Source: Sphingobacterium populi
Lineage (GTDB): Bacteria; Bacteroidota; Bacteroidia; Sphingobacteriales; Sphingobacteriaceae
Assembly (NCBI RefSeq): GCF_001586775.1
Contig: NZ_LQXS01000004.1
Coordinates: forward strand, 124,001-188,000
Length of the DNA stretch: 64,000 bases
Reading direction: 5' to 3'
The notes under the pieces were generated by a model that did not search any database, was not told where the DNA came from, and saw only the letters and a list, made by a program, of their open reading frames with translations. The translations under genes were made by a program, and so were the position numbers. Shown here one piece after another: positions 1 to 64,000 of this stretch (positions are counted from its first letter, which is position 1; the number at the start of each line of letters is the position of its first letter).

Positions 1-2
1 TA

Positions 3-605
3 GGATCACGTGACAAAGAAAACTTAACTTTTGCTAACCCAGTTGCTGCTCTTTACGATGAGTTGAAAGACAACACTTTGAGAAACGAAGTTGAAGCTTT
101 GAAACAACGTGTATCTACTTTAGAAGGTACTGTTGATCAATTGAGCAAAGACTCTGATGGTGACGGTGTATCTGATAAATTTGACAAATGTCCTAACACT
201 CCTGCTGGAACTCAAGTAGATGGTTCAGGATGTCCAATCAAATTCCCAGAGCCACAAGTAATCAATAACGTAGCAACAGGTTCTTACTCAGCTCCAATTC
301 AATTTGAATTTGATAGCTCTGTATTGAAAACTGAATCTTACTCTACTCTAGATAGATTAGCGAAAGAACTACGTGATACTAATGGATCTGTAAAATTAGA
401 TGGTTATGCTTCAGCTGAAGGTAGCGAAGCTTACAACATGAACCTTTCTAAAGATCGCGCTAACGCGGTAAGACAGTATTTAGTAAATGCAGGTGTTGCT
501 GCTTCTAAAATCACTGCAGAAGGTAAAGGTGAGTCTAACCCAGTAGCGTCTAACGATACTGAAGCTGGACGTATCCAAAACCGTCGTGTTGAGATCAAAA
601 AATAA
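3..605 (+). CDS. OmpA family outer membrane protein, C-terminal part (5' end outside window)
   Basis: The reading frame is open from base 3, so the gene starts upstream of the window; the TTG at 63 is not its start. The visible 200 residues contain an acidic calcium-binding (thrombospondin type 3-like) segment with DSDGDGVSD and a CPNTP motif, a short linker, and a complete OmpA C-terminal domain (FEFDSS to NRRVEIKK). That domain in the family binds peptidoglycan non-covalently, so the protein should tether the outer membrane to the wall, with a beta-barrel in the missing part. The gene is followed within 35 bases by a strong terminator. Confidence 0.93.
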   Translation, partial: GSRDKENLTFANPVAALYDELKDNTLRNEVEALKQRVSTLEGTVDQLSKDSDGDGVSDKFDKCPNTPAGTQVDGSGCPIKFPEPQVINNVATGSYSAPIQFEFDSSVLKTESYSTLDRLAKELRDTNGSVKLDGYASAEGSEAYNMNLSKDRANAVRQYLVNAGVAASKITAEGKGESNPVASNDTEAGRIQNRRVEIKK

Positions 606-635
606 GTAACGCCTAGCGTTGATTATCAACATAAG

Positions 636-664
636 AAAGCCGACTCGTATGAGTCGGCTTTTTC
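636..664 (+). terminator. Rho-independent terminator of the OmpA-family gene
   Basis: An 11-bp perfect stem (636-646 with 651-661) closes a 4-base loop and runs into a T-rich tail. It lies 31 bases after the stop codon. Confidence 0.9.
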
Positions 665-823
665 TGTTTTTAGAAATTTCTGACGTTAAACAATCTGACT
701 CATCTATAGTCTAATGTTTAAATGTGGAAAACAATCAGGTAAATTTCAACTTAGAAACGTTTATCTTCATTCCAAAGCAGCAGATTTATGCTGCGATGTC
801 AACCATTAGGAGATACTGTAGCT

Positions 824-2227
824 ATGGAAGAAAATTTTGACTTCGGATCACCCGAAGAACAGAAGCACTCAGTGGATCGATATGAGGAAATGCTTCGCAA
901 TGAGGATCAGTATTTCTTTGACACCATCGCCTTCGAAGGAATCATAGAATATTATATTGGGAAAAATGATCCAGTAAAAGCCTTACAAGTCGCCGATTTT
1001 GCTTTAAATCAACATCCATTCGAGACGAATTTCTTTATTCGTAAAGCACAATTGCTGCTCAGCATGCAACAGCTTGCTCTTGCACTACAGGCGCTTGAAA
1101 AAGCAGAGCTTTTGGAGCCTTCCGAATCTGAGATTTATCTTATTAAAGGCGCTGTATACTCCTCATATGGGGACTCTGCACGAGCTGAAGAGAATTTCTA
1201 CCGTGCACTAGAACTTAGCGATGCGAAAGACGAAGTATACTTTCAGATTGGCCAGATGCATCAGTCAAATAACGACCTTTCTAAAGCAATTCAGTTTTTT
1301 AAGATGACGCTGAGTCTAAACAACGAAAATTCTGACGCGCTGTATGCGATTGCAGAGTGTTACGATCGAATGGACCGGCTAGAAGAAAGCATTTCATTCT
1401 ACCAAAAATACATTGATAGCGACCCCTATTCTTTTGTCGCGTGGTATAACTTGGGTAATGCTTTTCATCATTTAGGCAAATTTGAAGAAGCTATTGATGC
1501 GTATGACTACGCCATACTAATCCAGGAGAAGTTTTCTCCAGCTTATTTAGATAAAGGCAATGCTTTAATCAATATGGAGCGGTATCGCGAAGCCATTGAG
1601 GTTTTCAAGCATACATTTGAATTCGAAAGTCCGCGTGCTGAGACATTTTGTGCCATAGGAGAATGTTACGAAAAGCTAGATAAAATGACCAAAGCACGGG
1701 AGTTCTATGAGAAATCCGTCAAGCTGGACGCTTTACACGCCGATGCCTGGTTTGGAATCGGCGTAACACTTGACTCCGAAGGTCGATATTTTGAATCGTT
1801 GTACTACTATAAGAAAGCTTTAGAAATTGATGAGGAAAACCCAGATTTTTGGTTTGCAATAGCCGATGCACGATACAAATTACATCAAATCGAAGAATCA
1901 GAATATGCCTACTCTCGTGTTGTAGAGCTAAACCCTACAGACGCGGAAGCTTGGTTAGATTATTCGTCTTTGTTATTTGAGCAAGGGAAGCTGGAAGCGG
2001 CCATCGAATCCATGGCCGAAGGTATTAAATGCAATCCCGATGAAGCGTTATTGTATTATCGAACAGTGGCCTATCTTATTGCAAATGGGAATTTAAACGA
2101 AGCACTTAATTTCTTAGATATCGCGTTGACCAAAGACCCTGATAAAGCTTATGTGATCTTCGAATACTTGCCACAGTTGGAAGGTAATCAAGTCATACTT
2201 GAATTAATAAAAAAGTACACAGGATAA
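824..2227 (+). CDS. Tetratricopeptide repeat (TPR) protein
   Basis: A 467-residue protein made almost wholly of TPR units. Recurring pairs such as AWYNLGNAFHHLGKFEEA and AWFGIGVTLDSEGRYFES show at least eight repeats from about residue 40 to 430. No signal peptide or membrane segment is visible, so it is probably a cytoplasmic scaffold; the partner cannot be read from the sequence. The start at 824 is chosen because the upstream in-frame ATG at 788 lies inside a small hairpin and adds only 12 poorly conserved-looking residues, while AGGAGA precedes 824. aroE follows after 13 bases and is probably co-transcribed. Confidence 0.88.
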   Translation: MEENFDFGSPEEQKHSVDRYEEMLRNEDQYFFDTIAFEGIIEYYIGKNDPVKALQVADFALNQHPFETNFFIRKAQLLLSMQQLALALQALEKAELLEPSESEIYLIKGAVYSSYGDSARAEENFYRALELSDAKDEVYFQIGQMHQSNNDLSKAIQFFKMTLSLNNENSDALYAIAECYDRMDRLEESISFYQKYIDSDPYSFVAWYNLGNAFHHLGKFEEAIDAYDYAILIQEKFSPAYLDKGNALINMERYREAIEVFKHTFEFESPRAETFCAIGECYEKLDKMTKAREFYEKSVKLDALHADAWFGIGVTLDSEGRYFESLYYYKKALEIDEENPDFWFAIADARYKLHQIEESEYAYSRVVELNPTDAEAWLDYSSLLFEQGKLEAAIESMAEGIKCNPDEALLYYRTVAYLIANGNLNEALNFLDIALTKDPDKAYVIFEYLPQLEGNQVILELIKKYTG

Positions 2228-2240
2228 CATTTTTGTATAT

Positions 2241-2999
2241 ATGAATAAGCTTGGCCTGATTGGCTATCCTTTAGGACACTCTTTCTCCAAAAAATATTAT
2301 GTGGAGAAGATGCAAAAGGAAAACATTCTTGATGTCGATTACGATTTATATCCGATACCAAGCATCAGCGAATTTCCAGAGCTCTTCGCCTCAGGAAATA
2401 CAGACTTTGTGGGATGCAACGTCACTATTCCTTACAAACAGGCAGTGATGCCTTATTTGCAAGAAATCTCGGACGAGGCGAAAGAAATTGGCGCAGTAAA
2501 TTGTATCACCATAAAGCATCTCCCTGACGGATCCACAAAGTTGGTCGGCTACAATACGGACGCGTATGGATTTGAGCAATCCTTAAAAAAGCATTGGGAT
2601 CCAGAGAAACATCATAAAGCGTTGGTACTTGGCAATGGCGGAGCGGCCAAAGCCGTATTATACGTTTTAAAAAAGTTGGACATCTCCAGTCAACTAGTGA
2701 GCCGCGTCAAATCGGATTCGGCTATCAGCTATGAAGAGCTTTCGGAGAATATGGTCAGCCAATCGCCGTTAATTATTAATTGCACGCCACTAGGTACATT
2801 CCCAAACATAGAAGCCTGCCCACCCATTCCGTATGAAAGTATTGGAAAAAATCATTATCTATACGATTTGATATACAATCCTGAGGAAACGCTATTTTTG
2901 AAACGAGGACGCATGCAAGGCGCTGTGACGAAGAATGGTTTAGAGATGCTCATCTTACAAGCTGATAAAAATTGGGAGATTTGGCATCAGGCAAAATAG
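2241..2999 (+). CDS. aroE: Shikimate dehydrogenase
   Basis: Reduces 3-dehydroshikimate to shikimate with NADPH in aromatic amino acid synthesis. The 252-residue length fits the family. Visible are the substrate-binding GHSFS near residue 12, NVTIPYK near residue 60 with the catalytic Lys, NTDAYG near 105, the nucleotide-binding GNGGAAKA near 132, NCTPLGT near 180 and GLEMLILQA near the C-terminus. It starts 13 bases after the TPR gene. A promoter for the next gene lies inside its last codons. Confidence 0.96.
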   Translation: MNKLGLIGYPLGHSFSKKYYVEKMQKENILDVDYDLYPIPSISEFPELFASGNTDFVGCNVTIPYKQAVMPYLQEISDEAKEIGAVNCITIKHLPDGSTKLVGYNTDAYGFEQSLKKHWDPEKHHKALVLGNGGAAKAVLYVLKKLDISSQLVSRVKSDSAISYEELSENMVSQSPLIINCTPLGTFPNIEACPPIPYESIGKNHYLYDLIYNPEETLFLKRGRMQGAVTKNGLEMLILQADKNWEIWHQAK

Positions 3000-3011
3000 T
3001 TCCTATTTTTG
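2981..3011 (+). promoter_or_regulatory. Bacteroidota-type promoter for the MBL-fold gene
   Basis: TTG at 2981-2983, a 20-base spacer, then TATTTTTG at 3004-3011, matching the TTG-N19-21-TAnnTTTG consensus. It sits over the aroE stop. Only three bases separate it from the ATG at 3015, so the transcript should be leaderless or nearly so. Confidence 0.7.
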
Positions 3012-3014
3012 AAG

Positions 3015-3656
3015 ATGATCACAGTCGAGTCCCTCACTTACAACCCATATCAAGAAAATACTTACGTTCTGTTCAATGAGCAGAAAGACTGTATTATTGT
3101 AGATCCGGGAATGCATAATAGACAGGAAGAACAACATTTCCTTTCTTTTTTAAAGCAACATGAGCTCAAGCCGACTATCCTACTTAATACACACTGCCAC
3201 GTTGATCATGTGCTAGGCAATAAGTTTGTGTATGACAACTTCGGCCTGTTGGCACAATTTCATGAAGGTGAGATTCCTGTTTTGCTGGAAGTTCAGAATT
3301 ATGCTCCGCAGATGGGCTTTAATTACGATGCTGCACCAATTGCTGAGCATTTTTTGTCAGATAAGGATGTCATTTCACTTGGAGATGAAACCTTTGAAGC
3401 GATCTTGGCACCAGGCCATTCTCCGGCACATCTTTGTTTCTATTCAGCTAAACATCAACTTTTGATTGGCGGTGATGTATTATTCCGCAATAGCATCGGG
3501 CGTACCGATCTTCCTGGAGGAAATCATGCGCAGTTATTAAATAGTATTAAACAAAGAATTTACAGCCTGCCTGATAATACAACGGTTTACCCGGGCCATG
3601 GACCAAGTACCAGTATTGGTTTCGAGAAAGGTTCTAACCCATTCATTCAGGGCTAA
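3015..3656 (+). CDS. MBL-fold metallo-hydrolase (glyoxalase II-like)
   Basis: A 213-residue metallo-beta-lactamase-fold hydrolase. It shows THCHVDH near residue 59 (metal ligands), GHSPAHLCFY near 136, GGDVLF with the bridging Asp near 154, and the final ligand His in YPGHGPST near 197. Small proteins of this group are thioesterases of the hydroxyacylglutathione hydrolase type; the true substrate is not evident. The upstream TTG at 3009 is part of the -7 box, so the ATG at 3015 is taken as start. The next gene begins 3 bases after the stop. Confidence 0.9.
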   Translation: MITVESLTYNPYQENTYVLFNEQKDCIIVDPGMHNRQEEQHFLSFLKQHELKPTILLNTHCHVDHVLGNKFVYDNFGLLAQFHEGEIPVLLEVQNYAPQMGFNYDAAPIAEHFLSDKDVISLGDETFEAILAPGHSPAHLCFYSAKHQLLIGGDVLFRNSIGRTDLPGGNHAQLLNSIKQRIYSLPDNTTVYPGHGPSTSIGFEKGSNPFIQG

Positions 3657-3659
3657 TAC

Positions 3660-4895
3660 ATGAAGTTGCCATTATTCTTCGCCAAGCGGTACCTCTTTTC
3701 CAAAAAGTCTGTAAATGCAATTAATATTATCTCTTCTATCAGTGTAGTAGGAGTATTAGTAAGTAGTGCCGCATTGGTCATTGTGCTTTCCTTCTATAAT
3801 GGTATGGAGCAATTTATCCTGTCACAATACAGCGTGTTTTCGCCAGACTTACGTATAGAGCCCACTGTAGGGAAAGTATTTGATGCGCAGAATCCGGCTT
3901 TTAAGAAGCTGCGCACCAATGATGCCATCAAGTCGTACAGCGAAATTCTGGAAGACCGCGTATTAGTACAATATGGCAATCAGCAATTCGTAGGCCGCAT
4001 CAAAGGAGTTGAACAAGAAAGTTTACATACGCAAGCCGCTGAGGATATGCTATTGTTCGGCGATTTTGTTGTGCAGGAGGACAGCACCAATTTTGCAATC
4101 ATTGGTGAGCAAGTACAAACCAATCTACAAATTCCTTATAAAGAATTTGAGAATGCAATCGCCCTGTACATTCCGAAGAAAAACATTAACCCGCAGGCAA
4201 GTAACCTCAACCCAATGGATGAGATTAATGTGCGCAGAATCAAACCTGTAGGCGTGATGAAATTCCAGCAAGGATTTGAAGATCTGGTTATTACCTCCTT
4301 GAGCTTCGCAAAAGATTTGTTAAGTGAACCCAACGGTATTTCAGCCATCGAAATCTTTTTAAAGGATTCTTCGCAAGTAAATCATATTCAAAGATCGATA
4401 CAAAAACAAATCGGCGAAAAATTCATCGTCAAAGACCGGCAACAGCAAAACCCGACGCTGTACAAAACTGTGAGTTCGGAGAAGTGGATTGTATTTTTCA
4501 TCGTTACTATTATAGGTGTAATAGCGATCTTCAACATTATCGGCTCATTGACCATGTTGGTGATCGATAAAAAGAAAGACATTCAGATATTAAAAAGCTT
4601 CGGAGCAGATGCGAGCCTTATTCAGCGGATATTCTTTTTTGAAGGCGTTCTTATCGCTCTTCTTGGCAGTGTAATAGGGATTGCTTTAGGGATCGCTTTC
4701 TGTTTACTGCAAGCTAAATATGGTTTTGTGCGAACCGGTGGGCAGACCTTATTTGACGCTTATCCGGTAGATGTTCGTTATATGGATTTTGCGCTGATCT
4801 TTTTTACAGTAATGCTTTCGTCCATACTCATTTCGTATGCTGCTTCCAAGCTCAGTATTAAAAGATTTGGATCGGTCGGCTTACATGAAGAATAG
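3660..4895 (+). CDS. FtsX/LolC-LolE-type ABC transporter permease
   Basis: A 411-residue inner-membrane protein with the MacB/FtsX layout: one N-terminal transmembrane helix (about residues 20-45), a large periplasmic domain (about 46-270), and three C-terminal helices (about 275-300, 320-345, 375-395). The end of the first helix reads LSFYNGMEQFI, as in Lol permeases. In Bacteroidota such single proteins are annotated as lipoprotein-releasing permeases that pull lipoproteins from the inner membrane with a separate ATPase, which is not encoded here. Its stop abuts the stop of the convergent gene. Confidence 0.88.
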   Translation: MKLPLFFAKRYLFSKKSVNAINIISSISVVGVLVSSAALVIVLSFYNGMEQFILSQYSVFSPDLRIEPTVGKVFDAQNPAFKKLRTNDAIKSYSEILEDRVLVQYGNQQFVGRIKGVEQESLHTQAAEDMLLFGDFVVQEDSTNFAIIGEQVQTNLQIPYKEFENAIALYIPKKNINPQASNLNPMDEINVRRIKPVGVMKFQQGFEDLVITSLSFAKDLLSEPNGISAIEIFLKDSSQVNHIQRSIQKQIGEKFIVKDRQQQNPTLYKTVSSEKWIVFFIVTIIGVIAIFNIIGSLTMLVIDKKKDIQILKSFGADASLIQRIFFFEGVLIALLGSVIGIALGIAFCLLQAKYGFVRTGGQTLFDAYPVDVRYMDFALIFFTVMLSSILISYAASKLSIKRFGSVGLHEE

Positions 4896-5555
4896 CTAAT
4901 ACTTTAGTCGCTTTCTACTAAAGTCCCCGCTTTTGATTTGATTAATTAATTGCCCCCACGCAAAAGGATTCAGAAATGGTGTCGTAGCATTCTGTCGCAT
5001 TCCTGTATTATTCATTTGGATATGATTCATCCGCCCGTCAAAACTTTGCATCTCTTCGGCGCTACGAGGCAGGATGGCAGAAAGCGCTGCCAATGATTCT
5101 GGAGATAGGTTCTTGCGCGCATTCGCATATTCGTCCATCGTCCCATTTAAACTCAAAAATGCCATGGTAAATTCTTCAACACTAGCCCAAGGTAATGGCG
5201 GACCGATCGTAACGATCGGTAGTTCTTCGACTAGGCTCTCCATCTCGATATTAAGACTATATTTATCTCCCGAAATATCGCTAGGAATCGTCACTGTTAG
5301 CGGCTTATAACCAATCGATGAAAAAGCGACAACATCACCCTTATGCGCTACAAATGTAAAATAGCCTTCATGATTGGCGATAAACAATTGATTTCCAAAA
5401 CTAGCATTGATAATAGTAACATAAGGCACCTCTATGGTCGTACCAGTTGCTGTTATGATGCCAGAAAATTGCACAATTTCTTTCTTCTGTGCTTGTGCAA
5501 AAGACAGCGTGAGGAAATAGAAACTAAAAACAAAAAATGGAAATCCCTTTGCCAT
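4896..5555 (-). CDS. Secreted protein with carboxypeptidase-regulatory-like domain
   Basis: A 219-residue protein with a signal peptide (hydrophobic about residues 5-20, then AQAQ). A CarboxypepD_reg-like beta-sandwich domain of about 80 residues follows (GIITATGTTIEVPYVTI to SSIGYKPLTV). That domain is the N-terminal module of many TonB-dependent receptors, but here there is no plug or barrel, only about 110 extra residues of unknown fold. The start at 5555 is preferred over 5573 because a TACTTTTG promoter element lies just in front of it. Function unknown; probably periplasmic or outer-membrane associated. Confidence 0.75.
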   Translation of the reverse strand: MAKGFPFFVFSFYFLTLSFAQAQKKEIVQFSGIITATGTTIEVPYVTIINASFGNQLFIANHEGYFTFVAHKGDVVAFSSIGYKPLTVTIPSDISGDKYSLNIEMESLVEELPIVTIGPPLPWASVEEFTMAFLSLNGTMDEYANARKNLSPESLAALSAILPRSAEEMQSFDGRMNHIQMNNTGMRQNATTPFLNPFAWGQLINQIKSGDFSRKRLKY

Positions 5556-5560
5556 ATTCA

Positions 5561-5568
5561 CAAAAGTA
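5561..5568 (-). promoter_or_regulatory. -7 promoter element for the CarboxypepD_reg-like gene
   Basis: TACTTTTG on the minus strand ends five bases before the chosen ATG, fitting TAnnTTTG. No well-placed TTG -33 element is visible. Confidence 0.5.
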
Positions 5569-5629
5569 ATCAATCACCAAAGCGGGTGTTGTTAAAATGT
5601 GTTAATCAGGTATATAATGGAAAATATGT

Positions 5630-5899
5630 CTAGTATGGAGTGGTTGCATTAGGATCGTCCACATCGGTCAAATTTATCGCTTCAACAGAGACAATCTCTG
5701 GCACAGCCTTCTTAATAGCCTGCTCAAGACCCGCCTTAAAAGTCATGATGCTCATCGCACAATTTGCACATGCACCCAACAGCTTTAGCTTCACAACATT
5801 TTCTGGAGTAATCTCTTCCACACTCACATTCCCACCATCAGTCTCCAAATAAGGTCTGATGGTATCTAACGCCTGCTCAACTCGTTCGTGTAAAGTCAT
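5630..5899 (-). CDS. NifU-like (Nfu) iron-sulfur cluster protein
   Basis: An 89-residue single-domain Nfu protein from the ATG at 5899; the open frame extends further but upstream is AT-rich and non-coding in character. It shows RPYLETDGGNVSV near residue 15 and the cluster-binding Cys-x-x-Cys in GACANCAMS near residue 45. Nfu proteins carry a 4Fe-4S cluster and hand it to apo-enzymes in the cytoplasm. It is alone, in minus orientation, between the secreted protein and bamD. Confidence 0.92.
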   Translation of the reverse strand: MTLHERVEQALDTIRPYLETDGGNVSVEEITPENVVKLKLLGACANCAMSIMTFKAGLEQAIKKAVPEIVSVEAINLTDVDDPNATTPY

Positions 5900-6080
5900 T
5901 TTACTATTAACTATTATATTTATGGTATAAATATAGATAATTTTATCTAAAATGCCACCTTTGCCCTGCCGAATAAAACATTGCAATGACTAAAGTTCTG
6001 CCACAGTTAAAGAATGTTAAATGCGTGATATTTAAATGCTTCGTGTGCATTATTAAATTACCTTAGTTTCGAAAAATAAA

Positions 6081-6111
6081 TTGATTATTACTACGAATTG
6101 AAGTATCTTTG
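6081..6111 (+). promoter_or_regulatory. Promoter of bamD
   Basis: TTG at 6081-6083, a 20-base spacer and TATCTTTG at 6104-6111, only four bases before the ATG at 6116. It matches the Bacteroidota consensus closely and predicts a leaderless bamD message. Confidence 0.72.
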
Positions 6112-6115
6112 CAAA

Positions 6116-7033
6116 ATGTTTTCACATAAACGTATCTGGTTTTTTTGTCTCGGCACGGTGTTGCTAGTAAGTCTTGGCGCTTGTAAAAGTCGCTTTGAAA
6201 GGCTGCGTGCCAGCAATAATATCCAGATGAAGTATCTCGAGGCGGTCAAGTATTACGAAGCAGGCAAATACTCTAAAGCTTCTGTTCTTTTTACAGATCT
6301 ATTGAACAAATATCGCGCAAGTGCCGAAGCTGAAGATCTTATGTACTATACGGCATATACGTCATATCGTATGAAAGATTACATCTCGGCACGCTATCAC
6401 TTCAAAGCTTTTGCACAAAATTATCCAAACAGTGCGCGTGCCGAAGAGTGCCGTTTTATGTCTGCATACTGCTTTTATATTGATTCTCCACGCACAAATT
6501 TGGATCAGGAAAACACGTATAAAGCGATTGACGAGCTACAGCTATTTGTAAACTTGTATCCAGATTCGGAGCGTAGCGAAGAAGCATCTGATTTGATTCA
6601 GAACCTACGAAACAAATTAGAGAAAAAAGCCTTTGACAATGCCAAGCTGTACTACAACATGGCGCAACCTGCGGACTTCCGAGCGGCAGTAATCGCCTTC
6701 GAAAGTATGCTAAGACAGTATCCCGACACCAAATATGCCGAAGAAGCGGAATATTTAATAGTACGGTCTCAATATATGTTTGCTGAACATAGCGCATTCT
6801 TTCGGCAAGAAGAACGCTTTAACGATGCCATTGATTACTATCAGAGTTTTGTGCAAAACTATCCAGAAAGCAAATACGTTAAAGAGCTCGAAACATTACG
6901 CCAAAGTGCTGAACGAAAAATTGTTCTCGCTGTAAAACAAACTGACCAGATGAATGAGGCCAGAAAGCAGCACGAAGAAGAACTGGGAATTGCAAATGGC
7001 CCAGGTTCAATTAGCACTAATGAAGCACAATAA
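6116..7033 (+). CDS. bamD: Outer membrane protein assembly factor BamD (YfiO)
   Basis: A 305-residue lipoprotein: signal peptide of about 22 residues ending in a lipobox (SLGAC) with the acylated Cys near residue 23, then TPR-like helical repeats (KYYEAGKYSKASVLF, YYQSFVQNYPESKY). BamD is the essential lipoprotein partner of BamA for inserting beta-barrels into the outer membrane. The TTG at 6098 falls inside the promoter and is rejected as start. The order bamD - rpoZ - coaBC is the usual one in Bacteroidota and supports the call. Confidence 0.93.
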   Translation: MFSHKRIWFFCLGTVLLVSLGACKSRFERLRASNNIQMKYLEAVKYYEAGKYSKASVLFTDLLNKYRASAEAEDLMYYTAYTSYRMKDYISARYHFKAFAQNYPNSARAEECRFMSAYCFYIDSPRTNLDQENTYKAIDELQLFVNLYPDSERSEEASDLIQNLRNKLEKKAFDNAKLYYNMAQPADFRAAVIAFESMLRQYPDTKYAEEAEYLIVRSQYMFAEHSAFFRQEERFNDAIDYYQSFVQNYPESKYVKELETLRQSAERKIVLAVKQTDQMNEARKQHEEELGIANGPGSISTNEAQ

Positions 7034-7064
7034 ATAACTACAATAAGAAAAATACGATCAAACT

Positions 7065-7334
7065 ATGAGTCATAATTCATCAACTGTCCCTAATACAACC
7101 ATAACTCGCGATTTACGTGATTTGGACACCGGCACTGACAACATCTACGAGTCCATCGTAGTGATAAGCAAACGTGCTAATCAAATCGCAGTAGATATTA
7201 AAGAGGAGTTGAGCGGTAAGCTAGCCGAATTTGCGACTAGTAGCGACAACCTAGAAGAAGTATTTGAAAATAGAGAGCAAATCGAAATCTCAAAGCATTA
7301 CGAGCGCTTACCAAACCAAGTCTGGTTGCGATAG
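7065..7334 (+). CDS. rpoZ: RNA polymerase omega-like subunit (Rpb6 type)
   Basis: An 89-residue protein with the omega/Rpb6 core: TGTDNIYESIVVISKRANQI near residues 22-42 and a following acidic helix. Omega helps fold and assemble the beta' subunit. The Bacteroidota form diverges from the proteobacterial one; recognition rests on the core motif plus its position between bamD and coaBC. Confidence 0.85.
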   Translation: MSHNSSTVPNTTITRDLRDLDTGTDNIYESIVVISKRANQIAVDIKEELSGKLAEFATSSDNLEEVFENREQIEISKHYERLPNQVWLR

Positions 7335-7394
7335 ATGACTTTTTGCACGACAAAGTGTACTTCAGAAATCCTGCTAAAGAGCAAGAATAATTTC

Positions 7395-8615
7395 ATGTCG
7401 TCTCTGCAGGGCAAGCATATTGTATTGGGCGTATGCGGCAGTATTGCCGCATACAAATCCGCCCTCATTGTCCGATTATTGATCCACGAAGGCGCTTCTG
7501 TCCGTGTGATTATGACTCCTGATGCCACCGAGTTTATCACTCCACTCACACTGGCAACTTTATCCAAACAGCCCGTTTTTGTCGATTACTTTGATCCTAA
7601 AACGGGAGAATGGAACAACCACGTACAGATTGGTCTCGATGCGGATCTTCTCATAATTGCTCCTGCATCAGCAAATACGCTTGCCAAAATGGCTAACGGA
7701 CTTTGCGACAATCTGCTTACGGCTGTGTATCTTTCTGCCAAATGTCCGGTTTATATAGCTCCTGCAATGGATCTAGACATGTGGAAACATCCAGCAACTA
7801 AACGCAACATTGCACTACTCCAATCGTATGGAAACCACATTATCCCTCCGGGTAATGGAGAATTAGCAAGCGGACTTTCGGGCGAAGGCCGATTGGCTGA
7901 ACCAGAAGAGATTATTGCGTTCTTACAACGTCAATCTTCCGAACAATATGAAGGCGACAAGCCCTTCACTCATCTCAGGGCTTTAGTTACCGCTGGCCCA
8001 ACTTACGAAGCTATTGATCCAGTACGATTTATTGGTAATCATTCTAGTGGCAAAATGGGCTATGCAATCGCCAAGCGATTGCACGATCTTGGCGCAACAG
8101 TTACCTTAGTTTCAGGCCCATCGCATGAGATCGCACCAAAAGGTGTAGATCTTGTCAAAGTAAATTCGGCAGCCGAAATGTTGGCCGCCTGTCAGGAGCA
8201 CTTCCAATCGTCTGACATTGTGGTCATGAGCGCGGCAGTAGCCGACTATACCCCTACCGAATACGCTGATCAAAAGATTAAGAAAAAAGAAGATTCGTTC
8301 GCGCTTTCGTTGCAGCGCACTACCGATATCTTGGCCACACTGGGTCAGCAAAAGACAGCTCAACAAACATTGGTTGGTTTTGCGCTGGAAACCAACGACG
8401 AATTAGCTAATGCAAAAGGTAAATTAACCCGCAAAAATTTAGATTTCATTGTTTTGAACTCTACCAATGACACTGGAGCAGGGTTTTCGACAGATACCAA
8501 CCATATTACCATCATCGAAAGAGATGGGCAGGAACATCGTTATGAGTTGAAAAGCAAAGACGCCGTTGCTTCCGATATTTGCGAACGCATCTTAGTGCAT
8601 CGCAATTCTTTATAG
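7395..8615 (+). CDS. coaBC: Bifunctional phosphopantothenoylcysteine decarboxylase / phosphopantothenate-cysteine ligase
   Basis: Carries out two steps of coenzyme A synthesis. The N-terminal flavin-dependent CoaC domain has GVCGSIAAYK (about residue 12), the catalytic His in NNHVQIGL, and PAMDLDMW, where the family usually has PAMN. The C-terminal CoaB domain has TAGPTYEAIDPVRFIGNHSSGKMG, AAVADYTP, the KIKKK Lys region and FALETND. From ATG 7395 it is 406 residues. An in-frame ATG at 7335 directly abuts the rpoZ stop and would add 20 residues that do not look like the family. The last bases overlap the convergent methyltransferase by six. Confidence 0.95.
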   Translation: MSSLQGKHIVLGVCGSIAAYKSALIVRLLIHEGASVRVIMTPDATEFITPLTLATLSKQPVFVDYFDPKTGEWNNHVQIGLDADLLIIAPASANTLAKMANGLCDNLLTAVYLSAKCPVYIAPAMDLDMWKHPATKRNIALLQSYGNHIIPPGNGELASGLSGEGRLAEPEEIIAFLQRQSSEQYEGDKPFTHLRALVTAGPTYEAIDPVRFIGNHSSGKMGYAIAKRLHDLGATVTLVSGPSHEIAPKGVDLVKVNSAAEMLAACQEHFQSSDIVVMSAAVADYTPTEYADQKIKKKEDSFALSLQRTTDILATLGQQKTAQQTLVGFALETNDELANAKGKLTRKNLDFIVLNSTNDTGAGFSTDTNHITIIERDGQEHRYELKSKDAVASDICERILVHRNSL

Positions 8616-9972
8616 ATTAGAAATCCGCAACTCTTTGGGATAGTAATTGTTGATTCGGTTGGGCAATGCTTTAATCCAACCAAGATTCACACCCTGATAG
8701 CGAACCAATAACCAGCCTATCTTTCCAGAATCATTAATGCCTGCGTCCAGATTTTCTTTGCGAAGAAACTGGAGGCTGTCTCCAAATCTAAGTCTATTCC
8801 TGCAATATCATCACGCACTCGCGTGCTCAATGCTAGATCGTGAGCTGGTATTAGTTCACGACCTGTCCATTTACCCAATCGCGTGCCCGCATTTTTCAAG
8901 TACAAAATCTTCTGCATGAATTCTAGCTCTACTTCATACTTTTTGGGAAAAGCATGTAATTGATCGTTATGCAAAAAAGGATACAGTCCTTCATCATCGA
9001 TCCACTTGCGAAGCTCTTCTTTAGGAGCATTATTTTTCTCCGATTTGATCTTCTTTCTACTAAACGTCGTCTGCTCCGCTTTCTTTTGCAGAACGGCAAA
9101 GAAAAAGCCTTCGCCCTTTACTTCGTGCGGATAGAACCGATATCCAGATACATCACCTGCTTTTGTTGTAGTTATTCCCCATTCCGCAGGCGGATCAAGC
9201 GGTACCGAGTTGAGATCAAATTCTTCCATCAACCAATGAACTATCTCCTCATTCTCTTCTCGAGAATAAGAGCAGGTAGAATAAAATAGATAACTATCTG
9301 TTTTTAGACTGCCAATTGTATCGGCTAATATCCTTCGTTGGCGATCGGCACAAAGCTTCACATTCGCTTCCGACCATTCATCGATCGCATCATGATCTTT
9401 GCGAAACATTCCCGAGCCCGAGCAAGGTGCATCAACCACTAACAAATCAAAAAACCGGGCAGTCGGCCAAAAGACACCGGATCATTGTTGGTAACTACGA
9501 CATTCACACCGCCCCACTTCATGCTATTTTCTTCCAGAATATTGGCTCGTGCTTTGATGATTTCGTTAGAAACCAATAAGGAATCTGACGAAAGATACGA
9601 TTGTAATAAAGTAGATTTGCCGCCTGGTGCTGCACATAAATCTAGCGCTATAAGCGGTTTCGTATCTACGCTAAGGGTTTGCATTGCGAAAGCCAAAAAC
9701 ATAGAGCTCGCTTCCTGCGAATAGTAAGCTCCGGCGTGGTACAATGGATCTAAGGTATACACCGGCCTCTTTTCCAGAAAATATCCGCGATCGCACCACG
9801 GCACGCGCTCCGAGATCGACAAGACCGATGTAGGATCTGGCAATTTTTCTGGATTTATCCGAATAGAAGATATTTTCTGCTCATTTTCATGGACTTGGAG
9901 AAAAGCTTGCATATTGAATTCAGGCTCTTCATTTAAGCGCTTTATCAGCTCGTTGGGCAGGAAGTTACTCAT
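8610..9972 (-). pseudogene. RsmF/NOL1/NOP2/Sun-family rRNA cytosine-C5 methyltransferase, broken by two frameshifts
   Basis: Reading across two one-base deletions gives a 454-residue protein with all family parts. The first segment carries the SAM-binding CAAPGGKSTLLQ and ends at a six-A run (9449-9454). The second carries DAPCSGSGMF and the catalytic Cys in YSTCSYSREENEE and ends near 8733. The third encodes the C-terminal RNA-binding tail (GWLLVRYQG, LPNRINNYYPKELR) and stops at 8610, overlapping the end of coaBC. The enzyme class makes 5-methylcytosine in 16S rRNA. Because all three segments stay conserved, sequencing error is as likely as true loss. Confidence 0.87.
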
Positions 9973-10015
9973 ACATCAAAGTTAGGATAAAAAACACAAA
10001 TCATAAATATTGCCC

Positions 10016-10023
10016 TATCTTTG
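10016..10023 (+). promoter_or_regulatory. -7 promoter element of the AHSA1-like gene
   Basis: TATCTTTG four bases before the ATG at 10028; no clear TTG element at the right distance. Confidence 0.5.
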
Positions 10024-10027
10024 ATAC

Positions 10028-10420
10028 ATGAAGCATTTCAAGAAATACTACACCTTGGCGGCTACGCCTGAAGAAGTCTATCTCGCGCTCATCACAGAAA
10101 CCACGATCCGATTGTGGACGGGAGATATCGTTTCGATTGATGCACGACCAAACGGTGAATTTTCTATGTGGGACGGCGCGATTACGGGGCGATTTCTAGA
10201 ATTGATCCCTTCGCAGAAGATCGTACAAGAATGGTATTTTGGTGAGCAAGCTGAGCAATCGGTCGTCACGATCAAATTGCACCCGCACAAGAAAGGTACT
10301 TCCTTTGAATTACAACACGCCAATATCCCGGACGAGGCATATGATGAAATTGTAGATGGCTGGAACGATGTGTATATGCAAAGCTTAATCGAATTCTACG
10401 ACGAAGACGATTTTATTTAG
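10028..10420 (+). CDS. START-like/SRPBCC domain protein (AHSA1 family)
   Basis: A 130-residue single-domain protein with the AHSA1 pattern: HFKKYYTLAATPEEVYLAL at the start, then a wall of beta-strands with FSMWDGAITGRFLELIPSQKI and QEWYFGE, and a C-terminal helix with DEIVDGWNDVY. The SRPBCC fold forms a deep hydrophobic pocket; the ligand or partner is not predictable. It is divergent from the methyltransferase and overlaps the convergent serine hydrolase by eight bases at the 3' end. Confidence 0.87.
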   Translation: MKHFKKYYTLAATPEEVYLALITETTIRLWTGDIVSIDARPNGEFSMWDGAITGRFLELIPSQKIVQEWYFGEQAEQSVVTIKLHPHKKGTSFELQHANIPDEAYDEIVDGWNDVYMQSLIEFYDEDDFI

Positions 10421-12167
10421 CTTCATTAATTGTCTCGTAAATCGCATCTTGTATGCGGCTCCGAATGTTGAGATCATACAATTTGTTGGATACATCTGGA
10501 TATACACGGTTGGACAAAAAGATGTATACCAATTGATGCTTCGGATCGATCCACACGCAAGTGCCCGTAAAGCCTGTATGCCCATAAACTGATTCGTTCG
10601 ACAGTCGCGAAGGATACGCCTTGCTGGTATCCATATCATAGCGATCAAATCCTAATCCACGGCGACTGGTTAAGGATTGCCGTGAGGTAAATAAGTCGAC
10701 CGTGGCAGACTGAAAATAGCGCACTCCGCCATAAGTTCCTCGATTTAATAACATTTGCCCATAAATAGCCAAATCGTTGGCCGAAGCAAACAAACCAGCA
10801 TGGCCAGCCACGCCGTTGGCCATTGCGGCACCTTGATCGTGCACATATCCTTGCAATAGTTCATTTCGAAAAATGGTGTCATTTTCGGTTGGAATCAATC
10901 GATCTTTCGGAAAACGCTTACGCGGATTGTATCCCGTAGTTTGCATACCTATGCGGCTGTAAAGCCATTTTTGCAAGTACGGTTCTATGCCTTCCTGCGT
11001 CACCTTTTCAGCCACTTCTTTCATGGCATACATACTAATGTCTGAATAGACATATTTCCCTGCATCTTTGATTGGCGAAGCCAACATTTTTGGCCACATG
11101 ATTTGCTCATAATATTCGTTGCGAAGAAAAGCATGATCGGCCAATTGCACCTGATGGGTAGCCGAGCTTTGCCGTTGCACATCACCGGGTTTAAGATCGC
11201 GATAAAAAGGAATGTAAGGTTCAAAGCCACCTTCATGCAACAGCACCGTTCGTAAGCTGGTTTTTGCTTTATTGCTCCGGCGTGCTGCTGGCAGATAAAA
11301 CCCCAACGTACTATCCAACTGCACTTTTTTAGTTTCGTACAAGTGCATTATTAATGGTGTAGTTGCAGCGATTTTGGAAACGGAAGCCAGATCAAAAATA
11401 TCATTTGACTTGGTACGTTGCATATTATCATACGTATGAAAGCCATAGGCTTTTTCGAGCAGCACTGCACCGTTTTTGACAATCATCACCACCATGCCAG
11501 GCGTCGCATGTTCTTTCATCGCTTCATCGGCAATCGCATCAATCTTTTGGGTCATTTTCGCCACATCGAGTCCCCAAGATTTTAATTGACCATCATCATA
11601 TTGCAGACGCGTTTGGCTACGTTTGATTTTCCCAGATGTGATCGGCAAACCACCAAACACCGACATGGCGAGTGCGCGCTGAGCCGATTTCGTTTTCGTG
11701 GGGTTGCGCAGGTGGATAATATCAGCCGATAATCCAGCTGGCAGGCTGTAGCTATTCCCTCCTATTTCGCAGAACACAATAGTTTGCCCTTTGGCCGCAT
11801 AAGTACGCAATCTCGAAAGGATATCACTGCGCAATTCACTGCGCTCTGCAACGACTAGAATGACCTGCGACTGCGTTACTACAGATCCGAGAGCTGCAAA
11901 CGAAAAGGCGGCTAGCGGCGCATATCGCGCGGCTTGTCGAATAAAAGCTTCGTATTTTGTTGTGGAAGGAGTAATGATCACCAAAGATTGCTTGGAAAGA
12001 TCTCCTACTGGCAAAAAATTTTTGCTATCCGCTAATAGCTCGGTGCGATTAATAACTGGAGGTTCGGCAGCATACACATGTGCATCGTAAAAAAGCATCC
12101 ATACTATGGGTGATGCTATGATGAATAAAAGCCTATATCGTGTAAGAGTTTTATTGGTCCCTTTCAT
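10413..12167 (-). CDS. Exported serine hydrolase, beta-lactamase/AmpC-like fold, with a GH3 C-terminal-like N-terminal region
   Basis: From the ATG at 12167 a 584-residue protein with a signal peptide (about residues 10-35, ending near AAEPP). About residues 40-200 resemble the C-terminal alpha/beta domain of family 3 glycosidases (SAQRALAMSVFGGLPI). The rest is a class C beta-lactamase-type serine hydrolase: catalytic SVSK, a YSD tripeptide where Y-x-N is usual, and HTG in GHTGFTG near the end. Bacteroidota have GH3-beta-lactamase fusions of about 1000 residues; here the GH3 catalytic barrel is missing. Likely periplasmic and acting on cell wall or peptide-like substrates. In-frame upstream starts (12242, 12227) would bury the signal peptide. 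Confidence 0.8.
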   Translation of the reverse strand: MKGTNKTLTRYRLLFIIASPIVWMLFYDAHVYAAEPPVINRTELLADSKNFLPVGDLSKQSLVIITPSTTKYEAFIRQAARYAPLAAFSFAALGSVVTQSQVILVVAERSELRSDILSRLRTYAAKGQTIVFCEIGGNSYSLPAGLSADIIHLRNPTKTKSAQRALAMSVFGGLPITSGKIKRSQTRLQYDDGQLKSWGLDVAKMTQKIDAIADEAMKEHATPGMVVMIVKNGAVLLEKAYGFHTYDNMQRTKSNDIFDLASVSKIAATTPLIMHLYETKKVQLDSTLGFYLPAARRSNKAKTSLRTVLLHEGGFEPYIPFYRDLKPGDVQRQSSATHQVQLADHAFLRNEYYEQIMWPKMLASPIKDAGKYVYSDISMYAMKEVAEKVTQEGIEPYLQKWLYSRIGMQTTGYNPRKRFPKDRLIPTENDTIFRNELLQGYVHDQGAAMANGVAGHAGLFASANDLAIYGQMLLNRGTYGGVRYFQSATVDLFTSRQSLTSRRGLGFDRYDMDTSKAYPSRLSNESVYGHTGFTGTCVWIDPKHQLVYIFLSNRVYPDVSNKLYDLNIRSRIQDAIYETINEAK

Positions 12168-12226
12168 AGTGCGTATATTTGTTAACACTATAAACAAGGT
12201 AAGAATAATGTCCAGATTTTGTTCCA

Positions 12227-12257
12227 TTGCATTTGAGATCACTTTTATTTATTTTTG
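12227..12257 (+). promoter_or_regulatory. Promoter of xseAB
   Basis: TTG at 12227-12229, a 20-base spacer and TATTTTTG at 12250-12257; the ATG follows after five bases. Confidence 0.7.
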
Positions 12258-12262
12258 GTTAA

Positions 12263-13528
12263 ATGCCAGAGTTAATCGATCATAAAACTGTTTTTTCCCT
12301 ATTCGAGGTTTCTCGCAGTATCCAGAAAACTATTGGTGAGCGTTATCAAAGTTTGTATTGGATCAAAGCGGAAATGAATAAGCTCAACCATTATTCCCAT
12401 TCCGGACATTGCTACCCAGAATTAGTTGAGAAAAAAGAGGGGAAAATCGTAGCGGAAATGCGTTCGATCTTGTGGAAATCTGATTATTCTCGGATCAATC
12501 AGCAGTTTTTGGAATTATTGCAAGAGCCGCTACGTGATGGAATTACGATTTTATTTCAAGCAGGTATCTCTTACGACCCGTTATACGGCTTCAGTTTGCG
12601 TATAGTAGATATAGATCCTGCCTTTGTGCTGGGCGAATTAGAAAGGGAGAAGAAAGAAAGTGTACAACGCCTTCAGGCTGAGGGAGTCTTTCAGCTAAAC
12701 AAGCAATTGAGATTAGCGAGATTGCCCAAGCGGTTAGCCATCATTTCGGTAGAAACGAGTAAAGGTTTATCCGATTTTAATAAAATTATTTCGCATAATC
12801 CGTGGGGATATAAGCTGGAAATGACCTTGTTCCCAGCACTATTGCAGGGCGACAAATCCATTCCATCGATTATTGCCCAGTTGGCCAATATCGCTGAGCA
12901 CGCAGCATCATATGATGCTGTCGCAATTATCCGTGGTGGTGGTGGTGAGGTTGGGCTTTCGAGCTACAACAATTATCAGTTAGCCAAAGCGATTTGTATT
13001 TTTCCTTTACCTGTGCTCACGGGGATTGGTCATTCGACCAACGAAACCGTCTCGGAATTAGTTTCTTACAAAAATGCTATTACACCCAGCGAGCTCGCTG
13101 ACTTCCTTTTGCAGCGCTTTCACGAATTTGCGATACCTCTTGATGGTCTTTTACAGCGTATTGTAGACAGCGGAAAATGGCAATTTGAGCAAGAAAAGCG
13201 GTTGCTCCTACAACTTTCTCAGGCATTGAGCTGGCAGAGTCAGCAGCCTTTGCAGGCACATCATCAATTATTAAAGAGTCTTACTCAAAGGTTGGAACAC
13301 TCGAGCGGAAACACGATCCGATTACAGCATACGGCCTTACAGCACCTTGCTCAACTCGTCCACCTATCCGATCCAAAGCGATTACTTAAACGTGGTTTTA
13401 GCATCACGCGAGTCAATGGCAAGGCCATACGAAATAGCGCGGATTTACAGGCTGGCGACATCATAGAAACAGAAATACTGGACGGACATTTGACCAGTAC
13501 CTTAAACGACATCAAGCATGGAAAATGA
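12263..13528 (+). CDS. xseA: Exodeoxyribonuclease VII large subunit
   Basis: A 421-residue protein with the XseA arrangement: N-terminal OB-fold (YWIKAEMNKLNHYSHSGHCY, about residues 33-53), the nuclease core (LAIISVETSKGLSDF, AIIRGGGGEVGLSSYNN, LTGIGHSTNETVSE) and a long C-terminal coiled-coil. With many copies of XseB it degrades single-stranded DNA to oligonucleotides. xseB overlaps its last 11 bases. Confidence 0.95.
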   Translation: MPELIDHKTVFSLFEVSRSIQKTIGERYQSLYWIKAEMNKLNHYSHSGHCYPELVEKKEGKIVAEMRSILWKSDYSRINQQFLELLQEPLRDGITILFQAGISYDPLYGFSLRIVDIDPAFVLGELEREKKESVQRLQAEGVFQLNKQLRLARLPKRLAIISVETSKGLSDFNKIISHNPWGYKLEMTLFPALLQGDKSIPSIIAQLANIAEHAASYDAVAIIRGGGGEVGLSSYNNYQLAKAICIFPLPVLTGIGHSTNETVSELVSYKNAITPSELADFLLQRFHEFAIPLDGLLQRIVDSGKWQFEQEKRLLLQLSQALSWQSQQPLQAHHQLLKSLTQRLEHSSGNTIRLQHTALQHLAQLVHLSDPKRLLKRGFSITRVNGKAIRNSADLQAGDIIETEILDGHLTSTLNDIKHGK

Positions 13529-13757
13529 ATACACGTACGAAGATGCTTTCGCAGAGCTGCAACAAATTGTAGCAGATATGGAATCTGGAAATATTGATAT
13601 TGACAGCTTATCAGCAAATATCAATCGTGCATCCCAACTCATTGCGATATGTAAAGCGAAACTCACTAGTACCGAGGACGAAGTACAGCAGCTACTGGCC
13701 AAATTGGCCGACGATCAGGACGAAAGCCCTGATGACGAACTAGTGGATATTACTTAG
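13518..13757 (+). CDS. xseB: Exodeoxyribonuclease VII small subunit
   Basis: A 79-residue protein with the conserved start [20 protein letters not shown], two helices and a strongly acidic tail ([10 protein letters not shown]). It overlaps xseA by 11 bases, which implies translational coupling and fits subunits of one enzyme. Confidence 0.95.
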
Positions 13758-13765
13758 TTTTTGCG

Positions 13766-13773
13766 TAATTTTG
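13766..13773 (+). promoter_or_regulatory. -7 promoter element of uvrA
   Basis: TAATTTTG ends six bases before the ATG at 13780, just after the xseB stop. No TTG is seen at the ideal distance. Confidence 0.5.
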
Positions 13774-13779
13774 CGATCT

Positions 13780-16584
13780 ATGCAAAAGAAGTCTGCGCAC
13801 GATGCGAAATCACACATATTAATAAAAGGTGCTCGGGTCAATAACTTAAAAAATATTGATGTCGACATTCCTAAGAATAAGCTGGTCGTCATTACTGGAA
13901 TGTCTGGTTCTGGTAAATCTTCCTTAGCTTTTGATACGTTGTACGCAGATGGACAAAGACGTTATGTGGAAAGCTTATCATCGTACGCTCGCCAGTTTAT
14001 GGGTCGGATGAACAAGCCTGAAGTCGATTACATCAAAGGTATTGCGCCAGCGATCGCCATTGAGCAAAAAGTCATTACCAGCAATCCAAGATCCACGGTG
14101 GGTACTTCTACCGAAATATACGATTACCTAAAATTGTTGTATGCACGGGTCGGCCGCACATTTTCGCCAATATCTGGCCGCGAAGTGAAGAAAGATTCGG
14201 TAACATCTATTGTAGCCGACCTTACCAATCGCCCCGAAGACAGTACTTTTACTATTTTCTGTCCTTTAATTCCACTCAATGGCCGCAAGCTAAAGGAGGA
14301 ATTATCCGTATTACTGCAAAAAGGCTTTGTGCGTGTTTTCTATAAAGATGCGATGCATAAGATCGAAGCGCTATTGGAGGATAACAGCATCCGCAACGCT
14401 TCTTTTGGCTCGCAAGATGTAGAGATCGTGATCGATCGGATTCGTTGGGATGGTGATGAGGATACGGTAAACCGCATGGCAGATTCGATACAAACGGCTT
14501 TCTTCGAGGGAAAAGGCAATTGCACATTAGATATTGATGGCGCACGCCAGACGTATTCGGACAAATTCGAGCTAGATGGGATCACCTTTGAAGAGCCATC
14601 GCCCAACTTCTTTAGCTTTAATAATCCTTACGGTGCTTGTAAGCGTTGTGAGGGTTATGGAAAAGTGATTGGGATTGATCCGGACTTAGTCGTTCCGGAT
14701 AAGAGTAAATCGGTATACGATGGTGCCATTGCTCCTTGGCGTGGCGAAAAGATGGGCGTGTGGCTTGATGCCTTGATCAAATCGGCCCTAAAGTTTGATT
14801 TTCCAATTCATCGCTCCTACAATGAGCTCACCAAAGCACAACAAGAAGTACTATGGACTGGCAATAAGTATTTTCGAGGATTAAATGATTTTTTTAAGGA
14901 ACTCGAAGAACAAACATATAAAATCCAATATCGGGTCATGCTTTCTCGCTACCGCGGAAAAACAGATTGCCCAGAATGTCACGGATCACGCCTCCGCAAA
15001 GATGCCACCTACGTGAAGATCGCAGACAAATCGATTACCGACATTGTATTGCTACCTATCGATGAAGCGTTGGTATTCTTCGAGCAGCTTTCACTCTCTG
15101 ATCCGGAACAGAAAATCGCTAAACGATTGTTGGAAGAAATTAGCAACCGCATCAAATTTTTGTGCGATGTAGGCTTGAGATATCTTACATTGAACCGATT
15201 GAGCAATAGCTTATCTGGCGGAGAATCTCAGCGTATTAATTTAGCAACATCTTTGGGCAGTTCGCTAGTAGGATCGATATACGTGCTTGATGAGCCCAGT
15301 ATCGGTCTGCACCCACGAGATACGCAACGCCTTATCGGTGTTTTGAAATCACTCCGCGATGTGGGAAACACGGTGATCGTTGTAGAGCACGAGCAGGAGA
15401 TGATGGAAGCCGCGGATTACCTTATTGACATTGGCCCGGAAGCTGGCATCAATGGCGGCGAAATGGTTTTTGCCGGCAATTATGCGCAAATAATCGCCGA
15501 CAAGAACAGTCTGACCGGACAATACCTTAGCGGCCGTGCAGCGATTCCAGTACCTCCAGAACGTCGCAAATGGAATGATGCGATCCGCATTTTAGGCGCG
15601 CGTGAGAATAACTTGAAAGGCATTAATGTAGAATTTCCTTTGCATGTCTTTACCGTAGTAACGGGCGTATCAGGATCGGGTAAAACCTCTTTGGTGAAAC
15701 GCATCTTATATCCTGCTCTGCAAAAGAATTTAGGAAATTATACTGGCGATCAGACCGGTTTATTCGATGGAATCGAAGGCGACATCGAGCGCATCGAGCA
15801 AGTAGAAATGGTCGATCAAAATCCCATTGGCCGATCTTCGCGCTCCAATCCGGTCACGTATGTCAAAGCTTGGGATGAAGTACGTGCTTTGTACGCTGGT
15901 CTTCCAGCAGCCAAAGCTGGTGGTCTGAAACCAGCAGCATTTTCCTTCAACGTAGAAGGTGGGCGTTGTGATGTGTGTCAAGGAGATGGCGAAGTAAAGA
16001 TCGAAATGCAGTTCATGGCAGATATTGTACTACCTTGCGAGGCTTGCGGCGGTAAACGTTTCAAACAGCACGTTTTGGATGTTCGTTATCAAGAGAAAGA
16101 TGTATCGGAGGTGCTAGAACTTAGCGTGGATGAAGCATTAACGTTTTTTGCCGATCAACCTAAAGTGATCGCCAAACTACAGCCGCTGCACGATGTAGGC
16201 CTAGGTTATGTAAAACTAGGACAGTCTTCCAGTACGCTTTCAGGTGGTGAGGCACAGCGCATCAAGCTCGCATCTTTTCTGATCAAAGGCAACAATAGCA
16301 AGAAAACCTTATTTATCTTCGACGAGCCAACCACTGGTCTACACTTTCATGATATTCTCAAACTGCTCAAATCGTTTGATGCGCTGATTGCTTTAGGCAA
16401 TAGCATCTTGGTCATTGAGCACAATATGGACATGATAAAATCAGCCGATTGGGTAATCGATATCGGCCCGGAAGGCGGTCAACTTGGTGGCGAATTAGTT
16501 TTTGCAGGTACTCCCGAGCAATTGGCAACATGTGAAACATCATATACGGGCCAGTTCTTGCGAGATCATTTGCCGAAGGCATAA
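13780..16584 (+). CDS. uvrA: Excinuclease ABC subunit A
   Basis: A 934-residue DNA-damage recognition ATPase of nucleotide excision repair. Two ABC modules are visible: first Walker [15 protein letters not shown] near residue 45, signature [12 protein letters not shown] near 480, [10 protein letters not shown]; second Walker [12 protein letters not shown] near 630, signature [21 protein letters not shown]. Cys pairs in [26 protein letters not shown] and CEACGGKRF give the zinc modules. The TTG at 13771 is part of the promoter box, so ATG 13780 is used. Confidence 0.98.
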
Positions 16585-16617
16585 CAGCAGAAAGTCATGC
16601 AAACGGATATTTTTTCG

Positions 16618-16625
16618 TAATTTTG
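16618..16625 (+). promoter_or_regulatory. -7 promoter element upstream of the Rrf2 gene
   Basis: TAATTTTG 28 bases before the ATG at 16654; no matching TTG element seen. Confidence 0.45.
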
Positions 16626-16653
16626 TTCTGAATTTTAGATTATCTGAGCTGCT

Positions 16654-17100
16654 ATGCTATCGAAGAAAACCAAATATGCTATTAAGGCACTCATGCTTTT
16701 AGGAAGAAACTACGGCAAGGATCCAATGCAGATCGTGAAGATTGCGGAGGAAGAACGTATTCCGAAAAAATTCTTAGAGCAAATCTTGCTTGAGATGCGC
16801 AATGCGGGCATGTTGTACTCCAAAAAAGGTGCTGGTGGCGGCTATAGCCTGAACAAGGCGCCGGAAGACATCTACTTATCACAAGTAATGCGCCTGATCG
16901 ACGGACCAATTGCATTGCTTCCTTGCGTCAGTCTCAACTTTTATCGCGCATGCGATGAGTGTATGGAAGAGCGGGTGTGCGGTATTCGCGATACATTTAC
17001 TGATGTACGAAATGCAATGCTTCAGATTTTGAACGATACCAGCATTGCTGCATTGATCAACAAGGAGAAAGAATTAGATCTCCACGTACCCGAAGAATAG
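16654..17100 (+). CDS. Rrf2-family transcriptional regulator
   Basis: A 148-residue winged-helix regulator. The Rrf2 signature is clear: SKKTKYAIKALMLLG at the start, IPKKFLEQILLEMRNAGMLYSKKGAGGGY for the recognition helix and wing, and a Cys cluster near residues 90-110 (PCVSLNFYRACDECMEERVC) that could bind an Fe-S cluster as in IscR or NsrR. Its spacing differs from IscR, so the sensed signal is open. No operon partner; the convergent murF ends 22 bases downstream. Confidence 0.92.
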   Translation: MLSKKTKYAIKALMLLGRNYGKDPMQIVKIAEEERIPKKFLEQILLEMRNAGMLYSKKGAGGGYSLNKAPEDIYLSQVMRLIDGPIALLPCVSLNFYRACDECMEERVCGIRDTFTDVRNAMLQILNDTSIAALINKEKELDLHVPEE

Positions 17101-17122
17101 TCGACAATCAACGACTACGAAC

Positions 17123-18424
17123 CTAAAGTTCCTCCATCAATTTTTCAAAAGCCATCCCCCTAGAACCTTTCAATAGAATGAAGCACTCGCACAACTGTTG
17201 CTCACGTAGAAATTGTGCCGCTTCTTCAGTTGTTGGGAAAAAGTGATCCTGACCATTTTGCTGAGCATAGAATGCTTTGCCCACAAACACCCTTAAATGA
17301 ACTGGGATATTTTCTGCCTGGCGAATCACTGTAAGATGTTCGGCTTCACTCTCCGCCCCCATCTCAAACATATCTCCTAAAATAATTACCTTCTTCGAGG
17401 CAGTTACGATCTCCATATTAGTAAGCGCGGCAGCCATACTGCTCGCATTGGCATTATAGAAATCAGCAATCACGGTATTTCGGGCCGTTTTTGTGACTTG
17501 CGAACGGTTGTTTTGTGGCGTATACTGTTCTACGCCTGCACAAATTTGATCTGATGAAAGCCCTAAACTAAGTCCTATCGCAATCGCTGCTAAGATATTC
17601 TCCGTATTGTAAGAACCCGTTAGTTGGGTGGAAACAGTATGATAAGTACCCCGGTTTACTTTCCATTCGATCTGCAAATAAGGATCTGCCATTAAAAGTT
17701 TGCCAGACACATCATACTCTTCTGATGCACCGTATCTAATCACCTGATCAAATTGCTTTCCACTGGCCATGCCGAGCAAATGCGCGTTGTCCGCCTGAAT
17801 AAATAAGGTGCCTTGATGATCTGCCAGATAAGTATACAACTCTCCTTTGGCGGTTTTTACCCCTTCGAAAGAGCCAAATCCTTCCAGATGCGCCTTTCCT
17901 ACATTCGTAATTAGGCCCATTGTTGGTTGCGCCAAACTGGATAAAAAATCGATTTCGCCCACATGGTTGGCTCCCATCTCGATAATTGCTACTTCCGTTT
18001 CCTTTCCTATACTCAATAATGTTAAAGGCACGCCAATATGGTTGTTCAAATTGCCCTTTGTCGCTAGTGTTTGATACTTTTGGCTTAGTACCGAGTAGAT
18101 CAACTCCTTTGTCGTAGTTTTGCCATTGGTACCTGTGATCCCGATCACTGGGATGTTAAGTAACTGACGATGATGTTTGGCTAAACGTTGCAAAGTCGTG
18201 AGCACATCTTCTACTAGAATATATTGCGTATCGTTTTCTTGGTACGCAACCTCATCAATCACCACATATCTTGCGCCACTTGCCAGTGCCTGTTTAGCAA
18301 ATGTGTTACCATTGAAGTTTCCGCCCTTCAAAGCAAAAAACAAGGAATCTTGACTAATCTGCCGCGTATCGGTACTGATCTGAGGAAACTGTTGATATAT
18401 TTGGTAGAGTTGTTCGATTTGCAT
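17123..18424 (-). CDS. murF: UDP-N-acetylmuramoyl-tripeptide-D-alanyl-D-alanine ligase
   Basis: A 433-residue Mur ligase that adds D-Ala-D-Ala to the UDP-MurNAc-tripeptide in peptidoglycan synthesis. Visible are the N-terminal substrate domain (FFALKGGNFNGNTFAKQA), the ATP loop GITGTNGKTTTKE near residue 96, the family motif EMGANHVGEI, and the C-terminal domain with DFYNANASSM and LGDMFEMG. It is about the family's usual length and complete, and stands apart from other mur genes. Confidence 0.96.
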   Translation of the reverse strand: MQIEQLYQIYQQFPQISTDTRQISQDSLFFALKGGNFNGNTFAKQALASGARYVVIDEVAYQENDTQYILVEDVLTTLQRLAKHHRQLLNIPVIGITGTNGKTTTKELIYSVLSQKYQTLATKGNLNNHIGVPLTLLSIGKETEVAIIEMGANHVGEIDFLSSLAQPTMGLITNVGKAHLEGFGSFEGVKTAKGELYTYLADHQGTLFIQADNAHLLGMASGKQFDQVIRYGASEEYDVSGKLLMADPYLQIEWKVNRGTYHTVSTQLTGSYNTENILAAIAIGLSLGLSSDQICAGVEQYTPQNNRSQVTKTARNTVIADFYNANASSMAAALTNMEIVTASKKVIILGDMFEMGAESEAEHLTVIRQAENIPVHLRVFVGKAFYAQQNGQDHFFPTTEEAAQFLREQQLCECFILLKGSRGMAFEKLMEEL

Positions 18425-18442
18425 GAGCGGTTCTATTTCTCA

Positions 18443-18450
18443 CAAAAATA
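18443..18450 (-). promoter_or_regulatory. -7 promoter element of murF
   Basis: TATTTTTG on the minus strand, 18 bases before the murF ATG. Confidence 0.45.
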
Positions 18451-18469
18451 AGCAAAAAACCGATTCGCT

Positions 18470-19393
18470 CTATGTGTGGAATATTTCGGCAATCATGCAA
18501 CGTGCGCTGCCGCCACCATACTTCTCAATGGTGTACACAGGTGTTTTTACAATCTCACCATGCACAGTTAGCCGTTCCTTTTGCGCATCGCTAAAATGCT
18601 TATATGCTTGTTCGCTCATCACGATAAGTGGATCAGCATTTGTTTTAGTACGCAACTCCAAGATGTTGCCACAAAAATGGTTCATCTGGTCTTCACTAAT
18701 TTCAATGATCTCTCGACCGCTTTCTTCTAAAGCATGCTGCACTGCTTGACGGCGTGCCGAATCTCGGATCGAATCCAGACAGACGACTGCAAATGCAGTA
18801 CCTATTGCCATCATCACGTTTGTATGATAGATCGGCAATCGTTCGTCACCTACCTGTTGGTATGCTTCAAACACTACAGCATTATAGTGAAGATCGTCAC
18901 AAAAGCGCTCGACCAAAGCGGGATGTGCTCGAGGCGATAACGAACAATAGGCCACACGATTAATTCGGTCCAAAATCAGTACGCCAGTGCTTTCTAGATA
19001 TTGCTGCTGATCTTCATAAATGGAATAATCGATAATCTGATCATAAGGCAATGCTTCATGTTGTAACACCCCGAGTACATTAAGTTGGCGTTCGAGCCTA
19101 CGATTTTTTGCAAACATCGGGTATAATACAGCTTTGCTCCCGTGAAAAGAGACGATATTATTAGGGAAGATGCTGTCCGGTGTATCCAATTTACCTTCGT
19201 CTTCCACAATAATGACACGTACATCGGCCTTTTCTAAGCGCTGAATCATCGCATTGAACTCCGTCAAAGCTAATTCTTGCGTATTATCACGCGTGCTTTC
19301 GGCTGTTTGAAAATAATTATTGACGGCGGTATCTTCATTTTTGCGAAACTGTGATGGTCGTACCATCAAGATCGTATCGGTAGTTTGTTTCAT
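18470..19393 (-). CDS. ctlX: CtlX-type citrulline/dimethylarginine hydrolase
   Basis: A 307-residue guanidine-group hydrolase of the amidinotransferase superfamily. The N-terminus (TILMVRPSQFRKNEDTAVNN) is typical of CtlX. The likely catalytic His lies in YHTNVMMAIG near residue 188 and the nucleophilic Cys in GGGSARCM near residue 300. The annotated family role is citrulline use; exact substrate not proven. Its start is three bases after the stop of the upstream arginine-deiminase-like gene, so the two are co-transcribed. Confidence 0.85.
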   Translation of the reverse strand: MKQTTDTILMVRPSQFRKNEDTAVNNYFQTAESTRDNTQELALTEFNAMIQRLEKADVRVIIVEDEGKLDTPDSIFPNNIVSFHGSKAVLYPMFAKNRRLERQLNVLGVLQHEALPYDQIIDYSIYEDQQQYLESTGVLILDRINRVAYCSLSPRAHPALVERFCDDLHYNAVVFEAYQQVGDERLPIYHTNVMMAIGTAFAVVCLDSIRDSARRQAVQHALEESGREIIEISEDQMNHFCGNILELRTKTNADPLIVMSEQAYKHFSDAQKERLTVHGEIVKTPVYTIEKYGGGSARCMIAEIFHT

Positions 19394-19396
19394 AGC

Positions 19397-20311
19397 TCAA
19401 TCGCGATAAAGTGGTAATGTTGAACAACGAAGTAAACCTTCCTGTTTGCCAATTTCATGATATGGAATCTCTTCTACGTGCAATCCTTGTGCTCGAAGCC
19501 AGTGGTTTAACCGTGTGAATTGCATTTCGGAAACCACGACCTCCGGTGAGATAGAAAATACATTAGAATACATCTGGTACATCTCATCTGCCGTGATCTG
19601 GAAAAGGTTTTCTAAACCAAATAAGTCAACCAAAAATTGATATTCTTCGGGATTCCGAAATCCACCTTCATAAATAATGGCTTTATCTATGCCTACAGGT
19701 TGAAAACAGCAATCTAAGTGCAAGGCATTGGCGCGCGCATCGGTCATTGATTTCACCAGATCGAAGGCTTTCACTTTTTTATTCGGGAAAAGATCTTGCA
19801 TAAAGGTAATTGCCGCCGTATTAGTCCGCGCCGTATTGTAGTCGCTATAATCTGTACCGGTGTATGTTCCGATCAGCAAATAATCGTTCCACACTAGAAC
19901 ATCTCCGCCTTCAATGTGCACTTCTTCTGGCGGGACAATCACGTTTTTCGGATCAATTCGAGCAACGATATCTTGAATCGCTTGCCATTCGTCTGCCCGG
20001 TCAGGCAATATATTCGCTTTTACAAAAATATTGTCTACCACAAAACCAATATCTCTGGTGAAGATCTGATTCATGTTTTCTACACGTTTAGGCCGCAAAA
20101 CTTCAACATCGTATTTCTTAAGCACACGTTGAAAAGCGTCGATCTCCTGCACCATATCTACTTCTTTTGGGTAAGTTCCTGCTCGTATATGTTCCAACGA
20201 TTTAGGATCATATGCCTCGGATTCCATCGGTGTGGGGCCATTGGAATCTGCTCTTCCCAGAATAACGGAGCGTAATTTATTGGTTTCGTTTTTTATTGAC
20301 AGCTTCAGCAT
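19397..20311 (-). CDS. Arginine deiminase/dimethylargininase-like hydrolase
   Basis: A 304-residue member of the amidinotransferase/DDAH superfamily. It shows FTRDIGFVVDN (about residue 88), HIEGGDVLVW (about 135), a central HLDCCFQPV (about 198) and a C-terminal Cys in GLLRCSTLPL (about 295), the expected nucleophile. Enzymes of this group release ammonia or methylamine from guanidino groups. It is first of a two-gene operon with ctlX, consistent with joint arginine/citrulline breakdown. No close membership (ADI, DDAH or amidinotransferase) can be assigned by eye. Confidence 0.8.
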   Translation of the reverse strand: MLKLSIKNETNKLRSVILGRADSNGPTPMESEAYDPKSLEHIRAGTYPKEVDMVQEIDAFQRVLKKYDVEVLRPKRVENMNQIFTRDIGFVVDNIFVKANILPDRADEWQAIQDIVARIDPKNVIVPPEEVHIEGGDVLVWNDYLLIGTYTGTDYSDYNTARTNTAAITFMQDLFPNKKVKAFDLVKSMTDARANALHLDCCFQPVGIDKAIIYEGGFRNPEEYQFLVDLFGLENLFQITADEMYQMYSNVFSISPEVVVSEMQFTRLNHWLRAQGLHVEEIPYHEIGKQEGLLRCSTLPLYRD

Positions 20312-20505
20312 GATTAATTTTTATAACACATGAAGATATAAATTTAATCTTTTATTTTCATTCATCAGCTATTTCTGTTATTTGTAGATCACAATTTATG
20401 TTACAAAATACATGGTTAAACAGCATTTTTGCCTCGGCGTGTACGGCCCAATTTGATCAAGAGAATAAAAGGAACACAGCATTATTTTTTCGCCAATAAA
20501 AATCG

Positions 20506-20513
20506 TAATTTTG
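20506..20513 (+). promoter_or_regulatory. -7 promoter element of gcvP
   Basis: TAATTTTG starting about 97 bases before the chosen gcvP ATG, giving a leader of roughly 85 bases. The rest of the 291-base gap to the divergent hydrolase gene is AT-rich with no other recognised site. Confidence 0.5.
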
Positions 20514-20602
20514 CCCCGTCAAAAGGTTCATGAGTCGGGATCACGTCATAGGGAAGTGAAAAGGAAGCTAGAACGATGTAAATGAAAAAGTTAAGGGCTA
20601 CA

Positions 20603-23479
20603 ATGAGCAATATATTTTACAGCGAAAAATTTGAAGATCGTCACAACGGTCCTCGGGCCACCGAGGTAGACGATATGTTAAACTTTCTGGGTGTGTCGTC
20701 TCTAGACGAACTGATCGAGCAAACCGTACCAGCTCCGATTCGGAGAAAAGAGATGCGATTGCCCTCTTCATTAAGTGAGGTAGCTTACTTAGAGCGTGTG
20801 AATCAAATCGCCGAAAAAAACAAGGTTTTCAAATCCTATATTGGCCAAGGATATTATAACGTAGTACTTCCAGGAGTTATTCAGCGCAATGTGTTTGAAA
20901 ATCCAGGATGGTACACCCAATATACGCCTTACCAAGCCGAGATTGCGCAAGGTCGCTTGCAAGCGTTGCTCAACTTCCAGACTATGGTTTCGGACTTGAC
21001 TGGATTAGAAATTGTTAATGCTTCGCTTTTAGATGAAGCGACCGCAGCTGCAGAAGCGATGTTCATGTTGTTCAATGCGCGCAAGAACAAACAAGCACGT
21101 ACATTCTTAGTCAGTTCAGATATTTTTCCGCAAACATTAGATGTATTGCGCACTCGAGCACTACCTTTCGGCGTCGAAATCAAAACGGCTGACCTATCAG
21201 CTAATGATTTGTCGGACGATGTGTTTGCTATATTTTTACAATATCCTGCAGCAAGTGGTTCAGTATCTGATTACCGTGAGCTTGTTAGTGCAGCTAGTGA
21301 AAAAAGTATTACTACTGCAGTAGCAGCAGATCTGATGTCGCTGGCACTATTGACGCCTCCGGGCGAGTGGGGCGCTGATGTCGTGGTTGGTAACAGCCAA
21401 CGTTTTGGTGTGCCGATGGGTTTTGGCGGTCCGCATGCAGCTTACTTCGCGACAAAAGATGCGTACAAACGGTCAATCCCTGGCCGTATCATCGGCGTAA
21501 CTTCGGATTCTTCTGGTAATTATGCGCTTCGTATGGCGTTGCAAACACGTGAGCAACACATCCGTCGCGACAAAGCCTCATCCAATATCTGTACAGCGCA
21601 AGCTTTGCTGGCGATAATGGCCTCTTTTTACGCGGTGTACCATGGACCACAAGGCATCAAAAATATTGCTTCGAGAATTCACGATTTGACCCGCTTGGCA
21701 GATCAAGCGATTCAAGCTTTAGGTTACAAGCAACTTAACACGAACTATTTTGATACGCTGCGTTTTGAAGTTGGTGAGCAAGCTGGCACGTTGAAAGGCG
21801 AAGCGTTGGACAATAGCCTCAACTTCTTCTACCAAGATCAATTTGTGGGGATCTCTATCGACGAAACTACAACATTCGAAGACATCAAAACCATCGTTAA
21901 AGTATTTGCAAGAATAAAAGGCAAAAATGCGAATGATGTAGATGTTGAAGCGATTGCAGAACAGTTGGAACAAGCAATCCCGGCTGATCTGGTACGCCAA
22001 TCCGACTATCTTACACACCCAGTTTTCAATAGTTACCACTCCGAGAGTGAGATGCTTCGTTATATCAAATCATTGGAAGCCAAAGATCTTTCTTTGTGCC
22101 ACTCGATGATTCCGTTAGGATCATGTACCATGAAGTTGAATGCAACTTCGGAAATGATTCCAGTAACGTGGGCACGTTTTGGCAGTTTGCATCCATTTGC
22201 ACCAGTCGATCAAACTTCGGGTTATATGCAATTGTTGGATGAATTAAACCAATGGTTGGCCGAGATTACCGGTTTTGCCAAGATGTCTTTCCAACCAAAT
22301 TCGGGAGCTCAAGGTGAGTATGCCGGTTTGATGGTTATCCAGGCATATTTAGAAAGCAAAGGGCAAGGACACCGTAATATTTGTTTAATTCCGGCTTCGG
22401 CACACGGTACCAATCCGGCTTCTGCTTCAATGGCAGGCTTGAAAGTAGTGGTAGTGAAATGCGATGAACGCGGTAATATTGATGTAGCAGATTTAAAAGC
22501 CAGAGCAGAAGAACATAGCGAAAACCTACATTCTTTGATGGTGACTTATCCGTCTACGCATGGCGTCTTTGAAGAACCGATCATTGAGATTTGTAATACC
22601 ATTCACGAACATGGTGGACAAGTATATATGGATGGTGCGAATATGAATGCACAAGTTGGATTGACCAGTCCAGGCTTTATTGGTGCGGATGTTTGTCACT
22701 TAAACTTGCACAAAACATTCTGTATTCCACATGGCGGTGGCGGCCCAGGCATGGGACCAATCGGCGTAGCCGAGCATTTGGTACCATTCTTACCAAATCA
22801 CAGCGTCGTACCGGTTTCTGGTCAAGAAGGAATCACGGCAGTATCTGCTGCGCCTTATGGATCGACTTCTATCTTAGTAATTCCACACGCATATATTGCT
22901 ATGATGGGCGCTGAAGGTCTTACGACTGCCACCAAAACAGCGATCTTAAACGCAAACTACATCAAAGCGCGTTTAGAAGGCCATTATCCTGTCTTGTACG
23001 CTGGCGCAAATGGCCGTTGTGCGCATGAGATGATTTTGGATTGTCGTAGCTTTAAAAACGTAGGAATCGAAGTAGCCGACATCGCAAAGCGATTGATGGA
23101 TTATGGTTTCCACGCTCCTACTGTATCATTCCCGGTAGCTGGCACCCTAATGGTTGAACCGACAGAATCGGAGTCGAAAGCCGAATTAGATCGTTTCTGC
23201 GATGCCTTGATTGCGATTCGCGCAGAGATTGCCTTGGTAGAATCTGGAGAAGTAGATACCAAAAATAATGTGTTAAAAAATGCGCCGCACACGGCTCAAG
23301 TAGTGATTGATGATGCATGGGATCGCTCTTACAGTCGTCAGCAAGCAGCGTATCCATTAGCTTATTTGCGTAACAATAAATTTTGGCCTACTGTTGGGCG
23401 GGTGAATGAGTCACAAGGTGACCGAACCTTAATTTGCTCTTGCCCTCCAATAGAAGCCTATGCTGAGCTAGAAGCGTAA
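20603..23479 (+). CDS. gcvP: Glycine dehydrogenase (decarboxylating), single-chain P protein
   Basis: A 958-residue PLP enzyme of the glycine cleavage system, with both halves fused as in most Gram-negatives. The N-terminus [10 protein letters not shown] is the family start; [14 protein letters not shown] and [13 protein letters not shown] lie in the first half; the PLP-binding Lys is in [17 protein letters not shown] near residue 705. An in-frame ATG at 20582 would add seven residues; 20603 fits homologues better. GcvT and GcvH are not in the window. A strong terminator follows. Confidence 0.97.
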
Positions 23480-23493
23480 GCAACTTTCAGCCA

Positions 23494-23535
23494 ATGAAAA
23501 AAGGATCTGACCTATCGGTCAGATCCTTTTTTCAT
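23494..23535 (+). terminator. Rho-independent terminator of gcvP
   Basis: A perfect 19-bp stem (23494-23512 with 23517-23535), loop TATC, with an A run on one side and a T run on the other. It lies 14 bases after the gcvP stop. Confidence 0.95.
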
Positions 23536-23590
23536 TTATGTAGTATGAGATAAGCAGCCAATTCTAGCATGCAATGCTAGATAATCGCAA

Positions 23591-23619
23591 TTGGTTTACC
23601 AGCGAAATGACTAAGTTTG
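23591..23619 (+). promoter_or_regulatory. Promoter of the RsmI-like gene
   Basis: TTG at 23591-23593, an 18-base spacer and TAAGTTTG at 23612-23619; the ATG follows after four bases, suggesting a leaderless message. Confidence 0.65.
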
Positions 23620-23623
23620 CATT

Positions 23624-24340
23624 ATGGCGTTCGGAAAACTCTATCTTATACCAGTACCACTAGCAGAAGGCGCAGAAAAAGCTTCGTACACATTGCTACA
23701 TCAAGAAGTAATTCAATCGATCGACGAATACATCGTGGAGAATGAAAAAACGGCACGCAAGTTCTTGAAACTTGCCGGACTAAAAATTGCGCAAAGCGAA
23801 TTAATCATACATGATTATGGCAAGCATGTGCGCGATAAAGTGAATTATAACGCCTTGTTTAACGGACTAATGTCGGGCAAAGATGTAGGCTTAATGTCTG
23901 ACGCCGGCAGTCCGGGAGTAGCAGATCCAGGCGCACTAGTGGTGGCCGAAGCGCATAAGCGTGGTATACAGGTTTGTCCACTAGTAGGCCCCAGCTCAAT
24001 TTTACTAGCGTTGATGGGATCCGGATTCAATGGACAGCAATTTAATTTTCATGGCTATTTGCCGATCGATAAGGCGGCCCGAAGTCGTAAAATAAAAGAT
24101 TTAGAATCAACGGCTAGCAAAGAGCATAGTACACAAATTTTTATTGAAACGCCATTTCGCAATGGCCAACTCCTAAACGAACTACTACGCACCTGCCATC
24201 CGAATACGAGATTGTGCGTGGCTTGGAATCTAACTGGCGAAGACGAACAAATCATATCCCAGCCCATCGCAAGGTGGAAAACGATAGCAGAAGTTGACCT
24301 GCATAAAAAACCCGCAATATTCCTCCTTTTTGCTTCATAA
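23624..24340 (+). CDS. SAM-dependent methyltransferase, tetrapyrrole methylase fold (RsmI-like)
   Basis: A 238-residue protein of the tetrapyrrole/corrin methylase superfamily, closest to RsmI, which 2'-O-methylates C1402 of 16S rRNA. It has MSDAGSPGVADPGALVV near residue 90, PLVGPSSILLALMGSGF near 118 and FIETPFRNGQLL near 170. The N-terminus LYLIPVPLAEG differs from the usual RsmI LYLVATPIGNL, so it is probably the separate Bacteroidota paralogue whose target is not settled. Confidence 0.85.
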   Translation: MAFGKLYLIPVPLAEGAEKASYTLLHQEVIQSIDEYIVENEKTARKFLKLAGLKIAQSELIIHDYGKHVRDKVNYNALFNGLMSGKDVGLMSDAGSPGVADPGALVVAEAHKRGIQVCPLVGPSSILLALMGSGFNGQQFNFHGYLPIDKAARSRKIKDLESTASKEHSTQIFIETPFRNGQLLNELLRTCHPNTRLCVAWNLTGEDEQIISQPIARWKTIAEVDLHKKPAIFLLFAS

Positions 24341-24417
24341 TATCCGTAATTTTAGCTGGATTGATCTCACTTCGATATTATTTATGAGGTCAGCATATAT
24401 ATATTAACGAAACACAC

Positions 24418-24891
24418 ATGTCCGAATTATCACCAGAATTAATTGCCGAATTGCAGCAGTTGACGATCTACGTCATGATTGTCATCCTTTTGGTGTGGAT
24501 TCTTTTCGCGTACAACGTGCGTAAGACATTATTACTGATTAAGCCCGAAAACCAAATTATCTTACCAAACCAAGCTTGGTTTCTGGCCGTACCATTATTT
24601 AATATATTTTGGAATTTTGAGGTTTCAAAGCGCTTGGCTTATTCTTTCAACAATGAGTTTTTTGATCGCAAAGTTGCAGTAGAAGAGATGCCGACCCTAC
24701 AGATCGGTAATCGCTACGCATGGTCCTTTTTAATCTACAATATTCCCTTTTTTCCAGATTTTATCCGCCTTCTGGCATTTATACTATGTATCACCTATTT
24801 TATATCGTACTGGTATAAGATTGTACAATTCAAATCATTGATTCAGGATCATGAGGCCTGGAAACAAAAGCAGCAGCCCAATGAAGATTAA
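24418..24891 (+). CDS. Uncharacterised integral membrane protein
   Basis: A 157-residue protein that I cannot assign to a named family. Hydrophobic segments lie near residues 15-35 and 115-135, with a shorter one near 50-65; the C-terminus is charged (KQKQQPNED). It overlaps the start of the nif3-like gene by 11 bases, so the two are translationally coupled, and a zinc-ribbon gene follows. No catalytic motif seen. Confidence 0.7.
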   Translation: MSELSPELIAELQQLTIYVMIVILLVWILFAYNVRKTLLLIKPENQIILPNQAWFLAVPLFNIFWNFEVSKRLAYSFNNEFFDRKVAVEEMPTLQIGNRYAWSFLIYNIPFFPDFIRLLAFILCITYFISYWYKIVQFKSLIQDHEAWKQKQQPNED

Positions 24892-25978
24892 AGAATTAAC
24901 GCATTACCTTGAACAGTTAGCGCCACTAAGCTATCAAGAGTCTTATGACAATTCAGGCTTAATCGTTGGTAATCCAAACGATGAGATACATCGCGCATTG
25001 ATATCCCTTGATTGTACAGAGTCTGTCGTTGATGAAGCGATAGCGGAGGGATGTGATATTATCATTTCACATCATCCCATTATTTTCAAGGGATTAAAGC
25101 GTTTTACAGGCCAAAATTATGTAGAGCGAACGGTCATCAAAGCAATAAAAAACGGCATCGCCCTTTACGCTATTCATACCAATTTGGACAACGTCTTAGG
25201 TGGTGTAAACTCGAAGATCGCCGATAAACTACAGTTAGACGCAATATCTATCCTTTCACCGAAGAAACACATTCTTAAAAAATTAGCCGTTTTTGTACCA
25301 CGAACTCACGTTGAGGAAGTACGAGAAGCACTTTTCAGTAGTGGTGCCGGGCGCATTGGAGAATATGATCAAGCAAGTTTTAATACAGCGGGATACGGCA
25401 CCTTTCGTCCATTAGAAAAAGCCAATCCCCACATCGGTTCGCGCGGTGAGCAAGAGCGTGTAGAAGAAACTAAAATCGAAGTTGTCTACCCTGCTCATAT
25501 AGAGCGCCAAGTATTGGTTGCGATGTTGGCCGCTCACCCTTACGAAGAAGTCGCTTACGATATCTTAAATCTAGAAAACACAGTGCATCACGTAGGATCT
25601 GGCGCTATCGGGAACTTGCAGGAGCCTTTGCTCGCAGAAGATTTCTTGCGATTCTTGAAAGATTCGCTAAAGCTTTCGATAATCCGACATACCAACCTGC
25701 CTCGCAAACCTATAAGCCGAGTAGCCGTATGCGGAGGAGCTGGCGGGTTTTTGCTACAAGATGCTATACGTTCTGGTGCTGATGTTTTTATAACATCAGA
25801 TTATAAGTATCACGAATTCTTTGACGCAGAAGATAAAATAGTTATAGCCGACGTGGGACACTATGAAAGTGAACAGTTTACACAAGAATTATTGATGGAA
25901 TTAATTCAGAAAAAATTTGCTAACTTTGCTGTCCTGTTGACTGAAACAGAGACAAATCCGATAAAGTACTTTATTTAA
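24881..25978 (+). CDS. Nif3-like dinuclear metal centre protein (GTP cyclohydrolase 1 type 2/NIF3 family)
   Basis: A 365-residue NIF3 family protein. It has NSGLIVG near residue 25, the metal ligands in SHHPIIFKG near 62 and IHTNLDNV near 95, an inserted CutA-like (PII-fold) domain in the middle (about 125-235), and the closing GGAGGFLLQDA with SDYKYHEFFDA and DVGHYESE. Family members form hexamers with two metals per subunit; the physiological reaction is uncertain. ATG 24881 is chosen over 24851. Its stop overlaps the next ATG (TAATG). Confidence 0.93.
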   Translation: MKIKELTHYLEQLAPLSYQESYDNSGLIVGNPNDEIHRALISLDCTESVVDEAIAEGCDIIISHHPIIFKGLKRFTGQNYVERTVIKAIKNGIALYAIHTNLDNVLGGVNSKIADKLQLDAISILSPKKHILKKLAVFVPRTHVEEVREALFSSGAGRIGEYDQASFNTAGYGTFRPLEKANPHIGSRGEQERVEETKIEVVYPAHIERQVLVAMLAAHPYEEVAYDILNLENTVHHVGSGAIGNLQEPLLAEDFLRFLKDSLKLSIIRHTNLPRKPISRVAVCGGAGGFLLQDAIRSGADVFITSDYKYHEFFDAEDKIVIADVGHYESEQFTQELLMELIQKKFANFAVLLTETETNPIKYFI

Positions 25979-26715
25979 TGGAACAAACTGTAGAACAAAA
26001 ACTAAAAGCTTTATGGGCATGGCAATCGATCCATACCAAAGTTGACAAAATTCGCCAGGTAAGGGGAGAACTGCCTATTGAGGTGGCTGATCTAGAAGAC
26101 GAGATCGCAGGATTGGAAACTCGTAATGAGAAAATCCGCAGTGAGCTTGATGAGTTAGAAGATTCCATCGTATCTCGTAAAAACATGATTAAAGACGCGC
26201 AAGCGGCAATCAAGAAATACGAAACTCAACTTAACGAAGTAAAAAATAACCGTGAGTACGATGCCATCACGAAAGAAATCGAGCTGCAGGGCTTAGAGAT
26301 CCAAGTATGTGAGAAACGTATTCGCGAAGCTGAATTTGAAATTTCGAACAAAACCGAATTGTATGAAACTACCGAAGGTAATCTAAACTACAGTAAAGGG
26401 GAGTTGGAAGTTAAGAAACAGGAGCTAGAGAACATTACCTCTGAAACACAAAAAGAGGAAGACTCGCTACTGAAAGCAGCAGAAGCATCTGAAGCTAATA
26501 TCGATGAGCGCCTATTGAAAGTCTCCAACAAATTGCGAAATTCTTTCCGCAATGGACTGGCCATCGTATCTATCGAACGTGATAGCTGCTCTGGTTGCCA
26601 CAATAAAATACCTGCGCAAATGCAATCTGAAATCAGACAACGTAAAAAGATCTTAGTGTGCGAGCACTGCGGCCGAATACTGGTCGATGAAGAAATCGCC
26701 TCCGAAGAAGTTTAA
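25978..26715 (+). CDS. C4-type zinc ribbon protein with long coiled-coil
   Basis: A 245-residue protein: about 180 residues of continuous charged coiled-coil (DLEDEIAGLETRNEKIRSEL, ELEVKKQELENITSE), then a C-terminal zinc ribbon with CSGCHNKIP and CEHCGRIL near residues 203-228. This is the CT398/zf-RING_7 arrangement; in other bacteria such proteins are linked to flagellar or secretion functions, but no role is fixed for Bacteroidota. It overlaps the Nif3 gene by one base. A likely terminator follows. Confidence 0.9.
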   Translation: MEQTVEQKLKALWAWQSIHTKVDKIRQVRGELPIEVADLEDEIAGLETRNEKIRSELDELEDSIVSRKNMIKDAQAAIKKYETQLNEVKNNREYDAITKEIELQGLEIQVCEKRIREAEFEISNKTELYETTEGNLNYSKGELEVKKQELENITSETQKEEDSLLKAAEASEANIDERLLKVSNKLRNSFRNGLAIVSIERDSCSGCHNKIPAQMQSEIRQRKKILVCEHCGRILVDEEIASEEV

Positions 26716-26735
26716 CACGCATTGAGAAAATTTCC

Positions 26736-26766
26736 GCCCTCCAAGACATTTTTGGGGGGCTTTTTC
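26736..26766 (+). terminator. Rho-independent terminator of the Nif3/zinc-ribbon operon
   Basis: GCCCTCC (26736-26742) pairs with GGGGGGC (26754-26760), one G-T wobble, followed by TTTTT. It lies 20 bases after the stop. Confidence 0.75.
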
Positions 26767-26808
26767 GTTTGTAGACAACAAACTACAAAAGAAAATTGGA
26801 TGGGAAAA

Positions 26809-26843
26809 TTTGAGTTCAAACACTAATTTATATTATAGATTTG
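26809..26843 (+). promoter_or_regulatory. Promoter of the peptide/fimbrillin locus
   Basis: TTTG at 26809-26812, a 23-base spacer and TAGATTTG at 26836-26843. The peptide gene starts 39 bases downstream. Confidence 0.6.
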
Positions 26844-26882
26844 CATCACTCTATTCAGCTCTACCTGCAAATGGAGGATATT

Positions 26883-27080
26883 ATGAGAAACGAAAATATA
26901 AAGAAAATGAACTCAAAAATACGTCGCGCCTACGTCGCGCCTACACTGAATATTTTTATCGTCGAATTAGAAAACAGTATCGCAGCAGGTTCCGCACAAG
27001 TTGTTGTTCAATCTCCGACTCAAGATGTAGATCACTTATGGGAGTCAAATGTCGCCGATGATCGCGAGCTTTATTGGTAG
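26883..27080 (+). CDS. Small protein paired with a fimbrillin-like lipoprotein gene
   Basis: A 65-residue protein. ATG 26883 is chosen because GGAGG lies seven bases upstream; 26871 is an alternative. The core has a pattern Y-x-x-P-x-x-N...E...IAAGS-x-QV, then an acidic Trp-containing end (DHLWESN). The product of 32227-32406 shares it (Y-F-K-P-I-V-N, E-Y-G-V-A-A-S-S-V-Q-V, ENWE). Both lie directly upstream of a fimbrillin-like lipoprotein gene, here with 27 bases between. Function unknown. An 11-bp tandem repeat (26920-26941) is inside the coding region; both copies are needed for the conserved frame. Confidence 0.72.
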   Translation: MRNENIKKMNSKIRRAYVAPTLNIFIVELENSIAAGSAQVVVQSPTQDVDHLWESNVADDRELYW

Positions 27081-27107
27081 CCCCTAAAAAATCTATAAGC
27101 AACAGTC

Positions 27108-28730
27108 ATGAAGAGCAACTTTTATCTTTTACTATTGTCGGTGGCAGTAGTATTGTATTCTTGTAATAAAGAGACCTTCCGAGAAGAAACCTCTGTTGAG
27201 GTGAACTTATTGGGTATAGAAATAGAAACTTCGGAACCTTCGGATACCGAAAGTCGTGCTGCGACTAGCGCGTCTATCCTTGAAAACGAATCACAAGAGT
27301 TAGCACACATCCCATTCGATCAGCACTTTGGTGTTACAGTGTCGTTAGCACGAGATTTTCCAAATACAGATGGCCGCAGTGATCTTGTGAAAGAAGAGAA
27401 CACGGTGTCGCGCGCAGCTGGAGTAACCAACCTTGGACCAATAACATGGAAAATGGAAGACGGTATTCAATACCGACTACTCGCTTATGATAGTAATGAG
27501 AGCAAGGTAATTGACACGGTATATACTGTCGGAAAGTACGGCAATAGTGCACTGAAGTTGAATCCTGAAACCACATACACTTTTGTACTTTATTCTACAA
27601 TGAGTAAATCTGAGGTGCCAGCCGCTCCAAACGGTAAATTGTCTGAAGCCGTATTCACAAACATAAATGGTAATACTGACTTTGTTTACTTTCGCAAAAC
27701 CTTCAAACTCAGCCCAGGCCAAAACAAATTGAACGTGACGCTAAGACACGTCTTCAGTCAGATAACGACACATATAAATACAGCAGACGTAGGGAATATC
27801 TCCACCATTAAAGCACGAATTGGCGATCACTTTTTATCGCCAACGATCGGCTTGAACAACGGCACCGTATTAACATATAACAACAAAGCCGAAAACGGAA
27901 AAGTATTAGAATTTGTTCAAAACACTCCTACAAGTGCCGCGAATGAAGCTTCCATAATCTGTAATAGCGGAGCTACTAAAAGCACATTAACATTTGATGA
28001 GCTAACGATCAACAATATCACCAAAAGAGGTGTTACAATTCCAAATGTTCAATTAGCCCCTGGAACGCGATATATCTTAACGTTGAAGATTAAAACTTTT
28101 ACACAAGACGTTGATCCAGGAATTGAATTGGGCGATCGCACTTATGCTCCTGGAAACCTGATTTACGACCGCAATAAAAAGACTTATCTTTTCTCTACGA
28201 AAGGTGAGGGTGATCTTTGGTTTAAAAATTACGTAAAACCACGACGTAATGATTTAGATAAGCTCCCTTGGGGGCAGAATAATCAAGAAGCACGTACGGA
28301 ACTAAATGGTGGCCCTGGTGACCCTTGTGCATTAGTCGCGCCATTAAATTCCTGGAGACTTCCAAAACGCGTAGAAATGGAAAACATCAAGAATGCTACT
28401 GAGGCAAACATTAGTGGGCATCCTGGTCCAGACATATATCATCCAGTTCGTTATATCGCACAAAAATATCCTGGAGGCGATAGACGAGGTATGTATTTCG
28501 GTACGCAAACTGATCCTGGTAGTAACTTTAATAAATTCCTTTTCATTTCATTCGATGGTATTTATAATAGCAATACTACTCGAAGTGATCTAGACGGCAC
28601 CGGATGGTACATGCTCAAAAATGGAAACAAATATGAATACATGCAAATAGGACCAAACATTAATACGTTTAATTTCTATGAGCTAGGACAGAATACTGCC
28701 GTATCGATCAGGTGCGTAAGAGCAAATTAG
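27108..28730 (+). CDS. Fimbrillin-like surface lipoprotein
   Basis: A 540-residue lipoprotein: signal peptide with lipobox (VLYSCNK, Cys near residue 19), then long beta-rich regions with the fimbrillin/Mfa-like layout (NKLNVTLRHVFSQITTHI near residues 205-222). The C-terminal part resembles surface-protein modules (WRLPKRVEME, ending in VSIRCVRAN). The paralogue at 30344-32155 has the same layout and ending. Such proteins are exported as lipoproteins and may polymerise into fimbriae or act as surface adhesins; which applies here is unknown. Confidence 0.8.
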   Translation: MKSNFYLLLLSVAVVLYSCNKETFREETSVEVNLLGIEIETSEPSDTESRAATSASILENESQELAHIPFDQHFGVTVSLARDFPNTDGRSDLVKEENTVSRAAGVTNLGPITWKMEDGIQYRLLAYDSNESKVIDTVYTVGKYGNSALKLNPETTYTFVLYSTMSKSEVPAAPNGKLSEAVFTNINGNTDFVYFRKTFKLSPGQNKLNVTLRHVFSQITTHINTADVGNISTIKARIGDHFLSPTIGLNNGTVLTYNNKAENGKVLEFVQNTPTSAANEASIICNSGATKSTLTFDELTINNITKRGVTIPNVQLAPGTRYILTLKIKTFTQDVDPGIELGDRTYAPGNLIYDRNKKTYLFSTKGEGDLWFKNYVKPRRNDLDKLPWGQNNQEARTELNGGPGDPCALVAPLNSWRLPKRVEMENIKNATEANISGHPGPDIYHPVRYIAQKYPGGDRRGMYFGTQTDPGSNFNKFLFISFDGIYNSNTTRSDLDGTGWYMLKNGNKYEYMQIGPNINTFNFYELGQNTAVSIRCVRAN

Positions 28731-28772
28731 TTAGTATCTAGCTACACTTACAGCTCTTCCGATCTATTAATC

Positions 28773-28834
28773 ATCAGCTACTGTTAACACACGGATTATT
28801 ACTTGATAATCGTGTTAATAGTAGCTGATTTTTC
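28773..28834 (+). terminator. Long hairpin terminator between convergent genes
   Basis: An 18-bp stem (28773-28790 with 28812-28829, one wobble) contains a second 6-bp stem (28794-28799 with 28806-28811) and ends in a T run. It lies between convergent genes and could serve both strands. Confidence 0.8.
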
Positions 28835-28845
28835 GTACTATTAAT

Positions 28846-29724
28846 TTATTGCCCCAAAAATTGACCAAGGTAAAGGATATTCTCGGCCAAATTTCGATCT
28901 TTTAATAACACTACTTTATTGCTATCAAGTAGATAAAATGTCGGAGAGGCCTTGAGGTCATACAAATTATCTGCTATAATAGATCGGTCGGTATTGATGC
29001 CGTTTATCCACAAGGGCGGAATATATTGCTGATAATCTTTCCACAAACTATACTCAGCGGTGGCGTAGATTGCGAGAATCTGTAAATCTCCTCGGCGAAT
29101 CCATTCCTGCACTGTCAATTCGGGTTGTAGATTTTCAATTGCACTAGCACACCCACCACATCCTGGCTCGTAGAAGAACAGTAGTGTATATGGTGCTTCT
29201 TGACTGTACATATCATGCCTTTTGCCGTCTGGCGTTTGAAAAACAAAATTGGTTGCCTTTGTGCCGGCGTTGTTTCGCCTAATTAAGGCTAGCCGCTGTT
29301 CAAATCTCTGCTTTTCATACTGGGGTATATCCTCGTTTTGCGCCATGAACTCGAGTACTGGCAAGTAGAGCTCCTCGTTGTACATTGAAGAATTGGGATT
29401 GTATAAGTATTTACCAAAATTCTCCACAAAAAACTCAAGTACTGCGGGTGTCTGAGAAGCTCGTTGCAGCATTTTTTTTAAGGCCGCTACCGACTCCTTG
29501 CTATCACTTTGCTGCGCAATCGTGATAAAATCTACTATAGCCTGCTCGCCAATCTCTGGCCTCACGATGGCTACAGTATCTTCCAAATTGTATTTGTCCC
29601 AAAACAGCGTCACCGCCGGTTTTTGACCTTCTCCTTGCTGCTGCTCGGACTTCTCTTTTTGCTGCTTGCAGGATGTGCTAAAAAGGATTAGAAGCACAAT
29701 GCAATATACCCAATGTGTAGTCAT
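28846..29724 (-). CDS. DUF5106-type lipoprotein with thioredoxin-like domain
   Basis: From ATG 29724 a 292-residue lipoprotein: signal peptide ending in FSTSCKQQ (Cys near residue 19), a Gln/Glu-rich linker, a DUF5106-like helical region (TLFWDKYNLEDT, about residues 40-160), then a thioredoxin-like domain with the redox pair C-G-G-C in YEPGCGGCASA near residue 190 and a late SPTFYLLDS cis-Pro region. Probably a periplasmic or outer-membrane-anchored thiol-disulfide protein. ATG 29745 is also possible. The HAD gene ends four bases upstream of 29749. Confidence 0.85.
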   Translation of the reverse strand: MTTHWVYCIVLLILFSTSCKQQKEKSEQQQGEGQKPAVTLFWDKYNLEDTVAIVRPEIGEQAIVDFITIAQQSDSKESVAALKKMLQRASQTPAVLEFFVENFGKYLYNPNSSMYNEELYLPVLEFMAQNEDIPQYEKQRFEQRLALIRRNNAGTKATNFVFQTPDGKRHDMYSQEAPYTLLFFYEPGCGGCASAIENLQPELTVQEWIRRGDLQILAIYATAEYSLWKDYQQYIPPLWINGINTDRSIIADNLYDLKASPTFYLLDSNKVVLLKDRNLAENILYLGQFLGQ

Positions 29725-29748
29725 ATTCTGCCACAGTTGTTTCAAGCA

Positions 29749-30186
29749 CTAATATCTATTAAACAATGTTGAAAAAAAGCCTCTCTTTTGTCTTTTTGCC
29801 AAAAAATTAGGTTGCCCATAAAGTATAGGGATTATATCCTGAGAGCCTTTTCCCATAGCAGAAATGGCTCGATATATAGCTGTCCAATCGGGCAATCCTC
29901 CTAGGTTACGATCATCTATAAACAAATCCGCTGTTAGCTTCCGGGATGCCCGTGCCGCTATTTCTTCCGGAAAATTAGCATTGTGTGCGTAAAAGGCCAC
30001 ACCTCTGGCGGCACAATAATCAACCGCCTCTTGCAAAAGATCGCCCTCGCGAACGGTCCATAGGATTAGCGTATGTCGTTCCTCGTGTAACTTAATCAAT
30101 GTTTCTATCGCAAATGGAATCGGTTTCCCGATTTTGGGGTATTGATGTTCTACAATAGTTCCGTCAAAATCTACAGCTATTATCAT
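29749..30186 (-). CDS. Small HAD-superfamily hydrolase (BT0820-like)
   Basis: A 145-residue minimal HAD protein. Motif I is VDFDGTIV near residue 5 (nucleophile Asp), motif II in ILWTVREGD near 46, and the late acidic motif LFIDDRNLGG near 95. It has almost no cap domain. The family includes small phosphatases of unknown substrate. ATG 30186 is chosen because the enzyme core begins right there; 30267 would add 27 unrelated residues. Likely in one unit with the DUF5106 gene. Confidence 0.87.
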   Translation of the reverse strand: MIIAVDFDGTIVEHQYPKIGKPIPFAIETLIKLHEERHTLILWTVREGDLLQEAVDYCAARGVAFYAHNANFPEEIAARASRKLTADLFIDDRNLGGLPDWTAIYRAISAMGKGSQDIIPILYGQPNFLAKRQKRGFFSTLFNRY

Positions 30187-30343
30187 TGTTTTGTTACGCG
30201 TATATATGTCTGTACAAACAAAGATAACGTTTTGTTGATACAATAGTTCCGTTCCGTCGACCGCCAATCGACCTAATGATTCATAAACACACCGTATGTA
30301 GATTATTCACTACTAACCCCTTGTGTTCAACAACAATAATTTA

Positions 30344-32155
30344 TTACCTCCTAACACAACGAACATTTTGAAAAGAAGACTCTAATAACCCACCTCCTAA
30401 TAAACTTATTGTGAGCACCTCTACGATATCTGGGTTAAGTAAGTTGTAGGCTCCTGCAAGAGAACTTGTTACTCGCCTAGTTCTTAAACTATAAGCTCCA
30501 AGCCCCAGCAGACCTCCTGCATCTATTAATCGATCATATGACCAGTGCCTTCCTTCCGTACCATAGTTAGATATACCAATGTCGATTACTAGTAAGCCGC
30601 TAGCAACATTCACTGCGGTTCCGAAGCCATTCATATTAAATCTTAGGTTGGAACTTGGGTATTGCGCAGCGCTACCTGTTGTTGCATACTCATAATAACC
30701 CCTGCCATTGGTTTGATTATAAATGATACTTCTTGCTGGAGCTCGTGTTACTAAAGGCAGCACACCTAAGAGAAGATCATTAAATCCTAATGTCGAATAA
30801 TCCGCCCTCGTAGCTTGCCTCCAAACACTAAGCCCATCGCTCGGACGCGTTGTAGGATGCACTAGGGTACAGGGGTCTGAATTTGCACCAGCAGCGCCGG
30901 TACTGAACATGTAGGGCGTCGTGGAGCGGAATGGCCAATACGATTCCCGCATATTTGTGTGTGCATATGTTGCATGGAATCGATACCGGTTTCTTTGAGA
31001 TGAATGTAAGTACAAATTCGTTCGTGCCCAATTAACCCCTTGAAACGGCAACGCTGATTCAATTAAATCGATTTTTGCGTTATATGTACGGCCCCTAGTC
31101 ATGGCAGCCGAAGTGTTGAAAGCAAAGACCCTATTTAGGCCAGTAAAAGCTCTTGTTGTAGGGCCATCTGTCATGGTAATAGTGACATTATTGAGATTAA
31201 CCGTAAAGTTGGAGAATGAGGCTGGAGTTGCCGAATAGAAATAGATTGCTTTCCGGTCATTAAACCCCACATCTACGTTTCGAAAATCAGCAATAGTAAA
31301 TGTTGTCGTTGGAGTATAAGGTGTTGGATTATAAACCTGTCCATCGAGCAATCCAAAAGATCCAGTAGTGAGCGGAGATTGGCCGCCAGTAATGCCGCCT
31401 ACTGATACACCAAGCTGCGTAACTTGATCTGCAAACATTCCCCTTGCATCGACTTCTACCGCTAACCGGGCTACCTGATGGCGGAATGTGATGTTTAAAG
31501 GCGTGTTGGCTGTTCCTGTCGCAGAAATTGTAAAACTTCCTGTCGCATAAAGGAAGTCAGAGTTTGTTCCCATGCTAATTTGGGCATTAGTACCCGTGTT
31601 TGTTAAAGGCGGGATATCACTACTGTTGTTATAGGAATAAGCATACCACTGATACGTATCACCTCTTACTACTTCAATCTGCTGTGCTGTATCTACCGCG
31701 GTGGATGTCGAAGATCTCAATTGCTTTTGTCTCCAAAAGGTTTGCGTAGAACCAACGACCTTATAAAGCACAAGTCTGTAGGTAAATCCCGGAGTCATTG
31801 GTGATGCCGCCCTAGGATAACTCTGCAAACTGGGAGCTTCTAAAGTACTTTCATCCTCTTTTAATTTCCAAGAAGAGGACACAGACGTAATAACATCAAA
31901 TCCATCACCTTCAATGAAGGCACTCTTATTGTCAATATCAGCAAGACCTGACGGAGTAGATGAGCTTCTTGAATCTCCAAGATTTGCCTTGGTATTCTGA
32001 GCATCATTTAGCGGTACCACTTCCGTGTCATCAACCATTGCTTGCACAACTACTAAAGTGGCATTTGGATCCGAGAGATCTTCGCGACTAGTATCTCGAT
32101 CGCAACCCATTAAATAAACGCTTGTGATTAGCAGGTACGCACTTAAATGCTTCAT
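30344..32155 (-). CDS. Fimbrillin-like surface lipoprotein (second copy)
   Basis: From ATG 32155 a 603-residue lipoprotein: signal peptide with lipobox YLMGCDRD (Cys near residue 18), beta-rich fimbrillin-like region with NITFRHQVARLAVEVDARG near 220, and a C-terminal module (WRQATRADY, ending NVRCVRR) shared with the protein at 27108-28730. It is preceded by its own small peptide gene (32227-32406). Long low-complexity Ser/Thr/Asn stretches fit a surface-exposed protein. ATG 32185 is an alternative start. Confidence 0.8.
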   Translation of the reverse strand: MKHLSAYLLITSVYLMGCDRDTSREDLSDPNATLVVVQAMVDDTEVVPLNDAQNTKANLGDSRSSSTPSGLADIDNKSAFIEGDGFDVITSVSSSWKLKEDESTLEAPSLQSYPRAASPMTPGFTYRLVLYKVVGSTQTFWRQKQLRSSTSTAVDTAQQIEVVRGDTYQWYAYSYNNSSDIPPLTNTGTNAQISMGTNSDFLYATGSFTISATGTANTPLNITFRHQVARLAVEVDARGMFADQVTQLGVSVGGITGGQSPLTTGSFGLLDGQVYNPTPYTPTTTFTIADFRNVDVGFNDRKAIYFYSATPASFSNFTVNLNNVTITMTDGPTTRAFTGLNRVFAFNTSAAMTRGRTYNAKIDLIESALPFQGVNWARTNLYLHSSQRNRYRFHATYAHTNMRESYWPFRSTTPYMFSTGAAGANSDPCTLVHPTTRPSDGLSVWRQATRADYSTLGFNDLLLGVLPLVTRAPARSIIYNQTNGRGYYEYATTGSAAQYPSSNLRFNMNGFGTAVNVASGLLVIDIGISNYGTEGRHWSYDRLIDAGGLLGLGAYSLRTRRVTSSLAGAYNLLNPDIVEVLTISLLGGGLLESSFQNVRCVRR

Positions 32156-32226
32156 AATTTTTAGATTATAACGTGCCGTTATCATATTAAATAATGTTGG
32201 TATAAAGTCTGGATCGATAAAAGCTA

Positions 32227-32406
32227 TTATAAGTCTGTAGAGCCGTATCCTTCACCACCGACTTCCCAATTTTCTATAGTGGGTTGATATGGCGTATCAT
32301 TGGATCCTCCAGAAACCTGAACCGAAGAAGCGGCGACTCCGTACTCCGTGATTAAAGAAACGACATTTACAATTGGTTTAAAATAGATTTTCTTTTGCTG
32401 TTTCAT
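32227..32406 (-). CDS. Small protein paired with the second fimbrillin-like gene
   Basis: A 59-residue coding region. It starts KQQKKIYFKPIVNVVSL and ends Gly-rich (EVGGEGYGSTDL). It shares with the 65-residue protein at 26883-27080 the pattern Y-x-x-P-x-x-N, an E, an alternating Ala/Ser segment with QV, and a late Trp-Glu. The match in both sequence and position (71 bases before a fimbrillin-like gene) is the evidence that it is real. No function is known. Confidence 0.68.
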   Translation of the reverse strand: MKQQKKIYFKPIVNVVSLITEYGVAASSVQVSGGSNDTPYQPTIENWEVGGEGYGSTDL

Positions 32407-33148
32407 AAGTATAATTGTGTGAAAATTGTATTCATAATATACCTTAAGAATGTATTATACAATTATCTTTCTTAGATTAATTTTAAAAAAACGAAAGATA
32501 AAATAAAATAATAATACGCAGTTTTAATTGACTTAAAGTGCTTTAAATATAATATGGATAACAGTCATTAATGAGAAAATACTTTAAGAATTTTAAAAAA
32601 TGACAATTGTTTCGTTCGTAATTATAAAGTTATCACAACAAGGAAATTTATAAATTTATATTATTATAGACTTTACACTTTGCCTACAACCCGCCCCTAG
32701 GTATCGAATAATGCAACACGATGTCCCTGCGGTAACATTGATTAACCATAAATTTGTCGCCCCCATAATTAAATAAAATGTCAAATCGCGGCACTCGGCT
32801 TTATAAGAAAAAAAATTAATCACAATTAGCACTTTCACCTCTAAACCATTGCTTTACAGAACCATTAATGTTTGGAAAGCAAACCTATTTTATCGCGCCA
32901 AGAGATCGACTATAGCGCCCCAAATCCCGTTCACAAATTAAAAGTCTTATCTTCGAAATTTTAATTGCGTCAAGCAGCCATGTAGTTCGAATACTACACA
33001 GCAGAATAAAAGCATTCGATGTATACATCTTCACATTCTTCTTGTAGTACCTTTACAAAAGCGTTTATTATGGCTTCGAATTGCGTGTTAAGCTCTATAG
33101 AATAACATATTGGAACAACTACCCGATTTAATTTAGGATTACAGGAAG
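32407..33148. other. AT-rich intergenic region before the polysaccharide locus
   Basis: 742 bases with no convincing gene, RNA or repeat. A 60-codon minus-strand frame at 32656-32838 has no family resemblance. Near-matches to the -7 consensus (TATCTTCG near 32948, TACCTTTA near 33048) are the only hints of the promoter that must drive the plus-strand locus from 33149. Confidence 0.6.
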
Positions 33149-34312
33149 ATGAAGATATTAGTCGTACTTACAGCATTTATTGTTGCCTTAATACTCGGAC
33201 GACTCCTTTTGCCTTACGTTCTACTTATCAGCTATCGTAAAAGATTATTCGATCCTGTTGATTCTCGGAAGGCACACCATCAATTAGTATCACGGCTTGG
33301 CGGCGTTACATTCGTACCGATACAATGTGTGCTCATAGTACTTACGTTGATCTTGTGCTATAGAAACAATCTGGTGGATTTTAATCTTGAAACTTTTGAG
33401 GTATATCCCATGGTTATGGGTTTGGTTTGTGGTCTAGTTGTGCTGTTTATAGTCGGGATCACAGATGACTTGATCGGCATTAGTGCAAAAACTAAGCTTT
33501 ATATGCAAATCGTAGTTGCTTGCTTTTTGCCCATATCCGGAGTATGGATCAATGACCTGTACGGCGTCTTCTTCATCACATATATTCCTGCTTGGATAGG
33601 TATACCGCTCACCATATTTATTACCGTTCTAATAATAAATGCGATTAACCTTATCGATGGTATCGACGGGCTCTGTTCAGGATTGGTATTGGTTGGTTGC
33701 CTGGCTTTAGGTACACTCTTTATGATCAATGAAGCTTGGCTACACGCATTATTTGCATTTATTACCGCAGGACTGCTAATTCCATTTTTTCATTACAATG
33801 TTTTCGGTATTTCGCGCAAAAAGCGAAAAATATTTATGGGAGACTCAGGAAGCCTAACGCTTGGCTTATCGATGTCCTTTCTGTCAGTAAGTTATGCCAT
33901 GAATAACCCACATATTCAGCCTTTTTCTGAAGGAGCGATCGTAGTGGCATTTACGGTATTGATCGTTCCAGTAATGGACGTTGCACGAGTTATGCTTGTC
34001 CGATTAAGATTAGGCACGCCAGTATTTCGGGCCGACCGCAGTCATATACATCACAAACTGCTTGACCTTGGAATGTCACACCAAAAGGCCATGATTTCGA
34101 TCATTTCCCTTGCTGGTTTTTTTTGTATCTTTAACGCTATCGCTGTTCAGCTAATTAGCAACAATATTGTACTAGCAGCAGATTTAATATTGTGGGGTGC
34201 TTTTCATACTGTTGTAGACAAAAGCCTTAAACGCAAGCAGTCCTTCGCCACGAAAAATGCTCCTAAGAAGTACAAAAGTCATAGTCAGGTAATTGCAGAT
34301 CAAATTAAATAA
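33149..34312 (+). CDS. WecA/MraY-family undecaprenyl-phosphate sugar-1-phosphate transferase
   Basis: A 387-residue multi-spanning membrane protein (about ten helices) that would start glycan assembly by moving a HexNAc-1-phosphate onto undecaprenyl phosphate. Family motifs: SRKAHHQLVSRLGG near residue 38, VGITDDLIG near 104 (Asp pair), NLIDGIDGL near 165, MGDSGSL near 228 and RSHIHHKL near 298. Sugar specificity cannot be read. It opens the polysaccharide locus, where the initiating enzyme is commonly first. Confidence 0.92.
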   Translation: MKILVVLTAFIVALILGRLLLPYVLLISYRKRLFDPVDSRKAHHQLVSRLGGVTFVPIQCVLIVLTLILCYRNNLVDFNLETFEVYPMVMGLVCGLVVLFIVGITDDLIGISAKTKLYMQIVVACFLPISGVWINDLYGVFFITYIPAWIGIPLTIFITVLIINAINLIDGIDGLCSGLVLVGCLALGTLFMINEAWLHALFAFITAGLLIPFFHYNVFGISRKKRKIFMGDSGSLTLGLSMSFLSVSYAMNNPHIQPFSEGAIVVAFTVLIVPVMDVARVMLVRLRLGTPVFRADRSHIHHKLLDLGMSHQKAMISIISLAGFFCIFNAIAVQLISNNIVLAADLILWGAFHTVVDKSLKRKQSFATKNAPKKYKSHSQVIADQIK

Positions 34313-34344
34313 CCGGCGGCAACGCTAAGTAATAAGCTTTCTGG

Positions 34345-35303
34345 ATGAAAATAGCCATCATAGGTGGATCAGGTTTTGTGGGCACAAAGTTAATTGACAC
34401 ATTAAGTGTCTCTCCCGAAACTTCCGTTATTAACATTGACAAACAACCTAGCCAGACACATGCGTCCATTTCTGTAATTGGCAATGTGCTAGATCCTGAT
34501 TCTTTGAGCCACGCATTAATTGGTGTAAATACCGTAGTTCTTTTGGCAGCAGAACATCGCGATGATGTATCGCCAACTTCTCTATATTACGACGTTAATG
34601 TTCAAGGAATGCAGAATACCTTGGAAGCGATGGAAAAACAGGGCGTAAAACAAATTGTATTCACCAGTTCAGTTGCCATTTATGGCTGGATAAAGATAAT
34701 CCCGACGAATCCTTTCCCGCCGACCCTTTTAACCATTATGGCAAAAGCAAATGGGAAGCTGAATTAGTTTTGCAGAAATGGGCACAAAACCATCCCGACT
34801 GGAGCATTGGCATTGTAAGACCAACCGTGATTTTTGGCGAAGGTAATCGTGGAAATGTATTTAATCTCTTAAATCAAATCGCCTCTGGAAAGTTTATGCT
34901 TATAGGAAAAGGTAATAACGAAAAATCAATGTCCTACATTGGAAACATTGTTGCCTTCTTAGCCTTTTTAATAAACACCATGTCTCCTGGTGTACGCGTA
35001 TACAATTATGTCGATAAACCAGATTTTTCTACGAAAGATTTAGTACATCACACCAGCACGATTCTAGGCAAAAGTATCCCTACGCTACGCATCCCTTACT
35101 GGTTAGGTATGCTAGGCGGCTATGGCTTTGATGTACTGGCTTTTATTACGAGAAAAAAGTTGCCAATTAGTTCCGTGCGCGTTAAGAAATTTTGCGCAAT
35201 CACCAAATACGATTCTAGCAAAGCGATGGAATCTGGATTCCAACCGCCATACACCATGCAGGAAGGGTTGAGAAGAACCTTAGCATCCGAGTTTGGAAAA
35301 TAA
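34345..35303 (+). pseudogene. NAD-dependent epimerase/dehydratase (extended SDR), frameshifted
   Basis: One missing T near 34687 splits a 319-residue SDR protein. The first part has GGSGFVGT (NAD-binding) near residue 8, LLAAEHRDD and FTSSVAIYG. Reading on in the restored frame gives FPADPFNHYGKSKWEAE, with the catalytic Y-x-x-x-K, then VRPTVIFGEGN and the C-terminal domain. The likely role is 4-epimerase or 4-keto-reductase making the sugar used by the adjacent WecA-like enzyme. Error or true inactivation cannot be told apart here. Confidence 0.85.
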
Positions 35304-35329
35304 CTTTTAAAAGAAGAATCAATCTGCAC

Positions 35330-37123
35330 ATGCTAAAGCAATTCATCAAAAAATATTTTAAAAACTTCACTTACTTCTATCGGTACCTTCAGTACCGCAT
35401 TTTTATCGTGATAGGGTTAACCTTCATGTTTGGTTTGATGGACGGCCTTGGCTTAAGCATGTTTTTGCCATTATTCCAGATTGCGGCAGATCGAGAAGGA
35501 GGGAGTACTGCAAGCTCACCTACCGAAGACAACTTCCTAATGAACTTCTTTACGGTCTTGGGTATTGAGTTTACCTTAGTCAATATGTTGATCTTGATGG
35601 TCGTGTTTTTTGCCTTCAAAGGGCTGTTTTTCTATGTCAAGTCAATTTACGACGCAAAAGTCTCTCGGTATTTCCTAGTTTCCACGCGCAAAAACCTCTT
35701 AGAAAAATTTGCGCACTTATCATTTCGCTACTTTATCAAAGCCGATGTGGGTGCTGTACAAAATTTAATGACCAATGAAATCAACAATCTCTTGTATGCC
35801 TTTAGAGATTATCTAATCATTGTTCAAAAAGGGGTTATGGTCATCGTCTATATGCTATTTGCTTTTGCCATGAATGCAGAATTCGCCATTTTGATCATGG
35901 TAGGCGGACTGCTGTTCAATTTTGTATTTCAATGGATATACAAGTTTACTCTTGTCGCATCAAGAAAACTCGTCAAGGAGAGCAACGATTATCAAGGCAC
36001 CATTATTCAGCTTGTTGCCAATTTCAAGTATTTGAAAGCAACTGGTTTTATCAAGGAATACGCAAAACGCGTAACACAAAATATTGAATCGATAGAGGCG
36101 GTAAATTATCGATTAGGTAAACTCGGCTCCATCACTGGGGCTATAAGAGAGCCGATCCTCATCTTTATCGTTGCGGCGGTTATCTTGTTGCAAGTATATA
36201 TGAGAGAGAGCCCTCTTAGCACCATTATCGTCAGTTTGCTTTTCTTTTATCGGGCATTAACTAACTTGACTGACCTACAGGCACAATACAATTACTTTTT
36301 GGGGAAAGTAGGGACAATGGAAAATGTGGCTCAATTCTCTGACGATATTGGGTCAAATCGCGAGCAAGAAGGCCAAATTAAATACGAAAAACTAAAGAAT
36401 GGTTTAACATTCCAAGATATTTATTTCGCTTACGGGAACCATCAAATAATCAAGGGAATAAATTTCGAAATTGCTAAAAATAATACCGTTGCTTTAGTTG
36501 GTGAATCTGGTAGTGGTAAGTCTACTCTGGTAAACCTTCTTGCCGGTTTGCTTGATGCCAATAGCGGAACATACCTTGTGGATGGAAAATCTATAGCATC
36601 ATTAAATAAGTATACTTTTCAAAACAAAGTAGGTTATATTTCACAAGATACCGTCATCTTTAATGCCAGTGTTTATAATAATGTGACGCTCTGGGCGGAA
36701 CCTAACACAGAAAATCTAGCTCGTTTCCAAAAAGCCTTAGACAGGGCCTCACTGAGCCTATTTGTTGATGGCTTAGCAGAAGGCAAGGAAACTGTGCTAG
36801 GCAATAACGGCATAAACCTTAGCGGAGGACAAAAACAACGAATCTCGATTGCTCGAGAGCTTTTCAAAGAAGTAGATATCCTGATCTTGGATGAAGCTAC
36901 CTCAGCTTTAGATTCCGAAACAGAAAAAACTATTCAAGAAAATATAGATGCACTTAAAGGACAATTTACGATTATAATTATTGCACACCGTTTGGCCACG
37001 ATTCGAAATGCGGATAAGGTGGTCTTGATGAGCGATGGAAAAATTGTGAGTCAAGGTGATTTTGATGCTCTGAAAGAGTCGTCTCCAAAATTCAAAAAAA
37101 TGGTGCAATTACAGGAGCTGTAG
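35330..37123 (+). CDS. ABC transporter, fused permease and ATPase (lipid-linked glycan flippase-like)
   Basis: A 597-residue half-transporter. The N-terminal 330 residues hold six transmembrane helices; the ATPase has Walker A GESGSGKST near 395, signature LSGGQKQR near 500, Walker B ILDEATSALD near 520 and IAHRLAT near 550. The layout is that of MsbA/PglK exporters. Lying between the initiating transferase and glycosyltransferases, it probably flips lipid-linked oligosaccharide across the inner membrane. No Wzx is found in the window, which fits this role. Confidence 0.88.
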   Translation: MLKQFIKKYFKNFTYFYRYLQYRIFIVIGLTFMFGLMDGLGLSMFLPLFQIAADREGGSTASSPTEDNFLMNFFTVLGIEFTLVNMLILMVVFFAFKGLFFYVKSIYDAKVSRYFLVSTRKNLLEKFAHLSFRYFIKADVGAVQNLMTNEINNLLYAFRDYLIIVQKGVMVIVYMLFAFAMNAEFAILIMVGGLLFNFVFQWIYKFTLVASRKLVKESNDYQGTIIQLVANFKYLKATGFIKEYAKRVTQNIESIEAVNYRLGKLGSITGAIREPILIFIVAAVILLQVYMRESPLSTIIVSLLFFYRALTNLTDLQAQYNYFLGKVGTMENVAQFSDDIGSNREQEGQIKYEKLKNGLTFQDIYFAYGNHQIIKGINFEIAKNNTVALVGESGSGKSTLVNLLAGLLDANSGTYLVDGKSIASLNKYTFQNKVGYISQDTVIFNASVYNNVTLWAEPNTENLARFQKALDRASLSLFVDGLAEGKETVLGNNGINLSGGQKQRISIARELFKEVDILILDEATSALDSETEKTIQENIDALKGQFTIIIIAHRLATIRNADKVVLMSDGKIVSQGDFDALKESSPKFKKMVQLQEL

Positions 37124-37164
37124 GCGTATAATCCTAAAATTGATAAATTGATAATAATGAGGTT

Positions 37165-37866
37165 ATGGTGCAGAGACTAGATTGGGATAGTGATTTTTTT
37201 GGCTTTGAGGTGGGCTTAATTAATGACACGACAAACGAAAGCATCTTTAGTTTTGCAAACAAGGATTATGAACTAATCTATCACCAGTCTCATTTATCTA
37301 CATGCCCTATTATACATGGTTATTATCTATGTTATTCAGAGAAAAAAATTACCTTTTCAAAAAAAATTACGTCCGGCACACCGCTGTGTTCCAATATAGT
37401 CCGTTTCAATGAAACACGACATAACATAGAAGACCTATATAAACTTGCGCACGTAAGTGGACAGCACAGCAGATTTTTTTTAGACAAAAAATTTAAATCA
37501 AGCTCCTTTTTCGAACTCTATAACACGTGGGTTGATAAGTCTGTCGATTGTTCGATAGCCGATTACGTATTGGTATATGAGGTAGATCAGCAAGTGATTG
37601 GCTTCATAACAGCGAAGTTCGACAATCCGTCAGGTCGTGCTAAAATTGGGCTTTTAGGTATCGATGAAAAGTCGCAGGGTAAAGGTGTCGGTTCGTCACT
37701 TATTAGAGAATTAGAAACCATTGCTTATCAAAACAATATTTTCTCTATCGATGTACCCACACAAAAGCACAACAATTTAGCCTGCGCATTTTATAAAAAA
37801 AAAGGATATCTAGAGAATCAACAAATATATATAAATCACTACTGGAAGCATGAAGATACCGTTTAA
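37165..37866 (+). CDS. GNAT-family N-acetyltransferase, WecD-like
   Basis: A 233-residue acetyltransferase. The N-terminus (QRLDWDSDFFGFEVGLI) resembles WecD/RffC, which acetylates dTDP-4-amino-4,6-dideoxy-galactose. The acetyl-CoA site is in LLGIDEKSQGKGVGSSLIREL near residues 170-190. It overlaps the WecE-like aminotransferase by 17 bases, and the two functions are consecutive steps, which supports the call. Confidence 0.82.
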   Translation: MVQRLDWDSDFFGFEVGLINDTTNESIFSFANKDYELIYHQSHLSTCPIIHGYYLCYSEKKITFSKKITSGTPLCSNIVRFNETRHNIEDLYKLAHVSGQHSRFFLDKKFKSSSFFELYNTWVDKSVDCSIADYVLVYEVDQQVIGFITAKFDNPSGRAKIGLLGIDEKSQGKGVGSSLIRELETIAYQNNIFSIDVPTQKHNNLACAFYKKKGYLENQQIYINHYWKHEDTV

Positions 37867-38992
37867 CAAGCCCTTTATAATCGGCAACGAATTACAGTAC
37901 ATCCAAGACGCCGTTGTTAGCGGCAAAATCTCCGGAGATGGCATTTTTACAAAACGGTGCCAAGCTTTGCTAGAAGAAAAGTATGGTTTTCTAAAAGTGC
38001 TACTTACGACCTCTTGTACGGATGCACTTGAAATGGCAGCCATACTTTGCGACATAAAACCTGGTGATGAGGTAATTATTCCTAGTTACACCTTCGTTTC
38101 CACAGCAAACGCATTTGTCTTACGGGGAGCTAAAATAGTATTTGTAGATTCATGTGAAGATAACCCAAACGTAGATCCGCAAAAAATTGAAGCGGCTATC
38201 ACTCAAAATACTAAAGTCATTGTTCCAGTACACTATGCTGGCGTGGCTTGTGACATGGAGAGCATCATGAGTTTGGCTCATAAACACAATCTCTATGTCG
38301 TAGAGGATGCCGCTCAAGCAATTGATAGTTATTTCACATTCAGTGATGGCTCAAAAAAAGCATTAGGCTCTATCGGTCATTTCGGAGCCTTTTCTTTTCA
38401 TGAAACAAAAAACATTATTGCGGGAGAAGGTGGGATCTTGACGATAAATAACCCTAGTTTCATTGAACGTGCAGAAATCATCCGTGAAAAGGGCACTAAT
38501 AGAAGTGCTTTTTTCAGAAATGAGATCGACAAATATGGGTGGGTTGACATTGGTTCGTCTTTTCTTCCTTCAGAACTCATTTCTGCCTTTTTACTGGCTC
38601 AACTTGAAAATATTGAGAAAATCCAACGTAAACGGAAAGAAATTTGGGAGCGTTACTACTCCGGATTAAAAGACCTAGAGCGCGAGGGCTGTTTTTTGCT
38701 TCCAAAACTACCAAACTATGCAACAAACAATGCTCACATGTTTTACATATTGTGTCAATCTTTGTCTGAAAGAGGAGAGTTAATTGAGCATCTAAAAACA
38801 AACGGTATTCATTCTGTTTTTCATTATTTGAGTCTGCATAAAAGTCCCTTTTTCGAAAATAAACACGAAAGAAATGAGCTCACTATGGCAGATCAATATT
38901 CAGATATTCTTATTCGGCTACCGCTATTCTACGAATTGAAAATGGAAGAAATCGATAAGATAATCCGTTGTTTAAAAGATTTTTACTCGTAA
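37850..38992 (+). CDS. DegT/DnrJ/EryC1/StrS aminotransferase, WecE (RffA)-like
   Basis: A 380-residue PLP enzyme. IPFNKPFIIGNELQYI at the start, SCTDALEMAA near 55, VEDAAQAIDSYF near 152 and the PLP Lys in FSFHETKNIIAGEGG near 186 match the TDP-4-oxo-6-deoxyhexose transaminases of the WecE type. It should make a 4-amino-4,6-dideoxy sugar nucleotide that the overlapping WecD-like enzyme acetylates. The upstream RmlA/RmlB enzymes are not in the window. Confidence 0.9.
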   Translation: MKIPFNKPFIIGNELQYIQDAVVSGKISGDGIFTKRCQALLEEKYGFLKVLLTTSCTDALEMAAILCDIKPGDEVIIPSYTFVSTANAFVLRGAKIVFVDSCEDNPNVDPQKIEAAITQNTKVIVPVHYAGVACDMESIMSLAHKHNLYVVEDAAQAIDSYFTFSDGSKKALGSIGHFGAFSFHETKNIIAGEGGILTINNPSFIERAEIIREKGTNRSAFFRNEIDKYGWVDIGSSFLPSELISAFLLAQLENIEKIQRKRKEIWERYYSGLKDLEREGCFLLPKLPNYATNNAHMFYILCQSLSERGELIEHLKTNGIHSVFHYLSLHKSPFFENKHERNELTMADQYSDILIRLPLFYELKMEEIDKIIRCLKDFYS

Positions 38993-39036
38993 CTTTTAGT
39001 ACACGCTTATATTTATGATTCTTTGTAATAACAGCC

Positions 39037-40650
39037 ATGAATGAATTAAACGCCGCGCAAAGCTTGCGAGAAATTGATAAATTAAAGCTTTCGGATAATA
39101 GGGCCTATTATCGGCAATCTATTCCAATAATGCGCGAGCTCTATGATAGGGGTTGTTACAATGACTGTGTAAGCTACATCGAGAAGATCGCTCAATTTTG
39201 CTGGTGGAACTTTCCAAGTGTATACTATTCGCTGGAAATGGAAACCTTACTTGCCGAAATAGGGAAAAAACTTACAAGTTTTAATCCGGAATTGATCAAA
39301 CCAAATTCATGTAAAAAAGAAAGAAAGATCTTACACATTTGTTCCGAAGTTTACACTACGGGAGGTCACACGAAATTATTATATAACTGGGTGCAAAATG
39401 ATGTAACAAGCCAACATACCATACTTTCAACTAGAATGGACATGAGTGCTATAAACGCTGTATCCAAACGTTATTTAGGACAAGAAATCGCAAAGCATGT
39501 CTGCTTACCTCAAGAAGATCATCTCCGACGCGCCCAAGCTTTGAAAGACCAATTATACGAAAACTATGATTTGGTAGTTTTGCACATTCATCCGGATGAT
39601 TCTTTGTGTAATTTGGTGTTTTCAGACCCAAAAATTACCATACAAATAGCTTTCGTCAATCATGCAGATCATGTTTTTTGGCTCGGTAGCACTATCTCTA
39701 CTATATTAGTCCAATTACGTAAGCCTTTTCTAATACTGGACGTGGAAAGACGGCAGATTGAAAAGTCATTTTACATACCTCTTCCGATAGTAGAGGCACC
39801 TTTAACTGCTCCAACCGAACAAGACAGTTTTTCAACGACCCAAGCAGATGAAGTTGTCATACTCTGTATTGGCAGCGAAGTTAAATTTGAACCGAATGAA
39901 AAATATAATTTTTACGAGGAGTGTATTAGAATCGTAGAGAAGCATAAAAATGTAAGAATTAAACTTATTGGGGTAAGCAAGGAAGGGAAATACGCGATAA
40001 AACATCAGCATGAAAGGATTGATTACCTCGGGCTTTTGGATTATGAAGATTTGGAAAAATACAGAAGTAGCTGCGATATTTATTTAGAAGGGTTTCCGAT
40101 GCCATCTTTTACTGCAACGTTAGAAACTGTTTTTTTTAAAAAGCCCGCCATACTACATTACAACCCAACACCTATTTTTCAACAATTTATGGATTCGGAT
40201 ATCGGCTTTCAATATCCTTCGAACCTAAATGAATGGAGGTTAGCTGTTGATCGTGTAATCCTAGACAAAGATTATAGAGATTACTTGGCCGAAATACAAT
40301 ATGGCTTCGTCATACATAATTATTCCATGAATGCTTGGAGGACTAAGTTGCAACTTTTCTATAAAGATTTTCTATCACTCACGCCTATTTGTAAAAGCTT
40401 TGTACAGAATGAGTATAATGGTGATAATGAGATTGCTTTAGTTAAGTTATCCAACACGACGATAGACCACCTCTACCTCACGGACAAGCTATCTTTTTCA
40501 AGTAAAATAAAGATGGTTTTTTTCCAATCGCCAGTGATAAAAAAGAAGACTAGTAAAACGCCGATCAGTAGAAAAATTTCTTACTTCACACCGTCTTTCA
40601 TCAAGAATTTTATAAAAAATGTCGTGGGTTTGATTTCAAAACCAACCTAA
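39037..40650 (+). CDS. Glycosyltransferase, GT-B fold (GT4-like)
   Basis: A 537-residue protein. An N-terminal helical extension of about 85 residues precedes a GT-B core starting at ILHICSEVYTTGGHTKLLYN near residue 97. The donor-side half has DYLGLLDYEDLEKYRSSCDIYLEGFPMPSF near 325-355. The C-terminal 60 residues are basic and may touch the membrane. Sugar and linkage unknown. Confidence 0.78.
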   Translation: MNELNAAQSLREIDKLKLSDNRAYYRQSIPIMRELYDRGCYNDCVSYIEKIAQFCWWNFPSVYYSLEMETLLAEIGKKLTSFNPELIKPNSCKKERKILHICSEVYTTGGHTKLLYNWVQNDVTSQHTILSTRMDMSAINAVSKRYLGQEIAKHVCLPQEDHLRRAQALKDQLYENYDLVVLHIHPDDSLCNLVFSDPKITIQIAFVNHADHVFWLGSTISTILVQLRKPFLILDVERRQIEKSFYIPLPIVEAPLTAPTEQDSFSTTQADEVVILCIGSEVKFEPNEKYNFYEECIRIVEKHKNVRIKLIGVSKEGKYAIKHQHERIDYLGLLDYEDLEKYRSSCDIYLEGFPMPSFTATLETVFFKKPAILHYNPTPIFQQFMDSDIGFQYPSNLNEWRLAVDRVILDKDYRDYLAEIQYGFVIHNYSMNAWRTKLQLFYKDFLSLTPICKSFVQNEYNGDNEIALVKLSNTTIDHLYLTDKLSFSSKIKMVFFQSPVIKKKTSKTPISRKISYFTPSFIKNFIKNVVGLISKPT

Positions 40651-40729
40651 TGACTTAAAAATGCTTTTTAAGCTTTTCATCAAAAAAAACGGAGTTATAA
40701 TCTTAAAAATTTATACCAAAGGTTAAAGA

Positions 40730-41608
40730 ATGCTGTCAATAATAGTGTCATCTTACAAAGACAATCTTTATAGTGCTTTAGCGACCAACATCGCTACAAC
40801 CTGCGGTATTGAATATGAACTTATCCGTATGGAGAACCCAGGGATTATGAGTATAAATTCCGCGTATAATCGGGGTATCGACAAAAGTAATTATGAACAT
40901 TTGCTTTTTGTTCACGAAGATGTACTATTCGAGACCCCAGGTTGGGGAAAGATTCTTTTAAACATTCTAGAAAATGTTCCAGATGTGGGCTTAGTAGGTT
41001 TAGCGGGCAGCACATTAAAAACTAAAGCGCCATCTGGGTGGTGGATAGATCATAAATTTCAAAAAATGTTCATTACAGAATATAGCAATGGACGAATAGT
41101 TGGCGAATTTGTCCAAGATAACCTAGGTCGCGACTTTGATGAAGTTGCAACTTTAGATGGTGTATTCCTAGCTACCAAAAAATCTCTTGGGTTAAGATTT
41201 GATGAAAATTTATCTGGATTTCATAATTACGATTTAGCTATCTCAATCAAATCAATTCAAAAAAGTTTGAAAAATATCGTCAGTTACCAAATCCGTGTAA
41301 AACACTTTTCTTCTGGTAATTTTAACAAAGACTGGGTTATCTCTAGTCATCATTATTACAAAATGTACAAGAATTTTTTACCCGTCTACACAGAAAAAAT
41401 AGAGGAGGAATCTAAGTTTGAAAAGGCCAAATACCTCTGGTTTTTCAATGAGTGCTTCTACTATTCTAAGCTTGATCTTTGCTTGTATTATGCTTTTGAA
41501 ACTTTCAAACATTTTCCGATGAGTCGCTTACCTTATTTAATGATATTGAAAATTATTTTTCGTTTACCAAGTTTATTAAAGGAGCAACCTCAATTAAAAA
41601 GTAAATAA
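40730..41608 (+). CDS. Glycosyltransferase, GT-A fold, StrF-like family
   Basis: A 292-residue protein with the pattern of the Glyco_tranf_2_5/StrF group: LSIIVSSYKDNLY at the start, SINSAYNRGID near 45, LLFVHEDVLFETPGWG near 60 (acidic metal-site region), TLDGVFLATKKSL near 140. Typical of capsule clusters in Bacteroidota. Acceptor unknown. The next gene starts eight bases after the stop. Confidence 0.8.
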   Translation: MLSIIVSSYKDNLYSALATNIATTCGIEYELIRMENPGIMSINSAYNRGIDKSNYEHLLFVHEDVLFETPGWGKILLNILENVPDVGLVGLAGSTLKTKAPSGWWIDHKFQKMFITEYSNGRIVGEFVQDNLGRDFDEVATLDGVFLATKKSLGLRFDENLSGFHNYDLAISIKSIQKSLKNIVSYQIRVKHFSSGNFNKDWVISSHHYYKMYKNFLPVYTEKIEEESKFEKAKYLWFFNECFYYSKLDLCLYYAFETFKHFPMSRLPYLMILKIIFRLPSLLKEQPQLKSK

Positions 41609-41616
41609 AATTGAAT

Positions 41617-42535
41617 ATGCACGAAATCTCTGTATCTGTCATCGTACCCAATTATAATCACGCTCCTTTCCTCGAACAGCGATTGAACTCTATACTCAAT
41701 CAGACTTATCAAGGTTTTGAGCTCATTATAATGGACGACTGCTCATCGGACGAGAGCAGAGATGTCATAGATCAATATGCTAACCACCCGAAGGTGTCAC
41801 ATATTGTTTATAACGAGAAGAACTCTGGAAGTACTTTCAAGCAATGGGAGAAAGGTATTGCGCTTGCAAATGGAGAGTGGATTTGGATAGCAGAAAGTGA
41901 CGATTGGGCAGAACCTAATTTTTTAGAAGAGTTGATATGCCAAACCAATGGATCACCAAACACAAATTTGGCGTTCACTCAGCTATATTTGGTACAAGAG
42001 AAATCCCAATACATTAGCGCTCGATTCGAGGGCAAAAACTTACACCATACGACAGACGGCTTAAGCTTTGTTCAAAATCAGATGTTGCCTCATTTAAGTA
42101 TTTGGAATGCTAGCCAAGCCATATTCAGAAAAGCCGCATTTTATAAGATTTCTTCAGAATACTTGAATTATAAACTCTGTGGCGACTGGATTTTTTGGAG
42201 TGAAATTAGTTTACTCGGCGACGTTTTTTATTAGTGGTAAGTTTCTCAGTTATTTCAGAAAACATGCAGCAGACGTTACTACTAAAACAACAGCTTCAGG
42301 GCTTCGATTTAAGGAAGAACTGCAAGCTATCACGTACCTGAATGAGCTTCTACAGGGGTTCGTACATAAAGAAGGATTCTTTGCCTACCATTTCAGCAAC
42401 TTTTATAGTGTGAGACACATGATTCCTAAACAGGCTTACCAAGAAATCCATTCCATGTACGCAGAAAAAGTTCCTTTAAAAGAAAGGATTATTAGACAAT
42501 GTCGTGCTATTGCAGGTGAGTTATGGAAAAGATGA
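41617..42535 (+). pseudogene. Family 2 glycosyltransferase, frameshifted
   Basis: An extra T in a six-T run (42224-42229) splits a 305-residue GT2. The first part has SVIVPNYNHAPFLEQRL, MDDCSSDES and WIAESDDWAEPNF (DxD-type metal site) and reaches CGDWIFWSE; the restored frame continues SGKFLSYFRKHAADVT, as expected for this family. The start at ATG 41617 is preferred to TTG 41611. The stop overlaps the start of the next glycosyltransferase. Confidence 0.85.
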
Positions 42536-43488
42536 TCAATACACAACATCCATTAGTTTCTGTCATTGTACCTATCTACAATGTAGAAAACTATTTGCCG
42601 AGCTGTTTGGACGACATTTTGGCGCAAACCTATACAAACCTAGAGGTCATTTTAGTAAATGATGGATCAAGAGATTCGAGCGCATCAATTTGCGACGATT
42701 TTGCAAAGAAAGATGCGCGCATTAAGGTTATTCATCAAGAGAATGCTGGCGTTTCAGCAGCTAGAAACACGGGGTTAGATCATGCAAATGGCATGTACAT
42801 CTCATTTATTGATAGTGACGATCGCGTACACAACCAGTTTATAGAGTTGCTACATTATTATATTGGGTCTAACAAGTTGATAACTTGTGGTTATGAACTA
42901 TTCGATCAAGACTTTGAAGTTAATCCTACTAACCCGATTAACATAAGTCAAAACGAGATAAAACACCTATCAGATCCATTAAAAAAATTGGTGGATATTT
43001 TCGACATACTTTTTGTCGTTCCTTGGAACAAGCTGTATGCAAAAAGTTTATTTGATCAAATTCGATATCCTTCAGGCAGAGTACACGAAGATGAATTTCT
43101 AATACACGAAATCCTACATCAAGTAGATGTCTCCTGTTATATGGATATTCCTTTGTATTATTACCGCCGTCGCGCAGGAAGCATTACTGCTGATGAAACA
43201 AACGCAGCTGGCTTTGTAGATAAAACAGAAGCCATCTATAACCGTAGAAATTTCTTTATCGACCTAGGCCGCAATGACGACGCTTCAGCATTAGATTCCG
43301 CCTTATTGAAACGATTTGTTTTGCCAACTATCAAAAACACAAACCACATTTGGTCACAATATAGCTTACGTGACATTTATACAAACGATACTTTGGGGTT
43401 TTCAACACGATTAATATTGTTGATAAAGAAAAAATGCTATCCTTTATATGTTGCGATGGTAAAAATAGGTCGTAAACTTTCAAAATAG
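42523..43488 (+). CDS. Family 2 glycosyltransferase
   Basis: A 321-residue GT-A enzyme: LVSVIVPIYNVENYLPSCLD, VNDGSRDSS near residue 47, SAARNTGLDHANG near 85 and FIDSDDRVH near 98 (metal-binding DxD). The C-terminal region carries YYYRRRAGSIT, common in capsule GT2 proteins. ATG 42532 is a second possible start in the same frame. It overlaps the previous gene, so translation is probably coupled. Confidence 0.9.
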   Translation: MEKMINTQHPLVSVIVPIYNVENYLPSCLDDILAQTYTNLEVILVNDGSRDSSASICDDFAKKDARIKVIHQENAGVSAARNTGLDHANGMYISFIDSDDRVHNQFIELLHYYIGSNKLITCGYELFDQDFEVNPTNPINISQNEIKHLSDPLKKLVDIFDILFVVPWNKLYAKSLFDQIRYPSGRVHEDEFLIHEILHQVDVSCYMDIPLYYYRRRAGSITADETNAAGFVDKTEAIYNRRNFFIDLGRNDDASALDSALLKRFVLPTIKNTNHIWSQYSLRDIYTNDTLGFSTRLILLIKKKCYPLYVAMVKIGRKLSK

Positions 43489-43513
43489 TTGTTTTTCAAT
43501 TTATAACAACACC

Positions 43514-44440
43514 ATGAAACTAATCTCTTTTGTTCTTCCGGCATATAAAGCAACGTATCTTGAGCAAGCAATTTCAAGTATTCTACATCAATCTTACGAA
43601 AATTGGGAGCTTATTGTCGTAGATGATACTTCGCCCGAAAACTTAAAGGTCATTGTTGATTCTTTTGAAGATTCTCGCATAAAATATTATCGCAACACGA
43701 AGAACATCGGTGGTACTGATCTTGTAAAACAATGGAATCACTCCATTACTTTTGCGCAAGGAGAATATATAGTCCTAGCGGCAGATGATGATATCTATCA
43801 TCCAAACTTTCTGCAAACTATGGTGGACCTTTCCGTAAAATATCCCGCAGTAGACATTGTAAGAGCCAAAACATCCATCATCAATGAACACAATGAAGTG
43901 TCAATAACTGATGAAACGATATCCGAATACTGTAGTAAACATGAGTTTCTATACCATTGGTTACGCGCTACGATTTTTACGTGTATTGGCAATTACATGT
44001 TTAAAACTACTGTATTAAATAGCAAGGGCTTTATAAATTTTCCATCTGCATTCTGCTCAGATGCTGCTACAGCAATTATGATGGCCGAAAATGGTATAGC
44101 AAATACAGATAAAGCACTGTTTTCATTTAGAATATCTGATATTCATTTATCAAGTGACAGAAGCCAGCTAGATAACAAGCTTCTAGCAACGACGAAGTTT
44201 TATCGTTGGCTACTTGCCTTGAATTACGAGAAACCTGTTGAAGAAAGAGATCAGTTCTTTTTTTACGAAAACAACTCGAAATACATTCAGAAAAAGTGCC
44301 TTTACGATTACTACAATCAGGTTATCAAATATTTGCCTTGGTACAAATTTTGGAAAATAGGCCAATGTGAATTACTTTCCATACGAGATAAGTGCATTAC
44401 ACTGGGCCGATTTTTCTATAACAAAGTATTTAGGCGCTAA
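43514..44440 (+). CDS. Family 2 glycosyltransferase
   Basis: A 308-residue GT-A enzyme with SFVLPAYKATYLEQAISSIL, VVDDTSPE near residue 37 and VLAADDDIYHPNF near 83 (metal site). The C-terminal third is rich in Tyr and Trp with charged residues. Donor and acceptor unknown. A 101-base AT-rich gap separates it from the next gene. Confidence 0.88.
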   Translation: MKLISFVLPAYKATYLEQAISSILHQSYENWELIVVDDTSPENLKVIVDSFEDSRIKYYRNTKNIGGTDLVKQWNHSITFAQGEYIVLAADDDIYHPNFLQTMVDLSVKYPAVDIVRAKTSIINEHNEVSITDETISEYCSKHEFLYHWLRATIFTCIGNYMFKTTVLNSKGFINFPSAFCSDAATAIMMAENGIANTDKALFSFRISDIHLSSDRSQLDNKLLATTKFYRWLLALNYEKPVEERDQFFFYENNSKYIQKKCLYDYYNQVIKYLPWYKFWKIGQCELLSIRDKCITLGRFFYNKVFRR

Positions 44441-44541
44441 AGAAATACGAACAATAGTTGCTTGATGAAACCTTTTTTTGGAGAAAATTTCTAAATTATT
44501 GACAACAAAAATTAAAGCTATATTTACAAAACGATATCGTA

Positions 44542-45465
44542 ATGCACAAAAATAGTATACCTCTTGTCTTAGCTTTCACGCCTAACTACTATGTGCCCGC
44601 ATGTACTTGCTTGGTTTCTATTCTTGAATCTTCCGAATTCAAGGGTTCTTTTCATGTAATTTGTTTACTTACTGAAGAACTAAACGATGAAATGAGAAAC
44701 TCTTTAGCAGAGTTGATCGGGCCCACCAACACCCTGTCTTTCCTAAACTTAGCTGGTAAAATCGCTGATGATATCTACGTTGACGAGAAATACACTGTTG
44801 CGGCAAACTACCGTTTGTTACTACCCGATCTTCTCCCTGAATTTGACACCATCATATACATAGACTGTGACATAATTGTTCGTAATGATCTCGCAGAACT
44901 TTTTCATTCGGTAGATCTAACAGGCCACTATATGGCAGGAGTTTTCGAAGCAACATTAGATTTTCAAAAAGAGCATATGTTGGCTATTGGTTGCGATCCT
45001 GGAAAATACATAAATTCTGGGTTGCTACTGATGAATTTGCGTGAACTTCGCCAAGATAATATGAGTACTAAGTTTTTAGAAGCATTACGATTTCCGGGTC
45101 TAGAATTTCCAGATCAAGATGTCATCAATCAATTGTGTGTAGGCAAGATAATAGGCTTACCACCATATTGGAATAGTATTCGCACATTTTTTATACCTGC
45201 CTACAAGGCCAATTTTTTACAGTTTTACAGTGCGGATGATTGGATAAACGTCCAACGAACAGGTAATATTCACTATACAGGTCCAAAACCATGGAATACG
45301 TTTACCGTGGCTTTTGATATTTGGTGGCAATACTATAACAACTTACCAAATTCTATTAAGAAATTTGGTAATTACAGTTCTAAAGTTAGACTACTAGCCA
45401 CAATCTACGAAAATTCGTTGGGTAAAAATTTATTGGACGGTCTTCGTAAATTCGTACGTCGTTGA
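44542..45465 (+). CDS. Family 8 glycosyltransferase
   Basis: A 307-residue GT8 retaining transferase. It shows LVLAFTPNYYVPACTC at the N-terminus, NYRLLLPDLLP near 92, the metal-binding DxD in YIDCDIIV near 110, GKYINSGLLLMNL near 154, FPDQDVINQL near 192 and HYTGPKPW near 252. Family members add galactose or glucose to lipopolysaccharide-type acceptors; the sugar is not determined here. Confidence 0.92.
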   Translation: MHKNSIPLVLAFTPNYYVPACTCLVSILESSEFKGSFHVICLLTEELNDEMRNSLAELIGPTNTLSFLNLAGKIADDIYVDEKYTVAANYRLLLPDLLPEFDTIIYIDCDIIVRNDLAELFHSVDLTGHYMAGVFEATLDFQKEHMLAIGCDPGKYINSGLLLMNLRELRQDNMSTKFLEALRFPGLEFPDQDVINQLCVGKIIGLPPYWNSIRTFFIPAYKANFLQFYSADDWINVQRTGNIHYTGPKPWNTFTVAFDIWWQYYNNLPNSIKKFGNYSSKVRLLATIYENSLGKNLLDGLRKFVRR

Positions 45466-45479
45466 ATGAATCAAAATAC

Positions 45480-46349
45480 ATGAAAAAACATGCTTACCTT
45501 ATTATTGCTCATCAAGAATTTGATGTACTAGCACTTCTTATTGAAGCCTTAGATGACGAAAGAAACACTATTTTTATTCATTTTGACAAAAAAGCTTCTA
45601 CTATTCCAAATCTTGTTTGTCGCTATGCAAAATTAATCCTATTGAAGAATCGAATAGATGTCAGGTGGGGAGATGTAAGCCAGATCAAGGTAGAATTATC
45701 ACTTTTCAATACCGCGTTCAATCATGATGAATACGCTTACTATCATTTGATGTCTGGAGTAGATATGCCATTGAAATCTCAAGACTACATCCATGAATTT
45801 TTCGAGTCTCATCTTGGTACAGAGTTCATCGGTTTTACTTCTGGAGATATTTCAAAAGAATTAGAACGAAAAGTTAAGCGATACCATTTTTTTTCGAAAC
45901 ATTTTGGTAAGAAAAAAGGATTTATTCAGTTTGTTAAACGCGTTCTGAGAGCCTCTTTCATGCAATTGCAAATTGCATTGAATCTATACAGATCTAAAAA
46001 CATTGAATTAAAAAAGGGTACGAACTGGGTTAGCGTAACACACAACTTCGTTGGCTATCTACTGACACAAGAGCACCATGTGCTAAAGATTTACAAGCAC
46101 ACATTTTGTGCAGATGAGATATATAAACAAACACTTTGTTGGCACTCCGCTTTTCGTAAACATATTTATGATATAGATGACGAAGGTCGAGGCAGTTTAC
46201 GTTTGATCGGTTGGGAAAATGGACACATAAATGATTTTAGCAATAAAGACTACGAAAAGTTAATCCATTCACCATTACTATTTGCCCGAAAGTTTAACAG
46301 CAAAAACCTTGATATTGTACAAAAAATTCTTCAAAAGGTAAGTAATTAA
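45480..46349 (+). CDS. Core-2/I-branching-type (GT14) glycosyltransferase
   Basis: A 289-residue protein of the beta-1,6-N-acetylglucosaminyltransferase-like family: KKHAYLIIAHQEFDVL at the start, IFIHFDKKAS near 33, YYHLMSGVDMPLKS near 87, and NWVSVTHNFVGYL near 185. Bacterial members sit in capsule loci and may add branch sugars. The frame is open from TTG 45462, overlapping the previous stop, but ATG 45480 matches the family start. Confidence 0.85.
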   Translation: MKKHAYLIIAHQEFDVLALLIEALDDERNTIFIHFDKKASTIPNLVCRYAKLILLKNRIDVRWGDVSQIKVELSLFNTAFNHDEYAYYHLMSGVDMPLKSQDYIHEFFESHLGTEFIGFTSGDISKELERKVKRYHFFSKHFGKKKGFIQFVKRVLRASFMQLQIALNLYRSKNIELKKGTNWVSVTHNFVGYLLTQEHHVLKIYKHTFCADEIYKQTLCWHSAFRKHIYDIDDEGRGSLRLIGWENGHINDFSNKDYEKLIHSPLLFARKFNSKNLDIVQKILQKVSN

Positions 46350-46359
46350 AATCACCGAA

Positions 46360-47352
46360 ATGATTAATCAACCGCTTGTCACCATAATTACGCCTATTTT
46401 CAACGCAGAGAAGACGTTGTCGTCATGCCTAAAAAGTTTAGCACGCTTAACGTACAAGAATCTCCAATTTGTATTTATAGATGATTGCAGTTCAGATAAC
46501 GGAATAGAGATAGTAAACGAGTTCTTGAGTACTAGGGAAAACGATAAACTATCAATACTAATACAGCATCAAAAAAATCAAGGTGTTGCGGCAGCTCGAA
46601 ATTCAGGTTTAGATCATGCATCGGGTAAATACGTTTATTATGTAGACGCTGATGATGAGCTCGAAACCGATACTATTCGTGCGGCTGTAAACACAGCCGA
46701 GCACAGCGAAAGCGACATTGTGGGCTTTAGTTGGTACTTGGCTTTTGAAAAAAACAAACGACCAATGAACCAACCTTCCTTCATTTCTGCTGAAGATGCG
46801 CTCCAAAAATTGATGAATGGCACCATGCGTTGGAACCTTTGGTTATTTCTGGTAAAACGGTCACTTTATGAAGATCATCAAATCCGTTTTCTGCCCGGAG
46901 TAAATATGGGCGAAGATATGATGGTCATGATTAAATTGTTTGCGGTGGCAAAAAATGTCAGCTTTCTTGACCAGCACTATTACCTTTATCGGCAATCGAA
47001 TAGCGAGTCGTTGACCAAAACCTATTCAGAGTCCCACATGTCGCAAGTAGCCGAAAATTTGCACGTTGCTACCGACTTTTTGGCAACCAAATCATGGCAT
47101 TTTGATTTGGAGAAACATACGGCCTTCTTAATGTTAAATATAAAGCTCCCACTGCTGATCTCTAGTAAAACAAGCCAATACAAGCGCTGGTTGACTTGGT
47201 TTGCAGAAGCCAATGTTTTCGCTGGAAAAAATACTGCTGTCTCTTGGCGCGTGCGCTTGATAGAACGTGCTGCGGTTTCTCAACATTTTTGGATTATTAA
47301 GTTGTATTATTATTTTGTTATCCGTGTGGTTTATGGTATTATCTACAAATAA
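46360..47352 (+). CDS. Family 2 glycosyltransferase
   Basis: A 330-residue GT-A enzyme with LVTIITPIFNAEKTLSSCL, FIDDCSSDNG near 38, VAAARNSGLDHASG near 78 and YYVDADDELE near 94 (metal site). Later features include MGEDMMVMIKLF, a conserved acidic region in capsule GT2s. It ends six bases before the polymerase gene. Confidence 0.9.
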   Translation: MINQPLVTIITPIFNAEKTLSSCLKSLARLTYKNLQFVFIDDCSSDNGIEIVNEFLSTRENDKLSILIQHQKNQGVAAARNSGLDHASGKYVYYVDADDELETDTIRAAVNTAEHSESDIVGFSWYLAFEKNKRPMNQPSFISAEDALQKLMNGTMRWNLWLFLVKRSLYEDHQIRFLPGVNMGEDMMVMIKLFAVAKNVSFLDQHYYLYRQSNSESLTKTYSESHMSQVAENLHVATDFLATKSWHFDLEKHTAFLMLNIKLPLLISSKTSQYKRWLTWFAEANVFAGKNTAVSWRVRLIERAAVSQHFWIIKLYYYFVIRVVYGIIYK

Positions 47353-47358
47353 ACTAGT

Positions 47359-48648
47359 ATGATTCGTATTCTGGCTTATATCGTTCTGGGTATTCTTACA
47401 AGTTTTTTTCTGTTCCCGATTAGTTTCACCTTCATTCCTCAATCCCTCAATACGAAGATTCTTATGGGAGGTCTAGGAATATTTGCTTTAATATTTAATA
47501 GTGTACGCAAAGAAAAGATTAGCATGACTACCGGTATACTGGGATCCATTGCTTACTCGTTCTTGTTTTCTTTGATTTGTTATATTTCTACCGACATCAA
47601 CAACACTTCCGATTACGCGTATGCTACGTATATTATTAGTTTAGCCGCTTGGCTTTTGGGGGCATACGGTTTATGTTCTGCATATCGTGTTTTTCACCAA
47701 GAGGTAAACTTTAGAATCGTCACATTCTATCTTGCTGCCGTTTGTGCTTGCCAATGTATTGTTGCTATCATGATAGATAATATGCCGAGTGTACAATTAT
47801 TTATCGATTCGTTTGTGGTGCAAAACAAAGATTTTTTTGATAGAATAAATCGTCTTTATGGCATAGGAGCAGCTTTGGATCCAGCTGGAGTACGATTCTC
47901 CGCCGTGCTTATTTTTATCTCTGCAGTTTTGAATCATGATAAAGTGGTTCGCGCGAACAGAACCTATATCCTTTTTCTTTTGATTTCTTTCTTTATCATT
48001 GCAATTGTTGGAAACATCATCTCTCGTACCACTATATTGGGTTTGGCCTGTGCAGTGGTTTATTTTATAATTTCATCTGGGATCTTTCGACAGATTATAT
48101 CGCAAGAGGCCATCAAATTAGCTACTTTATTCGTCATTTTTTTCACGTTGGCTATTATTATAAGTACCTACCTCTATCAAACTAATGAAGCTTTTCACAA
48201 ATACCTGCGATTTGCTTTTGAGGGGTTCTTTAATTGGATTGAACGAGGAGAATGGCGAACGGACTCGACGGACAAGCTTAACCGAGAAATGTGGGTTTGG
48301 CCCAATGATTTAAAGACCTGGCTGATCGGGAGTGGTCTTTTTAACAATTTTGTGTACAGTACAGATATTGGTTATTGTCGGTTTATCTTGTACTGTGGTT
48401 TGATAGGTTTTAGTGTTTTTGCTGCTTTTTTTGTCTATCTACCATCTTACTTTGCGCGAGCCAACCCACAATATACTTTCATGTTTTTACTACTAATGGC
48501 GCTTAGTTTTATGATTTGGGTAAAAGTGGCAACGGATATCTTTCAATTTTATGCCTTGTTCTTTTGTTTAGATAAATTTACACAGGATCGTACACCTCAT
48601 CAATTCCAAAAATATGAAAATCGCGTATTGCGTCCTCGGTACGTTTAA
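47359..48648 (+). CDS. O-antigen/capsule polymerase (Wzy-like) membrane protein
   Basis: A 429-residue protein with about ten hydrophobic helices and a large loop near residues 275-330 (FNWIERGEWRTDSTDKLNRE, WVWPNDLKTWLIGSGLF). Membrane topology, length and position among glycosyltransferases fit Wzy-type polymerases, which have little sequence conservation. The signature GSGLFNNF loop followed by YCRFILYCGLIGF is common in these proteins. It overlaps the next gene by 35 bases. Confidence 0.82.
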   Translation: MIRILAYIVLGILTSFFLFPISFTFIPQSLNTKILMGGLGIFALIFNSVRKEKISMTTGILGSIAYSFLFSLICYISTDINNTSDYAYATYIISLAAWLLGAYGLCSAYRVFHQEVNFRIVTFYLAAVCACQCIVAIMIDNMPSVQLFIDSFVVQNKDFFDRINRLYGIGAALDPAGVRFSAVLIFISAVLNHDKVVRANRTYILFLLISFFIIAIVGNIISRTTILGLACAVVYFIISSGIFRQIISQEAIKLATLFVIFFTLAIIISTYLYQTNEAFHKYLRFAFEGFFNWIERGEWRTDSTDKLNREMWVWPNDLKTWLIGSGLFNNFVYSTDIGYCRFILYCGLIGFSVFAAFFVYLPSYFARANPQYTFMFLLLMALSFMIWVKVATDIFQFYALFFCLDKFTQDRTPHQFQKYENRVLRPRYV

Positions 48649-49759
48649 TTCTGGAGGAATGGAGCGCGTATTGGCTAATAAAGCCAATTATTTGACCAAG
48701 ATCGGTCATGAGGTGACTATTATCACTACCGATCAGCAAAACAGAAAGCCATACTATTCCTTAGACGACCGCATAACTTGTATCGATTTAAAAATCAATT
48801 ATACTGATGATCTGACAAAGTGTTTGCCTTCAAGACTGATTTCTTATGTGCTAAAACAGGCTCGACATAAAACTAAACTTTGCACATTTCTAAATCAGCG
48901 GAAGCAAGACCTTGTCGTTTCACTATTTGATCACGATGCTACAATACTTCCAAAGCTATCCGACGGTAGCAAAAAGGTTTTGGAGATTCACTTTTCTCGA
49001 TATAAGCGGCTCCAATATAACAGAAATGGTCTTTGGAGGTGGATCGACAAATACCGGAGTCATAAGGATCTTGTTTTGGTTAAACAGTTCAGTAGATTCG
49101 TTGTGCTCACAGAAGAAGATAAAGGTTACTGGGGAGCACTCCCAAATATCCAAGTTATTCCAAATGCCAACAGTTTTGTTCCCAACAAAATCTCGGATGT
49201 CACAAGTAAGAATGTGATCGCCGTCGGCCGTTATGATGCACAGAAAAACTTTGAAGATTTAATACAAATTTGGTGTCTGGTTGTAAACGATTGTACGGAC
49301 TGGAAATTAACAATTTATGGACAAGGGCCACAAAAGCAACAACTGCAACGACTTATAAATCAGCTTGATCTTAGCAGTTCAGTAACGTTGCATCCTCCAG
49401 TAAGTGAGATTGAGAAAGCCTATGTCGATAGTGCTATCCTTGCTATGACTTCTAAATATGAAGGCTTGCCGATGGCCTTACTAGAAGCACAAGCTTGCGG
49501 ACTTCCTTTAGTATCATATGCTTGCAAATGTGGGCCTAGAGATATCATAAAGGACGATCTTAACGGATATCTTATTGATCCAGGAGATAAAGCCGCCATG
49601 GCAGCAAAACTCATCGATCTTATTCGTAATCGTGATTTGCGTGCTCGACTTGGAGCGAATGCCGCCCAACAGTCAAATCTTTATGAAGAGGATAAAATTA
49701 TGCAACAATGGGTATCTTTATTCGAATCTTTGGTTAACAGACATCCTGACTTCAAATAA
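48614..49759 (+). CDS. Family 4 glycosyltransferase
   Basis: A 381-residue GT-B enzyme: NSGGMERVLANKANYLTKIGHEV near residues 13-35, AVGRYDAQKNFEDLI near 208, and the retaining-GT signature SKYEGLPMALLEAQACGLPLVSY near 285-305. It resembles GalNAc transferases of the PglJ/PglH kind but the sugar is not certain. The start overlaps the polymerase gene by 35 bases. Confidence 0.9.
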   Translation: MKIAYCVLGTFNSGGMERVLANKANYLTKIGHEVTIITTDQQNRKPYYSLDDRITCIDLKINYTDDLTKCLPSRLISYVLKQARHKTKLCTFLNQRKQDLVVSLFDHDATILPKLSDGSKKVLEIHFSRYKRLQYNRNGLWRWIDKYRSHKDLVLVKQFSRFVVLTEEDKGYWGALPNIQVIPNANSFVPNKISDVTSKNVIAVGRYDAQKNFEDLIQIWCLVVNDCTDWKLTIYGQGPQKQQLQRLINQLDLSSSVTLHPPVSEIEKAYVDSAILAMTSKYEGLPMALLEAQACGLPLVSYACKCGPRDIIKDDLNGYLIDPGDKAAMAAKLIDLIRNRDLRARLGANAAQQSNLYEEDKIMQQWVSLFESLVNRHPDFK

Positions 49760-49760
49760 T

Positions 49761-50894
49761 ATGAAAGAAAGCTCTGATAAAAAGAGAAAAACCATAGTTA
49801 TTTCTGCGGTAAACTTAGTAGAGGCGGGCACTTTGACTATTTTAAAAGACTGTTTGTCTTACCTTTCTTCGTTGGCTACTGATGACCCCACATATCGTGT
49901 TATTGCCATTGTGTTCGATAAAAAGTTAGCTTATTTTCCCAATATCGAATACTTGGAGACGCAATGGCCGAAGAAACGTTGGATTAACCGCTTGTGGTAT
50001 GAATACGTAAGTCTAAAAGCGATTTCTAAGCAAATTGGTACTATTGATTTATGGTTTTCACTGCACGATACCAGTCCGTCGGTCATAGCGAAGCGTCGTG
50101 CAGTATATTGTCATAACACATATGCATTCTATAAACGCAAAATGCATGACTGGCTATTTTCACCAAAAATTGCCGCATTTTCAGTTTTTACCAAATACAT
50201 TTATCGTACAAATATTCATCAAAATAATTTTCTGGTTGTACAGCAAGTTTGGTTTAGAGAAGGCATGTCAGAGATGTTTGGTTTTGACAAACAACGAATT
50301 ATCGTCGCTCCGCCAGAGCAGGAGAAACAAATTCCTATTGGTAATTTTGAGCAGTCTTCGGATGATTTATATCGATTTGTATACGCCGCTTCGCCCAATA
50401 GTCACAAAAACTTCGAGGTGCTATGTGCCGCCGCTGAAATACTGGAAAAGGTAGGAGTGGATAATTTTGAAATCCGCATTACTGTAAAAGGCAATGAAAA
50501 CGCTTATGCAAAATGGTTGTACAAAAGATGGGGGCATCTCAAAACGATTAACTTTGGTGGATTTGTAGATAGAAAATCGCTATTTGACATTTACGCGATA
50601 AGTAATTGTATGATTTTTCCATCTAAAGTTGAAAGTTGGGGTTTACCGATTTCGGAATTTGCTTTATTTAATAAGCCCATGCTATTAGCAGATCTCCCAT
50701 ACACGCATGAGACAGCCGCAGGGAGCCAGTCGGTTGCTTTCTTTGATCCGCAGAATGCACGAAGTTTAGCTTCTCAAATGGAACAGCTTATAAAGGGTGA
50801 TACAGCATTTCTTAAGACAGTGACCAATAGCCCGATCGAAAAACCGGTAGCGCACAGTTGGGGCGCACTATTTAACACGTTATTACATGACTAA
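49761..50894 (+). CDS. Glycosyltransferase, GT-B fold (GT1/GT4-like)
   Basis: A 377-residue protein. The N-terminus (TIVISAVNLVEAGTLTILKD) and the donor half with FVYAASPNSHKNFEVLC near 205 and KVESWGLPISEFALFNKPML near 290-310 match a GT group common in Bacteroidota capsule loci. The open frame extends back to 49575 over the upstream gene, but ATG 49761, one base after that gene's stop, is the natural start. It overlaps the next gene by eight bases. Confidence 0.86.
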   Translation: MKESSDKKRKTIVISAVNLVEAGTLTILKDCLSYLSSLATDDPTYRVIAIVFDKKLAYFPNIEYLETQWPKKRWINRLWYEYVSLKAISKQIGTIDLWFSLHDTSPSVIAKRRAVYCHNTYAFYKRKMHDWLFSPKIAAFSVFTKYIYRTNIHQNNFLVVQQVWFREGMSEMFGFDKQRIIVAPPEQEKQIPIGNFEQSSDDLYRFVYAASPNSHKNFEVLCAAAEILEKVGVDNFEIRITVKGNENAYAKWLYKRWGHLKTINFGGFVDRKSLFDIYAISNCMIFPSKVESWGLPISEFALFNKPMLLADLPYTHETAAGSQSVAFFDPQNARSLASQMEQLIKGDTAFLKTVTNSPIEKPVAHSWGALFNTLLHD

Positions 50895-52029
50895 GATCAA
50901 CGATCAACAATACAGAGTTTTGCAAGTAGGAAAATTCTATCCTATTAGAGGTGGAGTCGAAAAAGTAATGTACGACTTGATGATCGGCCTATCCAAAAGA
51001 AATATATACTGTGACATGCTGTGTGCCAGTACAGAAAATTTTGAGGCAGGTGAAATAAAAATCAACGAGTATGCGCGTGTATTTGTGGTACCTACACAAA
51101 TAAAATTAGCATCGACTATGCTTGCGCCGTCTATGATTTCGCAGCTTCGCAAAATCTGTCATCATTATAGTGTGATCCACATTCATCATCCGGATCCAAT
51201 GGCTTGTCTTTCTTTATTTTTATCTGGCTATAAAGGTAAAATTGTGTTGCATTGGCATAGCGACATTGTGAAACAAAAGAAACTTCTCGCGTTGTACAAG
51301 CCTTTACAAGATTGGATAATTAAACGTGCTGATATTATCGTGGGAACCTCGCCGACCTATGTGCAGGAATCTCCTTTTTTACAAAATGTGCAGCATAAGG
51401 TTACCTATATCCCGATAGGCGTTGAGCCGTTACAACCAGATAAAAGCATATCAAGTAGTATCCGAAAAAAATATGCTGGCAAGAAAATTATTTTTGCACT
51501 GGGTCGTTTAGTCGAGTACAAAGGCTATCAGTATATGATCGAGGCCATGAAACTTTTAGATGATAGTTTTCAGCTAATAATTGGCGGCAAAGGGCCTTTA
51601 AAAGAAGAGTTACAAAACCTGATTGCATCATTAGGTCTTAAGCATCGTGTCGAGCTCATCGACTACATTCCAGATCATGAGGTGCCCAGCTACTACGATA
51701 TTTGCGATATTTTCTGCTTAAGCTCTACTCAAAAGACTGAAGCTTTTGCCATTGTACAAATCGAAGCCATGTCTCTTGGTAAGCCAATCGTTTCTACTCA
51801 TATAGAAGGCTCTGGCGTAAGTTGGGTAAATGCCGATAAAGTTTCTGGACTTGTGGTAGCGAAAGAAAATATTGAAGCTCTAGCCAGTGCAATACGTACT
51901 TTGGCCGAAGATGAAACTTTATATCAAAAAATTAGCGGGGGTTCTCTAGATCGCTATGAGACGTTTTTCACCGATCAACGCATGATAGACAAAACTATTG
52001 CTATTTATGAAAATAGTACTGCTTGCTAA
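50887..52029 (+). CDS. Family 4 glycosyltransferase
   Basis: A 380-residue GT-B enzyme with YPIRGGVEKVMYDLMIGL near residue 18, LHWHSDIVKQKK near 120, FALGRLVEYKGYQYMIEAM near 200 and TEAFAIVQIEAMSLGKPIV near 283 (E-x7-E signature). It is the last glycosyltransferase of the locus; a 124-base gap with a new promoter element follows. Confidence 0.92.
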   Translation: MTKINDQQYRVLQVGKFYPIRGGVEKVMYDLMIGLSKRNIYCDMLCASTENFEAGEIKINEYARVFVVPTQIKLASTMLAPSMISQLRKICHHYSVIHIHHPDPMACLSLFLSGYKGKIVLHWHSDIVKQKKLLALYKPLQDWIIKRADIIVGTSPTYVQESPFLQNVQHKVTYIPIGVEPLQPDKSISSSIRKKYAGKKIIFALGRLVEYKGYQYMIEAMKLLDDSFQLIIGGKGPLKEELQNLIASLGLKHRVELIDYIPDHEVPSYYDICDIFCLSSTQKTEAFAIVQIEAMSLGKPIVSTHIEGSGVSWVNADKVSGLVVAKENIEALASAIRTLAEDETLYQKISGGSLDRYETFFTDQRMIDKTIAIYENSTAC

Positions 52030-52120
52030 TGGATTCTCAATATTGTAGCGATTCGTCGACAAGCGCATAGATATTTTAGGTTGCCTAATACAAGCTGTTT
52101 CTCATCTCGGCACAAAAAGG

Positions 52121-52128
52121 TAGATTTG
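52121..52128 (+). promoter_or_regulatory. -7 promoter element in front of the peptidase-PqqD-kinase cassette
   Basis: TAGATTTG, 25 bases before the ATG at 52154, in the only sizeable gap of this part of the locus. No well-placed TTG is visible. It suggests the cassette can be transcribed apart from the glycosyltransferases. Confidence 0.5.
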
Positions 52129-52153
52129 TTATTAAGATAATCTGGTTCTTTCT

Positions 52154-52609
52154 ATGGCAAAAACTTTATCGAAAACCATCGAAAACCATCTTTTTTTCCA
52201 ACATGTACAAGAGTATATTGATGATGGTAAGGATGTCGTTTTTTCGGTACGAGGCTCCAGTATGAGTCCTTTTTTAAAAGAACGTGACCTTATCACGATA
52301 AAACCACTGAAAGACAAAGATTTGAAAGCCGGCCATATCGTATTGGCACGTTATAAAAAAGGGTATATTCTTCACCGTGTCATTCGGATAGATAAAGAGT
52401 TTCTTTTCCTGGCGGGTGATGCCAATTTAGTACAAATAGAAAAAGTAGATCGTAATGCTGTTGTTGGCTTTCTTAGTGAAGCTACTCGAGACAAAAAAGA
52501 CATTCCGCTTTACACATCACGCATGTTGTGCTATGCAAAATTGTGGTATTATATACGACCTATTAGAAGAGTCTGGATCAAATTGTTTATTCGTAAAATA
52601 AACCCATGA
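52154..52609 (+). CDS. S24/S26-type (LexA/signal peptidase fold) peptidase
   Basis: A 151-residue protein with the Ser region of the fold, VRGSSMSPFLKERD near residues 33-46 (catalytic Ser in GSSMSP), a candidate general-base Lys in ARYKKGYILHRV near 68-79, and GDAN near 92. Unlike LepB it has no N-terminal membrane anchor; the C-terminus (LWYYIRPIRRVWIKLFIRK) is basic and amphipathic and may lie on the membrane. It overlaps the PqqD-like gene by four bases, so it is probably the protease of this cassette; the substrate is not known. Confidence 0.82.
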   Translation: MAKTLSKTIENHLFFQHVQEYIDDGKDVVFSVRGSSMSPFLKERDLITIKPLKDKDLKAGHIVLARYKKGYILHRVIRIDKEFLFLAGDANLVQIEKVDRNAVVGFLSEATRDKKDIPLYTSRMLCYAKLWYYIRPIRRVWIKLFIRKINP

Positions 52610-52881
52610 AGTTAAGAAAAGAATTAAAATTAAGAAAAATAGGAAAAGACTATATTATTGTAGAACCTGGTCAAGATAAAGTCGATCTCTCAAAAGTATA
52701 TACCTTAAATGAAACAGCCGCTTGGTTGTGGGAAGAGCTGCATCCTCAAGAATTTTCTAAAGAGGATATGGTAAAAAAACTGGTGGAGGAATACGACGTT
52801 ACGGAAGAGCAAGCCAATAAAGATATTCAGAAATTGCTCGACATTTTTGTAGCTCAAAAATTACTTGACGAAAATTATTAA
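52606..52881 (+). CDS. PqqD-family peptide-binding protein (RRE-like)
   Basis: A 91-residue protein of the PqqD fold: two short strands at the start, YTLNETAAWLWEEL near residues 35-48, and a C-terminal helix pair (EYDVTEEQANKDIQKLLDIFVAQKLL). In known pathways such proteins are RiPP recognition elements that present a precursor peptide to modifying enzymes. It starts inside the stop of the peptidase gene and is followed after six bases by the nucleotidyltransferase. Confidence 0.9.
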   Translation: MKLRKELKLRKIGKDYIIVEPGQDKVDLSKVYTLNETAAWLWEELHPQEFSKEDMVKKLVEEYDVTEEQANKDIQKLLDIFVAQKLLDENY

Positions 52882-52887
52882 CAAATA

Positions 52888-53964
52888 GTGAAAGCACGGC
52901 GTGTATTTCTTACTTTATTGCGATCAGGTCTTTGGAATAGCCCCGTGGCTGATTTTGAAGATTTTCCGTTGTCTTCTAAACAATGGCACGATCTGTTTCA
53001 CATCGCACTAAGTCATACCGTTGAAGGACTTGTCTATCAAGGCTTAATTACTTTGCCTGATCATTTATTACCTCCTCGATCTTTGGCTTTATCCTGGACA
53101 GTGCGTGTAGAACAAATTGAACAGCGCAATGATTGGATGGATGAGCAAGTGAGTACCCAAACACATTTCTTTGCTAATCATGGATTGCATCCCTTTCTTT
53201 TGAAAGGCCAAGGTGTAGCACGTTATTACGACAAGCCAAGAGTTAGACTTCCAGGAGATATTGATTGGTTTTTTAATAACAAACAGGATTACAATCTAGC
53301 TAGAAAACTGTTATCTGATCAGGGCGTGTCTATAAAATCCGTACCTGGTTTTAGTACGTACGCCATTTGGAATAATACCGAGGTTGAGTTGCATCGTAGG
53401 ATGATCGATATTCACAACCCCTTCAAATTAAAGTATACGAAGAGTCTTTATAAATCCGAAGCTTCGATCTCGCAATCCGTTAGGCATCATGGTGTTTGTT
53501 GGAACTTACCTTCTGCTTTACTCATGCATGTTTCGGTTACTGTTCACATCTTAAAGCATCTATTGGCCTATGGAATAGGTTTGAGACAGCTTTGCGATGC
53601 CGCACGTGTATGTTATTCGCTCAAAGAAGAACTAGATTCTTCAAAATTGAGCTTTGTATATCGGCAGTTTGGAATGCTTAAATTTGTCAATGTCTTGCAC
53701 GGTCTTCTTGTAGAATACCTAGGTTTACCAGAAGATCGAGTACCTATTCCTTACAGTAAGCATTCTTTTGCAGAAACTATGATGCAGGATGTATGGGAGG
53801 CAGGTAATTTTGGCTTTTCGGCAGATGCAACAGGCACTTCAGACGGTAGTCGCAAAGTAGTAGATCTGCGGATCTGGAAAAATATGGTCAAATATCTTCC
53901 ATTTGCACGTATGGAAGCTTCATCTTTTCCGTTTGTACACTTTTATTCACGTTTTAGTAACTAA
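52888..53964 (+). CDS. Nucleotidyltransferase family protein (NTP_transf_5)
   Basis: A 358-residue protein with a GTG start. The diagnostic motif is LLKGQGVARYYDKPRVRLPG followed by DIDWF, near residues 110-135, the G-D-I-D metal site of the NTP_transf_5 group. Homologues occur in phosphorylated-lasso-peptide clusters (paeninodin type) and in HPr-kinase-related/PqqD three-gene systems. The reaction is not settled; transfer of a nucleotide to a peptide or sugar is the inference. Confidence 0.87.
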   Translation: MKARRVFLTLLRSGLWNSPVADFEDFPLSSKQWHDLFHIALSHTVEGLVYQGLITLPDHLLPPRSLALSWTVRVEQIEQRNDWMDEQVSTQTHFFANHGLHPFLLKGQGVARYYDKPRVRLPGDIDWFFNNKQDYNLARKLLSDQGVSIKSVPGFSTYAIWNNTEVELHRRMIDIHNPFKLKYTKSLYKSEASISQSVRHHGVCWNLPSALLMHVSVTVHILKHLLAYGIGLRQLCDAARVCYSLKEELDSSKLSFVYRQFGMLKFVNVLHGLLVEYLGLPEDRVPIPYSKHSFAETMMQDVWEAGNFGFSADATGTSDGSRKVVDLRIWKNMVKYLPFARMEASSFPFVHFYSRFSN

Positions 53965-53973
53965 CCGTCGTCC

Positions 53974-55598
53974 ATGACTTATACGTTTCGACAGCATACG
54001 AACTGGATTAGAACCTTTGTAAAAGGGTATCGAGTAAGGTTGTCGTTATATTTTGTGTTAGAACTTATTGGAATAGCCCTGTCCCTTCTTTTCGTTTACT
54101 GGTCCAAAGTAGCTATTGATCGTGCAACTGCCGATTTTGAAAAGGAGATCGCTCCCATATTGCTGTTGATTGTGCTTGCTGCAGTGGGAGGTGTAGTACT
54201 TCGTGCTGCATCTAGTTGGATTGATGAGAATACACGGTTGCGAATGAGTGTTGAGCTTCAAAACACATTGACCAAAGAGCAGATGTCATCTAGTTGGGCT
54301 TCGATAAAAAAAAGGCATACTGGTGATCTAATGCTTAGGCTTCAAGAAGATAGTAAAGAAGTGATACAAATGATCGGTTCTTCCGCAATATCATTTGCAA
54401 TTACTATAATAAAGCTCTTGGCTTCTCTATTTTTTCTTTGGAGTATGGATCCAGTTTTAGCCGCTATGATACTTTTCATCACGCCGCTATTCTTATTCTC
54501 CAAGATCTATTTTAAGAAGATGAGAATTCTGAATCAAGAGGCAAAAGCGGCAGACAGTGCTGTAGCAAACATCGTACAAGAAAATTTGCGATTCAGGATG
54601 ATTATCCAAGCACTTGGTCTTTTTGGCTACCGAGCAAGCAAGCTTCAGCAGGAACAAAGTCGGCTTCTTCAATTAAAAATGCGGCAAATCAACTTCAGTT
54701 TGATCAGTAATACGATTGTACGCGTTACTATGAGTGCTGGATATCTGATTGCTTTTATTTGGGGAGTTTATCGCCTACACCATCAAGAGATTTCATTTGG
54801 AACAATGACTGCTTTTCTGCAATTAGTAGGTCGCATTCAGAATCCTATACTTTCAGCTGCGGCCTTTTTTCCTAGTTTTGTTCGTTTTAGAGTTTCTTTA
54901 GATCGTATTCTTGAACTTTTCAATGAAAAAAAATAACATTACCTTCTCCGATAAAATTAGAAACACTTCAAAAAATAACTTTTGATAAAGTTTCTTTTAA
55001 ATATGAAGAAGCTAATGTCATAAATGATTTATCTTTTCAAGTTAGTAGGGGCAAACCATTAGCAATATTAGGGAGCAGTGGACGGGGCAAAACTACATTG
55101 ATGCGCCTTTTGCTGGCTTTATGCTCGCCCGACAGTGGAAAAATTTTGCTCGAAGATGGACAGGATAAAGCACATGTATTACAGGAAAATTATCGTTCAA
55201 ACTTTGCTTATGTTCCTCAAGGAAATTCCTTATTCACAGGCACCATAAGGGAAAATATAATGGGTGTCCAATCGATTTCAATGGAAGAAATTAATCAAGC
55301 GCTGAACGTAGCATGTGCAAATTTTGTCCATGATTTGCCGCAAGGAATACATACCTTTATAGGTGAATCAGGATATGGCTTATCGGAAGGACAAGCGCAA
55401 CGAATTGCTATTGCTAGGGCTGTGATACAAAAGGTACCTGTATGGCTTTTTGACGAACCGACATCCGCTTTAGATGATGAAACATCAAGCCAATTAATAC
55501 GACATTTATTTTCTGAAGGACGAAATAAAATTTTGATATTTGTAACGCATGATTTGAAATTAGCGGAACGTTGTGATACATCGGTTTATTTGCACTAA
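53974..55598 (+). pseudogene. ABC transporter, fused permease and ATPase, frameshifted
   Basis: One A missing from the A run at 54926-54933 splits a 541-residue half-transporter. The first part holds the transmembrane domain (six helices, about residues 20-300) and ends in DRILELFNEKK. The restored frame continues ITFDKVSFKYEE and then the ATPase: Walker A GSSGRGKTT, signature YGLSEGQAQR, Walker B LFDEPTSALD and VTHDLKLAE. In the cassette it takes the place of the exporter (the D protein) of peptide clusters. The segment 54937-55097 also holds coding sequence in the shifted frame. Confidence 0.86.
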
Positions 55599-55604
55599 CT
55601 AAAA

Positions 55605-56528
55605 ATGAAGAACGAAACTAACCAAAAGCCTTCTGTACTCCAATCTTTCTACTACACTATCGCAAACTTAACGCTCGAAGTGCAATCTGATACGGGCCTT
55701 GATATTGATAGTTTTCTGCCGAGTTTCGAAGATTTTCGAACAGATGCAGCTTTGGCTGGCAAGCCGATAAGTAGAGTACTCATCACCAAAGAACGTTTTG
55801 ATAAGCCGCCAACTGGAGCCAAACTTTTAAGTGATATATCCATTGTATGGGGCAACCGTTTCAAATTTTTTGAAATGCCGGATGAATACGTTACCACCAT
55901 CATGAGCGCACATTCGCCAGGTACTTGGTTCATGACAAGTAAGAAGGATTTTTCTCAATCAATTGTACATTGGGTCTACGATTCAGTGGCGCCCATCGAA
56001 ATCATAAGTTGGCTATTAATGGTAACTTTTGCTCAATCTGCGTTATTGTACAAAACGATCTTAATCCACGCTTCAGTCATCGAAAAAGGGTCAGAAGGCT
56101 TCGCTTTTCTAGGTAAAAGCGGAACTGGCAAGAGCACACATAGTAATCTGTGGAAAAAATATATCTCTGGATCAAAGCTCCTGAATGATGATAACCCCGC
56201 TGTCAAAATTGAGAACGATGGCAAGGTTCGTATCTATGGCACACCATGGAGTGGCAAAACACCTTGCTACAGAAATGTGGGTGTAGATTTGCGAGCAATT
56301 GTGAGACTTAAACAAGCCCCGTTCAACAAAATGAGTTGGCACACAGGACAATTTGCCTTTATCGCATTATTGCCTAGCTGCTCGGCATTACGTTGGAATC
56401 AAGATCTATTTAGCAGCATGGCAGATTTGGTAGAACATATCGTAACGAATGTACCTATAGGGGAGCTGGAATGTCTGCCTACAGAAGAGGCCGCTCAGTT
56501 GTGTGCATCTGAAATTGAAAAAGCTTAA
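55605..56528 (+). CDS. HPr-kinase-like (HprK-related) serine kinase
   Basis: A 307-residue protein whose C-terminal half is an HprK-type P-loop domain: FLGKSGTGKSTHSNLW near residues 165-180, LLNDDNPAV near 192 with the acidic metal/catalytic pair, and YGTPWSGKTPCYRN near 212. The N-terminal half (about 1-140) is unlike HprK. Relatives occur beside PqqD-like and NTP_transf_5 genes in polysaccharide loci and, as PadeK-type kinases, phosphorylate the C-terminus of lasso peptides. HPr is not expected as substrate; a peptide or lipid-linked sugar is possible. Confidence 0.86.
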   Translation: MKNETNQKPSVLQSFYYTIANLTLEVQSDTGLDIDSFLPSFEDFRTDAALAGKPISRVLITKERFDKPPTGAKLLSDISIVWGNRFKFFEMPDEYVTTIMSAHSPGTWFMTSKKDFSQSIVHWVYDSVAPIEIISWLLMVTFAQSALLYKTILIHASVIEKGSEGFAFLGKSGTGKSTHSNLWKKYISGSKLLNDDNPAVKIENDGKVRIYGTPWSGKTPCYRNVGVDLRAIVRLKQAPFNKMSWHTGQFAFIALLPSCSALRWNQDLFSSMADLVEHIVTNVPIGELECLPTEEAAQLCASEIEKA

Positions 56529-56541
56529 ATCATAAAAGTAC

Positions 56542-57333
56542 ATGAAAAAATACCTAATCTTTACGGCCTTAATTTCTCTTTTTTCATTGCATTCTTGTAT
56601 CATAGCCAAGAAAGTAGTCTATGTTAAGGATATGCAGGAGGGTGTGGCATATCCCACTGTCGCTGCCGCACCTATACGGATTCAAAAAAATGATCGTCTA
56701 AGTATAACAGTAAGTTCCAAAAATCCAGAATTAGCTGCTCCGTTTAATCTAGATATTGGCAGTTATGGTATTGACTCTGATGGGCAGGCCAATATCCGCT
56801 CTGGTCAATCAAATAATACGTTTTTAGTAGATACTGATGGCCAAATTAATTATCCCATCATTGGACCACTCAGTATTGAAGGTCTTACTATCGACGGTGT
56901 GAGAGATTTAATTTGGGAAAATTTGGTAAATAAAAAGCTTATTGCGGAACCCATCGTTAAAGTTGAATTAATTAACGTTAAAATCACGATGATGGGAGAA
57001 GTACAATCCGTAGGTATTTTAGATATTCCGGATACACGCATCACTTTGCTCGATGCATTGGCTCGTTCGGGAGGACTGACTGCGAATGCGGTTCCAGATA
57101 AGGTGAGTGTCATTCGTGAAGAAAACGGCGTACGCAAAATGTATATGAATGATATAGAATCAAGCAATATTTTTAATTCTCCGACATTCTTTCTTCAGCA
57201 AAATGATATTGTCTACGTACATCCTAAAGGACCAGTTCCATCCGCTAGAGAAAATAATACTTTACGATACATGGGTTTACTTACTAGCTCTGCTGGATTA
57301 GTAATCACTATTTTAATATTAATAAATCGATAG
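56542..57333 (+). CDS. Polysaccharide export lipoprotein, Wza-like
   Basis: A 263-residue outer-membrane lipoprotein: signal peptide with lipobox SLHSCIIA (Cys near residue 19), the Poly_export domain (RIQKNDRLSITVSSKNPELA near 50, GQINYPIIGPLSIEGLT near 100), a SLBB-type domain (TMMGEVQSVGILDIPDTRITLLDALARSGG), and a C-terminal hydrophobic segment (about 240-260). Wza-type proteins form the outer-membrane pore. Eight bases separate it from the Wzc-like gene. Confidence 0.93.
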   Translation: MKKYLIFTALISLFSLHSCIIAKKVVYVKDMQEGVAYPTVAAAPIRIQKNDRLSITVSSKNPELAAPFNLDIGSYGIDSDGQANIRSGQSNNTFLVDTDGQINYPIIGPLSIEGLTIDGVRDLIWENLVNKKLIAEPIVKVELINVKITMMGEVQSVGILDIPDTRITLLDALARSGGLTANAVPDKVSVIREENGVRKMYMNDIESSNIFNSPTFFLQQNDIVYVHPKGPVPSARENNTLRYMGLLTSSAGLVITILILINR

Positions 57334-57341
57334 TCTTTTTT

Positions 57342-59687
57342 ATGCTAAAAGATCAAAATACTACAGAATCAGAAGATAAGTCGATCAATGTACTTGACTT
57401 ACTGAAGTATCTTTTTTTTCATTGGAAGTGGTTTCTTCTTTCCGTATTATTCTTTGGAGGCTATTATTACTATCAATATAGTAAGACTCCGTTTGTATAC
57501 AGTAAGTCGGCCATCTTAATGGTTAAAACTCCTGAGAATACCAACGTGACAGCTCGTTTTACACGTAGCTCGATGATTAATACTATCAGTGTTGCTAGCG
57601 AAGTGCTGCAGTTAAAATCAAAAGAGTTGATGCGTCATACGATTGCTGAAATTCAGGGAGATATATCCTATTCGAAAACCGAAGGATTACGCAATATCGA
57701 GCTGTATAAAGATTCACCAATTCGAGTCAGCTTTTCGAATATTGATACGGAAGCCCGGGCATCAATGACCATTGTACCGAGAGATTCAAATACTGTAGAT
57801 TTTCTTCTGCTTGACAAAGATGATATCATTCATAGTCAAAAAGTTAAATTAAATGTTGAAACGAAAACACCTCTAGGACTTTTAACAATATCTCCTAGCA
57901 AATTTTATAAACCTTCTTTTTTTGGTGAAGAAATCTCGGTAACAAAAGTACCAAGAGAGAGTATGGTTTCGTATTTTCTTTCCAGAATGAATATCTCACA
58001 GATCGAAGAAGATGCCGGTCTGTTGCAACTTACATTAGAGGATCACTCTCCAAAAAGGGCTGTAGACCTTATTAAAACTTTAGTAGAGGTATACAACGAG
58101 CAAACCATAGAAGAAAAGAACAGAATTGCCGTTAGCACAGCCGATTTCATTCGAGAACGCATCGCTATAATTGAACAAGATCTTGGTACAGTAGAATCGG
58201 ATCTAGAGCGTATAAAAATTGATAATAGTGGCATGGATGTTAAAGACGCCGCTAGCATGTATATCACTGAAAGTAGAAGCTATTTGAATAGTAGTCGCGA
58301 ACTCGAAACACAATTGAGCCTCGCCGAAATGATGCGAGATTATATTTACGATGCTAGCAGATCTGATCGACTCATACCAACAAATATGGGATTAGCAGAC
58401 TTAAACGTAGAACGCCACATCAATGACTATAATAGTGCCCTTTTACGAAGAAATCGATTACTAGAAGGCAACAACTCCAATAATCCTGTAGTACAGGATA
58501 TCGAGCAGTCTTTAAGCTATAATAGACAAAATATTGAGCGTGCTGTTGACAATGCTATTAACGGATTGCGCATAAGGGTGCAAAATGCTCAAAGAGACAT
58601 GGAAATGGCACAAAGAGACGCCATCTCCATGCCAGCTAAACAACGGCAAGTATTGGGTATCGAAAGAAATCAGAAAGTCAAAGAAGAATTATATATTCTA
58701 CTCTTAAATAAGCGAGAAGAGAATGCCCTTAATCAGGCGACTGCTGATGATAATATTCGTGTCATTGATCCCGCATCGGGAAGTGATAGTCCTGTTTCTC
58801 CTAAGAAAATTAGAAAAATAGCAATTGGTGTCGGAATCGGATTAGCTATTCCTACCGCAATACTACTGTTAATTTTATTTTTGAATACCTCGGTGCGCGA
58901 TCGCAAAGATTTGGAAAAATCATTAACTGCACCTTTCTTAGGAGAAATACCTTTTTCCAAGAATAATAAGAAAAATGTGCATGTCGTCGTGCGCGAACAA
59001 GCCACAGATCCTGTCACAGAAACCTTTCGTATTCTGCGCACAAATATCGACTTTATGTCAAATGGTAAGAGCAAACAAGTAATTACCTTGACATCACTTA
59101 CAGAAGGCGTAGGTAAAACTTTTTGTGCGATAAATCTAGCCACGAGTTTAGCTTTTTTAAAGAAAAAGGTCGTGCTGCTGGATTTAGATCTTCGTAAAGG
59201 AACTTTAAGTGCCAAAATTAATATACCCAAAAACAAGGGAGTTAGTCATTATCTTGCCGACAGAACAGTATCACTGCAAGATATTCTTTATAAGAATGAA
59301 ATCTCGGGTATTGTCGATATAATTCCAATTGGAGTAATCGCTCCAAATCCTGTAGAACTCCTACTGAGTGATCGCTTAGACAGTTTAGTAGCAACGCTAA
59401 AAGAAGAATATGATTACATAGTAGTAGATAACGTTCCTGTAGGTGTTGTAGCTGACTCTTCAATCATAAATAGAATATCAGAACTGACCATATTTGTTAT
59501 TCGTGCTGGTAAGATGGATAAAAGACAATTACCGGAAATTGAAAATATCTATCAGCAAGGTACATTAAACAATATGGGTATAGTATTAAATGGTATTCGG
59601 AAAGGTCGTGCCGGATATGGTTACGGGTACGGATATGGTTACGGATATGGTTACGGGTATGGTTATGGATATGGAGCAAAGAAATAA
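57342..59687 (+). CDS. Wzc-like chain-length/BY-kinase protein with Tyr-Gly tail
   Basis: A 781-residue inner-membrane protein: first helix near residues 25-45, periplasmic Wzz region with coiled-coils (to about 470), second helix near 485-510, then a cytoplasmic tyrosine-kinase domain with Walker A SLTEGVGKTF near 585, Walker A' VVLLDLDLR near 608 and Walker B YDYIVVDNVP near 695. It ends in ten Tyr-Gly pairs (59616-59675) then AKK. Tyr-rich tails of Wzc are autophosphorylated and control polymer length; a strictly alternating Tyr-Gly tail probably does the same. Confidence 0.95.
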   Translation: MLKDQNTTESEDKSINVLDLLKYLFFHWKWFLLSVLFFGGYYYYQYSKTPFVYSKSAILMVKTPENTNVTARFTRSSMINTISVASEVLQLKSKELMRHTIAEIQGDISYSKTEGLRNIELYKDSPIRVSFSNIDTEARASMTIVPRDSNTVDFLLLDKDDIIHSQKVKLNVETKTPLGLLTISPSKFYKPSFFGEEISVTKVPRESMVSYFLSRMNISQIEEDAGLLQLTLEDHSPKRAVDLIKTLVEVYNEQTIEEKNRIAVSTADFIRERIAIIEQDLGTVESDLERIKIDNSGMDVKDAASMYITESRSYLNSSRELETQLSLAEMMRDYIYDASRSDRLIPTNMGLADLNVERHINDYNSALLRRNRLLEGNNSNNPVVQDIEQSLSYNRQNIERAVDNAINGLRIRVQNAQRDMEMAQRDAISMPAKQRQVLGIERNQKVKEELYILLLNKREENALNQATADDNIRVIDPASGSDSPVSPKKIRKIAIGVGIGLAIPTAILLLILFLNTSVRDRKDLEKSLTAPFLGEIPFSKNNKKNVHVVVREQATDPVTETFRILRTNIDFMSNGKSKQVITLTSLTEGVGKTFCAINLATSLAFLKKKVVLLDLDLRKGTLSAKINIPKNKGVSHYLADRTVSLQDILYKNEISGIVDIIPIGVIAPNPVELLLSDRLDSLVATLKEEYDYIVVDNVPVGVVADSSIINRISELTIFVIRAGKMDKRQLPEIENIYQQGTLNNMGIVLNGIRKGRAGYGYGYGYGYGYGYGYGYGYGAKK

Positions 59688-59715
59688 TCAGTAAAACATA
59701 TTAATTCTTCAATTT

Positions 59716-60102
59716 ATGGTTAGCCAAATTACATCAGATGTCAAAATATCAGTAGAGTCTATATATCAGCCTGAATACTCTAATCCAGATAATTTACATT
59801 ATATGTATGCATATCGTATAACTATAGAAAATCAGAGCGCTGAGACACTGCAATTGCTCAGAAGACACTGGGAAATATTTGATGCGATAGGAGAGCATAA
59901 GCAAGTGGATGGTGAAGGAGTTGTTGGTCAACAACCAATTTTAGAACCAAACCAAGTTCATCAGTATGCGTCTGGATGCAATCTTAGAAGCGCTATGGGA
60001 TATATGGAGGGTTTCTATGAGATGCAACGTCTTTCTGACGGCGAATTATTTGCTATAGCTATTCCACGATTTATACTGATTGCTGACTTTGTGCTCAACT
60101 GA
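59716..60102 (+). CDS. apaG: ApaG-family protein
   Basis: A 128-residue single-domain protein with YMYAYRITIENQSAETLQLLRRHWEI near residues 30-55, VDGEGVVGQQPILEPNQ near 68 and YASGCNLRSAMGYMEGFYEM near 90, the defining ApaG stretches. It has a fibronectin-like fold; its role (linked to Co2+ tolerance and diadenosine tetraphosphate in enterobacteria) is not resolved. It follows the Wzc gene by 28 bases but is functionally unrelated. Confidence 0.95.
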   Translation: MVSQITSDVKISVESIYQPEYSNPDNLHYMYAYRITIENQSAETLQLLRRHWEIFDAIGEHKQVDGEGVVGQQPILEPNQVHQYASGCNLRSAMGYMEGFYEMQRLSDGELFAIAIPRFILIADFVLN

Positions 60103-60180
60103 TTGATTAAAAAAATGTCATATTAAGCATCATATGAATACTCTTAAGGAGATTTAACTATCTCTTGCAAAATTATTGTG

Positions 60181-60188
60181 TACTTTTG
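60181..60188 (+). promoter_or_regulatory. -7 promoter element of the oxidoreductase/ABC-F unit
   Basis: TACTTTTG 14 bases before the ATG at 60203. It overlaps the alternative TTG start at 60176, which is therefore unlikely. Confidence 0.5.
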
Positions 60189-60202
60189 ACATTTTAGATA
60201 TT

Positions 60203-60868
60203 ATGTCAACAAAAAAGTCACATGCCCTAGTTTTGGGTGCGAGCGGACTGGTAGGTCTGCACACCACAAAAATGCTTTTACAGCAAAATACGTATGATAT
60301 AATCTATGCGGTAAGCCGACGTGGAATTCCATTTGAGCATGAAAGATTAATTCAAATTCATGCCGATTATGACACCATCGAATCTAAGCTTAAAGATATA
60401 CCTATTTATCACATTTTCAGCTGTTTAGGCTCTACAGCAAAGAAGACTCCGGATAAGGAAAATTATTTTAAAATCGATTACGAATATCCGATGAAAGTTG
60501 CTCGCTTAGCCTTAAAAAACGGTGCAACCAAATTCACCTTGGTTTCTGCCATTGGCGCCAACGCAAATTCAGGCAATTTTTATGTTGGCATGAAAGGGAA
60601 GCTGGAAGAAAGTATCATTAAGCTTAATTTTGACGAGACACATATTATGCGTCCAGCGCTGATCACTGGCGAACGTCCGGATAGTAGACCGACCGAACTA
60701 TTTGCTACTTGGTTGTTCAAAGTTCTCAATCCATTACTCATCGGGGGCCTTAAAAAATTCAGAAGTATACCGGGTAAAACTATTGCCCAAGCTTTGGTTA
60801 ACACAGCGAAAGTCAACCAACAGGGAGTATATACCTACAATACCGCACAAATAAAAGAACTAGCGTGA
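60203..60868 (+). CDS. NAD(P)-binding Rossmann-fold oxidoreductase (HTATIP2-like)
   Basis: A 221-residue atypical SDR. It has VLGASGLVGLHTTKML near residue 10 (G-x-x-G-x-x-G), FSCLGSTAKKTPDKENY near 68, and FTLVSAIGANANSGNFYVGMKGKLEE near 105-130 with the Y-x-x-x-K pair. IMRPALITGERPDSRP near 145 is typical of the HTATIP2/oxidoreductase group. Substrate unknown. Its stop overlaps the GTG of the ABC-F gene. Confidence 0.87.
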   Translation: MSTKKSHALVLGASGLVGLHTTKMLLQQNTYDIIYAVSRRGIPFEHERLIQIHADYDTIESKLKDIPIYHIFSCLGSTAKKTPDKENYFKIDYEYPMKVARLALKNGATKFTLVSAIGANANSGNFYVGMKGKLEESIIKLNFDETHIMRPALITGERPDSRPTELFATWLFKVLNPLLIGGLKKFRSIPGKTIAQALVNTAKVNQQGVYTYNTAQIKELA

Positions 60869-62730
60869 GCATATTAAGTACAGAAAAGTTAAGTCATTCA
60901 TTTCATGATCGCTGGTTATTTCGTGATTTACACTTCGGCCTGCAGTCCGGCGATCGAGTTGCATTGGTAGGTATAAATGGCACTGGCAAATCCACCCTAC
61001 TTAAGATATTAGCTGGCGTATTGTCACCAGATCAAGGCACGATAGTCGCCGAACGCGGTATTCGAATTGGATATTTGCCACAAGAGCCAGATTTTGCACA
61101 TCTTAATACGATTGAAGACTTTATATACAGTGCGGACAACAAGCAACAGCAGCTTATAAAAGAATATGAGCGATTGATAGAGCTAGATCAATGCGATGCT
61201 AATGAGCTTGGGCGCATCTCTGATGAACTTACCACGCTAAATGCGTGGGAATATGAGCATCAGATTAAAACGATCTTAAATCGCTTACAAATATCGGATT
61301 TTGATAAAAAGATATCAGCCATGTCTGGTGGGCAGCAAAAGCGACTTGCGCTAGCTAAATTGTTGATCGACGAACCCGATGTTTATATATTGGATGAACC
61401 TACTAACCACCTGGACATTGAAACAATAGAATGGTTGGAGAAACTTTTAACTTCTGGCAATAAGACCGTATTGATCGTATCTCATGATCGCTATTTCTTG
61501 GATCACGTTTGCCAAGAAATTCGAGAATTGGAAAGGGGAGAAGTTTTTCACTATAAAGGCGATTATGCAAACTTCGTTGAGAAAAAGGCCGAAAGACATT
61601 TATCTCAAGTGGCTAGCGCAGACAAAGCACGCAATTTATGGAAAAAAGAGTTGGAATGGATGCGTCGCCAACCTAAAGCACGTGGTACAAAATCAAAATC
61701 TAGAATAGAGGCATTTTACGATTTGCAAGATAAAAGTAAAGGCCCTACGGAACATGATAAAGTGCAACTAAAGATGCAGGCTTCTCGTCAGGGATCTAAA
61801 ATTATGGAGATCGACGCGGTGAGCAAATCATTTAAATCTTCTTCTATTATAACTGATTTTACATATACTTTCAAAAAAGGTGATCGTGTAGGATTGGCTG
61901 GTAGGAATGGAAGTGGAAAGTCTACGTTTTTAAATTTAATTACGAAATCACTCGAACCAGATAATGGCCACATATCTACTGGAGAAACTACTGTTATTGG
62001 ATATTACAAACAAGGCGGTTTAGATTTCAGAGAAAATCAGCGCGTTATTGATGTTGTAAAGGATGTTGCGGAGCATATAGACATGGGCAAGGATGGAATT
62101 ATCACCGCCTCCCAACTTTTAACACAATTTTTGTTTCCGCCAGAGAAACAATTTGGAATGGTTTCTAAGCTAAGTGGTGGAGAGCGTAAGCGATTGCAAT
62201 TAATGCGTGTTTTGATGCTAAATCCAAACTTTTTGATATTGGATGAGCCCTCGAACGATCTTGATATGGATACTTTAAATATTCTTGAAGATTTCCTAGA
62301 GCGTTTTCCAGGCGTTTTATTATTGGTCACACATGACAGGTATTTATTGGATAAACTTACGGATCAATTATTCATATTTGATGGCAGCGGACATGTACAG
62401 TTGTATAATGGAAATTATGCTGACTTTAAATTTGAACAGGACGAGCGGCTAAAGGAGGAGAAAAATATTAAATCAAAGGATGCAAATCAGCAAAAGCCAG
62501 CTCAAACTACACAAACCAAAAGCAAAATATCATACAAAGAAATGATTGAATTCAATTCGCTTGAGACGGATATACAGCGAATTGAAGATGAAATTACAGC
62601 ACTTTCGGGAAAACTAATGGAAGTGGAGGATCATATCGAATTAAGCAAAATAGCGCAAGATATTGATCGCTTAAAAAACGAATTAGATAATAAATCGGCG
62701 CGTTGGATCGAATTAGCCGAACTAATATAA
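60865..62730 (+). CDS. ABC-F family ATPase (Uup-like)
   Basis: A 621-residue cytosolic protein with two ABC domains and no membrane segment: Walker A GINGTGKST near residue 37, signature MSGGQQKRLALA near 152, DEPTNHLDIET, linker of about 80 charged residues, second Walker A GRNGSGKST near 347, signature LSGGERKRLQLM near 437, DEPSNDLD. A C-terminal coiled-coil (about 555-620) matches Uup, which acts on ribosomes or DNA-repair intermediates. The start is GTG 60865, overlapping the upstream stop. Confidence 0.94.
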   Translation: MSILSTEKLSHSFHDRWLFRDLHFGLQSGDRVALVGINGTGKSTLLKILAGVLSPDQGTIVAERGIRIGYLPQEPDFAHLNTIEDFIYSADNKQQQLIKEYERLIELDQCDANELGRISDELTTLNAWEYEHQIKTILNRLQISDFDKKISAMSGGQQKRLALAKLLIDEPDVYILDEPTNHLDIETIEWLEKLLTSGNKTVLIVSHDRYFLDHVCQEIRELERGEVFHYKGDYANFVEKKAERHLSQVASADKARNLWKKELEWMRRQPKARGTKSKSRIEAFYDLQDKSKGPTEHDKVQLKMQASRQGSKIMEIDAVSKSFKSSSIITDFTYTFKKGDRVGLAGRNGSGKSTFLNLITKSLEPDNGHISTGETTVIGYYKQGGLDFRENQRVIDVVKDVAEHIDMGKDGIITASQLLTQFLFPPEKQFGMVSKLSGGERKRLQLMRVLMLNPNFLILDEPSNDLDMDTLNILEDFLERFPGVLLLVTHDRYLLDKLTDQLFIFDGSGHVQLYNGNYADFKFEQDERLKEEKNIKSKDANQQKPAQTTQTKSKISYKEMIEFNSLETDIQRIEDEITALSGKLMEVEDHIELSKIAQDIDRLKNELDNKSARWIELAELI

Positions 62731-62746
62731 CGTTTCACGTGGAACA
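62731..62746 (+). promoter_or_regulatory. parS-like ParB-binding site 1
   Basis: CGTTTCACGTGGAACA matches 15 of 16 bases of the reverse complement of the Bacillus subtilis parS sequence TGTTCCACGTGAAACA. It lies directly after the ABC-F stop. Confidence 0.75.
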
Positions 62747-62755
62747 TATCAGTAA

Positions 62756-62771
62756 TGTTTCACGTGGAACA
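62756..62771 (+). promoter_or_regulatory. parS-like ParB-binding site 2
   Basis: TGTTTCACGTGGAACA is identical to the reverse complement of canonical B. subtilis parS. It is 25 bases from site 1 and 13 bases before the mnmG ATG. Recognised from the known consensus; ParB binding itself is inferred. Confidence 0.85.
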
Positions 62772-62784
62772 CAGTAAAAGAATC

Positions 62785-64000
62785 ATGTTTGATAAATATA
62801 ATGTCATAGTGGTAGGTGCGGGGCACGCGGGTTGCGAAGCAGCAGCGGCGGCAGCTAACCTAGGTTCAAAAACACTTTTAATAACAATGAATATGGGTGT
62901 TATTGCTCAAATGAGCTGTAACCCCGCAATTGGAGGCGTAGCAAAAGGGCAAATAGTTCGTGAAATTGATGCTATGGGAGGTTATACGGGAATTATTGCC
63001 GATAAATCTACTATACAGTTTAGAATGCTTAATCGCTCGAAAGGTCCAGCAATGTGGAGTCCAAGAGCACAGAATGATCGAATGAGATTTGCCGAAGAAT
63101 GGCGTTGGCAACTAGAAGACATTCCAAATTTAGATATATGGCAAGATACCGTTAAAGAACTAATAGTAGAAGGCGATACTGTGAAAGGTGTGATCACATC
63201 TTTGGGAATTAGTATTTCTTCTGATGCTGTTATCTTAACTAACGGTACGTTTCTAAACGGTACAATACATATCGGCGAAAAAAAATTCGGTGGTGGTAGA
63301 ACGGGAGAAAAAGCTGCAACTGGACTCACTGAACAACTCGTAACCTTAGGTTTCGAGTCTGGCCGAATGAAAACCGGAACTCCTCCACGTATAGATGGCA
63401 GAAGTCTTGATTACACAAAAATGGAGGAACAATGGGGAGATGACAATCCCGGTAGATTTTCCTATACAGAAGTGCAGCGCCCTTTGCAAAAACGCTGCTG
63501 CTGGATCACTTATACTAATGCAGATGTTCACGAAATACTGAAAACAGGGTTTGAACAATCGCCTATGTTCACAGGCCGTATTAAAGGCTTAGGACCAAGA
63601 TACTGCCCGTCCATAGAAGACAAAATAAACAGATTCTCTGAGCGGGATCGGCATCAAATCTTTGTCGAACCGGAAGGTTTTAGAACGGTAGAAATATATG
63701 TTAACGGTTTCTCCACATCCTTACCAGAGGAAGTGCAGCTCAAAGCACTTCGCTGCATTCCTGGTTTCGAAAAAGCTAAAATGTATAGGCCAGGTTATGC
63801 CATCGAATACGATTATTTTCCTCCGATGCAGCTTGACCTAACGTTGGAAACTCAGCGTATTAAACACCTATTTTTCGCAGGCCAAATAAATGGTACAACG
63901 GGGTATGAAGAAGCGGCAGCGCAAGGATTCGTAGCTGGTATCAATGCCCACCAACGCATCAATGATCTACAGGAATTGATATTAAAGAGATCAGAATCTT
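62785..64000 (+). CDS. mnmG: tRNA uridine-5-carboxymethylaminomethyl(34) synthesis protein MnmG, N-terminal part
   Basis: The frame runs from ATG 62785 to the window end (405 codons; the full protein is about 620). It shows the FAD-binding [18 protein letters not shown] near residue 7, [23 protein letters not shown] near 45, [12 protein letters not shown] near 155, [11 protein letters not shown] near 192 and [17 protein letters not shown] near 370. With MnmE it modifies the wobble uridine of several tRNAs. Genes of this kind (gidA) often lie near the replication origin, in line with the parS sites just upstream. Confidence 0.97.

Follow-up and report, generated by a model that had tools for sequence, protein, structure and literature searches.

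ABC exporters belong to the gene clusters of lasso peptides. HPr-rel-A systems, by the account of the initial annotation of this DNA, combine a kinase, a PqqD protein and a nucleotidyltransferase in the vicinity of polysaccharide genes. Lasso kinases, which carry a His-Lys-Asp-Asp set of residues, phosphorylate the precursor; the attachment of 1–2 hexoses to phosphoserine requires PsmN, annotated as a nucleotidyltransferase (PMC9266682). Components of the same types are found together in the window, that is, the whole stretch of 64,000 nucleotides analysed here. Five adjacent genes of this Sphingobacterium capsule locus, all on the + strand and either overlapping or separated by short gaps, encode an S26 peptidase, a PqqD protein, an NTP_transf_5 protein, an ABC exporter and a kinase with the HPrK/PEPCK fold. 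The kinase gene ends 14 bp ahead of wza, which is followed by wzc. The features are:

52121..52128, + strand: TAGATTTG, an exact TAnnTTTG match ahead of the cassette and possibly a -7 promoter element of the Bacteroidota type
52154..52609, + strand: S24/S26-type peptidase, 151 aa (PF00717, 31.1 bits, cut-off 23.3)
52606..52881, + strand: predicted PqqD-type leader-binding protein, 91 aa (PF05402, 56.2 bits, cut-off 23.4)
52888..53964, + strand: NTP_transf_5 nucleotidyltransferase, 358 aa, GTG start (PF14907, 117.9 bits, cut-off 31.2)
53974..54936, + strand: membrane half of the ABC exporter, encoded by the first portion of a frameshifted gene (PF00664, 96 bits)
54930..55598, + strand: ABC exporter, ATPase half, in the other frame (PF00005, 103 bits)
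55605..56528, + strand: HPrK/PEPCK-superfamily kinase, 307 aa (predicted fold and invariant residues)
56542..57333, + strand: wza-type polysaccharide export lipoprotein (PF02563 and SLBB)
57342..59687, + strand: wzc-type chain-length/tyrosine autokinase (TIGR01007, 140 bits, over the cut-off)

The initial annotation had described a tightly packed set of five genes upstream of wza/wzc. Its genes and their order are borne out by Pfam and NCBIfam profiles and by a fold model, and the peptidase, PqqD and nucleotidyltransferase identities all lie above the Pfam cut-offs. The count of five is right in content, but the ABC exporter is not a single ORF, as its coding sequence changes frame by one base at an A8 run (54926–54933). 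Intact relatives, including the three nearest, have a single ORF of about 541 aa without a frameshift, and the merged translation aligns with them from end to end. A second frameshift is present in the window, in an epimerase gene at ~34,690. Because the relatives are intact and the epimerase gene is also shifted, a programmed frameshift is not favoured, and a sequencing error or a strain-specific lesion is the likelier cause. The cassette had also been credited with its own -7 element. A match does lie at 52121–52128, but it is weak evidence: TAnnTTTG is too common in the window (91 seen against 68 ± 8 expected by chance), and the element was dropped as support for the cassette.

The S24/S26 peptidase possesses the catalytic serine and the general base of its family, and Ser36, His74 and Asp89 are invariant among 13 homologues. 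Its best relatives in the PDB, by sequence match, are SEC11C and SEC11A, and we propose it as a candidate leader protease with an archaeal/ER SEC11-like Ser36-His74-Asp89 arrangement. The PqqD gene begins 4 bp inside the end of the peptidase gene. The nearest NCBIfam models to its product are those of lasso PqqD proteins, which it matches below the cut-off (31.9 versus 80). The nucleotidyltransferase carries the motif LKG...RLPGDIDWF and shares 35–44% identity with its orthologues within the genus. The kinase matches no Pfam family at threshold and no PDB sequence meaningfully, and a fold search was used instead. Its AlphaFold2 model (pLDDT 90.3) aligns with phosphoenolpyruvate carboxykinase (Z 15.8 over 244 residues) and also matches HPrK/P. 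H155, K176, D195 and D196 are invariant in 35 sequences, and the P-loop GKSGTGKST is conserved. On the predicted fold and these invariant residues, the protein is assigned to the HPrK/PEPCK superfamily. Of the profile thresholds suggested in the initial annotation as a check, PqqD passes that of Pfam and the kinase fails that of TIGR04352 (HprK_rel_A; 21 bits, cut-off 200); an HprK-related kinase is upheld at the level of the fold and not at that of the curated profile.

The five families recur together across Bacteroidota genomes, the check that the initial annotation had proposed, and the repetition of gene order and content in many genomes is beyond chance. Across 36 members of Sphingobacterium, NTP_transf_5 follows the same distribution as the kinase. 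Similarly, in the 17 genomes checked, the S26 peptidase, PqqD and kinase occur together or not at all, with all three in 6 genomes and none of them in 11. The set is found again in Elizabethkingia and in Bacteroidales (Bacteroides, Prevotella).

The initial annotation had seen no precursor gene in the window, which proved wrong. A family of peptides of ~45–80 aa, with no entry in Pfam or NCBIfam, was found, and two candidate members lie in the window, each directly ahead of a large surface-lipoprotein gene (26883–28730, + strand; 32406–30344, - strand):

26883..27080, + strand: peptide A, a candidate precursor of 65 aa, MRNENIKKMNSKIRRAYVAPTLNIFIVELENSIAAGSAQVVVQSPTQDVDHLWESNVADDRELYW (HMM 52.9 bits, E 2.6e-14)
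27108..28730, + strand: surface lipoprotein of 540 aa, the partner of peptide A, 28 bp past it
28846..29745, - strand: DUF5106/thioredoxin-like lipoprotein, 299 aa (PF17127, 112.7 bits)
30344..32185, - strand: surface lipoprotein of up to 613 aa, the partner of peptide B, ending ...NVRCVRR, ~42 bp past the peptide gene (aligned with homologues)
32227..32406, - strand: peptide B, a candidate precursor of 59 aa, MKQQKKIYFKPIVNVVSLITEYGVAASSVQVSGGSNDTPYQPTIENWEVGGEGYGSTDL (HMM 41.7 bits, E 8e-11)

Within the cassette and the GT4-S26 gap no precursor ORF was found. The peptides consist of a conserved leader, with the consensus Y-x-x-P-x6-[IV]-E-[LM]-E-x-G-I-A-A-x-S, and a variable core; the mean pairwise identity among 82 distinct peptides is 0.435 (44%) in the leader versus 0.204 (20%) in the core. 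Close pairs of peptides differ by more synonymous than non-synonymous changes. No single Ser or Thr is conserved in the core, and the sole conserved hydroxyl is that of the serine at the leader end (85%), a residue that may do no more than mark where the leader is cut. Between 1 and 26 peptides occur per genome among those counted, with 26 in Elizabethkingia sp. YR214, and weak matches of a short HMM were seen in Bacteroides cellulosilyticus.

The HMM that scored peptides A and B was built only from dispersed peptides, those outside cassette loci. Besides both window peptides, it finds matches in 10/20, 7/33 and 14/47 cassette-centred loci. In L047, for instance, peptide, lipoprotein, PqqD, NTP_transf_5, ABC exporter and kinase genes form one co-directional run, and in the Bacteroidales loci L134, L137 and L149 peptide and lipoprotein come after wzc. 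Many cassettes have no precursor inside 10 kb. Two general features of RiPP pathways are present: the precursor is short, its leader being conserved and its core variable, and it is linked to a recognition protein, modifying enzymes and an exporter, as seen in L047 and with the independently trained HMM. Precursor matches occur in all 25 kinase-positive members of the genus versus 4 of 10 kinase-negative ones (a genome with only a kinase fragment, G021, was left out of this count), and in none of 23 genomes from other families. Since four kinase-negative members (G002, G009, G016 and G035) have matches, mostly with cores of the EEW...DW type, some of the peptides may be independent of the cassette.

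Most of the peptide genes are followed, within ~90 bp, by a gene for a large surface lipoprotein. For 64 of 76 peptides, an ORF of 250 aa or longer lies within 94 bp. A strict lipobox rule is passed by 50 of these 64 paired ORFs, as against 81 of 672 control gene pairs. The lipoprotein paired with peptide A has a fimbrillin-like N part and a Fib_succ_major/Lcl_C-like C end by weak homology, and its homologues give sub-threshold matches to Mfa_like_1 (24.3 bits versus a cut-off of 27 for one of them), Lcl_C and Fib_succ_major. A PDB sequence search with a paired lipoprotein returned no relative, and the structure model (pLDDT 49.7) was too poor to use. Neighbours of 540–670 aa in L037–L049 were considered as lasso cyclases and ruled out, most of them being lipoproteins with ...VRCVR ends; the exceptions are a primase in L049 and a sulfatase-like protein in L037. 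Proteins of ~300 aa similar to the DUF5106 lipoprotein adjoin S26 and ABC genes in L041, L042, L044 and L045.

The cassette probably matures and exports the peptides of a RiPP-like system. PqqD would bind the conserved leader, the kinase would phosphorylate a hydroxyl residue of the peptide, and NTP_transf_5 could extend the resulting phosphate with a sugar or a nucleotide, much like PsmN in the case of pseudomycoidin. S26, either cytosolic or peripheral to the membrane, would then cleave behind the small-x-Ser (A-x-S) motif and the ABC protein export the core, whose partner at the cell surface may be the large lipoprotein with its gene immediately downstream of that for the peptide. A single cassette would serve more than one of the scattered peptide/lipoprotein pairs, including the two in the window. 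The initial proposal of a RiPP-like tailoring and export cassette, with S26 substituting for a leader protease, finds good support in the co-occurrence of the genes and in a precursor family that matches them. Against the reading stand the frameshifted exporter of this strain, the cassettes that lack a nearby precursor, the precursor matches in kinase-negative genomes and in Bacteroides cellulosilyticus (weak there), and a core without a conserved Ser or Thr.

Alternatively, the kinase and nucleotidyltransferase might have a capsule protein or carrier as their target and in this way regulate or decorate the exported glycan, the peptides being unrelated neighbours. For this speaks the position of wza/wzc directly after the cassette, seen in the window and, across Sphingobacterium, Elizabethkingia and Bacteroidales, in 25 of the 57 kinase loci whose flanks are long enough, and in L039, L043 and L050 the wza/wzc of the cassette locus score higher with the window proteins than other pairs do. 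However, the cassette is free-standing in others, and it is commonly found apart from wza/wzc (ABC, PqqD and S26 only in 14 loci). Why glycan control should call for a leader peptidase, an exporter or PqqD is not obvious, and the precursor family tracks the cassette. We regard control of the capsule as unlikely. It is similarly doubtful that the peptides are carriers of a phosphoglycan, in which kinase and nucleotidyltransferase would build a phosphate-sugar linkage, an exopolysaccharide handled by Wza/Wzc would be attached, and the lipoprotein would hold the conjugate on the cell.

The mature peptides could also be bacteriocins or signals that act on neighbouring cells, with each paired lipoprotein protecting against its own peptide or receiving it. 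Many variable peptides per genome, most of them adjoining their own surface protein, and export machinery of the RiPP type agree with such a role. Yet the lipoproteins, at ~400–1100 aa and adhesin-like (fimbrillin-like or lectin-like, by weak homology), are unlike small immunity proteins, and the cores are acidic and rich in Gly and Asp rather than cationic or amphipathic, which makes this role quite improbable. Least probable is that the short ORFs are structural companions, such as a fimbrial subunit, secreted without the cassette and linked to it through a shared surface-locus neighbourhood: matches do occur in the cassette-less G002, G009 and G016, with peptides and then lipoproteins in G009, and lipoprotein C-termini in L137 and L149 (...GGNVWE, ...KEGNVWD) resemble those of peptides (...DNPWS, ...KNDWD), but inspection by eye reveals neither a Sec signal nor a lipobox in the peptides, which leaves them in need of another exporter, and every kinase-positive genome of the genus has them.

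If the RiPP-like reading is true, an undescribed class of ribosomal peptides spans Sphingobacterium, Elizabethkingia and gut Bacteroidales, with its precursors, enzymes and surface partner named. The precursor family would then offer substrates for the orphan kinase, PqqD and nucleotidyltransferase families that lie close to polysaccharide genes, and it would open NTP_transf_5 enzymes to functional tests. The repeated wza/wzc neighbourhood raises a testable link from modified peptides to the capsule; if the peptides carried phosphoglycans, this would amount to peptide-based anchoring or priming of capsule in Bacteroidota.

A literature search on HPr-rel-A, on RiPP with fimbrillin and on RiPP with capsule found no relevant paper in the collection searched. 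Among known systems, SynChlorMet shows weak likeness (kinase to ScmC 17.6 bits, PqqD to ScmD 17.5 bits), but both matches are below cut-off and no radical SAM enzyme is present among the Pfam-scanned genes. HPr-rel-A, to which the initial annotation had compared the locus, is related through the kinase, and its score excludes membership by the curated threshold; the cassette further adds an S26 peptidase, an ABC exporter and a precursor family. With archaeal/ER-type signal peptidases (SEC11, TIGR02228) the S26 protein shares the active-site Ser, His and Asp, but it falls under the TIGR02228 cut-off, has no apparent N-terminal membrane helix, and is proposed to act on leaders of exported peptides instead of Sec signals.

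The closest likeness is to the tailoring systems of paeninodin (PadeK) and pseudomycoidin (PsmK/PsmN), which share a PqqD-type protein, an HPrK-like kinase, a nucleotidyltransferase, an ABC exporter and a short leader-core peptide. The four invariant kinase residues are of the same types as those named for the lasso kinases (PMC9266682). The likeness to lasso tailoring drawn in the initial annotation holds for the parts, namely the HKDD kinase, NTP_transf_5 and PqqD, but the cassette is not a lasso system, as the reported lack of cyclase and B2 holds. The B2 transglutaminase-like leader protease (Transglut_core3, PF13471) is found in 0 of 9 genomes searched, 8 of which are Sphingobacterium with the cassette. 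No Asn-synthase-like cyclase (PF00733) is linked: both matches in the window genome are one ORF on contig C2, not C4, and the full-length matches in G004, G012 and G028 lie far from the cassettes. Instead, the cassette has an S26 Ser-His-Asp peptidase, the leader of the new family differs from that of lasso precursors and is without the penultimate Thr, and most of the peptides, unlike lasso peptides, are paired with a surface lipoprotein.

A scan of linked loci for short conserved ORFs, suggested by the initial annotation, proved productive. When all short ORFs of 21 loci were compared, one recurring family was found, besides PqqD, that looked gene-like and not like the shadow of a larger gene. 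These candidate precursors follow the pattern Y-x-x-P...[IV]-E-[LM]-E-x-G-I-A-A-x-S, then a variable core, and match no model in Pfam or NCBIfam. Across the 82 distinct peptides, conservation reaches 99% for the Glu 13 residues past the Tyr and 85% for the Ser at the leader end. The leader has a mean pairwise identity of 0.435, versus 0.204 for the core; close pairs differ mainly in synonymous codons. Two members lie in the window, where no precursor had been thought visible.

Peptide genes, cassette and neighbours in the window
26883-27080, + strand: peptide A, upstream of the lipoprotein gene at 27108-28730
32406-32227, - strand: peptide B, upstream of the lipoprotein gene at 32185-30344
29745-28846, - strand: DUF5106/thioredoxin-like lipoprotein, after peptide B and its lipoprotein
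ending at 52029: GT4 glycosyltransferase, 5' neighbour of the cassette
between the GT4 gene and wza, + strand: cassette of S26-type peptidase, PqqD, NTP_transf_5, ABC exporter and kinase
56542: wza, 3' neighbour of the cassette

Both peptide/lipoprotein pairs stand just before the capsule gene run, which starts at 33149. The whole genome, a 3.56 Mb draft in 49 contigs, holds seven further, weaker candidates; among those inspected, a lipoprotein gene follows at L220 and L221 and not at L219. Peptides of Bacteroides cellulosilyticus (L187, L192, L201) have the same leader style with another tail (...SDLE.LI.DILT.E/K), followed by lipoprotein genes, and are possibly a large second family branch in gut Bacteroides.

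Precursor matches occur in all 25 kinase-positive Sphingobacterium genomes (1-15 each), in 4 of 10 kinase-negative ones (none in the other 6), and in 0 of 23 genomes of other families. This co-distribution is supportive of a link to the cassette rather than a formal test, since related species are not independent. To lessen circularity, an HMM was trained on 47 peptides from outside cassette loci only; it found peptides in 10/20, 7/33 and 14/47 cassette-centred loci and matched both window peptides (52.9 and 41.7 bits). At L047 peptide, lipoprotein, PqqD, NTP5, ABC and kinase genes run in one direction, and in Bacteroidales L134, L137 and L149 wzc is directly followed by a peptide and its lipoprotein. 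Elizabethkingia sp. YR214 has 26 matches. Related peptides are also seen in cassette-less Sphingobacterium genomes (G009, G002, G016; L076, L222, L078, L072), several with an EEW...DW-like tail or core and some followed by lipoproteins; their maturation may follow a different route.

Of 76 peptides, 64 have an ORF of 250 aa or more within 94 bp downstream. A strict lipobox rule classes 50 of these ORFs as lipoproteins, versus 81 of 672 control neighbours, and most of the other 14 are lipoprotein-like by eye. Weak matches, all under Pfam thresholds, hint that the N part is fimbrillin-like and the C part Fib_succ_major/Lcl_C-like; the predicted structure was of too low quality for use. In two partner lipoproteins (L137:14337-16796, L149:14351-16843) the C-termini ...NGGNVWE and ...SKEGNVWD resemble those of the neighbouring peptides, ...DNPWS and ...SKNDWD.

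The cassette genes form a unit, as the earlier cassette idea requires of the five families. NTP_transf_5 is found in 26 of 36 Sphingobacterium genomes. Of these 26, 25 have a full-length kinase; the remaining one, the fragmented assembly G021, has a kinase fragment. S26 and PqqD, checked in 17 genomes with G021 scored absent, gave all parts present in 6 and all absent in 11. The order S26-PqqD-NTP5-ABC-kinase-wza-wzc is repeated in Sphingobacterium, Elizabethkingia, Pedobacter and some Bacteroidales bins; Bacteroidales also have PqqD-NTP5-kinase-wza-wzc and, as in B. cellulosilyticus, a free-standing kinase-S26-PqqD-NTP5-ABC form. In the 57 kinase loci flanked by 4 kb or more in both directions, PqqD is nearby in 55, S26 in 45, ABC in 37 and NTP5 in 32, and wza is directly downstream in 25. 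Other wza/wzc pairs of the genus (L039, L043, L050) score far lower against the window Wza/Wzc than cassette-locus pairs, suggesting that a distinct subtype travels with the cassette. At L041, L042, L044 and L045 a lipoprotein of ~300 aa with a thioredoxin-like Cys-x-x-Cys, resembling the window's DUF5106 protein (28846-29745), adjoins the S26 and ABC genes, and a thiol step or partner may be part of the system.

The S26-type peptidase, PqqD, NTP_transf_5 and both ABC halves exceed Pfam thresholds. Ser36, His74 and Asp89 of the peptidase are unchanged across 13 homologues, and its best matches in the PDB are SEC11 catalytic subunits, which points to an active site of the archaeal/ER signal peptidase type, not Ser-Lys; the small-x-Ser at the leader end would fit a signal-peptidase-like cut. 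The exporter gene is frameshifted by a single base at the A8 run 54926-54933. If a one-base slip is allowed, its alignment with intact relatives spans the full length; the gene is a single ORF in the three nearest, and every full-length relative is intact. An error, a loss specific to this strain and slippage-based switching are all possible. Sequencing error is a real possibility because an NAD-dependent epimerase (34345-35303, +) holds a second frameshift at ~34,690, a sign of sequencing errors or of gene decay in the locus. The epimerase is split into ORFs of 140 and 177 aa, continuing in another frame as ...LDKDNPDESFPADPFNHYGKSKW.

In the genomic features examined, the cassette agrees with a RiPP pathway, in which the peptide would be modified. 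The expectation that PqqD and kinase would pass HMM thresholds held for PqqD; the kinase fits no Pfam model, and the nearest NCBIfam model is far under cut-off. Its confident AlphaFold2 model (pLDDT 90.3) gives matches to phosphoenolpyruvate carboxykinase (Z 15.8 over 244 residues) and also to HPr kinase/phosphatase. Invariant among 35 sequences are the Walker A stretch, NDDNP, G-x-PWSGK, His155, Lys176, Asp195 and Asp196. As the kinase fails the curated HPr-rel-A threshold, the cassette is not HPr-rel-A by that criterion, contrary to one comparison first drawn. Nor is it a lasso system, since a search of nine genomes, eight from Sphingobacterium, found no B2 protease, and no cyclase is linked; their absence, noted initially, is borne out. 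The lasso comparison stands where it concerns phosphorylated lasso pathways, whose tailoring arm the cassette resembles. An essential His-Lys-Asp-Asp motif is common to lasso-peptide kinases, whose substrate is the precursor, and PsmN, an annotated nucleotidyltransferase, is required for adding 1-2 hexoses to the phosphorylated Ser of pseudomycoidin (review, PMC9266682). At the level of residue type, the cassette kinase carries the same four.

Follow-up and report, generated by a model that had tools for sequence, protein, structure and literature searches.

What are two nearly identical 16-base palindromes doing in the short gap in front of mnmG, and why are they found there? The sequence analysed here (hereafter, the window) is a stretch of 64,000 nucleotides that corresponds to bases 124001-188000 of contig C4 in a draft genome of 3.56 Mb (49 contigs, 95.6% complete). 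The locus contains the following features:

60865-62730, plus strand: ABC-F ATPase (EttA/Uup-like), a flanking gene outside the proposed centromere
62731-62746, unstranded: parS site 1, CGTTTCACGTGGAACA, with one change relative to site 2 and an intact core, GTTYCACGTGRAAC
62756-62771, unstranded: parS site 2, TGTTTCACGTGGAACA, reverse complement TGTTCCACGTGAAACA
62785-64000, plus strand, continuing past the window edge to C4:188641: mnmG (gidA), tRNA uridine-5-carboxymethylaminomethyl(34) synthesis enzyme

The stop codon of the ABC-F gene (TAA, 62728-62730) abuts site 1, and the gap between this gene and the mnmG ATG at 62785 (positions 62731-62784) is 54 bases long, 32 of which are covered by the two sites. 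The sites are located 25 bases apart, start to start, differ from each other by a mismatch at the first base of site 1 only, and match the 16-base palindrome TGTTYCACGTGRAACA with 0 and 1 mismatch. These coordinates bear out the earlier note on this DNA, which had described two near-identical 16-mers 25 bases apart in the 54-base gap before mnmG, one of them the reverse complement of canonical parS and the other one change away from it. The minus-strand reading of site 2, TGTTCCACGTGAAACA, is the B. subtilis form of parS. The in-window part of mnmG scores 597 bits with TIGR00136, and the full mnmG ORF is present in stretch L007. Farther to the left, at 57342-59687, the window encodes a Wzc-like polysaccharide tyrosine autokinase with a series of tyrosine-glycine repeats at its C-terminus.

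A genome-wide search retrieved two intact parS cores from the draft, both at mnmG; 16-mer matches with two mismatches that occur elsewhere, on contigs C1 and C8, have broken cores. Thus, the genome-wide check for the 16-mer proposed in the earlier note shows a motif that is not scattered. Given genome size and base composition, 0.00075 copies of the 14-base core are expected by chance per window and 0.042 per genome versus two observed, and a chance origin of the two sites was rejected on the latter figure. A scan of the window for sequences with three or fewer mismatches to the symmetric consensus returned just the two sites, at a cut-off at which 0.48 matches are expected in the window and 10 of 100 shuffled sequences reach two. 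Since the draft is not fully complete, another parS could be missing from it.

A single parB gene was found in the genome, on contig C6 (TIGR00180, 181 bits); the absence of parB, which had been raised in advance as evidence against the parS assignment, was thus not observed. A 266-aa ParA-like ORF located immediately upstream of parB has matches in the ParA/MinD superfamily, none of them above a curated cut-off. The parA-parB pair occupies L008:13444-15193 (contig C6 of genome G000), distant from parS, and is followed by a short gene and then by genes that, by reading, we presume to be dapB and lepB. In alignments, the recognition-helix region of ParB reads SKNR...TNY...LLK...GHAR, and residues at the equivalents of Caulobacter positions 173, 179, 184 and 201, counted by hand on the alignments from conserved residues, are R, Y, K and G, respectively. 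R173 and G201 are described as absolutely conserved in ParB, with Q and R in their place in Noc (PMC7383237). Since R and G are present at the 173 and 201 equivalents, the protein belongs to the parS-reading type; judged by its sequence, the ParB of this genome is parS-type and not Noc-type at these two key positions. The Noc-type Q/R pair was not found there, and TIGR04285 gave 239.9 bits, below its cut-off of 315. No SMC protein above the TIGR02168 cut-off was found in the draft genome (the best partial match scored 22.8 bits, and the gene may be missing from the draft), so that the usual step of condensin loading may be absent, and ParB may not load a standard condensin in this genome. Two gut Bacteroidetes are reported to be without recognised condensins (PMC10197239).

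The earlier note had also placed the right end of the window near the replication origin. The dnaA gene shares a contig with parS and is located 15 kb to its right, and the three best DnaA-box groups of this 311-kb contig, at 191.6, 192.6 and 195.5 kb, all fall between parS (186.7 kb) and dnaA. The middle group includes two exact boxes in a gap with 73% AT content between the divergent genes nadB and nadA, and this cluster, which is a consensus match only, is the best candidate for oriC:

L007:12644-12975 (C4:192643-192974), nadB-nadA gap: oriC candidate, ca. 6 kb from parS and past the right end of the window

Together, parS, mnmG and the DnaA-box cluster span about 10 kb. DnaA boxes in or next to the nadB-nadA gap are also seen in named Pedobacter and Mucilaginibacter relatives. 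On contig C4, cumulative GC skew has a broad minimum at ca. 116-160 kb, i.e., 27-70 kb to the left of parS and not at parS, and then rises.

In the genus of the window itself (g1), dnaA lies 15-20 kb from mnmG in five out of five single-contig genomes computed. In genera g2 and g3, the corresponding distance is 552-1033 kb in all six single-contig genomes computed, and in three further single-contig g3 genomes outside these six (G021, G025 and G069) it is roughly 375-600 kb, as estimated from listed coordinates. GC skew among relatives was sampled in G055, G096 and G091 only. In 20-kb tiles of G055, whose dnaA is 1033 kb away from parS, the skew rises from -0.051 in the tile whose centre is 13 kb left of parS through 0.002 (+2 kb) to +0.022 (+16 kb). 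In G096 (dnaA 1008 kb off), a negative skew at -11 kb gives way to a positive one at +49 kb, and later tiles are of either sign; DnaA-box clusters just upstream of mnmG were not above background in the G096 tile. In G091 (dnaA 929 kb away), the change of sign falls somewhere between +29 and +214 kb of parS and is less sharp than in G055 and G096.

As for the origin checks suggested in the earlier note, GC skew changes sign near parS in complete relatives, and on the window's own contig the minimum is displaced to the left; dnaA is close to parS. The usual, though not defining, neighbourhood of parAB and parS is absent here, since parAB is on contig C6 and parS on C4, and parB is 300-1328 kb away from mnmG in 11 single-contig relatives. 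With dnaA at 15 kb, the DnaA-box cluster at ca. 6 kb and the skew change near parS in complete relatives, the location of the parS region, and with it of the right end of the window, close to the replication origin is supported.

We propose, with a probability of about 0.9, that a ParABS system uses the two sites as its chromosomal centromere, inherited beside mnmG near oriC. This reading builds on what was computed here, i.e., the two sites and the finding that they are unique in the genome, the presence of ParA and of a ParB with parS-type residues, the origin signals and the conservation described below; the steps of binding, CTP clamping, sliding and segregation are drawn from established ParB biology. 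ParB is reported to bind parS, to close with CTP and to slide to neighbouring DNA (PMC8367383, PMC7053999). By analogy, ParB dimers would bind both palindromes, close into clamps on CTP and slide to flanking DNA over mnmG, and ParA would move the ParB complex, with the newly copied origin region separating first. The sites would adjoin mnmG because this gene is an old neighbour of oriC; gidA has been counted in the ancestral cluster of origin genes (PMC2099444). In the simplest history that we infer, parS, mnmG and oriC would constitute an inherited block, and dnaA and parAB would have drifted away in parts of the family.

The order sample comprised 101 genomes, all from one family, and mnmG, dnaA and parB are present in every one of them; the nearest named relatives of mnmG, from Mucilaginibacter and Pedobacter, are 75-78% identical (among records not very close to this genome), which suggests that the organism falls in or near the Sphingobacteriaceae. 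Intact cores were found in 101 out of 101 genomes (one in 4 genomes, two in 87, three in 9 and four in 1), and at least one parS is located just upstream of mnmG in each. Where upstream DNA was read (60 genomes and the window), at least two sites with two or fewer mismatches are present in 61 of 61 sequences; in the other 40 genomes, for which listed coordinates were used, a site lies no more than 500 bp upstream in all 40, and two sites do so in at least 37. Cores known away from mnmG are the third core of G028, 12 kb off, and one in G053, 17 kb off. Site conservation was scored in 60 genomes (G011, with one core at one or fewer mismatches, was dropped). Core positions have 1.8-2.0 bits, with ca. 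1.0 at two Y/R positions, and flanking positions have less than 1 bit, except for 1.3 at the edge of site 2. The two sites are spaced 20 to 234 bases apart, and 6-38 bases separate the end of the near site from the mnmG ATG, with one case of 87. Since the cores are nearly invariant, while the spacing and the distance to the ATG are variable, selection acts on two ParB sites and not on spacing or reading frame. A fixed helical phase between the sites was rejected on the same range of spacings.

At the level of the phylum, an intact core is present in 274 of the 296 genomes sampled, and 22 are without one. A composite pattern describing a core closely upstream of mnmG, which is blind to downstream sites and gave 0 matches in a reversed control, matched 71 of the 296 genomes (15 of 139 genera). 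For 20 representatives of 20 families, chosen with mnmG coordinates listed and the places of the sites not, a core was found within ca. 0.6 kb of mnmG in 18, often downstream only (examples of the latter arrangement are G101, G102, G117, G375 and G278); in the other two, G112 and G274, no core was found within 5 kb of mnmG. In the six genomes of family f4 with listed sites (G200, G204, G215, G265, G301 and G312), mnmG has sites on either side. The sole site of G261 is 26 kb away from mnmG, and in G136 the site is on a different contig.

Named loci were the best 80 from a GTDB scan with 588 matching stretches. In 59 of these best 80 Bacteroidota loci, a core lies 700 bp or less from mnmG, in some cases downstream or on both sides, versus 0.0013 cores expected by chance over all 80 flanks together (1400 bp per locus). 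No core was found in the examined stretch of 21 loci, which are mostly Saprospiraceae/Lewinella relatives, Runella, Larkinella, Fibrivirga, Dyadobacter and some Chitinophagaceae. Flavobacteriaceae mostly have one parS just upstream of mnmG and another just after it; in L261, L265, L267 and L271 from this family, the end of the matched stretch is followed after ca. 17-19 bases by the downstream site. In L242, L252, L266 and at G116:C1:1086926, the coding sequence of mnmG itself contains an intact parS core, near base 370-381. The GTDB records L242 and L280, titled Azovibrio and Limnohabitans, have Bacteroidota-like mnmG loci, and these titles look wrong. DnaA boxes were compared in the 64 of the 80 named loci that have 7 kb on both sides. 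Groups with a score of at least 6 occur downstream of mnmG in 15 loci and upstream in 2 (four permuted boxes gave 0 or 1), and the group often lies ca. 2.5 kb past mnmG. Over the 80 named loci, local GC skew in 10 kb on each side of mnmG gave no signal, the mean difference being -0.005.

What, then, keeps parS beside mnmG? Shared descent explains much of the durability of this arrangement, and the shifts of the site between upstream, downstream and internal positions leave room for a functional tie to mnmG. Constraints on parS position are reported to be hundreds of kb wide (PMC5098823, PMC5815017), about 650 kb in P. aeruginosa (PMC5098823), and therefore do not account for parS sites that lie no more than about 100 bp from a single gene in many families. 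One could imagine that, across Bacteroidota in the wide sense, it is mnmG itself, and not just the origin region, to which the centromere is tied. Copies would be lost and re-created upstream, downstream and inside the gene, yet remain at mnmG in dozens of families, either because segregation is served by ParB clamps that slide over mnmG or by traffic through mnmG, or because ParB loading is coupled to mnmG dosage. We consider such a tie rather unlikely; if it were true, the parS-mnmG address would locate the origin better than dnaA.

It is quite unlikely that the sites also, or mainly, function as an operator, at which ParB, bound ca. 13 and 38 bases ahead of the start codon of mnmG, would repress or tune this gene. 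Such a role would agree with the location of the sites directly before the start codon, with the nearer cores, which end 6-30 bases before the ATG in 58 of the 60 scored family genomes, and with a report that expression in P. aeruginosa fell when an artificial parS was placed upstream of a promoter; the same source, however, reports that genes next to parS were unaltered by the loss of Spo0J in B. subtilis (PMC7022226). Spacing and ATG distance are unconstrained in the family, and no clear promoter was found in the 54-base gap, since promoter scans gave scores no better than those of shuffled sequences, with none within the gap on the coding strand. Upstream placement is not conserved either, and because in other families the sites are downstream only, two-sided or internal, a conserved operator role at mnmG is unlikely; an effect of ParB loading on mnmG transcription, which the earlier note had suggested, is a slim possibility in this species. 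The distribution of the sites argues that proximity to mnmG, and not promoter control, is what is kept.

Two other possibilities were rejected as highly improbable. There is an ATG at 62755 in frame with mnmG, and if the gene started there, site 2 would be coding (MFHVEH), but an in-frame ATG at -42 is found only in the window among 61 upstream stretches, the start at 62785 (-12) is at a conserved place in 60 of 61 genomes (the exception, G058, has no ATG there), and the distance from site to ATG is not kept in frame among genomes. Other operators also have a CACGTG centre, and the palindromes might be parS look-alikes that bind a CACGTG-type regulator or Noc, but the full 14-base core is present in every one of the 101 family genomes alongside a ParB-family gene over the cut-off, and the genome's own ParB has parS-type residues at both key positions.

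The locus is thus best read as a ParABS centromere of the ordinary kind, whose arrangement with mnmG and oriC is unusually durable. While parS sites and ParABS are well known already, and a survey of parS sites in bacteria reportedly appeared in 2007, no description of parS beside mnmG was found in the openly licensed literature, and an earlier report is possible, for example, in subscription papers. The durability of the parS-mnmG address may be the new part: the arrangement is kept across much of the phylum, even where other origin genes moved by up to a million bases, and it provides a sequence-only landmark of the origin in many Bacteroidota, in which dnaA can be about 1 Mb away.

The parS sites of B. 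subtilis, C. crescentus and P. aeruginosa share with those described here the 16-base palindrome, the clustering of copies, the origin-proximal location and the presence of encoded ParA and ParB. Here, in contrast, the genome-wide set consists of two sites beside mnmG, parAB is remote, and no SMC above the cut-off was found. In E. coli, mnmG (gidA) borders the replication origin, and mioC and gidA are described as well-conserved genes surrounding oriC (PMC4446571); mnmG is near oriC here, too, but it is parS that borders mnmG, and the oriC candidate is some 4 kb past the mnmG end and not adjoining. The origins of gut Bacteroidetes were mapped by Hi-C, GC skew and parS in a study whose main text mentions neither gidA nor mnmG by name and in which no gene address of parS was found (PMC10197239). 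There too, parS clusters and GC skew are reported to mark the origin, with which dnaA need not coincide.
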